Of a DNA stretch of 37,781 nt, positions 1-37,781 are shown piece by piece. Origin of the DNA: an uncultured Chloroflexota bacterium (lineage in GTDB: Bacteria; Chloroflexota; Anaerolineae; Anaerolineales; UBA4823); NCBI GenBank assembly GCA_903871905.1, contig CAIQIV010000058.1, positions 1 through 37,781 on the forward strand, written 5' to 3'. The notes below the pieces were generated by a model. It saw nothing but the letters and a program-made list of their open reading frames with translations, was not told the origin of the DNA and searched no databases. Every line of letters starts with the position of its first letter. Positions within the stretch are counted from its first letter, which is position 1. Made by a program: the position numbers and the translations under genes.

Positions 1-408
1 GATGTAGACCTGCGAGATTTCAAGGGCACCATCCGGGTTACCCGAACAGCCCAGGGCCTGTTGATGCAAGCCAGGCTGAATGCCCTGACCAGGGCTGAGT
101 GCGTCCGCTGCCTGACACCCCTCTGGCAGCTGCTGGAAACTGACTTCACAGAACTCTTTGCCTTTTCCCCCAACTCAGTGACCGAATCAGGCCTGTATGT
201 CCCTGAAACGGGCAAACTGGACCTGGCCCCCCTGGTGCGCGATGAAATGCTGGTAGCAGTTCCCATCACCTCCCTCTGCAAGCCGGATTGTAAGGGCCTA
301 TGCCCCGTCTGCGGAGAGAATCTCAACGACAGAGACCACAAGCACGCTGAAGAGCCAGAAAACCCGCGGCTGAGCAGCTTGAAGTCACTACTGGACAAGG
401 AGAACTAG
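1..408 (+). CDS. YceD/DUF177 family protein, 5'-truncated by window edge
   Basis: The reading frame is open from base 1, so the start lies outside the window and about 135 residues are visible. The segment RVTRTAQGLL followed by ECVRCLTP is typical of the DUF177/YceD family. In E. coli YceD is linked to accumulation of 23S rRNA, which suggests a cytoplasmic role in ribosome biogenesis. Near the C terminus there is a cysteine cluster CKPDCKGLCPVCG that looks metal-binding and is common in non-enterobacterial members. In many genomes rpmF (L32) follows this gene, but here no L32 gene is seen before metG. It ends with TAG, and a separate promoter starts 18 bases later. Family call is fairly sure; the molecular role is inferred from the family. 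Confidence 0.8.
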   Translation, partial: DVDLRDFKGTIRVTRTAQGLLMQARLNALTRAECVRCLTPLWQLLETDFTELFAFSPNSVTESGLYVPETGKLDLAPLVRDEMLVAVPITSLCKPDCKGLCPVCGENLNDRDHKHAEEPENPRLSSLKSLLDKEN

Positions 409-426
409 CCCGATCCTGTATTCAAC

Positions 427-455
427 TTGACAAAATGGGTAGGCGGTTTTAGACT
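427..455 (+). promoter_or_regulatory. sigma-70-type promoter of the metG leader
   Basis: TTGACA at 427-432 is a perfect -35 box. A 17-base spacer leads to TAGACT at 450-455, which matches the -10 consensus at four of six positions. Transcription should start near 462, giving a leader of about 240 bases before metG. Confidence 0.7.
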
Positions 456-482
456 CTAGGTACTTTTCTCAGGTTAAAGGCT

Positions 483-593
483 ATGAACGGAACGGTTTCC
501 AGCTCTTTGTACGATTTACTGGGTATGCGCAAAATGGCCATGTCTGAGCGCGCCGGTCGCTGGGCAGCCTTGAATGCTGAAAAGGTGAGCTGA
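483..593 (+). CDS. possible Met-rich leader peptide of metG (36 codons)
   Basis: A 36-codon ORF lies between the promoter and the terminator hairpin upstream of metG. After the start Met it has three more Met codons close together, at 525, 534 and 540 (local peptide GMRKMAM). The gene downstream encodes methionyl-tRNA synthetase, so clustered Met codons would be a natural sensor of charged tRNA-Met. The ribosome site is weak: AAAGG sits only two bases before ATG, with another AGG about ten bases upstream. The segment 561-570 inside this ORF can pair with the 5' arm of the terminator. Whether it is translated cannot be decided from sequence alone. Confidence 0.45.
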   Translation: MNGTVSSSLYDLLGMRKMAMSERAGRWAALNAEKVS

Positions 594-647
594 ACTTTTC
601 TGCAAGATAATCTCCAGGCTGTCCATTTTGGGACAGCCTTTTTTTTT
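561..647 (+). promoter_or_regulatory. terminator/antiterminator pair (attenuator) before metG
   Basis: The terminator is a perfect 8-bp stem, GGCTGTCC at 617-624 with GGACAGCC at 631-638, loop ATTTTG, followed by nine T at 639-647. The upstream segment 561-570 (TGGGCAGCCT) pairs with 616-625 (AGGCTGTCCA) over ten positions with one G-U. That pairing uses the same 5' arm and so excludes the terminator. This is the arrangement of a transcription attenuator. No T-box consensus was seen. Confidence 0.65.
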
Positions 648-700
648 GAACGGATCTTTGCGCTATCCCAGGATAGCAAACATTCTCTCGGAGGTATTCC

Positions 701-2488
701 ATGTCTGATCATATTTTGGTCGCTATCGCCTGGCCCTATGCCAACTCCTTTATCCATGTTGGCAATATCACCGGTTCACACCTGCCTGGAGATATCCTGG
801 CGCGCTATCACCGCCTGGCTGGCAACCGGGTGGCCATGGTATCTGGTTCTGATGCACACGGGACACCGGTGACCGTGCGCGCCGACGCAGAGAAAACCAC
901 CCCGGTAGAAGTTTACAAGAAGTTCCACGCCAGCTTCCTGGAACTGTTCCAGAAGTTGGGGATTTCATATGATCTGTTCACCAGCACCCACACGGAAAAC
1001 CACTTTAAAGTCTCACAGGATATGTTCCTGGCCTTGCACAAGAATGGTTTCCTTTACGCGGACCGGCAGCAGCAGTGGTTCTCCACTGCACAGGGACGCT
1101 TTTTACCTGACCGCTATGTCGAGGGAACCTGTTACATTTGCGGATATCCAAACGCCCGCGGTGACCAGTGCGACGGCTGCGGAAGCCTGTTGGATGCCAC
1201 CCAGATTATCAACCCACGCTCCAAGATCGACGGGTCAAGCCCTGAGTTGCGCGAAACCGAGCATTTCTACCTGGATTTAGGCCAGCTTGAGCCGGCCATC
1301 GTTGAGTTCCTGCGCCAGCGTGAATCTTATTGGAGGCCAAATGTCCTGCGCCAATCCCTGGGTCAGATCCTGGCAGATGGACTGCACGGGCGCGCGATTA
1401 CCCGCGACCTGGATTGGGGTATCCCCGTGCCGGTTGAGGGATGGGAAGGTAAATGCCTGTACGTCTGGTTTGAGGCCGTCATCGGTTACCTCTCTGCCAC
1501 CATCGAATGGTCGCGCCTTTCAGGGCAGCCGGATGCCTGGAGGGAATGGTGGAATGACCCAGACGCCCGCTCCTTTTATGTCATTGGCAAGGACAATATC
1601 CCCTTCCATGCGGTGATCTGGCCCGGGCAGTTGATTGGTGCCGGCGAATGGTTTGGTGAGCTCTTTGAAAACCGCACCGCCACCCGGCTGACACTGCCTT
1701 ATGACGTTCCGGCCAATGAATTCATGAACCTGGAAGGAAAGAAAATTTCGGGCAGCCGGAATTGGGCTGTCTGGGGGCTGGATTTTCTCACCCGCTACGA
1801 CCCAGACCCTCTGCGTTACTACCTCACTGTCAACATGCCAGAATCCAAGGATACCGACTGGGATTGGGATGGCTTTGTGCGCCGCAACAATGATGAGCTG
1901 GTAGCGACCTGGGGGAACCTGGCAAACCGCGTCCTTTCCTTTGCATACCGGCATTGGGAGGGGATCGTACCTGAACCAGGTGAGCTACGCCCTGCCGACC
2001 AGGAGATCCTGGCAGTTGTTGAAGCAGGGTTTGCTGCCGCTGGCGAGCACCTGGGTGCAGCGAGGCTACGCTCGGCCCTCTTGGAGGCCATGAGGCTGGC
2101 AGGTGAGGTAAATAAATATCTGGACAAAGCCGCTCCCTGGTTTGAAATTAAGAGCGATAAGGCTGCGGCGGCGAAGACAATTTTCACTGCACTAAAAGCC
2201 ATCGATTCTCTCAAGGTGCTCTTCTCGCCCTTCCTGCCTTTTACCTGCGAACAGCTGCATAGTTATTTCGGTTACCAGGAGCCTTTGTTTGGCCAACAGT
2301 ATGTCCAGACTGTTCAGGATAAACTGGGTGAACATACCGCCTTGCGCTACGATCCCACGCCTGCCAGTGGGCATTGGGTTCCCAGCCAGCTGCAGGCCGG
2401 ACAGGAACTGCGCCAGCCAGCGCCGTTGTTCCGCAAGCTGGATGAGAAGGTTGCCAGCGAGGAACGCTCCAAGCTCGGGAATTCATAG
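701..2488 (+). CDS. metG: methionyl-tRNA synthetase
   Basis: Class I synthetase that charges tRNA-Met in the cytoplasm. The ATP-binding signature appears as HVGN at residues 19-22 after WPYANSFI. The KMSKS loop reads KISGS at residues 348-352, a known variant type in MetG proteins. A zinc knuckle CYICGYPNARGDQCDGCG lies in the connective-peptide region. At 595 residues it has the catalytic core and anticodon-binding helical domain but no C-terminal EMAP-type tRNA-binding extension. The start is fixed by GGAGG about six bases upstream. The gene follows the leader and attenuator described at 427-647, so expression probably responds to Met-tRNA supply or another signal sensed there. The product call is very secure. 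Confidence 0.97.
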   Translation: MSDHILVAIAWPYANSFIHVGNITGSHLPGDILARYHRLAGNRVAMVSGSDAHGTPVTVRADAEKTTPVEVYKKFHASFLELFQKLGISYDLFTSTHTENHFKVSQDMFLALHKNGFLYADRQQQWFSTAQGRFLPDRYVEGTCYICGYPNARGDQCDGCGSLLDATQIINPRSKIDGSSPELRETEHFYLDLGQLEPAIVEFLRQRESYWRPNVLRQSLGQILADGLHGRAITRDLDWGIPVPVEGWEGKCLYVWFEAVIGYLSATIEWSRLSGQPDAWREWWNDPDARSFYVIGKDNIPFHAVIWPGQLIGAGEWFGELFENRTATRLTLPYDVPANEFMNLEGKKISGSRNWAVWGLDFLTRYDPDPLRYYLTVNMPESKDTDWDWDGFVRRNNDELVATWGNLANRVLSFAYRHWEGIVPEPGELRPADQEILAVVEAGFAAAGEHLGAARLRSALLEAMRLAGEVNKYLDKAAPWFEIKSDKAAAAKTIFTALKAIDSLKVLFSPFLPFTCEQLHSYFGYQEPLFGQQYVQTVQDKLGEHTALRYDPTPASGHWVPSQLQAGQELRQPAPLFRKLDEKVASEERSKLGNS

Positions 2489-2600
2489 ATATTGTTTATA
2501 ATAATTGCCTGGATGATATGATACAATCTTTACATACATAGAAAACAGTGTCCCCGTCTGGGGCAATAACCAAGATCTATCATAAGAAGGAGAAAGGGTC

Positions 2601-3089
2601 ATGATCAGCAAAGCAGTAGAGAAAGCGTTTAACGAACAGTTCAAGAAAGAGTTGTTTTCGTCCTATCTGTACCTGGCAATGTCTGCCCATTTTGTAGAAA
2701 ACAACTTGTCTGGTTTTGCCCACTGGCTGCGCTGCCAGAGCAAAGAAGAACTCGAGCACGCTATGAAATTCTTTGATTATGTCCTTGAACGGGGCGGCAA
2801 CGTGGAGCTGCAGGCTGTTGATCAACCACCCTCTAACTGGAAATCCTATCTGGACGCTTTTACCCAGGTCCTGGAGCACGAGCAGATGGTAACTGCTTCG
2901 ATCAATAAACTCTTCGAAATTGCAGCGCAGGAGAAGGATTACGCGGCCCAGATTTTCCTGCAGTGGTTCATCACCGAGCAGGTCGAGGAAGAGAAGAACG
3001 CCACCGATATCGTTGCTAACCTGAAGCTGATCGACGCTCATGGTACTGCAGTGCTGATGCTGGACCGCCAGCTTGGCAAGCGCGCCTGA
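2601..3089 (+). CDS. non-haem ferritin (FtnA-like)
   Basis: 162-residue ferritin, the usual size for bacterial FtnA. These proteins form 24-subunit cytoplasmic shells, oxidise Fe(II) and store it as a ferric mineral. Four-helix features are visible: FKKELFSSYLYLAM in helix A carries a ferroxidase Glu, KEELEHAMKF supplies the Glu/His pair of helix B, and the helix C-D region has EQVEEEKNATDI. No haem-binding Met typical of bacterioferritin is evident. AAGGAGA about ten bases upstream supports the start. The 112-base gap after metG is AT-rich with -10-like TATGAT and TACAAT near 2517-2527 but no convincing -35. A strong terminator follows, so it is probably a single-gene transcript. Confidence 0.93.
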   Translation: MISKAVEKAFNEQFKKELFSSYLYLAMSAHFVENNLSGFAHWLRCQSKEELEHAMKFFDYVLERGGNVELQAVDQPPSNWKSYLDAFTQVLEHEQMVTASINKLFEIAAQEKDYAAQIFLQWFITEQVEEEKNATDIVANLKLIDAHGTAVLMLDRQLGKRA

Positions 3090-3121
3090 TACCCGGCGTT
3101 GGGAATCTAATGCAGGAATTG

Positions 3122-3158
3122 GGCCCATCCCGTTCGAAGGGGATGGGCCTTTCCCTTT
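3122..3158 (+). terminator. rho-independent terminator after ferritin
   Basis: A perfect 10-bp stem, GGCCCATCCC at 3122-3131 and GGGATGGGCC at 3140-3149, encloses an 8-base loop. It is followed by TTTCCCTTTCT. It lies 33 bases after the ferritin stop. Confidence 0.85.
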
Positions 3159-3241
3159 CTACTGCGCGATCAGAGGTAAAATAATCACCAATGGCGGCTG
3201 GTGCCAGCCTGGTTTCATTTTGTCAATAGAGAGGACCGGCC

Positions 3242-4171
3242 TTGGATTCGACAGTTCTTACCAATATTCAAAATACTTGTTCAGAACTCTCTTTGCAAGC
3301 AGGCGAGCAGATGCCAGGGACTGCACCCCAGGTTCACTCTTTTCTGTTGATCGAATATTCTGGCGCATGGGGCCCAAAGGCATTTGAAGAAAGTAGCATT
3401 ACCGAAGAAGTCAAGTCTCACATCTCGCAGGCTGCAGCTGCCATCCCGAAGTGCAAGGTACTTCTTGTCCGAAGGCATCCTCTTCCACCCGGTGCGCCCA
3501 TCCACTTCTTTGCGGTGAACGCCAGCCAGGATTCCCCTTCGATACATGATTTCCAGTTATCAGGCTATGATGACCTGCTCAAAATCGATGTGAAAGCTGC
3601 TCTGTCCGGTGACCCGGTCTATGCTGCGCATCACCGCTCTGACCCGCTATTCCTGGTCTGCACACACGGACGGCGGGATAATTGCTGCGCCAGGCGTGGG
3701 ATTTCAGTCTATAAAGCCCTGGAACTACTGGTAGGCGAGGCGGCGTGGCAGTGCTCTCATTTAGGGGGTCACCGTTTTGCTGCCAATGTACTCTGCCTAC
3801 CTTCCGGTTATCTATATGGACGCGTTGATGAAGAGACGGTGATGCCAATGGTTGATGCCTTCAACCGGGGAACAATCCAATTCGAAAAAATCCGAGGCCG
3901 CTCCTGCTATCCAGAAGATGCCCAGGCAGCCGAGGTATATCTCCGCCGGCAGCACCCGGTTCTTTCTGGCTTAGATCTGAGGCTTGATGAGGTTCATCGG
4001 CAGGAAAGTGGCTTATTCCAGGTTTCGTTTTGCCAGATTGACAGTTCGGTTTCCTTTACAGTAGATGGAAAAGTTCAGAAGACTGGACAAAAAGTGTATG
4101 ACAGCTGCGATATGAAGAAAACTGTCAATATAAAGAAATATCATGGTTGGAGTGAGGAGATAACCGCATGA
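3242..4171 (+). CDS. sucrase/ferredoxin-like family protein
   Basis: 309 residues of the Suc_Fer-like family (sucraseferredoxin), which have a thioredoxin-like ferredoxin fold. The diagnostic C-terminal half has CTHGRRDNCCARRG and then WQCSHLGGHRFAANVLCLP with GYLYGR. These cysteines and histidines probably bind an iron-sulfur cluster, as in thioredoxin-like ferredoxins; the physiological role of the family is poorly known. The start is TTG with GAGAGGA about seven bases upstream; the next internal ATG (codon 24) has no better ribosome site. It overlaps the following SDR gene by four bases (ATGA), so the two are translationally coupled and form a small operon with the Nudix gene. A role in electron transfer is inference. 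Confidence 0.85.
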   Translation: MDSTVLTNIQNTCSELSLQAGEQMPGTAPQVHSFLLIEYSGAWGPKAFEESSITEEVKSHISQAAAAIPKCKVLLVRRHPLPPGAPIHFFAVNASQDSPSIHDFQLSGYDDLLKIDVKAALSGDPVYAAHHRSDPLFLVCTHGRRDNCCARRGISVYKALELLVGEAAWQCSHLGGHRFAANVLCLPSGYLYGRVDEETVMPMVDAFNRGTIQFEKIRGRSCYPEDAQAAEVYLRRQHPVLSGLDLRLDEVHRQESGLFQVSFCQIDSSVSFTVDGKVQKTGQKVYDSCDMKKTVNIKKYHGWSEEITA

Positions 4172-4890
4172 AACTGGATGGAAAGACAGCTTTGATCACC
4201 GGCGCGGGTAGCGGGATTGGCCGAGGCGTGGCGCTGGCATTGGCAGCCGAGGGAGCGCGGGTAGCGATATGCGGTAGACGGCTGCATAAATTAGATGAAA
4301 CCGCAGCAGAAATCAAGGCGGTCACAGAAAAAAACGCCCTGGTTATCCAGGCCGATATTTCAATCACTGAAGAGGTGAAAAAAGTTCTAACCGCAGTCAT
4401 GGCAGAATTTGGCCGCCTGGATATTTTGATCAATAACGCTGGAATATTTGACCAGGCGCCTTTGCATGAAACCAGCGATTCAGCCTGGCAGCAGGTGATG
4501 CAAACCAACCTGTTCGGACCATTCGCTCTGATGCGCGAGGCGCTGCCGCAGATGCGTGCTCAGAAGTCTGGACACATCATTAACATCAGCTCTGAATCAG
4601 GAATTGAGTATTATGAAGGTGATACAGTGTATGGCTTGTCCAAACATGCCCTGAATGACCTGGAAAAATTTGCCCAGAAGGAAAACCAGGAGTATAACAT
4701 TCGAATTAACACCATTTGCCCGGGAATGGTAGTTACAGAGATGTCAGAAAACTCCGCCGGGCTCGATCATTCAAAATGTCTTTTCCCGGAGGACATTGCT
4801 GACCTGGTTCTCTGGTTAGTTACCCGCCGCCAGAATATCAAGATCGGGACACCGATCTTGATCCAGACAATGCTGAATCCCTGGGAGTGA
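4168..4890 (+). CDS. short-chain dehydrogenase/reductase
   Basis: 240-residue classical SDR with a Rossmann fold. The cofactor motif TGAGSGIG lies at residues 11-18, the structural motif NNAG after LDILI, the catalytic Ser in INISSESG, and the active-site pair YGLSK. The residue after the second beta strand is Arg (CGRR), which suggests NADP(H) preference. The substrate cannot be told from sequence; acyl-carrier ketoreductase and sugar or alcohol dehydrogenases share these motifs. It overlaps the stop of the upstream sucrase/ferredoxin-like gene by four bases and is followed three bases later by a Nudix gene, so all three are likely co-transcribed. Confidence 0.9.
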   Translation: MKLDGKTALITGAGSGIGRGVALALAAEGARVAICGRRLHKLDETAAEIKAVTEKNALVIQADISITEEVKKVLTAVMAEFGRLDILINNAGIFDQAPLHETSDSAWQQVMQTNLFGPFALMREALPQMRAQKSGHIINISSESGIEYYEGDTVYGLSKHALNDLEKFAQKENQEYNIRINTICPGMVVTEMSENSAGLDHSKCLFPEDIADLVLWLVTRRQNIKIGTPILIQTMLNPWE

Positions 4891-4893
4891 AGA

Positions 4894-5358
4894 ATGAAAC
4901 TGGCTACACTTTGTTACCTGCGGACTGGAGGAAAGACGTTGATGGTCCAGCGGACCAAGCGCGCTGAGGATATCCATTTCGGAAAATGGAACGGTCTGGG
5001 GGGGAAATTTGAGCCTGGTGAAACGCCTGAAGAATGTGCCAGGCGGGAGATCAAGGAAGAATCCGGGCTGGATGTTGAACAGTTAACCTGGAAAGGTCTG
5101 CTCACTTTTCCCGGTTTTGCAAATGACGAAGATTGGTATGCATTTGTGTTCATAGCAATCCCATCTGGAGGAGTATTGACCGAGCCAGAGGAAGGATACC
5201 TGGCCTGGATTGATAACAATAAGCTGCTGGATTTGAACCTTTGGGAGGGAGACCGTCACTTTTTACCCTGGATTGATCAGCCAGGTTTCTTCTCAGGAAA
5301 ATTTAACTACAAAGAAGGTAGGTTTATTGATTATGAGGTAGCGTTTTACCCAGCTTGA
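4894..5358 (+). CDS. Nudix hydrolase, 8-oxo-dGTP diphosphatase type (MutT/MTH1-like)
   Basis: 154 residues. The Nudix box is complete: a Gly opens the loop, Glu sits in PGETPEE, and the helix carries REIKEESG, matching Gx5Ex7REUxEExGU. This box binds Mg2+ and hydrolyses nucleoside diphosphates linked to another moiety. The N-terminal CYLRTGGKTLMVQRTK and the C-terminal WEGDRHFLPWID resemble bacterial 8-oxo-dGTP diphosphatases that sanitise the nucleotide pool. It starts three bases after the SDR stop and is the last gene of this short operon. It converges on a lytic transglycosylase gene 17 bases away. Family is certain; the exact substrate is inferred. Confidence 0.9.
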   Translation: MKLATLCYLRTGGKTLMVQRTKRAEDIHFGKWNGLGGKFEPGETPEECARREIKEESGLDVEQLTWKGLLTFPGFANDEDWYAFVFIAIPSGGVLTEPEEGYLAWIDNNKLLDLNLWEGDRHFLPWIDQPGFFSGKFNYKEGRFIDYEVAFYPA

Positions 5359-5375
5359 AAAGAGGCTTGACCGCG

Positions 5376-6005
5376 CTAATTCCCATATGTTGAAACGATT
5401 CCCATGATCCGGTCCGCATAGGTATACCCGACATCCATAGGACCATAACGGAATAATGCTTCTCGTACATCCAGGTATTGGGCTTGAAGATTCGCTAACA
5501 TTTGCGTCCCATATGAAATATTGTATTCTGGATCCTGGAGTTCTTGGGTGGATGGTCTGTTTTGAAAACAAGGACCGTTAACGCAGGAAAAAGAGGCAGC
5601 GATTCCATCTCGAGGCATAACCTGCATTAAGCCAACCGCCCCAGAGTGAGAGTATGCAGCAGGGTCACCGCCGCTCTCTTGCCAGATTACTGCTGCAACC
5701 AGGTCCGGATCGATTCCTTTCTGCAGGGACTGTTTCATAATGATGTCACACCATTGTAAAATAGTGGGTGGAAATTTTTGGCTCACGCCGCAGGTTTGTG
5801 TCCCTTCGGCTAATTCGGGTGCAGCTACCACCTGACCTTCCTGAGTTGAAACTTGTGCCGGAGCAGAGATGACAGCAGCTTGTTGTTGGATACTTGAAAC
5901 CACCGCTGGCACAATAAAATTACCTGAGATCCAGAAGAGGAATACTGCCAGGAAAATCGATCCAAAGAAAGTGCCCTGGATGACCAGAAAGGGACCTAGA
6001 CGCAT
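5376..6005 (-). CDS. membrane-anchored lytic transglycosylase (SLT domain)
   Basis: 209 residues. An N-terminal hydrophobic segment (residues about 8-35) anchors the protein, a short linker rich in Gln, Ala and Val follows, and then an SLT domain. The catalytic Glu lies in IWQESGGDP, followed by the family signature SHSGAVGLMQVMP and the late motif ALFRYG. Such enzymes cleave the glycan strands of peptidoglycan with formation of 1,6-anhydro-MurNAc, on the outer face of the membrane. Two extra Cys pairs could form disulfides in the exported domain. The start is supported by GAGG about ten bases upstream and by a good promoter further up. The gene stands alone, divergent from the lipoprotein gene. 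Confidence 0.9.
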   Translation of the reverse strand: MRLGPFLVIQGTFFGSIFLAVFLFWISGNFIVPAVVSSIQQQAAVISAPAQVSTQEGQVVAAPELAEGTQTCGVSQKFPPTILQWCDIIMKQSLQKGIDPDLVAAVIWQESGGDPAAYSHSGAVGLMQVMPRDGIAASFSCVNGPCFQNRPSTQELQDPEYNISYGTQMLANLQAQYLDVREALFRYGPMDVGYTYADRIMGIVSTYGN

Positions 6006-6047
6006 GGTAAATATACCTCAGATAAAAAAATCAGCATTGACACAATA

Positions 6048-6076
6048 ATCATAGCACATATGTTCTAGCTCGTCAA
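6048..6076 (-). promoter_or_regulatory. promoter of the lytic transglycosylase gene
   Basis: Read on the minus strand, TTGACG (6076-6071) is followed after 17 bases by TATGAT (6053-6048). Both boxes match the sigma-70 consensus at five of six positions. It lies 43 bases upstream of the start codon. Confidence 0.7.
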
Positions 6077-6095
6077 GTAATAACCAATAAATATC

Positions 6096-6124
6096 TTGAC
6101 ATCTCCTCCAGCGTAGATTAATAT
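6096..6124 (+). promoter_or_regulatory. promoter of the lipoprotein gene at 6162
   Basis: TTGACA at 6096-6101 is a perfect -35, followed after 17 bases by TAATAT at 6119-6124 (four of six). It is divergent from the transglycosylase promoter, with only about 20 bases between the two -35 boxes. Confidence 0.65.
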
Positions 6125-6161
6125 CAACCCGGTCACTTTTTATCAAAAGGAGAATTCTGTT

Positions 6162-6758
6162 TTGTCTGAATATTTAACTTTGAAACAAAGCAGGACTTAT
6201 CGCCTGCTCCTTGTCCTACCGGTTGTTTGCCTGGCTGCCTGGTTATCTATCAGCTGCGGAAGCAAACCCACCCTAACACCAGAACCCCCAGCTGCCCCTA
6301 CTGCTGTATCAGAACAACAAGCTACTTCACCGCAGGCAGAGCCTAACCCTTCTGAAATCCAGCCTACACCTGAAGCCGCTATCCCCATTACCACCACCAG
6401 CGAAATTACTGGCACAGGTGAAATTTCCCAAACCGTATTACTAACCGTGATCAAGGGCGACGGGTCAACAATTAACATGGCCCCCTGGGAATTTAAAAGA
6501 ATTTCCCGGGTGAAAATCAGGGTTGCTGGCAAAATCGTTAATGCCCCCACGTTAGATGAAGTTCTCAAAGCTGCCGGAGTCACCAGCTTCAATCAAATTA
6601 TCATCACCGGAGCCAACAACACCATCACCGTGCCGCGCGATCAAGTGACTGATAAGCTTCTGCTTGATTACTCAGCCAATGATCGACTAAAATTGATCAT
6701 CACCAATCTCCCCAAGGAGCAGTGGATTAAAGGCGTTTACCAAATAAAGGTTGAATAG
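6162..6758 (+). CDS. lipoprotein with possible molybdopterin-oxidoreductase-like domain
   Basis: 198 residues starting at TTG, with AAAGGAGA about nine bases upstream deciding the start. A signal peptide ends in the lipobox SISC, so the protein is probably lipid-anchored outside the membrane. A Pro/Thr/Ala-rich linker of about 60 residues follows. The C-terminal 100 residues contain TVIKGDGSTINMAPWEF, then APTLDEVLKAAGV. This pattern resembles the substrate- or cofactor-binding fold of the sulfite-oxidase/MsrP family, but no Moco-ligating Cys is present, so it would not be catalytic. It converges on msrP, which makes a functional link tempting but unproven. The function is otherwise unknown. 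Confidence 0.6.
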   Translation: MSEYLTLKQSRTYRLLLVLPVVCLAAWLSISCGSKPTLTPEPPAAPTAVSEQQATSPQAEPNPSEIQPTPEAAIPITTTSEITGTGEISQTVLLTVIKGDGSTINMAPWEFKRISRVKIRVAGKIVNAPTLDEVLKAAGVTSFNQIIITGANNTITVPRDQVTDKLLLDYSANDRLKLIITNLPKEQWIKGVYQIKVE

Positions 6759-6780
6759 GGTCCCCTTCCCCGATCATCCT

Positions 6781-6813
6781 GGCTGCCTGGACGGGTTCCC
6801 AGGCAGCCTTTTT
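6781..6813 (+). terminator. rho-independent terminator after the lipoprotein gene
   Basis: A perfect 10-bp stem, GGCTGCCTGG at 6781-6790 with CCAGGCAGCC at 6799-6808, is followed by five T. It stops plus-strand transcripts; no T-run is present for the opposite msrP transcript, whose stop codon lies at this spot. Confidence 0.88.
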
Positions 6814-7771
6814 AATAATTTGCTCTCAGATCCATCCCTTTATATAGGGATGCGACCTGCTCTGCATAACCATTAAACATCATCGTCTTCCGCCTGCCTG
6901 TCTCGCCAATCCGCCTTTCAGTTGCCTGCGACCAACGGGGATGGTCAACCTCTGGATTGACATTTGAGTAAAATCCGTACTCCTCCGGCGCAATGGTTGA
7001 CCAAAAAGTACCGGGTTGATCCTGGACCAGCTCAATCTTGATCATCGACTTGATGCTCTTAAATCCATACTTCCAGGGAACTACCAGTCGGATCGGGGCA
7101 CCATTTTGGGCCAGCACCGGCTTGCCATACATACCGGTTGCCAGGATTGTCAGGTCATGCATCGCCTCATCCAGGCGCAGTCCTTCCTGGTAAGGCCAGG
7201 GATATAACCGGCTCTTTTGCCCGGGCATTTGATCCGCATCCAAGAGTGTTTCAAATCGAACAAATTTCGCCTCAGGCAGTGGCTCAACCTGCTGTAAGAC
7301 CAGGTTCAGAGGAAATCCCTGCCAGGGGATCACCATTGACCAGGCTTCAACACACCGAAGCCGGTAAATTCTTTCCTGTTGAGGGAATTTCAGCAGATCC
7401 TCTATAGTGAACGTGGTCGGCTTTTTCACCAATCCCGATACTTCGACCGTCCACGGGCTTGTCGCAAAGCCTTTTGACAGTCCAGCCACACCTGCCTTAT
7501 CCGTCGTAAACTCGTAGTAATTATTATATTGGGTAATGTCCTCATAGGTATTTGCCTGATCACCCAGTTCATCCACTTTTCCCGCCGTCCGGGCACCCGG
7601 CGTCAGGCTCTGGGCTTCACCCGGGACAGTAATAGGCTCCTCTCTTCCACAGGCAGCCGCCAGGAGGGCGCTGGCGCCAAGAAAGCCCGCTGCCTTAAGA
7701 AATTGGCGCCGTGAATGATATAACCACTCCGGTGTAATCTTCGCCGGATCGACTTCACCAGTAGGAACCAT
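6812..7771 (-). CDS. msrP: protein-methionine-sulfoxide reductase catalytic subunit
   Basis: MsrP (YedY) family of the sulfite-oxidase fold. It carries one molybdenum cofactor outside the membrane and reduces methionine sulfoxide in exported proteins. A Tat signal is clear: SRRQFLKAAG and a hydrophobic stretch ending AAACG, which could also be a lipobox. The Mo-ligating Cys is in YRLRCVEAWSM, and the family blocks GFPLNLVL, VRFETL and PIRLVVPWKYGFKSIK follow. The frame is open to a GTG at 7786, but GGAGG lies inside that extension and five bases before the ATG at 7771, so 7771 is chosen. No MsrQ membrane subunit is next to it, so its electron donor must be encoded elsewhere or be another quinol route. 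Confidence 0.93.
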   Translation of the reverse strand: MVPTGEVDPAKITPEWLYHSRRQFLKAAGFLGASALLAAACGREEPITVPGEAQSLTPGARTAGKVDELGDQANTYEDITQYNNYYEFTTDKAGVAGLSKGFATSPWTVEVSGLVKKPTTFTIEDLLKFPQQERIYRLRCVEAWSMVIPWQGFPLNLVLQQVEPLPEAKFVRFETLLDADQMPGQKSRLYPWPYQEGLRLDEAMHDLTILATGMYGKPVLAQNGAPIRLVVPWKYGFKSIKSMIKIELVQDQPGTFWSTIAPEEYGFYSNVNPEVDHPRWSQATERRIGETGRRKTMMFNGYAEQVASLYKGMDLRANY

Positions 7772-7915
7772 CCAAACCTCCAACACAGAGCTTCATGACC
7801 TTTTTATTTCTAATCACGACAAATATCATCGCAAAACAATATATAGTCTAATCCAAAAACCTTGCGCCAAGATTACAGAATGATAAAAAGATATCCTGGG
7901 CAGCATAACTCCTAT

Positions 7916-7955
7916 GAAAAAGAACAACGAGCCTGCCATCAAGCTCGTTGTTCTT
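7916..7955 (-). terminator. rho-independent terminator after the SWIM gene
   Basis: A perfect 13-bp inverted repeat (arms 7920-7932 and 7943-7955, loop of ten) reads as a hairpin followed by TTTTT on the minus strand. It lies 30 bases after the stop of the SWIM-domain gene and upstream of msrP, separating the two transcripts. Confidence 0.88.
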
Positions 7956-7984
7956 CTACCCTATCCACAGGTTTGTGAGAGTAG

Positions 7985-8227
7985 TTATTTCGCCATTGGT
8001 TCCAGAATCATCCCTTCGAGGATCATTTCCAGCGCCATTGTATGGCTGCAGCGCCCGCGCGACTGGAAGAAGTCACAGTCACACTGCCACGTACCATCAT
8101 CAAGAGTAACAGTATGCGGGTTGTTCTCACCCTCAAAGGTAACTTTAAGCGCATCGATATGAATTCGGTCTCGTTGTTCCGCATAGCGCTTGGCTTTCTG
8201 GATCTTTCCAATCATGGCATAATCCAT
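7985..8227 (-). CDS. small SWIM zinc-finger protein
   Basis: 80 residues if it starts at 8227. The C-terminal half has WQCDCDFFQSRGRCSHT, matching the SWIM pattern CxCx(n)CxH that binds zinc and is seen in DNA- or protein-interaction modules. The preceding beta-rich piece (VTFEGENNPHTVTLDDGTW) is the usual lead-in to SWIM. The start at 8227 is chosen because AAAGGAG lies ten bases upstream; the ATG at 8236 is only one base from that site. Such stand-alone small SWIM proteins are common in Chloroflexota, and their job is not known. It has its own promoter at 8348-8376, with a hairpin in the leader that may regulate it. Confidence 0.8.
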   Translation of the reverse strand: MDYAMIGKIQKAKRYAEQRDRIHIDALKVTFEGENNPHTVTLDDGTWQCDCDFFQSRGRCSHTMALEMILEGMILEPMAK

Positions 8228-8258
8228 TGAGTTCATACTCCTTTCGCTTGATAGATAT

Positions 8259-8283
8259 AAAAAAGGCACGCGTAAAGCGTACC
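8259..8283 (-). terminator. terminator-like hairpin in the SWIM gene leader
   Basis: On the minus strand GGTACGC (8283-8277) pairs with GCGTGCC (8271-8265), seven pairs with one T-G, loop of five, followed by six T. It lies downstream of the promoter at 8348-8376 and 32 bases before the SWIM start. It could therefore end a short RNA, attenuate the SWIM gene, or serve the upstream PIG-L gene. Confidence 0.65.
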
Positions 8284-8290
8284 TCAATGT

Positions 8291-8332
8291 TTACTCTTGC
8301 AGATATCCGTCACCAGATGATCTCTGCTCCAT
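8291..8332 (-). CDS. possible 13-residue leader peptide upstream of the SWIM gene
   Basis: A 13-codon ORF encodes MEQRSSGDGYLQE. AAGGA lies about five bases upstream of its ATG, and it ends just before the hairpin at 8259-8283. No amino acid is enriched, so a sensing role is not evident. It may be a chance ORF in a structured leader: GCAGA and TCTGC arms inside it can pair. Confidence 0.25.
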   Translation of the reverse strand: MEQRSSGDGYLQE

Positions 8333-8347
8333 GGTATCCTTGCAGTG

Positions 8348-8376
8348 AGTATAAGCGCATTCAGGAATAAAGTCAA
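8348..8376 (-). promoter_or_regulatory. promoter upstream of the SWIM gene
   Basis: Minus-strand TTGACT (8376-8371) and TATACT (8353-8348) are separated by 17 bases; each box matches consensus at five of six positions. Transcription should start near 8341, giving a leader of about 114 bases that contains a small ORF and a hairpin with T-run. Confidence 0.72.
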
Positions 8377-9123
8377 TCATGAACTTGCCTGCCAAAGCGG
8401 AATGCCCCCTGCCTCGTTACAATACTGTCGCAGTGCCAGGCCCATTGCATCCAGGTCCGGCCAGAAAGTACTGATCTGGGAGGCATGCGCGGCAACCGCA
8501 TCTTGCCAGGCGCTCAACCCTGCTGAAGAAACCGAGAAAACGGTTTTACGCCAGCCAGCAGCTTCTTTCTCTGCCAGTTGCTCCCTGGCGCGCAAGATAT
8601 ACGGAAAGTCTGCATAAAACCATAAATTTCCACTATAGCGGGAAGCCGCGGCAAACGTCAGGCGGTGGTCCACATGCCCACCCAGGGACATGGGGCAAAC
8701 CAGGCTCGCCTGCGGTGGGATGCGCCGCTCAATTTCTGCCCGCAGCGTCTCCACCAGGGGTGCTTCAGCCGGATGGATTGGCCCAAGGATCGCTTCCTCG
8801 GCTGCATAAAGAAAGAAAGTTTTTTCAGCATCCTGCCGGTAGATACAGTCAGGCAGCGAGAACTGCTCCACAGATGCGCCCATGCGCGCGCAGGATTGGC
8901 GGTCCTCCTGGCGGCGGTGCTGAACGGCATCCAGACCGGTCTGCCAGCGCCGGTGCAGCATCTCGGCAAATGGCGAAAAAGGCGGATCTGGTGGATCTCC
9001 AGCACAAATGGTCCAGACGGTCACTTTTTCTCCGGCGGATGCCTGCTCCCATACCAAACCACCGCAGGAAAGCGCAACATCATCAGCGTGGGGTGAAAGA
9101 TAAATCCATTCCATAATGCCCAT
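8377..9123 (-). CDS. PIG-L/LmbE family deacetylase
   Basis: About 248 residues. The zinc-site motif at the N terminus, SPHADD, is the usual (A/S)HPDD-type signature with His, Asp and Asp, and the distal GGHVDHR supplies the remaining His ligands. The family removes N-acetyl groups from GlcNAc-containing molecules such as mycothiol or bacillithiol precursors, GlcNAc-PI and secondary metabolites. The frame stays open to 9246, but the conserved fold begins at MEWIYLSPHADD; I chose the ATG at 9123, with 9114 as an alternative, and neither has a clear ribosome site. No thiol-biosynthesis neighbour is present, so the substrate is open. Confidence 0.85.
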   Translation of the reverse strand: MGIMEWIYLSPHADDVALSCGGLVWEQASAGEKVTVWTICAGDPPDPPFSPFAEMLHRRWQTGLDAVQHRRQEDRQSCARMGASVEQFSLPDCIYRQDAEKTFFLYAAEEAILGPIHPAEAPLVETLRAEIERRIPPQASLVCPMSLGGHVDHRLTFAAASRYSGNLWFYADFPYILRAREQLAEKEAAGWRKTVFSVSSAGLSAWQDAVAAHASQISTFWPDLDAMGLALRQYCNEAGGIPLWQASS

Positions 9124-9301
9124 TTGTACCACAAGAATCCATCCTGCGAAGGGTCTTGCTTCCTTAGGCGTGGCCTGCCAGGCATTCAGAAATACGCCCC
9201 GATGGGCGCCTTCACACTTCGGGCGGGTTGAAGAATCGTCCAGCACTTGTCACACACCCAGCCTGGTGTTATCATCAGAACACCAGAGTTGGATAATCCC
9301 C

Positions 9302-9829
9302 ATGTCGTCTGATACGCGCGCCCGTCTTCGCGCTTTTCTCATCATTATCATCCTGGCAACTCTCCCATGTTACTGCAGTGGGATTTTTGTCGTGGGCGTG
9401 GCCGAGCAATGGCGGTCGCAGCCCACCTCAACCGCAACTGGCTCACCAACCATCACCGGAACTGCATCGGCCACCTCCAGTGCCAGCCCCACTGCTTCGA
9501 CTACCGCCTCCCCAACCCCAACCCAAACTCCAACCCACACCACCACCGGCACCCTGACCCCCAGCGTGACCGGCACCTGGACCTATACACCGACACCTTC
9601 TGGAACACCGACCTTTACCCTGATCCCTTCCCCCACTTCTACCCCTTTGCCAACCTTCACCCCTCTGCCCACGCTGACCCCCATCCCGCCGACCAGCACG
9701 CCGCAGCCTCCAACGGTAACGTCTCTCCCGCCTTCCGCCACACCCCAACCTCTTCCATCCGACACGCCCTTCTTGCCTCCACCGCTGTTTACCCCGATCC
9801 TGACCATCCTGCCACCTCCGCAGCCGTGA
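9302..9829 (+). CDS. Pro/Thr-rich membrane or secreted protein
   Basis: 175 residues. After a short charged start (MSSDTRARLRAF) a hydrophobic segment of about 25 residues anchors or exports the chain. The rest is a low-complexity stretch of Thr, Pro and Ser with repeating TPTP, TPLP and PTFTPLP units and no folded domain. Such tails are frequent in Chloroflexota envelope proteins and may span the cell wall or be glycosylated. An in-frame extension back to 9116 is possible but lacks a plausible signal. The ribosome site is weak. It precedes the M42 cluster; no functional link is visible. Confidence 0.55.
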   Translation: MSSDTRARLRAFLIIIILATLPCYCSGIFVVGVAEQWRSQPTSTATGSPTITGTASATSSASPTASTTASPTPTQTPTHTTTGTLTPSVTGTWTYTPTPSGTPTFTLIPSPTSTPLPTFTPLPTLTPIPPTSTPQPPTVTSLPPSATPQPLPSDTPFLPPPLFTPILTILPPPQP

Positions 9830-9862
9830 TGATCCGTTATCCCAAAATGTATAGAAACCAAT

Positions 9863-10930
9863 ATGCTAGAAATTTCAACCTTTCTCTCCCGTCTGATAAC
9901 TACCTCTGGCCTTTCCGGTTATGAGGCCCCAATTCGAAAGACCATTGAGGCTGCCTGGCAACCCCTGGTCGATGAGTTAGGCACCAGCCGCCTGGGCAGC
10001 CTGCAGGGTCTGCGGCGCGGGCACCGGGCTGACCCCAACAGCCAGCCTCCCTCCCTGCTGCTGGCTGCCCACATGGACGCCATTGGTATGATGGCCACTG
10101 GTCTCAGCGATGGATTTATCCGCATCACCGAGATTGGTGGACTTGACCCACGCGTACTTCCTGGCCAGCAGGTAATGGTGCACGGCCGGCAGGATCTTCC
10201 CGGGGTCATCGTCCAACCCGCCCCCCATCTGCTGCCCGATAAAGTAAGGGACCAGACAATACCCATGGAGTACCTGTTTGTAGACACCGGCTTGCTACCC
10301 CAGGAGGTTGAGCGCCTGGTGCGGGTTGGGGACCTGGTTTCCTTTTCCCAGCCGCCGCTCAAGCTGGGCGACGAATTCCTGGTTGGACACTCATTAGACA
10401 ACCGGGCTTCTGTAACCGCCCTGACCCACTGCCTGGAGCTTTTGCAATCGCGCCAGATCACCTGGGATGTGTGGGCAGTGGCCACAACCCAGGAAGAAGA
10501 AACGCTGGGTGGAGCACTCACCTCTGCCTACCAGCTGCGCCCAGCCATTGCCGTGGCAATCGATGTCACCTTTGGCAGCAGCCCGGGAAGCCCGGCACAC
10601 CGGACTTTTCCCCTGGGTAAAGGAATCACACTCGGCTGGGGCGCCAACATTCACCCAGCTGTTCATAAAATGTTTAAGAGTCTTGCCGACCGGCTGGAAA
10701 TTCCCTATCAGCTCGAAGCGATGCCGCGCCACTCCGGGACCGATGCGCATGCCATGCAGATCGCGGCAGAGGGCATCCCTACCATGGTGGTCAGCATCCC
10801 GCTGCGGTATATGCATACCCCGGTCGAGATGGTCAGCCTGAAAGACATCCAGCGGGCAGGGCGCATGCTGGCCGAGTTTGCTGCCAGCCTGGACCTTACC
10901 TCGCTGGAAAAACTGAACTGGGAGGATTGA
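9863..10930 (+). CDS. M42 family metallopeptidase (glutamyl aminopeptidase/cellulase M type), paralogue 1
   Basis: 355 residues, normal for M42. These are cytosolic TET-type dodecameric aminopeptidases with two metal ions that trim short peptides. Ligand motifs in order are AAHMD (His70, Asp72), the bridging Asp in GHSLDNRA, the catalytic and metal Glu pair in TTQEEETLGG, Asp in AIDVTFG and the last His in RYMHTP. GTDA before the end is also conserved. It has a variant SLDNRA where the next two paralogues have ALDDR or AMDDR. No clear ribosome site precedes the ATG. The next M42 gene begins one base after its stop, so the two are in one operon. Confidence 0.92.
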   Translation: MLEISTFLSRLITTSGLSGYEAPIRKTIEAAWQPLVDELGTSRLGSLQGLRRGHRADPNSQPPSLLLAAHMDAIGMMATGLSDGFIRITEIGGLDPRVLPGQQVMVHGRQDLPGVIVQPAPHLLPDKVRDQTIPMEYLFVDTGLLPQEVERLVRVGDLVSFSQPPLKLGDEFLVGHSLDNRASVTALTHCLELLQSRQITWDVWAVATTQEEETLGGALTSAYQLRPAIAVAIDVTFGSSPGSPAHRTFPLGKGITLGWGANIHPAVHKMFKSLADRLEIPYQLEAMPRHSGTDAHAMQIAAEGIPTMVVSIPLRYMHTPVEMVSLKDIQRAGRMLAEFAASLDLTSLEKLNWED

Positions 10931-10931
10931 G

Positions 10932-12023
10932 ATGACCACCGCACAGAACAAAGAAAACCGCCCTCCCCGTATTGCCGCTGCACAGGTCCATCTCCTGGAA
11001 CGGTTATGTACTGCAGATGCTGTATCTGGAGATGAGCAGGAAGTCCGCGCCATTGTCCTGGAACAGGTACGTCCCCTGGCCAGTGAACTAAAAATTGATG
11101 CCCTGGGGAATATATTGGTGCGCCGCCAGGGAAGCGGTGAGAACCGCCTGCGGGTGATGATTGCAGCCCACATGGATGAGGTAGGTTTGATGATCACCGG
11201 CGACGAGAAAGATGGGATTTTCCGCTTCGATATCGTCGGAGGCATTGACCCGCGCATCCTGGCCGGTAAAGCGGTGCGCGTTGGACGAGAGCGTGTGCCG
11301 GCTGTGATCGGCTCTGCCCCTATCCACCTCACCAATAGAGATGAACGGGAACGGGCACTGACTGTAGATGGGCTGCGCGTGGATACCGGCCCGGCCAACG
11401 CAGGAAAAGTCAAGGTTGGAGACCGGGCTGCTTTTGACACTCCTTTCCAACAGGTTGGTCCCAGCCTGAGGGGCAAAGCCCTGGATGACCGCCTGGGAGT
11501 AGCCTCACTGATTGAGCTGGTGCGCCATGCACCAGATAACATCGATCTGCTGGCAGCTTTCACTGTTCAGGAAGAAGTTGGACTGCGCGGAGCCCGCGTG
11601 GCCGCTTATACCTTTGATCCTCAGCTGGCCTTTGTTCTGGACTGTACCCCCGCCCATGACCTGCCTTCCTGGGACAGCCAGGAAGAGAACACCCGCTATA
11701 ATACTCACCTGGGTAACGGTCCGGCAATTTACGTTGCCGATCGCGACACCATCTCGGACCCGCGCCTGGTCAGATACCTGGTCCAAACCGCCGAGGCCGC
11801 CCGCCTGCCTTATCAGGTACGCCAGCCGGGCAGCGGCGGCACCGATGCTGGAGCGATCCATAAACAGCGAGCCGGGATCCCGAGCGTTTCAGTCTCGGTG
11901 CCAGGGCGCTACATCCATACACCAGTATCGATCGCCCGCCTTTCTGACTGGAAAAACACCCTGGCACTGATCTACCTGGCACTGACCCACCTGCCATCTG
12001 ACTTATTCTCCACCGTAAGGTGA
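10932..12023 (+). CDS. M42 family metallopeptidase, paralogue 2
   Basis: 363 residues with the full M42 set: AAHMDEVG (His80), KALDDRLG, TVQEEVGLRGA, VLDCTPAHD and GRYIHTP, with GGTDAGAI before the last ligand. It starts one base after paralogue 1 with GGAGG inside the end of that gene, so translation is coupled. An N-terminal extension of about 15 polar residues precedes the fold. It is closer in its motifs to paralogue 3 than to paralogue 1. Substrate preference (Glu/Asp, Leu or Lys type) cannot be read from motifs alone. Confidence 0.92.
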   Translation: MTTAQNKENRPPRIAAAQVHLLERLCTADAVSGDEQEVRAIVLEQVRPLASELKIDALGNILVRRQGSGENRLRVMIAAHMDEVGLMITGDEKDGIFRFDIVGGIDPRILAGKAVRVGRERVPAVIGSAPIHLTNRDERERALTVDGLRVDTGPANAGKVKVGDRAAFDTPFQQVGPSLRGKALDDRLGVASLIELVRHAPDNIDLLAAFTVQEEVGLRGARVAAYTFDPQLAFVLDCTPAHDLPSWDSQEENTRYNTHLGNGPAIYVADRDTISDPRLVRYLVQTAEAARLPYQVRQPGSGGTDAGAIHKQRAGIPSVSVSVPGRYIHTPVSIARLSDWKNTLALIYLALTHLPSDLFSTVR

Positions 12024-12079
12024 CCTGGTCCCTCATTATGTGCATTGATCCATTGAAGCAGTTGATCCAAGGAGCTTGA

Positions 12080-13093
12080 ATGAAATCCCTGATCCAAAAA
12101 TTGGTTGAGATAGTATCCCCCTCCGGTTTTGAATCCACTATCCGGGAAGCGGTCCGCCTCGAGATCGCGCCCCTGGCTGATGAAATGAGCGTTGATCCGA
12201 TGGGCAACCTGATCGCCCGCATGGGGCCACCTACCGGCTATACCATCATGCTTGCCGCCCATGTCGATGAAATTGGCTTGATGGTCACGCATGTAGATGA
12301 GAACGGCTTTGCTCGCTTTGTTCCCATCGGCGGCGTATCCTCGCGTACATGTATTGGTGGTCGGGTGCGTTTTTTGAACGGCGCGGCAGGCGTGATTGGG
12401 GTGGAACGCCAGGCCGATGCCAGCAAACTGCCAGCCATTGACCAATTGTATATCGACCTGGGTGTCGATTCTCGCAAGGACTGCCCGGTACGAACCGGCG
12501 ACGTGGCGGCTTTTGATCGGCCGTTCCTTGACCTGGGGAAACGGCTTGTCTCGAAAGCCATGGATGATCGCATCGGCGCAGCCGTCCTGGTGGAAACCAT
12601 GCGCCGGGTCAAGCCGCTAGCTGCCACGCTGCCGCACCAGCTGGTTTTCGTCTTCAGCGTGCAGGAAGAGGTGGGACTGCGCGGGGCAACTACCGCTGCC
12701 TTTGGGATCCATCCCGACCTTGGCCTGGCAGTCGATGTGACCGACTGTGGTGACACCCCAAAAGGCATCAAGATGGATGTCAGCCTTGGAAAAGGACCGG
12801 CGATTAAGGTGCGCGATTCGTTTATGATCTCTGACCCTCGCGTGGTACGCTGGATGATCGGCGCAGCCGAGAAAGCCCACCTTCCTTACCAGCTTGAGGT
12901 GCTTGAAAGGGGCGGCACCGATGCATCTGCCATCCAGCTCTCCCAGGCAGGAGCCCCAGCCGGATGCCTGTCCATCCCCAGCCGCTACATTCATTCCCCA
13001 TCAGAAATGGTGGACTATGACGATGTTCAGAATGCAGTACACCTGCTGGCTGCACTGCTCACCCAATCGGTTGACTTGAAACAATACGAATGA
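12080..13093 (+). CDS. M42 family metallopeptidase, paralogue 3
   Basis: 337 residues, the shortest and most canonical of the three. Motifs are AAHVDEIG (His61), KAMDDRIG, SVQEEVGLRGA, AVDVTDCGDTP and SRYIHSP with GGTDASAI. AAGGAG sits seven bases before the ATG. A 56-base gap separates it from paralogue 2, with no terminator, so it is probably in the same transcript. Its stop overlaps the start of the solute-binding lipoprotein gene (ATGA). This suggests that uptake of a solute and peptide trimming are expressed together. Confidence 0.93.
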   Translation: MKSLIQKLVEIVSPSGFESTIREAVRLEIAPLADEMSVDPMGNLIARMGPPTGYTIMLAAHVDEIGLMVTHVDENGFARFVPIGGVSSRTCIGGRVRFLNGAAGVIGVERQADASKLPAIDQLYIDLGVDSRKDCPVRTGDVAAFDRPFLDLGKRLVSKAMDDRIGAAVLVETMRRVKPLAATLPHQLVFVFSVQEEVGLRGATTAAFGIHPDLGLAVDVTDCGDTPKGIKMDVSLGKGPAIKVRDSFMISDPRVVRWMIGAAEKAHLPYQLEVLERGGTDASAIQLSQAGAPAGCLSIPSRYIHSPSEMVDYDDVQNAVHLLAALLTQSVDLKQYE

Positions 13094-14415
13094 AAGTATC
13101 CTTCCTGACGCTGGCGTTGGCCGTGCTGATCCTGGCCGGCTGCGCCAGCGCCAGTTTGCCCCTCCTGCCTACTTCTGTCACAAGGTCGGGCTTTTCAACC
13201 GCTGAATCAAGCCAGGCCCAGCCTCCGGCCCCATTAGTACCCCCTACAGCCAGGCCCATGGCCGGTCTTCCCATTACTGCAACGCAGCCGGTAAGCCTGA
13301 CCCTGCGCCTGTGGCTGCCGCCCCAGTTCGATCCATCGGCAGAAACCGTTGCCAGCCAGCTCCTGCATGACCGCCTGATGAAGTTTACCCGGCTACACCC
13401 GGGAGTAACTGTTGAAGTGCGGGTAAAGGCTGAAGATGGTCCCGGGGGTATACTGGACAGTCTGACTACCGCCAGCGCAGCTGCTCCCCTGGCGCTGCCA
13501 GATCTCATTGCCATGCCAAATTCGCTGTTGGAAATTGCGGCCCTCAAAGGCCTGATCCATTCTCTGGACGGACTGACGACTACCAACGATGAAAGCCGGA
13601 ATTTTGCCTTTGCCAATCAGCTCGCTCACCTGCAAGACAGCGTATTTGGACTGCCCATTGCTGGCGATCTGTTGGTCCTGGCGTACCGCCCCGAGGTCAT
13701 TTCCCGGCCGCCGGTTAATTGGGATGAAGTATTGGAGGCCAATCATCCCCTGGTCTTTGCTGCAGCGGATCCGCTTGCCCTGTTCACGCTTGCACTATAC
13801 CAATCCGATGGGGGAGTAATTCAAGATGACACGGGCCGTCCTTACCTGGATCAATTCAAGTTAAGCGATGTCCTTTCCTTTTATGACCGGGCAACCCGGG
13901 CCGGCCTTCTCCCGTATTGGATCGCCCAATACCAGGGACAGGCGCAAGCCTGGGAGGCCATGGCAGAAAACAGGACAGACCAGGCAGTCACCTGGTCATC
14001 CTACTTCCTACAAGAAAACCTGCCGGGAGTGAACATCGCTGCCATTCCCACCGCGGATGGGAAGCTGTATTCCCTGGCAACGGGGTGGGTCTGGGCTGTG
14101 GCCTCGCCGCGCCCGGAACACCTGGCTGTTACCATCGAGCTGGCAGAATTCCTGACCGAGAGCAGTTTCCTGGCAGGTTGGACCGAAGCCAGTGGGTATA
14201 TTCCGCCGCGTCCCGACGCCTTGCAGACCTGGGGCACTTCAGCACTGGTCGATATTTTAACCCCCATTGCCACATCCGCATCCCTGTACCCTCCTCCCGA
14301 CCTGCTTGCCAGCCTGGGCCCGCCGCTCAAAGAGGCGACCAGCGAAATGCTCAAACAGCAAAGCACCCCGGAAATTGCAGCCCAGGCCGCGGCCAACAGC
14401 CTGCTGCAGCCGTAG
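13090..14415 (+). CDS. extracellular solute-binding lipoprotein (ABC family 1-like)
   Basis: 441 residues. A signal peptide ends in LAGC with the lipid-modified Cys at 18, followed by a Ser/Pro/Thr linker to about residue 70. The rest resembles family 1 (MalE-like) periplasmic binding proteins, with PDLIAMPNSLLEIAALKGLI in the N lobe and AIPTADGKLYSLATGWVWAV in the C lobe. No ABC permease or ATPase is adjacent, so it is an orphan binding protein or serves a remote transporter. It overlaps the stop of M42 paralogue 3 by four bases. The ligand is unknown; the family usually binds oligosaccharides, but a peptide role would fit the neighbours. Confidence 0.8.
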   Translation: MKVSFLTLALAVLILAGCASASLPLLPTSVTRSGFSTAESSQAQPPAPLVPPTARPMAGLPITATQPVSLTLRLWLPPQFDPSAETVASQLLHDRLMKFTRLHPGVTVEVRVKAEDGPGGILDSLTTASAAAPLALPDLIAMPNSLLEIAALKGLIHSLDGLTTTNDESRNFAFANQLAHLQDSVFGLPIAGDLLVLAYRPEVISRPPVNWDEVLEANHPLVFAAADPLALFTLALYQSDGGVIQDDTGRPYLDQFKLSDVLSFYDRATRAGLLPYWIAQYQGQAQAWEAMAENRTDQAVTWSSYFLQENLPGVNIAAIPTADGKLYSLATGWVWAVASPRPEHLAVTIELAEFLTESSFLAGWTEASGYIPPRPDALQTWGTSALVDILTPIATSASLYPPPDLLASLGPPLKEATSEMLKQQSTPEIAAQAAANSLLQP

Positions 14416-14464
14416 GTTGACGGATTGCCGCGCCAATGTTATTATGCCTTTGGAGACAAAGTTT

Positions 14465-15712
14465 ATGTCGAATAACGATTTTCTCAAAGGGCGCCAGTCC
14501 CTTGAGAATGATTCTTTTCCGCCTGGTCCCGAGGATCCTACCTTTACACCTACCCCGGGCTCGGCCAACCGCCCGCGTCGCGAATCAAGAAACCGCCTGA
14601 TGGGCCTTTGGGAAGGCATCTCACGCGCTGGCCTGGCGGAGACATCGCTGCGACTGGGAACCCATTTCTTATTGGTAGCGCTGTTACTGCTGGTCGCCTG
14701 GGGGATGCGCGAATTCTACCTGCGCACCCGCGTGGTTGACGTGGCTGGCGGGCAGGTTTTTGCTGCCCCAGAAACCAATCCGTCAGTACCCGACCTGCCG
14801 GCGATCCTGCCGGTTTACCAACCGCCGACGTATACCCAGGGTCTGACCCGGCAGGCGCAGCTGCATACAGACGTCCCTTCACGCCCGCGCATCGATGTGA
14901 TTACCTATACGGTCCAAAAGGGGGATACCCTCTTTGGCATCGCCGAGAAATTTGGCTTAAAGCCTGAGACCATTCTATGGGCAAACCAGTTCACCATGGG
15001 GGATAACCCCCACAACCTGCGCCCCGACCAGGAACTGAACATCCTCCCGGTGGACGGCGCCTTCCACAAATGGTCCGCAGGCGACGGGCTGAACGGCGTG
15101 GCCAAATTCTTCAATATCTCACCAGAAGATATCATTAACTACCCAGGAAACAGCCTCAACAAAGATGAGATCGGTGATTATGCCCACCCCAACATTGAGC
15201 CTGGAAAATGGCTGATCATCCCAGGAGGGAGGCGCGCCTTCGTGAGCTGGAGCGCCCCAGAAATCCCACGCGACAATCCAGGGGTTGCAAAGGTATTGGG
15301 GCCTGGGGCGTGTGAGAAGGTTTCAGGGGGAGCGGTTGGCATCGGCATGTTCATCTGGCCTGCCAACAACCACTTCTTATCTGGCTATGATTACAACCCC
15401 AACATGAACCACCCGGCAGTGGACATTGACGGCAACGAGGGTGATCCAGTGTATGCCGCTGATAACGGCGTGATTGTCTACGCAGGATGGAATAACTGGG
15501 GCTACGGTAATATGATCGTTGTCAACCATGGCAACGGCTGGCAGACGCTGTATGCCCACCTGAGCGCCTACAACGTGGGCTGCGGGCAGAACGTCTACCA
15601 GGGCAATGTCATCGGCCAGATTGGGAATACTGGGCGCTCGTCCGGATCGCACCTGCACTTCGAGATGATGTACAACGGCGCCAAAGTCAACCCACACAAC
15701 TACCTGCCCTGA
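14465..15712 (+). CDS. LysM and M23 peptidase domain protein (membrane-anchored cell-wall endopeptidase)
   Basis: 415 residues starting at 14465, with GGAGA nine bases upstream; the frame is open further back but lies over the upstream gene. A transmembrane segment lies at about residues 62-78. LysM 1 begins near residue 145 (TYTVQKGDTLFGIAEKFG) and a second, degenerate LysM follows (AGDGLNGVAKFFNISPEDI). The M23 zinc site is HPAVD (His316, Asp320) and HLHFE (His396, His398), so it should be an active peptidoglycan endopeptidase outside the membrane. The LysM modules bind glycan strands. No terminator was seen between its stop and the convergent phosphodiesterase gene 30 bases on. Confidence 0.92.
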   Translation: MSNNDFLKGRQSLENDSFPPGPEDPTFTPTPGSANRPRRESRNRLMGLWEGISRAGLAETSLRLGTHFLLVALLLLVAWGMREFYLRTRVVDVAGGQVFAAPETNPSVPDLPAILPVYQPPTYTQGLTRQAQLHTDVPSRPRIDVITYTVQKGDTLFGIAEKFGLKPETILWANQFTMGDNPHNLRPDQELNILPVDGAFHKWSAGDGLNGVAKFFNISPEDIINYPGNSLNKDEIGDYAHPNIEPGKWLIIPGGRRAFVSWSAPEIPRDNPGVAKVLGPGACEKVSGGAVGIGMFIWPANNHFLSGYDYNPNMNHPAVDIDGNEGDPVYAADNGVIVYAGWNNWGYGNMIVVNHGNGWQTLYAHLSAYNVGCGQNVYQGNVIGQIGNTGRSSGSHLHFEMMYNGAKVNPHNYLP

Positions 15713-15742
15713 TCCCGCTGGCGGGCAAGCGCCGCCTATCCC

Positions 15743-17029
15743 TTAGATGCGCACAGCCAGGAAAGGCACCAGCATTTCCTGGGGGTCCAACCCACCGTGA
15801 CGACCAAGCAGGTAGTTTTCCTTGGCCTGCCACCACCAATAAGCGTCCTGGCGGGCAAAAACCGCATAATCCCCAATCCGGTCCCGCAGGGCGGGATGCG
15901 GCCTGCCTGGACCCAGTAAGCCGCTATCCAGCAGATGCCTGGAATCCAGCAGGCTGAAATGCCCTGGCCACGTGCGATCAATGTACTCCAAGGTTCCCTT
16001 GCCCTGTCCAGGGCGCAGGAACAGCAGCGCCAGGCGGTTTTCGCAAGTCGGTAGGATATGCAGCTTGTGCAGCAGCCCAGGGTGGTGGCGCAGGTTATAG
16101 TGCTCTAGCTGAGGCGTGGCGATCATCCCGTGATCTGCACACAGCAGCACCAGCGTGTTTTTCCGCCGGGCCGGCGACAGCCGGCTCAGGAAAAAGCGCT
16201 CAAAAGCCTGGCTGAAACTGCTGAACTCGCCTGCCGGGCGCTCATCATCCGGTCCGTAGCGGTGCGAAAAATGATCGACCTCCCCCCAATACACATAGGT
16301 GTAACACCGCTCGGACGCGCCGGCTGTTTCCCACAGCTGGCGCACATTCGTCCATAGGTCAGTATAGGTGTTGAAAGGGCGGCGCTCGGCATCCTGCTGA
16401 AACATGCGCGACAGCCCCGAGCCATGGATGCTGGCATGCTGGAACACATGGGTCTTCACCCCGTGCGCCGCCAGGTGCATGCCCAGTACCGGCAGCGCCA
16501 GGAACCGCTGCGGGTCAAAACCTGCCCGCGCCAGGCTGCCTGCATCATTCTGAAAAGTCATCGGGGACTGCAAGATCGTGTTGGCTACGATCCCATATTC
16601 CTTCAGCCACATCTCATACCCAATGATGGCATGCTCAGCCGGGCTGCGCCCCGTCCACAGCGTGGTCAGGGCGCTGGAGGTGGTGCTGGGAACCACCGAG
16701 GTCAGGGCTGACAGAAGCCCATCCCGCACCAGCTGGGACCAGAGCGGGGAATCCCCCTCCGCCATCCAACGCTGCAGGCGGTGCAGAGCCAGGGCATCCA
16801 CCAGGATCAACAGCACCTGCCGCACGCCGTCTGCCAGCGGCGCCCACATTTCGGGAAGCAGCGGCCCATGCCCGATATCGGGTGCACCCAGCAGGCGGCA
16901 GATGGTATCCGGGATATTCAGGATAGAGCCCCCACCGTAATCCGGGTATAAAAACCCTTCTCCCAGGCTTAGGCCTGGGGGAAGGTGTGCCTGGAATCGA
17001 GCCACCAGGCGGGCGCTCAGGTCAACCAC
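15743..17029 (-). CDS. type I phosphodiesterase/nucleotide pyrophosphatase-like enzyme (alkaline phosphatase superfamily)
   Basis: 428 residues. LLILVDALALHR has the first metal Asp, and SVVPSTTSSALTTLWTG supplies the nucleophile Thr or Ser and its surroundings. GEVDHFSHRYGP and LLCADHGM hold the remaining Asp and His ligands. No signal peptide is evident, so it is probably cytoplasmic. The start is GTG, with GAGG five bases upstream; it begins seven bases after the PhnE stop and is the last gene of the ABC operon. The family hydrolyses phosphodiester or pyrophosphate bonds in nucleotides and related compounds, so it may process the imported solute. Substrate is inferred from context only. 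Confidence 0.85.
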   Translation of the reverse strand: MVDLSARLVARFQAHLPPGLSLGEGFLYPDYGGGSILNIPDTICRLLGAPDIGHGPLLPEMWAPLADGVRQVLLILVDALALHRLQRWMAEGDSPLWSQLVRDGLLSALTSVVPSTTSSALTTLWTGRSPAEHAIIGYEMWLKEYGIVANTILQSPMTFQNDAGSLARAGFDPQRFLALPVLGMHLAAHGVKTHVFQHASIHGSGLSRMFQQDAERRPFNTYTDLWTNVRQLWETAGASERCYTYVYWGEVDHFSHRYGPDDERPAGEFSSFSQAFERFFLSRLSPARRKNTLVLLCADHGMIATPQLEHYNLRHHPGLLHKLHILPTCENRLALLFLRPGQGKGTLEYIDRTWPGHFSLLDSRHLLDSGLLGPGRPHPALRDRIGDYAVFARQDAYWWWQAKENYLLGRHGGLDPQEMLVPFLAVRI

Positions 17030-17036
17030 GCCGGCC

Positions 17037-18857
17037 TCAGATCACCCGCTCGCGCATATAGGAGCTCATGTAGTCCATCAACCCCACCACTACCGCAATC
17101 GCCAGCATCTGGGCGCTGGCCGCCCGGTAGTTCAGCAGGTTGATATTCTGGATCAGCAGGAAGCCAATCCCACCACCGCCGGCAAAGCCAATGATCGTCG
17201 ACATACGCACATTGATATCCCAGCGGTACATGGTGAATGAAATGTACGGGGGGATAATCTGAGGAATAACCGCATAGACAATCGTCTGGAAGCGGGTGGC
17301 ACCCGTAGCGCGCACCGCTTCCAGCGGGCCAGCCGAAATGCTCTCCACCTGCTCCGAATACAGCTTGGCCAAGGCTGCCACCGTATGCAAAGAAAGCGCC
17401 AGCACACCGGCAAACGGGCCAATGCCGACCCATACCACGAACACAATTGCCATGATCAGCGCTTCAATGGCGCGCAAGGCATTCAGAATGGTGCGGATAA
17501 TGTAATAAACCACCAGGCCAACTGGCAGGCTGTCCTTCTCCCGGGTAAGAACCGCAGTCAAGATCCCCAGCACCGCGCCCAATGCGGCCGGGAACACGTA
17601 TACCCAGAATACCTGGTTGAACTGGTAAAGCCAGTTCAAAGCCAGGCTGATCATCAGCGCCAGGACGGACCCGGCAACTGCCCCCAGGACCAAATTCATG
17701 ACCAGGCGGCGGCTGCCCGCCACGCGATTCAGGACGTTGCGGTCAAAGCGTCCCGCCAGGCTTGCCAGGTACCCCCCCACAGCCAGGGAGGTTATCACCA
17801 CGATCAGGGCATTCGTGATCTCGCCGATGTTGGCCAGAAACGTGCCAATAAAGCTAAAGAAATCCAGGGAGACCGCCAAAGCCTGTCCAATCATCACACT
17901 CAGGCGAGCCAGGAAGAACATGCTGAGCACGACCAGCATTGCTGCGGCAATCATGACCAGGGCACGCCCTATGCGCAGCCCCCTGCTCGGGATGCGATCT
18001 CCTTCTTCCGGCAGCGCCCAACGGATCGCCAGCAAGACCAGCAGCAGGCTGACCACCAGGCCACCCAAGACCAGCAGGAAATTATCGGATAACGGCTGGC
18101 TCAACCGGCCAATCCAACCGGCGGCCACTGCACCCAGTATCATGCCTAAAGGCCAGACGATCACCCCCAGCGACAGGCCGCTAATCGTACTGGTGACATC
18201 CTTCATGATATTGCGCGCAGCCAGAAAGCTGATCGGGATGGACAGCATCACGCCAAATGTCGTGGCCAGCAAGGCCATAAAGACCGTTTCTACAATCTTG
18301 CTCCAGGTATCCCTGGCGGTCTGGGTAAAGTGTGGCAGGCCCACGCGCTGGGAAGTCACTGCCCGCACATACTGCACCTGGTCCGAGGGTCTAGGCGGCA
18401 GTTTAACCGTTACAGAGAAGGTGCCGCGCGCATCGGTTTCAAACTCTCCCAGGCGCAGGGTCACCTCGCTGGGCGGGATAAATGACAGCGGGCCCTTGGT
18501 ATTGGGCATAAAATTGTAACCATTCACCCTGACCTGCGCACGCGGGGCAGCGCAGGATGGGGTGACTACCATATAAGGCTTGCCAACATCGGGCCTGGGC
18601 GCTTCAGGAGCTCCCGCCTGGCAGGGGACATAGATCGGCGTATTGACCACCGTATCCACCTGCTCATATTCAAAAATTTCCGGACGTGCCAGGGCGCGCA
18701 GCACGCGTGTCAGGCTCTCCTGCCGCCTAGTGGAGCTGATTTCCTTCAAGCTCACCTGAGTCACATCAAAGCCATATGCAAAAACGATAACCGCCAGCAG
18801 GATCAGCAAAATGAGGCGCAAAGAATGCTTCCAGGGACGTTTTGTCTTTTCTTTCAT
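17037..18857 (-). CDS. phnE: PhnE-type ABC transporter permease with large extra N-terminal part
   Basis: 606 residues, about twice the usual PhnE length. Residues about 13-30 form a first membrane helix. A non-membrane region to about residue 180 follows, with PYMVVTPSCAAPRAQVRVNG and ARGTFSVTVKLPP, which look like an Ig/IPT-type beta domain exposed outside. Many helices follow. The conserved EAA coupling loop lies in the last third (GPLEAVRATGATRFQTIVY), within the core PhnE domain that ends AVVVGLMDYMSSYMRERVI. An earlier block (WSKIVETVFMALLATTFGVML) resembles the start of a PhnE domain, so the core seems split by an insert of about 220 residues with several helices. It lies 15 bases after the ATPase gene. 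Confidence 0.88.
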   Translation of the reverse strand: MKEKTKRPWKHSLRLILLILLAVIVFAYGFDVTQVSLKEISSTRRQESLTRVLRALARPEIFEYEQVDTVVNTPIYVPCQAGAPEAPRPDVGKPYMVVTPSCAAPRAQVRVNGYNFMPNTKGPLSFIPPSEVTLRLGEFETDARGTFSVTVKLPPRPSDQVQYVRAVTSQRVGLPHFTQTARDTWSKIVETVFMALLATTFGVMLSIPISFLAARNIMKDVTSTISGLSLGVIVWPLGMILGAVAAGWIGRLSQPLSDNFLLVLGGLVVSLLLVLLAIRWALPEEGDRIPSRGLRIGRALVMIAAAMLVVLSMFFLARLSVMIGQALAVSLDFFSFIGTFLANIGEITNALIVVITSLAVGGYLASLAGRFDRNVLNRVAGSRRLVMNLVLGAVAGSVLALMISLALNWLYQFNQVFWVYVFPAALGAVLGILTAVLTREKDSLPVGLVVYYIIRTILNALRAIEALIMAIVFVVWVGIGPFAGVLALSLHTVAALAKLYSEQVESISAGPLEAVRATGATRFQTIVYAVIPQIIPPYISFTMYRWDINVRMSTIIGFAGGGGIGFLLIQNINLLNYRAASAQMLAIAVVVGLMDYMSSYMRERVI

Positions 18858-18872
18858 CAGTACTTGCTTCTC

Positions 18873-19637
18873 CTACCCCACACGCTCAGCGTCTTTGCCA
18901 TAAATATCCTTGAATTTCTGGTCATCGATCTCCTTTGGCAGGCCATCGAAGACCAGTCTCCCCTCGTTCAAAGCAATCACGCGGTCCGCATAACGATGCA
19001 CCAGGTCCAGAAAATGCAGGCTGCACAGCACGGTGACACCATCCTCATGGTTGATCTGCTCCAGGTACTGCATGATGCTGTGCGCCAGCACTGGGTCCAG
19101 GCTGGCGACCGGCTCATCTGCCAGGATCATCTCCGGATCCTGCATCAACGCCCGGGCGATCCCCACCCGCTGCTGCTGCCCGCCGCTCAGCGCATCCGCC
19201 CGCTGGCGGGCTTTATCCTCGATCCCCACCCGCGCCATCTTCTGCATGGCTTTTTCAATATCTTCCTTGGGGAAACGGTTTAACATGCTCCACACCGGGT
19301 TGACATAACCCAGGCGGCCGGCCAACACGTTGGTCAGCACGCTGGAGCGGTGTACCAGGTTAAAATGCTGGAAAACCATCCCGATCTTACGGCGGATGCG
19401 GCGCAGCTCATCATCCGAAGCGGCAGTAATATCCACCCCATCCCACACAATACTGCCAGATGTCGGGTCGATCAGGCGGTTGATACAGCGCAGCAAGGTC
19501 GATTTTCCCGAACCACTCAGGCCAATCACTGCCAGGAACTGTCCCTTGGGAACTTCAAAGCTCACCTGATCCAGGGCCAGGACACTGCCGCGCCCGCTGG
19601 TGGTGTAGATTTTGGTCAGGTTGTCCACTTTCAGCAT
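18873..19637 (-). CDS. phnC: PhnC-type ABC transporter ATP-binding protein
   Basis: 254 residues. The Walker A GLSGSGKST lies near residues 39-47, the Q-loop in GMVFQHFNLV, the signature LSGGQQQRVGIARAL, Walker B in MILADEPVASLDP and the switch His in CSLHFLDL. The sequence FNLVHRSSVLTNVLAGRLG is characteristic of PhnC, the ATPase of phosphonate importers. It energises the adjacent PhnE permease on the cytoplasmic face. It lies between the binding-protein gene (90 bases upstream, with a hairpin) and phnE. The family call is secure; the transported compound is discussed with the binding protein. Confidence 0.95.
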   Translation of the reverse strand: MLKVDNLTKIYTTSGRGSVLALDQVSFEVPKGQFLAVIGLSGSGKSTLLRCINRLIDPTSGSIVWDGVDITAASDDELRRIRRKIGMVFQHFNLVHRSSVLTNVLAGRLGYVNPVWSMLNRFPKEDIEKAMQKMARVGIEDKARQRADALSGGQQQRVGIARALMQDPEMILADEPVASLDPVLAHSIMQYLEQINHEDGVTVLCSLHFLDLVHRYADRVIALNEGRLVFDGLPKEIDDQKFKDIYGKDAERVG

Positions 19638-19660
19638 AGTTCACCCATGATTTTAATACA

Positions 19661-19692
19661 GGCCCCGCACCCAAAAGGTCAGGGGCGGGGCC
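19661..19692 (-). promoter_or_regulatory. intercistronic hairpin between binding-protein and ATPase genes
   Basis: GGCCCCGC (19661-19668) and GCGGGGCC (19685-19692) form a perfect 8-bp GC stem with a 16-base loop. On the minus strand no T-run follows directly. Such hairpins after binding-protein genes often protect the 5' mRNA or partly stop transcription so that the binding protein is made in excess. Confidence 0.6.
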
Positions 19693-19727
19693 CGTTGAAC
19701 GGATCAAACGAAAACCGAGAGAGCAGA

Positions 19728-21872
19728 TTACTGGCCCAGGTCCTGCAGGGTCAGGCCAACCGCCTCAACCATCTTGCGCACGAAATCGTATTCGGCATCG
19801 GTCGCAGGATTGATGCTGCTCCAGCCATAGAAGTCATTGCTGCCGATCGATTTTGCCCAATCCTCGGTCTTGGAGAACTCGACCAGGGCTGCTTCGATCT
19901 TGGCGCGCAGGTCGGCCGGGAACTGAGGGCCAAAGGACAGCGTATCATTCGGGATCGGAGGCGAGATCATCAGGACGCGCAGTTTCTGCACCACATCCGG
20001 AGCCTCTTCCCGGATGTTCGCCCGGGCATCCAACACACGCCAGTCGCCGCACATCAGCTTCTTCTTGTCATCAGACGGCTTGCAGTCCTTGACCAGCTCA
20101 TCCGGGATATCGGGAGCGTCACCCGGCTTCCAGGCCGGCTCGCCTTCCGGCTTGAGCGGCGCGGAGTAGAAGGTGGTGGCAACATCGACTTCACCGTTGT
20201 AGACGGCTTTCACCGACTGCGGGTGACCACCGGTAGCAACCTTCTCACCAGGTTCAATGCCAGCTTCCTGGAACATGACCAGCGGGACCATGTAGCCCGA
20301 GGTCGAGCCCTCGTCGCCATATCCCCACTTCTTGCCCTTCAGATCTTCCAGGGATTTAATGGGGCTGTCGCGCCCTACCAGGAACTGCGCCCAGTAGACG
20401 TCAGAGCCAAAGCGCACTGCTTTAAAGGCCACGTCCACACCGCACAGCTGGTTAGCCAGCACGTACCCCAGGCCAGGGATGAAGCCCATGGTATCGGTCG
20501 GGGAAGCGCACATCTCCTCGATGGTGGCAGCATAGGAGGTGGGGACCACCACCTTGAATTCCAGGCCCGTGGCTTTCTTCAAAGCTTCAGCCATCACCTC
20601 ACCACCGGAGGTGATGATATTGGCATCCACCGACGGGACAAACAGAACTTTGATCGGGTGTTCGGCGGTGCCGACATCGGTCGCTGCAGCAGGTGCCGGG
20701 GTTTCTTCTGGGGCTGCGCCGCCGGGTGCGTAACCGGTCTTGAGCGAGCCATCCTGGAGCGCCTTGTCAATCTCTGCCAGCTTGTCCTTCACTTCTTGAG
20801 GTACCTTGTCCTCAAAATCGTGGAAGGGCGCCAGCCCAACCTGGCCGATGAAATTGCCCGAGGGGAACTTATCTTCCTTCACGGCCTTGATCAGATCCGC
20901 CACACCTGGGGTGATCAGTTTCATGGCGCTGGAAACCAGGCAGGAGTGTGCTTCAGGCACAGTGCCCCACTGGTCTGAGTCCACACCGATGCAGAACAGT
21001 CCGGGGTGGGAGGCAACTTCGATCAAAGCTCCGTTACCGGTCTTGCCACCGGCGCCGAAGACAATATCAGCACCCTGGTCGATCGCCTGCTTGGCCGTTG
21101 TGGCACCCCACTCCGGATCGGTAAAGGCCACATCCAGGCCGCCCGGATGATAAGTGGAGATAATCTTGATATCCGGTTTGATGTACTTGGCGCCACCCTC
21201 ATAGCCTTCTTTGAAGGCCACAACTGGGGGCACCAGGTCGGTGCCCAGCACCGCGGCAATGGTGCCGCTCTTGCTGAGCTGTGCAGCCAGTGCACCCGCC
21301 AGGAAACCAGCTTTATCCTCATTAAAGATGAGGCCGGCTACGTTGGGCATCGCCTCACCCTGGAACTGGTCCACACCGATGAACTTGATATCCGGATACT
21401 GAGCCGCAGCTTCAGCGGTAGCCTGCCCAAGGGCAAAGCCTACCGTGACGACCGCATCATAACCTTCGTCAGCAAACAAGCCAATGTTGCTGGCATAGTC
21501 CTTGGCATCCTTGGTCTCGATATACTTGACCTGGGCGCCAAGCTCTTTTCCAGCCTGCTGGACGCCTTCCCAGGCCGACTGGTTGAAAGATTTATCGTCA
21601 ATTTCGCCCACGTCCGTCACCAGACCGACGCACAACACCTCTTTGCTGGTGCAGTCGCCTTCGGCGGGCGCTTCAGTGGCTGCTGGCGCCTCCGTAGCCG
21701 CAGGGGCTGGGGCTTCTGTAGCAGCCGGGGCGGCTGGGGCTTCTGTGGCTGCCGGTGCAGCCGGGGCCTGGGTCTCCGCCGGCGGCGGCGCAGCCGGGGG
21801 AGTGCATGCCGACAGTACCATGGATGCAATCACGATGATCGCAAACAGGGTCGATAAGACTTTCTTGTCCAT
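19728..21872 (-). CDS. two-domain solute-binding lipoprotein: BMP (nucleoside-type) fused to PhnD (phosphonate-type)
   Basis: 714 residues. The signal peptide ends in LSAC with Cys23, followed by repeated APAATEAPA linker units to about residue 72. Residues about 79-378 are a BMP/PnrA-family domain (VGLVTDVGEIDDKSFNQSAW, IKFIGVDQ, FLAGALAAQLS, IGVDSDQWG); this family binds purine nucleosides in known cases. A second Ala/Pro linker spans about 380-403. Residues about 404-714 are a PhnD-type domain (IKVLFVPSVDANII, DLKGKKWGYGDEGSTSGYMVP, GGHPQSVKAVYNGEVDVA). The fusion is continuous, with no frameshift. GGAGGAG nine bases upstream fixes the start. PhnC and PhnE genes follow, but no nucleoside-type permease, so both domains probably feed one transporter. 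Confidence 0.9.
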   Translation of the reverse strand: MDKKVLSTLFAIIVIASMVLSACTPPAAPPPAETQAPAAPAATEAPAAPAATEAPAPAATEAPAATEAPAEGDCTSKEVLCVGLVTDVGEIDDKSFNQSAWEGVQQAGKELGAQVKYIETKDAKDYASNIGLFADEGYDAVVTVGFALGQATAEAAAQYPDIKFIGVDQFQGEAMPNVAGLIFNEDKAGFLAGALAAQLSKSGTIAAVLGTDLVPPVVAFKEGYEGGAKYIKPDIKIISTYHPGGLDVAFTDPEWGATTAKQAIDQGADIVFGAGGKTGNGALIEVASHPGLFCIGVDSDQWGTVPEAHSCLVSSAMKLITPGVADLIKAVKEDKFPSGNFIGQVGLAPFHDFEDKVPQEVKDKLAEIDKALQDGSLKTGYAPGGAAPEETPAPAAATDVGTAEHPIKVLFVPSVDANIITSGGEVMAEALKKATGLEFKVVVPTSYAATIEEMCASPTDTMGFIPGLGYVLANQLCGVDVAFKAVRFGSDVYWAQFLVGRDSPIKSLEDLKGKKWGYGDEGSTSGYMVPLVMFQEAGIEPGEKVATGGHPQSVKAVYNGEVDVATTFYSAPLKPEGEPAWKPGDAPDIPDELVKDCKPSDDKKKLMCGDWRVLDARANIREEAPDVVQKLRVLMISPPIPNDTLSFGPQFPADLRAKIEAALVEFSKTEDWAKSIGSNDFYGWSSINPATDAEYDFVRKMVEAVGLTLQDLGQ

Positions 21873-22324
21873 AAAAGTTTCTCCTCCAAAAGGGTTTTAA
21901 TTTGGAACTTTATAAATTATGGGAACAAAATCTTGCCGTCTTTGGTTTCGTCTACATCTCCTTTCCCGGCCTAAGATAATCCACCATTTACGGGATTTGA
22001 AACCGGCCCGGATGTGAACATATGGCAATACCCGGCAGTGAGAGCATCAATGCACTGGTTCGAGGGCAGGAGCTGTAACATGAGCAATATGGATAACAAC
22101 TTTTTTCCGTCAACCTGGTCTGAGGTCGGCCATCAGATGACATAAGCGGGAAGTGATGTATTCCCGGCGTTCCGGTGTGAACATACCGCCGGCTCGATTA
22201 TAACAGAAATGATAGCTTATGCGGTTGCCCAACCTAAAAATTTTTGCTTGTTCTGAAAGCAAGTGGTTAACTGGGACAAGGAGTGATAAACTATAGCATC
22301 TATAACGGTAGACTCACCAACAGT
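21873..22324 (-). promoter_or_regulatory. 452-base intergenic region with candidate promoter and leader of the ABC operon
   Basis: No conserved gene is seen. On the minus strand TGTTATAAT (22206-22198) is an extended -10, which would give the binding-protein mRNA a leader of about 320 bases; the -35 is poor. Two copies of TGTGAACATA preceded by CCGG lie at 22013-22022 and 22176-22185. An inverted repeat CGGGAA/TTCCCG lies at 22147-22166. On the plus strand a 21-codon ORF (22080-22145) has AGGAG seven bases before its ATG but no other support. No known purine-riboswitch core could be recognised. Confidence 0.35.
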
Positions 22325-23833
22325 ATGATCAACGTTCGTTCCAACACATCTGTCTTCGCCCTTTTTTTATTCTGCGCAGCCTGCACCCTGGCAGCCTGTA
22401 CCCCACTGCCAACCCCTACCCTGACACCTACATCGAGCCCGGCGGTCACTGAAACCCCCTCGCCGGCTCGCGCCTCCGCATCCACCCGGACAGCGCGGCC
22501 TGCCACCGAAGCCCCGGTGAGCACCCTGCAGCCCTCAGCCAGCAACCAGATTCAGCCCTTTGAGTTATATGGGCGGAAGGTGAAGATATGGCATGCCTGG
22601 AGCGGCGAAACCGAGCGGGCGCTGCAAGATGTAATCTCCGAATTTAATCACACCAACCCCTGGAAGATCCAGGCAGAATTGTACAACCCGGGCAGCCTGG
22701 ATAATTTATCCAGCCAGCTCCTGGCTGCCTTGCAAAGCGGCAGCGGCGCCCCAGACCTGGCAACGGGCTACACCCACCAACTTCACACCTGGGAGGCTGC
22801 CAGGCCGCTGGCTGACCTGACGCCATACGTTGAGGATCCTCAATGGGGCCTGTCTCCCACTGAGCGCAGCTCTTTCTATCCGGTCTTCTGGCAGCAGGAT
22901 GTGAGCGGCGGGAAACGACTGGGAGTACCCGCCTATCGCAGCGGGCAGCTGCTTTATTACAACCAGAACTGGGCGCGCGAGCTCGGGTTTCCGGATCCCC
23001 CTTCTAACCCCCAGGAATTCAAAGAGCAGGCCTGTGCGGCAGCGCGCTCTAAGAAGCAGGACAAGGATGTGAGCAACGATGCCACCGGCGGATTAATGCT
23101 ATCCAGCCAATATGACGCACTGCTGAGTTGGATGTACGCTTTTGGCAGTGAAATTGTCCAACCCGAGGGGCGCGGCTACCGCTTTGATACACCCCAGACC
23201 ATCTCGGCGCTTCGATTTTTACGCCAACTCCTGGATGATGGCTGCGCCTGGGCCCCGGAAGAGGAAATTCCCCTCGCCGAGTTTGCCAGCCGCCAGGGAT
23301 TGTTTGCCACCGGCAGCCTGGCCTCCATACCTGCTCAGGTAGACGCCTTCCGGCGCAATAATAACACCGACCAGTGGACGGTGATTCCATTTCCTTCACC
23401 GCTGGAGAAACCCGCGCTGACGGTCTATGGACCGTCTTATACCATCCCGCAGTCAAATCCCAAGCAGCAGCTGGCAGCCTGGTTGGTAGCTCGCTGGCTG
23501 CTGCAGCCGGAGCAGCAGACACGCCTGATCCAGGCCTCGCACACCTTCCCATTGGATGATCAAACCCTGCGCCAGATGCAGTCTCCCCTCAGCCGCCAAT
23601 GGAAGCAAGCCATGGATCTGTTGGAAAACGCACGCCCCGAACCAGCCCTGGGCTCCTGGGATACCGTCCGCTGGGCGTTAGCTGACGCGGCTACCCAACT
23701 CTCGCGCTATTACTTCACCACCGAACAGGTACAGGAATTAGCCCGGCTGTTGAACAACACAGCTTCGGAACTGCACCAGAAAACCCAGGCCCGGCTGCAG
23801 TCCCTGGGAAAAGGCGTCACCCCCACCCCCTGA
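22325..23833 (+). CDS. extracellular solute-binding lipoprotein (ABC sugar family 1)
   Basis: About 502 residues. The signal peptide ends in TLAAC (Cys25 counted from 22325), followed by a Pro/Thr linker of about 60 residues. The mature part is typical of family 1 sugar-binding proteins: VKIWHAWSGETERALQDVISEFN at the first lobe, APDLATGYTHQL, LGVPAYRSGQLLYYNQNWARELG at the hinge, and GPSYTIPQSNPKQQLAAWLVARWLL near the C terminus. A GTG at 22283 is in frame, but AAGGAG lies only one base before it, so the ATG at 22325 is preferred although it lacks a good ribosome site. No transporter genes adjoin it, so it is an orphan like the one at 13090. Confidence 0.85.
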   Translation: MINVRSNTSVFALFLFCAACTLAACTPLPTPTLTPTSSPAVTETPSPARASASTRTARPATEAPVSTLQPSASNQIQPFELYGRKVKIWHAWSGETERALQDVISEFNHTNPWKIQAELYNPGSLDNLSSQLLAALQSGSGAPDLATGYTHQLHTWEAARPLADLTPYVEDPQWGLSPTERSSFYPVFWQQDVSGGKRLGVPAYRSGQLLYYNQNWARELGFPDPPSNPQEFKEQACAAARSKKQDKDVSNDATGGLMLSSQYDALLSWMYAFGSEIVQPEGRGYRFDTPQTISALRFLRQLLDDGCAWAPEEEIPLAEFASRQGLFATGSLASIPAQVDAFRRNNNTDQWTVIPFPSPLEKPALTVYGPSYTIPQSNPKQQLAAWLVARWLLQPEQQTRLIQASHTFPLDDQTLRQMQSPLSRQWKQAMDLLENARPEPALGSWDTVRWALADAATQLSRYYFTTEQVQELARLLNNTASELHQKTQARLQSLGKGVTPTP

Positions 23834-23839
23834 GCGAAT

Positions 23840-24319
23840 TTATTCTTCTTCCTGATCGGCTCCGGGCTGGCCGGAGCGGCCTGCAGGCGGCATATTCTCC
23901 ACGGGCAGGGCTTCCGGCGGAGGCAGGCTGGGGACACCAATATCCACCCGATCTTCCATGCGGATCTGGCCGCGCAGGAAGGACCCTTCCTCGGTGGCAA
24001 AGGCGGCCGTCACCACGTTGCCCCACACCCGTCCCGTTGCCCGGATCTCCACCTTTTCGGCGGTGATATCGCCGCGCACCGCGCCAGCCACGATCACCAC
24101 GTTGGCACGCAGGTGCTCACAGGTGACGCGCCCGGTCTCGCCCACCACCAACAGGCCGCGCAGGCTGATATCCCCCTCAAAAGCGCCCTCAATGCGCACC
24201 CCTCCGCTGCCGCTAAGGTTTCCCTTCCAAATAATCCCTGTCCCCAGCACCGATGTGACCCGCTCGGTGGGAGAGGGCTGCGGCGCCGGGGGCAGAGGTT
24301 CATTTCTTCGTCGAAACAT
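23840..24319 (-). CDS. bactofilin (polymer-forming cytoskeletal protein)
   Basis: 159 residues with the central DUF583/bactofilin beta-helix: TSVLGTGIIWKGNLSGSGGV, then RIEGAFEGDI, GRVTCEHLRANVVIVAGAV and VRGDITAEKVEIRATG. The Gly and Val pattern repeats about every ten residues, as expected for right-handed beta-helix turns that polymerise into filaments at the membrane. The flanks are Pro-rich and disordered, as usual. Bactofilins position cell-wall enzymes or other proteins. It starts 24 bases after the FabI stop on the same strand and is probably co-transcribed with it. It converges on the sugar-binding protein gene six bases away. Confidence 0.93.
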   Translation of the reverse strand: MFRRRNEPLPPAPQPSPTERVTSVLGTGIIWKGNLSGSGGVRIEGAFEGDISLRGLLVVGETGRVTCEHLRANVVIVAGAVRGDITAEKVEIRATGRVWGNVVTAAFATEEGSFLRGQIRMEDRVDIGVPSLPPPEALPVENMPPAGRSGQPGADQEEE

Positions 24320-24343
24320 GGTTACCGGTCCAACCCTGGCGGC

Positions 24344-25126
24344 TCACTCAACCTGTTCTGTGATCCCCAGGATATTGTAGCCCGAGTCGACAAATAGCAC
24401 ATCGCCCGTGGTGCGTGCAGACAGGTCCGAACACAGGAATAATGCAGCATTGCCCACATCTTCAATCGTGACATTCTGGTGCAGCGGGGCGATCTCCGGG
24501 TACTTGCGGTACATGGTCTTGAAACCACCCACGCCAGCCGCCGCCAGGGTGCGGATCGGGCCGGCCGAGATAGCATTCACCCGCACTCCCTGCGTCCCAA
24601 AATCATACGCCAGGTAGCGCACCGAAGCCTCCAGGGCTGCTTTTGCCACCCCCATCACATTATAATGAGGAGAAACCTTCTGAGCGCCGTAATAGGTCAT
24701 GGTGACCAGCGCTCCACCCGGGCGCAGCAGCGGCTGGAACGCCCGCGCCAGGGCAGTAAACGAATACACGCTGATATCCATTGCCATGTGAAAACCCTGG
24801 CGCGAGGTGTTGTAATATGGGCCGCCCAGCTCATCCCGGTTGGCAAAGGCAACCGAATGAACCAGAATATCGATCTGGCCAAATGCCTCCTTCGCCCGTT
24901 CAGCCACCAGGGCGATTTGCTCGTCATTGGTGACATCGCAGGACTCAACAAAGCTGCAGCCGATCGAAGCTGCCAGGGGTTTCACCCGCCGCTCCAGCGC
25001 TTCACCGGCATAACTCAATCCGAGCGTCGCGCCGTTTTCATGAAAAGTTTTCGCTACACCCCAGGCAATCGAACGTTCATTAGCCACACCAAAAATCAAA
25101 GCTGTTTTTCCATTAAGCAGGGTCAT
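24344..25126 (-). CDS. fabI: enoyl-[acyl-carrier-protein] reductase (NADH)
   Basis: 260 residues, the normal FabI length. It catalyses the last reduction in each cycle of fatty-acid chain elongation. FabI marks are the divergent nucleotide loop [11 protein letters not shown], the catalytic Tyr/Lys spacing in [20 protein letters not shown], and the substrate-loop block [17 protein letters not shown] lies six bases before the ATG, and a strong promoter lies at 25156-25184. No other fab gene is near, so it is transcribed on its own with the bactofilin gene. The assignment is secure. Confidence 0.97.
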
Positions 25127-25155
25127 CGCTTCCTCCGGTTAAAATTAACTCCTGG

Positions 25156-25184
25156 ATTATAGAGCGGAAATATCAAGATTGCAA
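25156..25184 (-). promoter_or_regulatory. promoter of fabI
   Basis: Minus-strand TTGCAA (25184-25179) and a perfect TATAAT (25161-25156) are separated by 17 bases. The start codon is 30 bases beyond the -10 box. Confidence 0.8.
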
Positions 25185-25220
25185 GCGCCAAATCTGGCGA
25201 ATGGATTAAAATCGACGGTG

Positions 25221-25991
25221 ATGAGCAAGATCAAAGCCATCCTCTTCGATCTTAACGAGACCCTGCTTCACCAGCGGCGCACAGAGCGCAGCCACATTGC
25301 ATACACCTATGCAGCCGCCGCGTCAGCCGGCTGGGAGTTGACATTCGAAGACTTTGAGCAGGCCTGGCTCTCCAACCAGTCCAATTGGCAAGCGCAGTGG
25401 ATGGAAGGTATTCAACTCTTGCGCCGCGGCGACCTGGAAGCTGCCCGCCAGGCGCTGCAGGAGCCATGGTACCGCCAGAACATTGCTGCTATCCTGGCCT
25501 CCCTACACTTTCCGGCGCCGCACAGCCTGGTTGAGAAGCTCACCTGGGCTTTCCAGGACAGCTGGATGGGAGGGCTGTCTCTGCTACCAGGCAGCCGGAC
25601 GGCGCTGCACAGGCTGTCGCAGGCCGGCTATCCCCTGGCGCTCGTCACCAACTTCCAGCAGGCGGATATCATCCCCGAGATTCTTGAGCGTTTTGAACTG
25701 GCTGGCTGTTTTGAGGTGGTGGAAATCTCTTCCGCCGCCGGGGTGCGCAAACCACATCCTGACCTGTTCAACCTGGCGTTGGAAAAACTGGGACTGGCTG
25801 GACAGCACCAGGCCGTGCTCCACATCGGCGACAACCTGGTTGACGACGTAGAAGGGGCGCACCTCGCCGGGCTGATCCCGGTGTGGATCAATCCCGACCA
25901 GGCCGGTGGGTGCGGATCTAAGCCCTGCCCATCCTCCAGCCTCCCAAGCCTGCAGGAGCTCCCCGGGCTGGTTTCCCGGTTAGAAGTCTAA
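25221..25991 (+). CDS. HAD-superfamily hydrolase
   Basis: 256 residues from the ATG at 25221; the open frame back to 25179 overlaps the fabI promoter and is rejected. Motif I is FDLNETL: the nucleophile Asp10 is present, but the residue two positions on, usually the acid Asp in phosphatases, is Asn12. Motif II lies in LALVTNF, motif III Lys in GVRKPHPDLF and motif IV in HIGDNLVDDVEGA. The cap is helical and inserted after motif I. The Asn variant is also seen in dehalogenase-like members, so phosphatase activity should not be taken for granted. It converges on the epimerase gene one base away. Confidence 0.88.
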   Translation: MSKIKAILFDLNETLLHQRRTERSHIAYTYAAAASAGWELTFEDFEQAWLSNQSNWQAQWMEGIQLLRRGDLEAARQALQEPWYRQNIAAILASLHFPAPHSLVEKLTWAFQDSWMGGLSLLPGSRTALHRLSQAGYPLALVTNFQQADIIPEILERFELAGCFEVVEISSAAGVRKPHPDLFNLALEKLGLAGQHQAVLHIGDNLVDDVEGAHLAGLIPVWINPDQAGGCGSKPCPSSSLPSLQELPGLVSRLEV

Positions 25992-25992
25992 A

Positions 25993-26934
25993 TTAACGAG
26001 CCGGGCCGTCCCGCCGGAAGCGCGGATCCCGCTCAATGGTCAGGCGCAGGCCATCGGCCAGGGAAATGCGCGGCGAGTAATTCAGCTTCTGGCGCGCCAG
26101 GGTCAGGTCGGCGCACATGCGGGACACGCCGGGGTCTGTGGCAGGCGTCACCAAGGCCTCCACCTTTGCGCCGGTGACCTCCATGATCAGCCTCACCAGA
26201 TCCAACAGGCTGGTTTCAATGCCGCTGCCCACGTTGACCACCATGTGGTTCACGCCGGGAGCGGTCGCCGCGGCGATCATGGCGCTCACCACGTCATCCA
26301 CGTAGACGTAATCGCGGGTTTGCATCCCCTGGCCGTGCACCACCAGGGATCCGCCGCGCATCGCCTGGCGCAGGAAATTGGGGATCACCGGCGGATGGGA
26401 AGGCGGCAGATGCTGGCCCGGGCCAAAGGCATTAAACACGCGCAGCAGGACCGTCTCGATCCCCCACAAATCCCCAATGGTGCGCACATAATATTCGGCC
26501 GCCAGCTTGGAAACCGCATAGGGCGAGCGCGGGTTGGGAGAGGCGCTCTCCAAAAGTGGTTGGGCGCCCTGGTCACCGTATACCGCCCCGGATGAAACAA
26601 AGACCACGCGTCGCACCCCGACGTCCCGCATAGCTTCCATCAGGCTGACGGTGCCGCCCACGTTCGCTGCGTTATATTCACGGGGATAAAGGATCGATTC
26701 GGGCACCGATACGCGCGCCGCCAGGTGATAGACGCAGTCCACGTCCTGCAGCAGTGTCCACAGCTTGGGGCGGTCGTTGACATCACCGCGGGTGAAAAGC
26801 ACATCCGGTGAAAGCGCCTGCGGATCGCCCGTGGAAAGATCGTCCAGGGCGCGCACCTGGTGCCCCTCTCGAGCCAGGAAGTTGGCCAGGGCGGAACCCA
26901 AAAATCCTGCTGCACCCGTGATCAGAAAATTCAT
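25993..26934 (-). CDS. NAD-dependent epimerase/dehydratase (extended SDR, GalE-like)
   Basis: 313 residues. The NAD-binding motif GAAGFLGS lies at residues 7-14, followed by ALDDLSTG, typical of UDP-glucose 4-epimerase-like enzymes. The catalytic block is VSSGAVYGD and later SPYAVSKLAAEYY, and the sugar-nucleotide region has NAFGPGQ and DYVYVDDVVSAM. These enzymes interconvert nucleotide sugars in the cytoplasm for envelope polysaccharides. The exact substrate (UDP-Glc, UDP-GlcNAc or UDP-GlcA) is not defined by these motifs. No other glycan genes are close. An extended -10 (TGCTATAAT, minus strand 26997-26989) lies 55 bases upstream. Confidence 0.9.
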   Translation of the reverse strand: MNFLITGAAGFLGSALANFLAREGHQVRALDDLSTGDPQALSPDVLFTRGDVNDRPKLWTLLQDVDCVYHLAARVSVPESILYPREYNAANVGGTVSLMEAMRDVGVRRVVFVSSGAVYGDQGAQPLLESASPNPRSPYAVSKLAAEYYVRTIGDLWGIETVLLRVFNAFGPGQHLPPSHPPVIPNFLRQAMRGGSLVVHGQGMQTRDYVYVDDVVSAMIAAATAPGVNHMVVNVGSGIETSLLDLVRLIMEVTGAKVEALVTPATDPGVSRMCADLTLARQKLNYSPRISLADGLRLTIERDPRFRRDGPAR

Positions 26935-26988
26935 ACCAGTTCAATTCTCTCTGTGGAATAGAAGAAGATCTCTGCCTTCAGAGCATGA

Positions 26989-26997
26989 ATTATAGCA
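26989..26997 (-). promoter_or_regulatory. extended -10 of the epimerase gene
   Basis: TGCTATAAT on the minus strand is a perfect extended -10 element located 55 bases before the ATG. No good -35 is visible, which is tolerated with extended -10 promoters. Confidence 0.5.
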
Positions 26998-27087
26998 TGA
27001 GATGTGCCGCGTTATCCGGGCGGGCGGATTAATTTTCCTCTGAAGTTGCAGCCAATCCGGGCATGGTACAATGCCTGGACGTGTGCT

Positions 27088-28359
27088 ATGAAAGTGTGGA
27101 AAATCATCAATTCAACATTTAGCCTGCTGGTCTTCCTGGCTCTGATGAGCCTGCTCCTGACCAGCAGCAGCGTTCCCCCGGTCGATCAGGTCGAGCAGGT
27201 GCGCGCCTTCACCCGGGATATCGAATTTGATTTCGGACAATGGACCCTGGCTGCCCTGTGGCTAAAACTCAACCAGTTCAGCCTGGGCACTGAGGCCTAC
27301 CTGGCCCCCTCCACCCGCCACGACCTGATGGTAGATTACCTGAACCTGGTGGCGCAAATCCAACAAAAACAGTCGCAGCTGACCCAGATCTTTGCTGATC
27401 CCAATATCCAGGATCCCCAGGCAGCCTCGCAAGAGCTGCGCCAGGAGCTGGACACGCTGCGCGCTCGCCGCAGCCGCATGGCCCCCCTGGCAGAGGCCAT
27501 CCTGCAAAGCCAGATCTCCAGCGTGGTCAGCGACCTGGGTTTGATCCCCGGAGGTCAGCCGCTGCCGCCGGTGTTATACCATTCCACCCCCCTGCCATCG
27601 GCGCTGATCGTCTCGCCGCGCCAGGTGATCCGCCAGGATGCAAACATCTCGCTCGTCCCAGACCTGACCGTCGACCAGCAGGTCAAGCTGGAAGACGAGG
27701 TGGCTCAGGGCCTGGATGTGTCCACGCTGGTGGTCGGGATTGGCGGGATCGGCCTGTATCCGACCATGGTCCAGCAAACCAGTAGCCTGGACTGGCTTAG
27801 TGAAGTCGTGGCGCATGAATGGGTGCACAATTTTCTCACCCTGCGCCCCCTGGGGGTCAGCTACATGAACAGCCCTGGACTGCGCACGATGAACGAGACC
27901 ACCGCCTCCATTGCAGGCAAGGAAATTGGGCGGGGGGTGCTGGAGCGCTACTATCCGGAGCTGCTGCCGCCACCGCCTGCCAGCCAGCCGCAGCCAGCCC
28001 CGGCCAACCCGCAGGAGCCGCCTGAATTTAATTTCAACAAAGAGATGCACACCACGCGCGTCACGGTCGATCAAATGCTGACTGAAGGGAAAGTGGATGA
28101 AGCAGAAAATTACATGGAGCAAAGGCGCAAGGTGTTTTGGGAGCACGGCTACCGCAGCCTGCGCAAGCTGAACCAGGCGTATTTCGCTTTTTATGGAGCT
28201 TATGCCGACCAGCCCGGAGGCGGCGCAGCGGGAGAAGACCCGGTTGGCGCAGCGGTGCGCCAGCTGCGCGACCAGAGCCCCTCGCTGGCTGCCTTTCTCA
28301 CCCGCATGTCCTGGATGTCATCGGTCGACCAACTGATGCAGTCCGTTGGCAAGAAGTAA
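27088..28359 (+). CDS. membrane-anchored protein with HExxH zinc-peptidase motif, unknown family
   Basis: 423 residues from the ATG at 27088; the frame is open to 27004, but the hydrophobic anchor begins just after the chosen start. A signal or transmembrane segment (FSLLVFLALMSLLL) is followed by an exported region. The motif AHEWVH (His243, Glu244, His247) and a downstream Glu270 in NETTASIAG give the HExxH-x22-E pattern of gluzincins, so it is probably an active zinc metallopeptidase. The region before it is partly helical (QIQQKQSQLTQIF), and a Pro-rich loop separates it from the C-terminal helices. I do not recognise the family. An extended -10-like TGGTACAAT lies at 27064-27072. Confidence 0.75.
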   Translation: MKVWKIINSTFSLLVFLALMSLLLTSSSVPPVDQVEQVRAFTRDIEFDFGQWTLAALWLKLNQFSLGTEAYLAPSTRHDLMVDYLNLVAQIQQKQSQLTQIFADPNIQDPQAASQELRQELDTLRARRSRMAPLAEAILQSQISSVVSDLGLIPGGQPLPPVLYHSTPLPSALIVSPRQVIRQDANISLVPDLTVDQQVKLEDEVAQGLDVSTLVVGIGGIGLYPTMVQQTSSLDWLSEVVAHEWVHNFLTLRPLGVSYMNSPGLRTMNETTASIAGKEIGRGVLERYYPELLPPPPASQPQPAPANPQEPPEFNFNKEMHTTRVTVDQMLTEGKVDEAENYMEQRRKVFWEHGYRSLRKLNQAYFAFYGAYADQPGGGAAGEDPVGAAVRQLRDQSPSLAAFLTRMSWMSSVDQLMQSVGKK

Positions 28360-28363
28360 ATGG

Positions 28364-28372
28364 TACAATTGG
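28364..28372 (+). promoter_or_regulatory. possible extended -10 upstream of the selenoprotein gene
   Basis: TGGTACAAT lies 27 bases before the start codon and matches an extended -10. The same nine bases occur before the 27088 gene. A -35 is not clear, so this is tentative. Confidence 0.35.
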
Positions 28373-28398
28373 CCTCAAATTACTGCCCAGGAGAAACT

Positions 28399-29706
28399 AT
28401 GATCAAGAGATTAATCATGCTGCTGCTGATCGCCGGCCTGGCGCTGGCAGCCTGCACATCCGAATCAGCCCCACCGGCTGAGACACAGGACGCATCCAGC
28501 CCCGCCACTGCCCCTGCAAATGATGCAGCCACCGCTGCCATCCCTGCCAACACCACCCCGGAAGCCACACCGGAGCCTGTGATCCAGGGCGCCTCTTCGC
28601 CGGCCAACTGCGTGGCCGCTTCCGCCCACCCCACGCCGGACGCAACGCAAACTGCGCTGTTCCCCCCTCCCTCGGACAAGGATTGGATTAAAGGACCGCC
28701 AGAAGCCTACATCACCATCCTGGAATACAGCGACTTCATGTGACCGGGCTGCGCAGGCATCGCGCCCGTGTTGGCGCGCATTTTGCAGGAGTATCCGCAA
28801 GACGTCCGGGTGATTTACCGCCATTTTCCCCTGATGAGCATTCATGATAAAGCCGCCCTGGCAACCCAGGCAGCCGAGGCTGCCGGCAAACAGGGCAAAT
28901 TCTGGGAAATGCACGATATACTGTTCTCCAAGCAGAGCGAGTGGAAGGACCAGACTGCCGAGCAGTTCCAGGCCTGGCTGGCGCAAACAGCGACCGGGCT
29001 GGGACTGGATCAGGGACGCTTTACCCAGGATTTGAACAGCCAGGAGCTGGTTGCGGTGGCGCAGGATGCCTGGGATAAAGGCCGCAACGCCGGCCTGCCG
29101 GGCACACCCAGCCTGTTGATCAATAACGCCCCCTATAATGGGCCATTGAGCTATGGCAGTTTCAAGTCGGTGATCGACGCCATCTTGCTTGAAAAACGCC
29201 AGTTCAACCAGTGCCCGCCCATGACCATCGACCCGAGCAAGCAGTATTTTGCCACGCTCAAGACCGACAAAGGCGATATCGTCATCCAGCTCCTGCCGGA
29301 CAAAGCCCCCGTGGCGGTCAACAGCTTTGTGTTCCTGGCCCAGCAGGGCTGGTTTAATAACGTCACCTTCCACCGGGTTCTGCCCGGGTTTGTCGCCCAG
29401 GGCGGCGACCCCAGCGGGTCGGGGTTCGGCGGGCCGGGGTACGCCTTTGATAACGAAGTGGTCGCTGACCTCAAGTTTGATGGCCCGGGCGTGGTTGGCA
29501 TGGCTAACGCCGGGCCTGGCACCAATGGCAGCCAGTTCTTCATTACCCTGGCCGCTGCGCCTAACCTGGATGGCCAATACACCGTCTTTGGCAAGGTGGT
29601 CTCCGGGATGGAGGTCGTGCAAAGCCTCACCGCGCGCGACCCGTCCCAGGGTGATGAGCTGCCGCCAGGCGACAAGATCCTGAGCGTCACCATTGAAACC
29701 AAGTAA
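28399..29706 (+). CDS. selenocysteine-containing DsbA-like/cyclophilin fusion lipoprotein
   Basis: 435 residues if UGA at 28741-28743 is read as Sec115. AGGAG five bases upstream fixes the start. The signal peptide ends in LALAAC (Cys19), followed by an Ala/Pro/Thr linker to about residue 90. A DsbA-like thioredoxin domain follows: ITILEYSDFM, then Sec115-Pro-Gly-Cys118 at the CxxC site, VRVIYRHFPL, and the cis-Pro loop GTPSLLIN (Pro237). From about residue 275 a cyclophilin-type prolyl isomerase domain runs to the end, with FHRVLPGFVAQGGDP (Arg326) and GSQFFITL (Gln379, Phe381). The frame is unbroken on both sides of the UGA, and a SECIS-like hairpin follows. The alternative, a Cys-to-stop mutation, would not explain the hairpin. 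The expected role is thiol-disulfide exchange and proline isomerisation in exported proteins. Confidence 0.88.
28741..28743 (+). other. UGA codon read as selenocysteine
   Basis: The triplet replaces the first Cys of the DsbA CxxC motif, in the context DFM-UGA-PGCAGIAPVL. Downstream codons continue the same domain in the same frame for 321 codons. Other genes here, such as ferritin, end in UGA, so the codon is not generally reassigned. Confidence 0.85.
28749..28788 (+). promoter_or_regulatory. bacterial SECIS-like hairpin
   Basis: The upper stem is CGCGCC (28761-28766) and GGCGCG (28773-28778), six GC pairs, with loop CGUGUU. A guanine is at loop position 2, as SelB-binding loops require. A lower helix CTGC/GCAG (28749-28752 with 28785-28788) extends it. 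The apical loop begins 23 bases after the UGA, within the range known for bacterial SECIS elements. Confidence 0.75.
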
Positions 29707-29733
29707 CCCCCCGGCCGGCAGGTAGAAAGCCCG

Positions 29734-30957
29734 ATGCAGCGAGAAACCACAAAACTCTGGCCTTCTGCCTGCCAGTTTGCCTTCAGCGCACTGGCTGTCT
29801 TCACCATCTGGGGCAGCGCCGCTTCCATGGCTGTGTATGCCGCGGCGGAACATTGGAATGGGACCGAGGGAAGCCAGCAGGGTCTCTCGCTGCTGCTCAT
29901 GGCCTCTGGCCTGGCAGCGACCGGCCTGCTGCTGCTTCCCTCGGCGGTGTACGCCCTGCTGCGCCTGCTGGATAAGCGGCCGCCGCGCCTGCCTTACCTG
30001 GGACACCCGGCTCTCTGGATCGCATTCCTGCCGTTCCTGGAGGGCCTGGTCCTGGTCTGTGGCGCCGTGGCAGCCAACACAAGCTGGCTGCAGTGGCTCC
30101 TGCTGCCCGCGCTGCACATCCTGGCCATTGGCATCCCGGTGCTCTGGTTTGTGCTGATTGCGATGCGCGGCCTGTACCATGGGTCACCGCAGCGCGCCTG
30201 GGGAATATTTGCCAGCGGTGCCGTCCTGGGGCCTTTTCTGATCATGATCCTGGAAGTGGCAGCCCTGCTGGTTTTCAGCTTTCTGCTGGCAGCCGCGCTG
30301 GCCAGCCAGCCTGGGGCGTCGGCGCACATCCGGAATCTGTTGATGCAAATCTCCCACCTGCGCTCCTCGCCCGATGAGGTCATCCGCCTGCTGATCCCTT
30401 ATGCCACCAAACCGCCGATCGTGGTGGCGGTGCTGGTATTTGGGGCGGTGATTGTGCCGCTGATCGAGGAGCTGCTGAAACCGGCCGGCGTCTGGCTCCT
30501 GGCCGGCCGAGACCTGACCCCCGCAGACGGCTTTGTGGCCGGGGTGCTCAGCGGTGCAGGCTATGCCTTCTTTGAAAATCTGGCGTTATCCAATGGTGGG
30601 GGGGAAGTCTGGTCAACCCTGGTCAGCGCCCGCATTGGCACGGCGGTGATCCACATCCTGACCACCGGGATCACCGGATGGGCGATCGTCCAGGCCTGGC
30701 AGAACCGCCGTTATCTCTTGTTTGGGGCATCCTACCTGGCAGCCGTGACCATCCATGGGCTGTGGAACTTCCTGGCGCTTTCAGCAGCATTTGCTGCTTT
30801 GAAGGAAACCAGCACCTATACCGTGCTGGGCGAACCGGTATCCCTGGCAGCCAGCCTGGCAGGCTTAAGCCTGCTGGCATTGACCATGGCTGGATTAGCG
30901 GCTTTGCTGTGGATCAACTGGAGGCTGCGGAATGCGCCTGCCGCCCCAGCTTCTTAG
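29734..30957 (+). CDS. PrsW-family intramembrane metalloprotease
   Basis: 407 residues with about ten hydrophobic helices. The family's catalytic motifs are present in order: IEELLKP (EExxK), GYAFFENLAL (FExxEN-like), HILTTGITGW and TIHGLWNF, each supplying Glu or His residues for an intramembrane zinc site. B. subtilis PrsW cleaves the anti-sigma factor RsiW; the substrate here is unknown, and no sigma/anti-sigma pair is adjacent. It starts 27 bases after the selenoprotein stop, with only a weak ribosome site, and may be co-transcribed with it. It converges on the zinc-ribbon membrane protein gene. Family is fairly sure. Confidence 0.88.
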   Translation: MQRETTKLWPSACQFAFSALAVFTIWGSAASMAVYAAAEHWNGTEGSQQGLSLLLMASGLAATGLLLLPSAVYALLRLLDKRPPRLPYLGHPALWIAFLPFLEGLVLVCGAVAANTSWLQWLLLPALHILAIGIPVLWFVLIAMRGLYHGSPQRAWGIFASGAVLGPFLIMILEVAALLVFSFLLAAALASQPGASAHIRNLLMQISHLRSSPDEVIRLLIPYATKPPIVVAVLVFGAVIVPLIEELLKPAGVWLLAGRDLTPADGFVAGVLSGAGYAFFENLALSNGGGEVWSTLVSARIGTAVIHILTTGITGWAIVQAWQNRRYLLFGASYLAAVTIHGLWNFLALSAAFAALKETSTYTVLGEPVSLAASLAGLSLLALTMAGLAALLWINWRLRNAPAAPAS

Positions 30958-30963
30958 CCGGGG

Positions 30964-31521
30964 TCAGGCCTCGGGGAGGTGTTTCGCCAGGGCCAGCTCG
31001 TCATCCTGAAGCGGCTGCTCCGCGGCAGGTTCACCCGCGGCAGGCGTAAGGACTTCATCCAGGCTCTGCGCTTCACGGTGCATGCCGGGGGCAGGGGTGG
31101 CGCAGTAGGGGCACAGGCTCCAGGCCAGTTCCATCAGGTGCCCACACTGCGGGCAGGTTTTCTTAGTGCGGGTATGGCAGTTCGGGCAGACGACCCAGTT
31201 CTCTCTGACCCGCCGCCCACAGCCCGGGCACAAGGAGCTGTCTTCAATCGCCTGCAGCAGGGCTTCTTCTTCCAGGCTGTGCTGGTACTCGTCTTCCAGG
31301 GTGCGCGGCGGGCGCAGGATGAGGTAAATCACAATACCTGGCAGGAAAAGCACTGCCACAACTAAAATCGAGAGGATACGCGCCAGGGGATCCCGCGCCC
31401 GCTGGCGGATATCGCGGTAAGCCCAGAAAATCAAGCTAAGCCACAAGGCAGCGATGAAGGCGCCCGCCCAGGCGGTCAGGATGAGCAAAAAACTGTTCCA
31501 GGATGAGGGATCAAAACGCAT
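30964..31521 (-). CDS. membrane protein with double zinc ribbon
   Basis: 185 residues. Two membrane helices span about residues 9-33 and 45-70 (ILVVAVLFLPGIVIYLIL). A cytoplasmic part follows with pairs of CxxC: LCPGCGRRV with VCPNCHTRT, and TCPQCG with LCPYCATP, giving two zinc-ribbon modules. The C-terminal tail is acidic and Pro/Ala-rich. Such DZR membrane proteins are common in Chloroflexota; the function is unknown, possibly protein-protein contact. An extended -10 (TGCTATAAT, minus strand 31549-31541) lies about 20 bases upstream of the start. It is divergent from radC. Confidence 0.8.
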   Translation of the reverse strand: MRFDPSSWNSFLLILTAWAGAFIAALWLSLIFWAYRDIRQRARDPLARILSILVVAVLFLPGIVIYLILRPPRTLEDEYQHSLEEEALLQAIEDSSLCPGCGRRVRENWVVCPNCHTRTKKTCPQCGHLMELAWSLCPYCATPAPGMHREAQSLDEVLTPAAGEPAAEQPLQDDELALAKHLPEA

Positions 31522-31540
31522 AAGTCACTCCGTTTGAGCG

Positions 31541-31549
31541 ATTATAGCA
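31541..31549 (-). promoter_or_regulatory. extended -10 of the zinc-ribbon gene
   Basis: TGCTATAAT on the minus strand, identical to the element before the epimerase gene at 26989-26997. It lies 20 bases before the ATG; no clear -35 is visible. Confidence 0.5.
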
Positions 31550-31568
31550 TGGAAGTAAGGATCGAATT

Positions 31569-32267
31569 ATGAAAGAGCAAAAAGCGATCTACCGCATCAC
31601 CGACCTGGACGAGGCTGATCGCCCGCGCGAGCGATTGGCCAAGCACGGGCCGCAGGCGCTGTCTAACGCCGAACTGCTGGCGATCTTGCTGCGCGTGGGG
31701 GTGCAGGGAGAAAACGCCGTGCAGGTCGGCCAGCGGCTGCTGCAGGAAATGGGCGGGCTGGCGGGTCTGCACCGCGCCAGCTTTGATGATGTGTGCCGCC
31801 AGCACGGGGTCGGTCCGGCCAAGGCGGCGCAGATCAAGGCAGCCATCGAGCTGGGCCGACGCCTGGCGGTTGAAGCCCCCGAAGAGCGCCCGGCGATCCA
31901 CAGCCCGGCCGATGCAGCAGCGCTGATCCAGTTTGAGATGTCAGCCCTGGAACAAGAGGAACTGCGGGTCATCCTGCTTGACACACGCAACCGCGTGCAG
32001 CACATCGAGACCGTTTATCGCGGCTCCCTGAACGCATCCCAGGTGCGGGTGGGTGAAATTTTCCGCGCTGCGGTGCGGCGCAACGTGGCTGCCCTGATCG
32101 TAGCGCACAACCATCCCAGCGGCGACCCCACCCCCAGCCCCGATGACGCTGCCATCACCCGCGCCTTCGTCCAGGCCGGAAAGCTGCTGGATATCGAAGT
32201 GCTCGATCACCTGGTGATCGGGCGCGGGCGCTTTGTCTCGTTGAAGGAGCGCGGCCTGGGTTTTTAA
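31569..32267 (+). CDS. radC: RadC family JAB-domain protein
   Basis: 232 residues. The N-terminal half ([24 protein letters not shown] and [20 protein letters not shown]) contains the helix-hairpin-helix DNA-binding part. The C-terminal JAB/MPN domain has the metal motif [15 protein letters not shown] with a conserved Glu upstream. RadC was named for DNA repair, but its biochemical activity is unproven in most bacteria. AAGGA about nine bases before ATG supports the start. The gene stands alone, converging on the acylphosphatase gene with one base between the stops. Confidence 0.95.
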
Positions 32268-32268
32268 A

Positions 32269-32571
32269 TCAAATCGACGTCTGCCGGATGTGGAACCCCT
32301 GACCTTCTCCCCGGTACTTCTCCCAGGTATGCTGAACGCCCATCACCTCCGCGCCGCGCGGACCGCGCTGCAGCGCCTGGTACAGCTTCTCCAGACCCTG
32401 CCGCTCCCCCTCAGCCATCACCTCCACCGTTCCATCCCACAAGTTGCGCACCCAGCCGGTCAGCCCAAGCGTCACGGCCATATCGTGCACAAAATAGCGG
32501 AAACCCACTCCCTGCACGGTCCCTTCCACCACAGCATGCATGCGCGCCAGCTCAGTTTCTCCCACATCCAC
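32269..32571 (-). CDS. acyP: acylphosphatase
   Basis: 100 residues. It has the phosphate-binding motif EGTVQGVGFRYFV, whose Arg is catalytic, and GWVRNLWDGTVEV, whose Asn activates water. The enzyme hydrolyses acyl-phosphates such as acetyl phosphate and 1,3-bisphosphoglycerate in the cytoplasm. AGGAG three bases before the ATG at 32571 supports that start; a later ATG (32541) would give the minimal 90-residue form. It is the last gene of the operon that runs from mvaD, two bases after the MA-like peptidase stop. Confidence 0.93.
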   Translation of the reverse strand: MDVGETELARMHAVVEGTVQGVGFRYFVHDMAVTLGLTGWVRNLWDGTVEVMAEGERQGLEKLYQALQRGPRGAEVMGVQHTWEKYRGEGQGFHIRQTSI

Positions 32572-32573
32572 TC

Positions 32574-33797
32574 CTACGAATTGGCTGAACCTGCCAGGCT
32601 GCGCCGGCGGCCGCGCAGGCGGCTGGCGATTAACACGGCAGGCGCCGCCAGGACAGCCGCCAGCAGCACCAGCCAGGGCAGGAGCTTTTCCAGCGCCGCC
32701 AGCGCCAGGTTCTCATTGAGCTGATCCTTGCGCCACTCCCGCTCAAGCTGAGCCAGCGAAATGCCCAGGGCTTTTTGCACACCCTGTTCGCACTCCTCGC
32801 CGCGCGCATAGGCGCTGATTAAGCCCTGCACACCCTGCGATCCAAACCGGTCAAACAAGTAGCGGGTGAAAGAGGCCGATTCGGCATAGGCCAGCAGCGC
32901 CGGGGCTGATTCGGGCGGAAAGGCCTGGCACAAAGAGGCGATGGGCATCAGCCCATCGCTGCTCCGCGCATTCTCCAGCAGGATCTGGTAATCCGGGTTC
33001 GGGTACAGCTCCGCCGCCGAGGCAACCCCCTCCTGCAGCCAGATGGGCAAGTTGGTGATCGCCTGGCCCACCGCCTGGAACAGCATCAGGTGCATCATCT
33101 CGTGCGGCAGGCGCTGCTCCAGGCGCAGGGTCTGCTCAGGCCCCGCCGGGGCAGCCAGCACGATCACCCCCAGGCCTGGATCGGTATGAGCTGCGATCCA
33201 CTCTTCTTCCGGCCGCGCCAGCGAGCTCTGCATATCTGCCGCAGTATCATAGACATAGATCATGACGTTCTGGACGGGATTGACCTGCAGCAGTTCCTGG
33301 ATGTGCTCCTCGCCGCGGCGGGCAATATCCAGCACCGAACGGGCGTACTCCAGGTCGCCGGCATACCAGCGCAGTTTAAACGGCCCACGTTCCAACTCTC
33401 GCCACGAGAAACGGTTATCCTCGTAGCGATAAGTGCTGACTGGGCCGGTAAATGTCTCGCCATTCTCCAGCCTGACCTCATACCAGTAGGACAGGGTCGA
33501 AAAGGGCGGCAGCTCGTGATTGGAGATATCCAGGATGTACAGCAGGTTGTAATAGGTTTCCTGGGCATTAACCGTGACCGCCTCAACCTGCGGCTGGGCA
33601 GCGCCAGCCGGCTGGAGATGGATCACCGCCGACTCAACAGGTGAGTCGGTAAAGAGCCGGGCGCGAAAGAGAAGCTGCTCCCCAAAGACCGCCTCCACCG
33701 AGGCGTCTTCGATCCTGGCCTGCGCCCCGGCCTGGAGCGGCAGGGCCAGGCTGGCAGCCAGCAGGAATACGATCAGGACAAGGTTGCGCGGTTTCAT
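32574..33797 (-). CDS. secreted, membrane-anchored MA-like metallopeptidase (HExxH)
   Basis: 407 residues. A signal peptide (LVLIVFLLAASLALPLQAGA) leads an exported region with beta structure. The zinc motif LPHEMMH (His232, Glu233, His236) is followed by the Glu of IWLQEGVASAAEL, as in the peptidase MA-like domain of gluzincins. A C-terminal transmembrane helix (LPWLVLLAAVLAAPAVLIA) and a basic tail anchor it with the catalytic domain outside. It lies two bases after the AEC transporter stop and before the acylphosphatase gene. Proteolytic activity is likely from the residues present; the substrate is unknown. Confidence 0.82.
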   Translation of the reverse strand: MKPRNLVLIVFLLAASLALPLQAGAQARIEDASVEAVFGEQLLFRARLFTDSPVESAVIHLQPAGAAQPQVEAVTVNAQETYYNLLYILDISNHELPPFSTLSYWYEVRLENGETFTGPVSTYRYEDNRFSWRELERGPFKLRWYAGDLEYARSVLDIARRGEEHIQELLQVNPVQNVMIYVYDTAADMQSSLARPEEEWIAAHTDPGLGVIVLAAPAGPEQTLRLEQRLPHEMMHLMLFQAVGQAITNLPIWLQEGVASAAELYPNPDYQILLENARSSDGLMPIASLCQAFPPESAPALLAYAESASFTRYLFDRFGSQGVQGLISAYARGEECEQGVQKALGISLAQLEREWRKDQLNENLALAALEKLLPWLVLLAAVLAAPAVLIASRLRGRRRSLAGSANS

Positions 33798-33799
33798 AC

Positions 33800-34708
33800 C
33801 TAGCTGAGGATAGCCATCAACGGGGTCAGCGTCAAGGGGCTGAGCAAAGTTGAGGCGAGGATCACAGCGGTGACAAAAGCCGGATCCAGGTCAAACTCGG
33901 TGGCCAGCACCGAATTGAGCACCGCCGAGGGCATGGCCGCCTCCAACACCCCTGCCTGCAGCGCCGGCCCGCGCAGCCCCCATGCCAGGCTCATCCCCAC
34001 CGCGAGCAGTGGGGCGGCTACCAAGCGCAGAGCGCCCGCCGTGACCAACGGTGCGGTACGGAACGACCAGTTGGAATGGAGAAACTGCATGCCCAGCATG
34101 ATCGCCATCCCCGGGATGGCCGCGTCTCCCAGCAGCTTAGACGTGCGCTCCAGGGGAAGGGGCACCTTCCAGCCCAATCCCAGCACCAGCAGGGCCAGGA
34201 TCAGGGCATACAGGGTAGGCAGCTTCACCAGGTTCAGGGCCGCCTGCCGCAAGCTGAGCGAGCCCGTGGAGGCGATCACCGCCCCCAACGAGGTGTTGAG
34301 CACAGCGCTGGTGACAAAAAAGACGCTGGCATAGCTCAATGTGGCCTCGCCAAAGGCAAACAAGATTACCGGCAGGCCAAAGTTGCCGGCGTTCATGAAC
34401 ATGCTGGCGATCACCACCGCCGCCTGGGTGCGCCGGTCAAAACGCTGCAGCCTCCCCACCAGCCAGGCGATCAGGCCTACCACAACCATCAGCAGGCTGG
34501 CGAAGCCAAACATCTGGGCTACCTCGCCGCCCCGAAGCTGGCTGTGAACCAACAGATTAAAGATCAGGCATGGGGTGAAAATATAGAACGTAAGCTGCGA
34601 AACCGGGCGTGGGTTGATATCCAGGAGGCGCCCCACCAGATAGCCTGCCCCAGCAGTCAGGAAAATGGGCAGCAGGTTATTCAGAAACAGCTGGAGCAGG
34701 CCGATCAA
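33800..34708 (-). CDS. AEC-family transporter (auxin efflux carrier type)
   Basis: 302 residues of mostly hydrophobic helices, about ten in two five-helix halves. The family signature is visible in FLNNLLPIFLTAGAGYLVGR at the start, FMNAGNFGLPVILFAFG in the fourth to fifth helix, and MPSAVLNSVLATEFDLDP near the end. Bacterial members export or import organic acids such as malate or malonate; the substrate here is unknown. Start is TTG overlapping the stop of the HEAT gene (TTGA), so translation is coupled. It is in the middle of the operon from mvaD to acyP. Confidence 0.9.
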   Translation of the reverse strand: MIGLLQLFLNNLLPIFLTAGAGYLVGRLLDINPRPVSQLTFYIFTPCLIFNLLVHSQLRGGEVAQMFGFASLLMVVVGLIAWLVGRLQRFDRRTQAAVVIASMFMNAGNFGLPVILFAFGEATLSYASVFFVTSAVLNTSLGAVIASTGSLSLRQAALNLVKLPTLYALILALLVLGLGWKVPLPLERTSKLLGDAAIPGMAIMLGMQFLHSNWSFRTAPLVTAGALRLVAAPLLAVGMSLAWGLRGPALQAGVLEAAMPSAVLNSVLATEFDLDPAFVTAVILASTLLSPLTLTPLMAILS

Positions 34709-35736
34709 AGCGTGAGGTCCCCATCTTCCTCATCTTTGCCCTGAGGCGCATCTTCATCATCTTCTTCCAGGAACTCCAGGTCGTCTTCAACAATATCAAA
34801 GAACGGGAGCGTTTGCATGTCTTCAGTAAAGGCCAGGTTATCCAGAGCCGACTCGATGAGATCCAGTTCGTCATCGTCTTCCGCTTCATCGTACATCTGC
34901 TGGAGCGCCTCCAGCACCCCCTCTCCACCGAGCTGGGAAAGCGACCAGGCGCTGGCCAGGCGGGTGTCCTGGTCGGGGTCATCCAACATCTGCAGCAGCA
35001 TGGGCGCTGCATCGGCCAGTTCAAGTTCCCCGGCGGCGCGGGCCGCTTCTTTTCTCAGGGAAGGCGCTTCGCTTTCCAGCATCTCCAACACCTGCTCTTT
35101 CCAGGATGGATCGGCCGAGCGAGACATGGCATACAGGGCGCTGGCCACCCACTCCAGGGTATCGGTGTCATAAGCCCACTGGATCAGCCCCGGCACCTCC
35201 GGCCGGCTGGAATAGCCCAGCGCCTCCAGGGCGCTGCGGCGCACCGCCGCCTCGTCGCCGCTGGCCATCACCTTGAGCAGGCACTCTTCTATATTGTGCA
35301 GGGTGCGCTTCGGGATTTCATCGATCTCTCCCATGTAGATATAGGGCGCCAGTGCACCGGCAGCCGAGGCGCGCACCTCAGCCGCAGGGTCCTTGAGCGC
35401 CAGGTCGATGAGTTTAGGCGTCAGGCGCGTATCCTCATAATCCCAGAGCACACTGATCGCCCGCTGGCGTACTACTGGGTCTTCATCCTGGAGCGCAATC
35501 TGGCCCACCGCTTCGAAGGAAAGCAGCATGTCATCGTCGGCCATGCTCTCCATATCCTCCAGCAGCGACTGGCGGCGCCAGAGCGGAATGGACGGCCAGG
35601 CGGCTTTGAAACGGTTCAGCTCTTGCCCCTCCAGGTCAGACATGCGGTAGAGATAGAACGGGGGAAGCGGCTTATCCACATCCTTCAAGCCGGTTATCAG
35701 GTCATCCAGCGAGATCACAGGCGTTTTCTTGGTCAT
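34705..35736 (-). CDS. HEAT-repeat protein
   Basis: 343 residues starting at MTKKTPVIS; the frame extends 23 codons further without better support. After an N-terminal part (SLDDLITGLKDVDKPLPPFYLY) it consists of helical pairs of about 30 residues with the PBS-lyase/HEAT pattern: DPVVRQRAISVLWDYED, DPAAEVRASAAGALAPY, GDEAAVRRSALEALGY, APSLRKEAARAAGELE and DPDQDTRLASAWSLSQLG. The C-terminal tail is strongly acidic (EFLEEDDEDA). It is probably a cytoplasmic scaffold or binding protein. It lies 25 bases after the RseP stop and overlaps the AEC gene. Confidence 0.9.
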   Translation of the reverse strand: MTKKTPVISLDDLITGLKDVDKPLPPFYLYRMSDLEGQELNRFKAAWPSIPLWRRQSLLEDMESMADDDMLLSFEAVGQIALQDEDPVVRQRAISVLWDYEDTRLTPKLIDLALKDPAAEVRASAAGALAPYIYMGEIDEIPKRTLHNIEECLLKVMASGDEAAVRRSALEALGYSSRPEVPGLIQWAYDTDTLEWVASALYAMSRSADPSWKEQVLEMLESEAPSLRKEAARAAGELELADAAPMLLQMLDDPDQDTRLASAWSLSQLGGEGVLEALQQMYDEAEDDDELDLIESALDNLAFTEDMQTLPFFDIVEDDLEFLEEDDEDAPQGKDEEDGDLTL

Positions 35737-35761
35737 GGTCCAATCCAGTCCGGTCTGCACG

Positions 35762-36796
35762 TCAGGGGATTTGTATGGGGTTGATAAAGTCCTGCAGGTT
35801 GACATAAATCAGCAGCAGGATGAGCAGGGTGAAGCCAACCAGGTGGATGGCATTCTCATAGCGGGGTGGGATGCGCCGCCGGAACATGATTTCTGGCAGG
35901 ATGAGCAGGATGCGCCCGCCGTCCAGGGCGGGGATGGGGAACAGGTTGATCACACCCAGGGAGATCGAAATGACCATGAAAAACCACAGCGGGCTGCGCA
36001 CTTCCTGGTAAATGTCAAACATCCCTTTGTATCCCACGATGCGGCTTTCCTCGGGCGAGGCCTGGCCGCTCAGCAGGCGGAAGGGCAGCAGCAGGATGCC
36101 GCGAATATTCTCCGCGGTGCCCTCGACGCTGCGCCGAAACGCCAGGTCCAGGCTGATGGGCGCCCTGGGATGGGTCAGAACCACACCGATCGCCCCCTGG
36201 TTTGGGGGAGGCGGATCGCGGGGCACCAGCAGTACGGAAACGCGCTCGTCACCGCGCAGGTAAACCAGGGTGATCTGCTTGTTGGCATTGGCGGCGATCA
36301 GCGCTTTCAGCTTTTCGGTGCTGTCCACCACCTGCCCGTTGACCTCCATGATCTGGTCGCCAGCCTGGATCCCTGCGTCGTAGGCCGGGGAGCCATCCGC
36401 CACCTGCTGGATCAACACCTTGCTGGTCACCCAATCGCCCATGCTGTAAAAGAACATGACCCCCAGGGCGACGCCAACCAGCAGGTTCATCGCCGGCCCG
36501 GCAAACAGCACCACCAGCCGCACCCAGGGGCTGGCGGCGGCCAGACCGCCCTCCACTGCTGGATCATTCTCGCCCTTGGGGCGGACAAAACCGCCCAGGG
36601 GGATCCAGTTCAAGGTAAATTCGGTCCCGCTGAATTTGAACAGGCGGGTGATGCGCGGAGGAAAGCCGATGCCAAACTCCTCCACCTCCACCCGGCACAG
36701 GCGCGCGGCAATGAAATGCCCCAGTTCATGAACGACGATCAGGGCCGCCAGGCCCCCGATAAATTGTAAAAGCTGCACTGCAAAAGCTGTATCCAT
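35762..36796 (-). CDS. rseP: M50 site-2 protease (RseP-like, PDZ-containing)
   Basis: 344 residues. The first membrane helix bears the zinc motif VVHELGHF (His23, Glu24, His27). A PDZ domain follows in the middle (PAYDAGIQAGDQIMEVNGQ), and the third-ligand motif NLFPIPALDGGR lies near the C terminus. One PDZ domain is present, against two in E. coli RseP. Such proteases cut transmembrane segments of anti-sigma factors or leftover signal peptides. It follows mvaD by 61 bases on the same strand, with an AT-rich gap that contains TATAAT, so a local promoter is possible. dxr or cdsA, frequent neighbours in other phyla, are absent. Confidence 0.93.
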   Translation of the reverse strand: MDTAFAVQLLQFIGGLAALIVVHELGHFIAARLCRVEVEEFGIGFPPRITRLFKFSGTEFTLNWIPLGGFVRPKGENDPAVEGGLAAASPWVRLVVLFAGPAMNLLVGVALGVMFFYSMGDWVTSKVLIQQVADGSPAYDAGIQAGDQIMEVNGQVVDSTEKLKALIAANANKQITLVYLRGDERVSVLLVPRDPPPPNQGAIGVVLTHPRAPISLDLAFRRSVEGTAENIRGILLLPFRLLSGQASPEESRIVGYKGMFDIYQEVRSPLWFFMVISISLGVINLFPIPALDGGRILLILPEIMFRRRIPPRYENAIHLVGFTLLILLLIYVNLQDFINPIQIP

Positions 36797-36857
36797 GTCT
36801 CAATTATAAAAGTTAACAATATAATGAATAGGGACACGCCGCCGTTCTAACGGATTT

Positions 36858-37781
36858 CTAACTCGCCTCCAGGCGAGCCGGGCCTCCGGGAGGGGCGGAC
36901 AGCACATCTTCCACGCCGGGCAGCTCAGCCAGGCGGGTTTTCACCTGGATGGCATGGCTGGCTTCGCAGATCACATGCACATTCGGCCCGGCGTCGTTCG
37001 TATAACAGGCCGGGATGCCCCGGCGGCGCCATTCGATCACGGCGTGCATCACCGCCAGGGTGGCTGGCAGCCAGTACACCAGGCGCGGCGTGCTGGTCAT
37101 CATCACCGCGTGCATCAGGTTGCTGTCCTGCTCCACCACGTCAGCCAGGGCAGCAAAATCGCGCTGCAGCACCGCACTGCGGCACAGGTCCAGGCGGCGT
37201 CCAGCATCGGCCACGCGGGCCGCCTGCAGCGGGCTGGTGTCCGCCAGGGCATGCCCGGCGGAGGAAACCACCTGCTTGTGCTGCTGGCTGACCACGGCGA
37301 TGCAATCCACCAGGCACCAGTGCTCGGGCGGGGCGATGGAGAAGGCCACTGAGCTGCGGTCATCCTCGCCAGGCGCCCATTCCACGTAACCGCCGGGGAC
37401 CGAGCGGCAGGCTGAGCCCGAGCCGCGGCGCGCCAGGCGAGACAGGTCCGCCTCATCGAGCTGCAGACCGGCGGCGGCGCTGGCTGCCAGGCTGAGGGCG
37501 GCGAAAGCAGCCGCTGATGAAGCAATCCCTGCGCCGGTGGGGAAATTGTTGTGGCTTTCCACCCGAGCGCAGAGCTGCAGCCCGGCCATGCCGCGCACCA
37601 CATCCAGGAAATGGACCACCCGCTCCAAACCTGGGCCGCTGACCGGCTGGCCGTTGAGCTGCAGTGCATCGGCGGCCAGCGCGGGGTCAAAAACAACGCG
37701 GGTGCGCGTCTCCAGCCCGGCCAGGTTGAAGGAGATCGACCCGTTGGCCGGCAGGCGCAGCGCCTGGTCGCGGTTTCCCCA
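36858..37781 (-). CDS. mvaD: mevalonate-type decarboxylase (diphospho- or phosphomevalonate), 5' end outside window
   Basis: 307 residues are visible; the frame is open to the window edge, so the first residues are missing. GHMP-kinase-fold signs are WGNRDQALRLPANGSISF at the edge, the phosphate loop FPTGAGIASSAAAFAAL, GSGSACRSVPGGYVEW with the catalytic Arg, and TNDAGPNVHV with the catalytic Asp. The enzyme decarboxylates a mevalonate phosphate to isopentenyl (di)phosphate. In the usual YWGKRD motif the Lys is Asn here. Some Chloroflexota enzymes act on the monophosphate, so the exact substrate is open. It begins the operon with rseP. The full start was not seen. Confidence 0.9.
   Translation of the reverse strand, partial: WGNRDQALRLPANGSISFNLAGLETRTRVVFDPALAADALQLNGQPVSGPGLERVVHFLDVVRGMAGLQLCARVESHNNFPTGAGIASSAAAFAALSLAASAAAGLQLDEADLSRLARRGSGSACRSVPGGYVEWAPGEDDRSSVAFSIAPPEHWCLVDCIAVVSQQHKQVVSSAGHALADTSPLQAARVADAGRRLDLCRSAVLQRDFAALADVVEQDSNLMHAVMMTSTPRLVYWLPATLAVMHAVIEWRRRGIPACYTNDAGPNVHVICEASHAIQVKTRLAELPGVEDVLSAPPGGPARLEAS

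Follow-up and report, generated by a model that had tools for sequence, protein, structure and literature searches.

A probable Met-rich leader-peptide attenuator upstream of metG in Anaerolineae of the Chloroflexota

How is metG, the gene for methionyl-tRNA synthetase, controlled in an uncultured bacterium of the Anaerolineales? The question is raised by the beginning of contig CAIQIV010000058.1, which was analysed as a single stretch of 37,781 nucleotides (the window). The ORF of another gene occupies the start of the window and runs to 408; it is followed by the promoter and leader of metG, where a short ORF containing several Met codons precedes an intrinsic terminator. A preliminary description had interpreted this arrangement as ribosome-mediated attenuation. 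The present analysis supports that reading, since the Met codons, the antiterminator segment (A), the terminator and their spacing are conserved: metG is very likely controlled by a ribosome-mediated transcription attenuator that senses charged elongator Met-tRNA, although a response to methionine supply is unproven. The relevant features of the window are the following.

427 to 455, + strand: leader promoter of the sigma-70 type, TTGACA-17-TAGACT; the type also lies 5′ of the leader ORF in most loci of the window's family
483 to 590, + strand: leader ORF of 36 sense codons, MNGTVSSSLYDLLGMRKMAMSERAGRWAALNAEKVS, with ATG at 483 and stop codon TGA at 588-590
525 to 542, + strand: three in-frame Met codons (525-527, 534-536, 540-542), the putative regulatory codons; Met enrichment is kept in relatives
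561 to 570, + strand: segment A, TGGGCAGCCT, the putative antiterminator arm for 616-625, based on pairing score, folding and the metG-specific pattern of A plus terminator
616 to 647, + strand: intrinsic terminator with arm B (616-624), loop, arm C (631-639) and a T run to 647; hairpin of -17.0 kcal/mol
690 to 694, + strand: Shine-Dalgarno sequence of metG, GGAGG, read from the sequence
701 to 2488, + strand: metG, the controlled gene, encoding methionyl-tRNA synthetase; identity to full-length family relatives is 67-80%

When the sequence was re-read, the coordinates previously assigned to the promoter, ORF, Met codons, segment A, terminator and metG were all found to be correct, and the ribosome site of the leader ORF is indeed weak. 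The promoter (TTGACA at 427-432, a spacer of 17 nt, TAGACT at 450-455) matches 10 of 12 positions, a score that also arises by chance; nevertheless, this promoter type is kept in relatives. Segment A, TGGGCAGCCT, and AGGCTGTCCA (616-625) form 10 paired positions, one of them G-U, and the terminator consists of AGGCTGTCC (616-624), a loop of 6 nt and GGACAGCCT (631-639), with nine perfect pairs and T residues up to 647. The overall fold of the leader is not unusually stable (z = -0.20), which is no argument against an attenuator.

Conservation of the leader and its restriction to metG

The preliminary description had proposed looking for the leader ORF and the pairing in related genomes. The 400 nt 5′ of metG were inspected in 30 loci of the window's family (f1), and the counts for a sister family (f2) comprise all 23 loci that could be parsed; relatives that carry names are MAGs of Anaerolineales, Anaerolineaceae, Thermoflexales and Promineifilum, which places the window in the class Anaerolineae. 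The outcome favours the attenuator: Met codons, segment A, terminator and spacing are kept, and the remaining leader is scrambled. A Met-rich mini-ORF, a segment that lies inside this ORF or overlaps it and pairs with the 5′ arm of the terminator, and the terminator itself are present at 27/30 f1 and 23/23 f2 metG loci. In the 27 f1 loci, a short ORF with 2-7 internal Met codons is followed by a GGRCAGCC-like segment and then by a GGCTGTCC / GGRCAGCC terminator. As the gene further upstream varies among f1 genomes, the leader unit travels with metG. The exceptions in f1 are L008 and L020, which lack the leader ORF, and L024, which lacks the Met run. L020 retains a terminator-like hairpin directly 3′ of the upstream gene and L008 only a remnant, which suggests a secondary loss of control. 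The Met-rich leader is therefore dispensable, being missing in these few members and in much of family f3.

Enrichment in Met codons was compared with shuffled sequences. In stretches of 12 codons without a stop, the highest count of in-frame ATG averages 3.67 in f1 (shuffles 1.60) and 3.96 in f2 (shuffles 1.47); 33 loci mostly of other classes show no enrichment (1.24 versus 1.25). Within leader ORFs, which were picked from the position of the promoter, without regard to Met content, the ATG triplets fall into the reading frame and the other two frames in ratios of 92/7/4 (f1) and 110/4/5 (f2), or 202 in frame against 20 out of frame. The automatic picking chose a wrong frame or gene in L003, L015, L030, L031 and L052, and the loci were re-read by eye. 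Met is the most frequent leader residue (15.3%). The peptide as such has no relative with E < 0.5 in the 37 other genomes of the family, by which a conserved protein is ruled out. Met codons kept in an otherwise free sequence are thus the mark of regulatory codons. They persist across the class Anaerolineae, and the pairing sequences vary between families: 15 of 30 sampled Anaerolineae families have at least one member with at least three in-frame Met codons per 12-codon stretch. Among the 33 loci mostly of other classes, L206 alone reaches this value. This locus (genome G558, family f108) lies outside Anaerolineae, and on inspection a Met leader, MMHMTDPAWRAT, and then a terminator were found 5′ of metG.

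The arrangement is also specific to its gene. A search for the A..B..C pattern in 38 genomes of the family gave 21 matches, 19 of them at metG, and a reversed control pattern gave none in the same genomes. Another match, on a second contig of genome G013, belongs to the same leader. The match off metG (G017, L253) was rejected as a plain terminator 3′ of another gene. The parts, their conservation, the phase of the codons and the specificity to metG are hence established. With regard to what defines a leader-peptide attenuator, a short ORF with several cognate codons is present, as the Met codons are in frame and conserved (translation itself is inferred), and an intrinsic terminator lies between this ORF and the controlled gene.

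Competing hairpins and the position of the ribosome

In an attenuator, one arm of the terminator must also serve in an antiterminator. In the window, A:B pairing scores 26.5, whereas shuffled sequences average 16.4 (p = 0.02). The mean score is 23.4 in f1 (shuffles 15.7; p ≤ 0.05 in 19/25 loci) and 22.8 in f2 (shuffles 15.4; p ≤ 0.05 in 15/23 loci), so that 34 of the 48 f1 and f2 leaders exceed their shuffles and the requirement is met. Segment A of f2 reaches past the copy of arm C (e.g., GCCGAGTGGAAAGCACGTT with AACGGGCTGTCCATTCTGC) and is therefore more than a duplicated terminator arm. Furthermore, A and B change together between families (in f20, TGGCGCGGCT pairs with AGCCGCGCCG). The search for covarying stems suggested earlier had a divided outcome: weak covariation is seen in the flanking A:B pairs of f2, and none that is significant in the flanks within f1, where the core is conserved. 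The two folds of the window are mutually exclusive and nearly equal in energy (A:B -31.2, terminator -32.9 kcal/mol). In most f1 leaders the terminator is favoured at equilibrium once arm C is present, and the choice must therefore be kinetic.

The spacing of the parts is likewise established. Between the last Met codon and the start of segment A lie about 20 nt in f1 and about 10 nt in f2; in f2 the segment overlaps the stop codon. The distance from stop codon to terminator has a median of 24 nt in f1 and 22 nt in f2 (IQR 21-23). Judged by geometry and folding alone, a stalled ribosome would not cover A in f1 and would leave part or all of it free in f2, and a ribosome near the stop codon would cover A and spare the terminator, as expected of an attenuator. 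The earlier claim that stalling at 525-542 frees 561-570 agrees with this, on the same limited grounds. The preliminary description had counted the position of the antiterminator segment within the ORF against the model. This doubt is answered by the stop-to-terminator spacing of the relatives, in which such a position is the rule: A lies inside the ORF because a ribosome near the stop codon must cover A yet leave the terminator free.

Its second doubt, the weak ribosome site, is answered as well, since such sites are widespread and, in many relatives, translation begins at the predicted 5′ end of the transcript or close beside it. The start codon lies 6-8 nt past the -10 hexamer in 21/21 f2 loci and so coincides with the expected transcript start or adjoins it; the leader ORF of f2 is thus probably leaderless, with the start codon at the 5′ end of a transcript whose start is itself inferred. 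Distances of 6-9 nt are found in 8/26 f1 loci, two of which are wrong-frame picks, and the ATG of the window, 27 nt past the -10 box, does not qualify as leaderless.

The default state was modelled with the RNA taken only to the terminator loop. Without a ribosome, A:B forms in 19/25 f1 leaders (0.86 for the window) and in 7/23 f2 leaders; placing a ribosome on the third-last Met codon raises these figures to 23/25 and 20/23, respectively. A strong protector (1:2) hairpin thus seems mostly to be missing in f1, and untranslated RNA of the window's family should therefore probably read through too. By this folding, f2 is closer to the trp scheme, in which A is sequestered by upstream RNA.

The mechanism proposed from these data would run as follows. 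RNA polymerase would start near 462, and a ribosome would trail it on the mini-ORF. With ample Met-tRNA, the ribosome would pass the Met codons and cover A while B emerges; with A occluded, B would pair with C and transcription would stop near 647. With scarce Met-tRNA, the ribosome would halt at 525-542 with its front edge short of A, and A would be free to pair with B once B is made, leaving C unpaired and metG transcribed. In the window's family, RNA that is never translated, for instance where initiator Met-tRNA is missing as well, should also be read through. In the absence of expression data, the site at which transcription starts, leader translation, termination in vivo and the response to methionine are all inferred. 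A sensor of Met is subject to a peculiar counterpoint: it requires Met-tRNA to start its own leader. Readthrough without translation in f1 may be sensible for such a sensor, since a severe shortage of Met-tRNA would also block initiation at the leader. A more speculative idea, possible but rather doubtful at present, is that the attenuator senses both roles of Met-tRNA, with a lack of elongator (stalling at internal Met codons) and a lack of initiator (no start of the leader) each freeing the antiterminator. The untranslated state would then be the on state, the reverse of trp, and the f2 leader, at the extreme 5′ end of the RNA, would probably be served by 70S ribosomes.

Alternative explanations and other leaders at metG

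The formation of A:B without a ribosome in most f1 leaders would also suit an RNA-only switch, T-box-like or a methionine or SAM riboswitch, that controls the same terminator independently of translation, and T-boxes do control other synthetase genes in these genomes. RF00230, with its conserved antiterminator bulge, has matches at pheS, both here and in three relatives (E 1e-16 to 1e-20). Relatives also have such matches (E 1e-11 to 1e-14) at loci of the ileS/valS type, a naming that rests on family PF00133 only. The clear synthetase-gene T-boxes (L178, L183, L184, L185, L275, L276, L278) score 61.7-92.5 bits, below the Rfam gathering score of 93, and are therefore missed by a default Rfam scan. 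At the metG loci, however, neither a T-box (RF00230) nor any other Rfam family was detected even at permissive thresholds, and a T-box or riboswitch at metG was rejected. Together with the lack of a conserved aptamer-like sequence, the in-frame conservation of the Met codons and the constrained stop-to-terminator spacing, this makes control by RNA alone very improbable.

Beyond f1 and f2, other arrangements are found upstream of metG. Several other families have a Met run (often ATGATGATG), then GCCGTGG, a GAGG-loop hairpin, CCACGGC and a terminator, CCGCCAGC-CTC-GCTGGCGG. In this second architecture, GCCGTGG opposes CCACGGC and the CCTC of the terminator matches the GAGG loop. It rests on inspection by eye only, because RNAalifold applied to 19 leaders of other families returned just the terminator; the automatic A:B score, significant in only 3 of 26 leaders outside f1 and f2, does not support it either. 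In family f3, L041, L043 and L045 have short Met leaders with a CLPEA end, and in L041 and L043 a TGCCAGA-loop hairpin is followed by a CTGGC terminator, a third pairing scheme recognized by eye. The leader of L089 (f20) contains 11 internal Met codons in 44, partly near-repeats of ATGATGCGCGCGATGCG.

In other Chloroflexota classes (f72 and f82; L196, L197, L199, L200, L203, L218), a distinct mini-ORF with the conserved peptide end W.GLRLTARGFMA lies directly 5′ of metG. A profile of this motif, searched in 15 genomes, gave strong matches in 8 (E 4e-6 to 6e-18), all adjoining metG, and in several cases the stop codon lies within a GGCGG/CCGCC inverted repeat. This mini-ORF may be an arrest-type leader, and its existence lends some substance to the idea that the stall in Anaerolineae is also set by the nascent peptide instead of the supply of Met-tRNA. 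Little credence can be given to this explanation, as the Anaerolineae peptide is conserved in Met content only, which fits codon sensing. Least credible is a functional small Met-rich protein (e.g., metal-binding) placed before metG by chance: the mini-ORF has its own promoter and terminator and up to 11 internal Met (L089), but its peptide sequence is unconserved, it always lies 5′ of metG while the further-upstream gene varies, the unit pattern is absent elsewhere in the family genomes searched, and the A:B pairing is given no role.

Comparison with known systems

For other amino acids, leader-peptide switches are a familiar device; one for methionine is apparently unrecorded, although an earlier prediction, for instance in the survey by Lopatovskaya et al. 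(2010; doi 10.1134/S0026893310010164) of attenuation across the operons for amino acids and aminoacyl-tRNA, is not excluded. No Met leader or metG attenuator was found in the literature searched, in which subscription coverage was limited, and in actinobacteria a survey of methionine operons detected no conserved element (PMC1262725). For synthetase control in Chloroflexota, only T-boxes are reported in the accessible literature, those of Chloroflexi at ileS and trp genes (PMC2494555). If the attenuator proposed here is confirmed, methionine, the initiating amino acid, would become one more amino acid sensed through leader peptides, and Chloroflexota would gain a case of a synthetase gene under leader-peptide control. 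Within the same genomes, metG would use a leader peptide and other synthetase genes T-boxes. It would also pose a paradox that can be tested, as a detector of scarce Met-tRNA could not itself be translated without Met-tRNA.

Among synthetase genes, pheST of gammaproteobacteria is a known case of control by a leader-peptide attenuator. Predictions of such attenuators exist for the Streptomyces genes trpS and leuS (PMC1262725) and, in bacilli, for paralogues of hisS (PMC2965389). The metG leader shares with all of these a short ORF rich in cognate codons 5′ of the matching synthetase gene, and an antiterminator and intrinsic terminator with one arm in common. It differs in the amino acid (methionine, not Phe, Trp, Leu or His), in the phylum, in the antiterminator arm inside or overlapping the end of the ORF, in the protector hairpin apparently mostly missing in f1 and in the leaderless start inferred for f2.

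Leaderless short ORFs with polycysteine runs are known from mycobacteria (Canestrari et al. 2020, cited in PMC13236596), and candidate Cys leaders appear in PMC1262725, where no obvious intrinsic terminator is reported. Runs of a single amino acid in a short upstream ORF are common to these and the metG leaders, and f2 also shares a probable leaderless start. The polycysteine ORFs belong to cysteine genes with no obvious terminator reported there, and the metG leader of the window is not leaderless.

In the trp attenuator of E. coli, ribosome stalling releases an RNA arm able to compete with the terminator, and untranslated RNA terminates via the 1:2 hairpin. The liberation of a terminator-competing arm by a stalled ribosome would be common to trp and the metG leader; in f1, however, untranslated RNA is predicted to read through. 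The protector hairpin is typical of trp, and the definitions of attenuators in the accessible literature do not demand one. Finally, the T-box (RF00230) and the metG leader would both control synthetase genes via antitermination, but the T-box, unlike the metG leader, senses uncharged tRNA directly and without translation.
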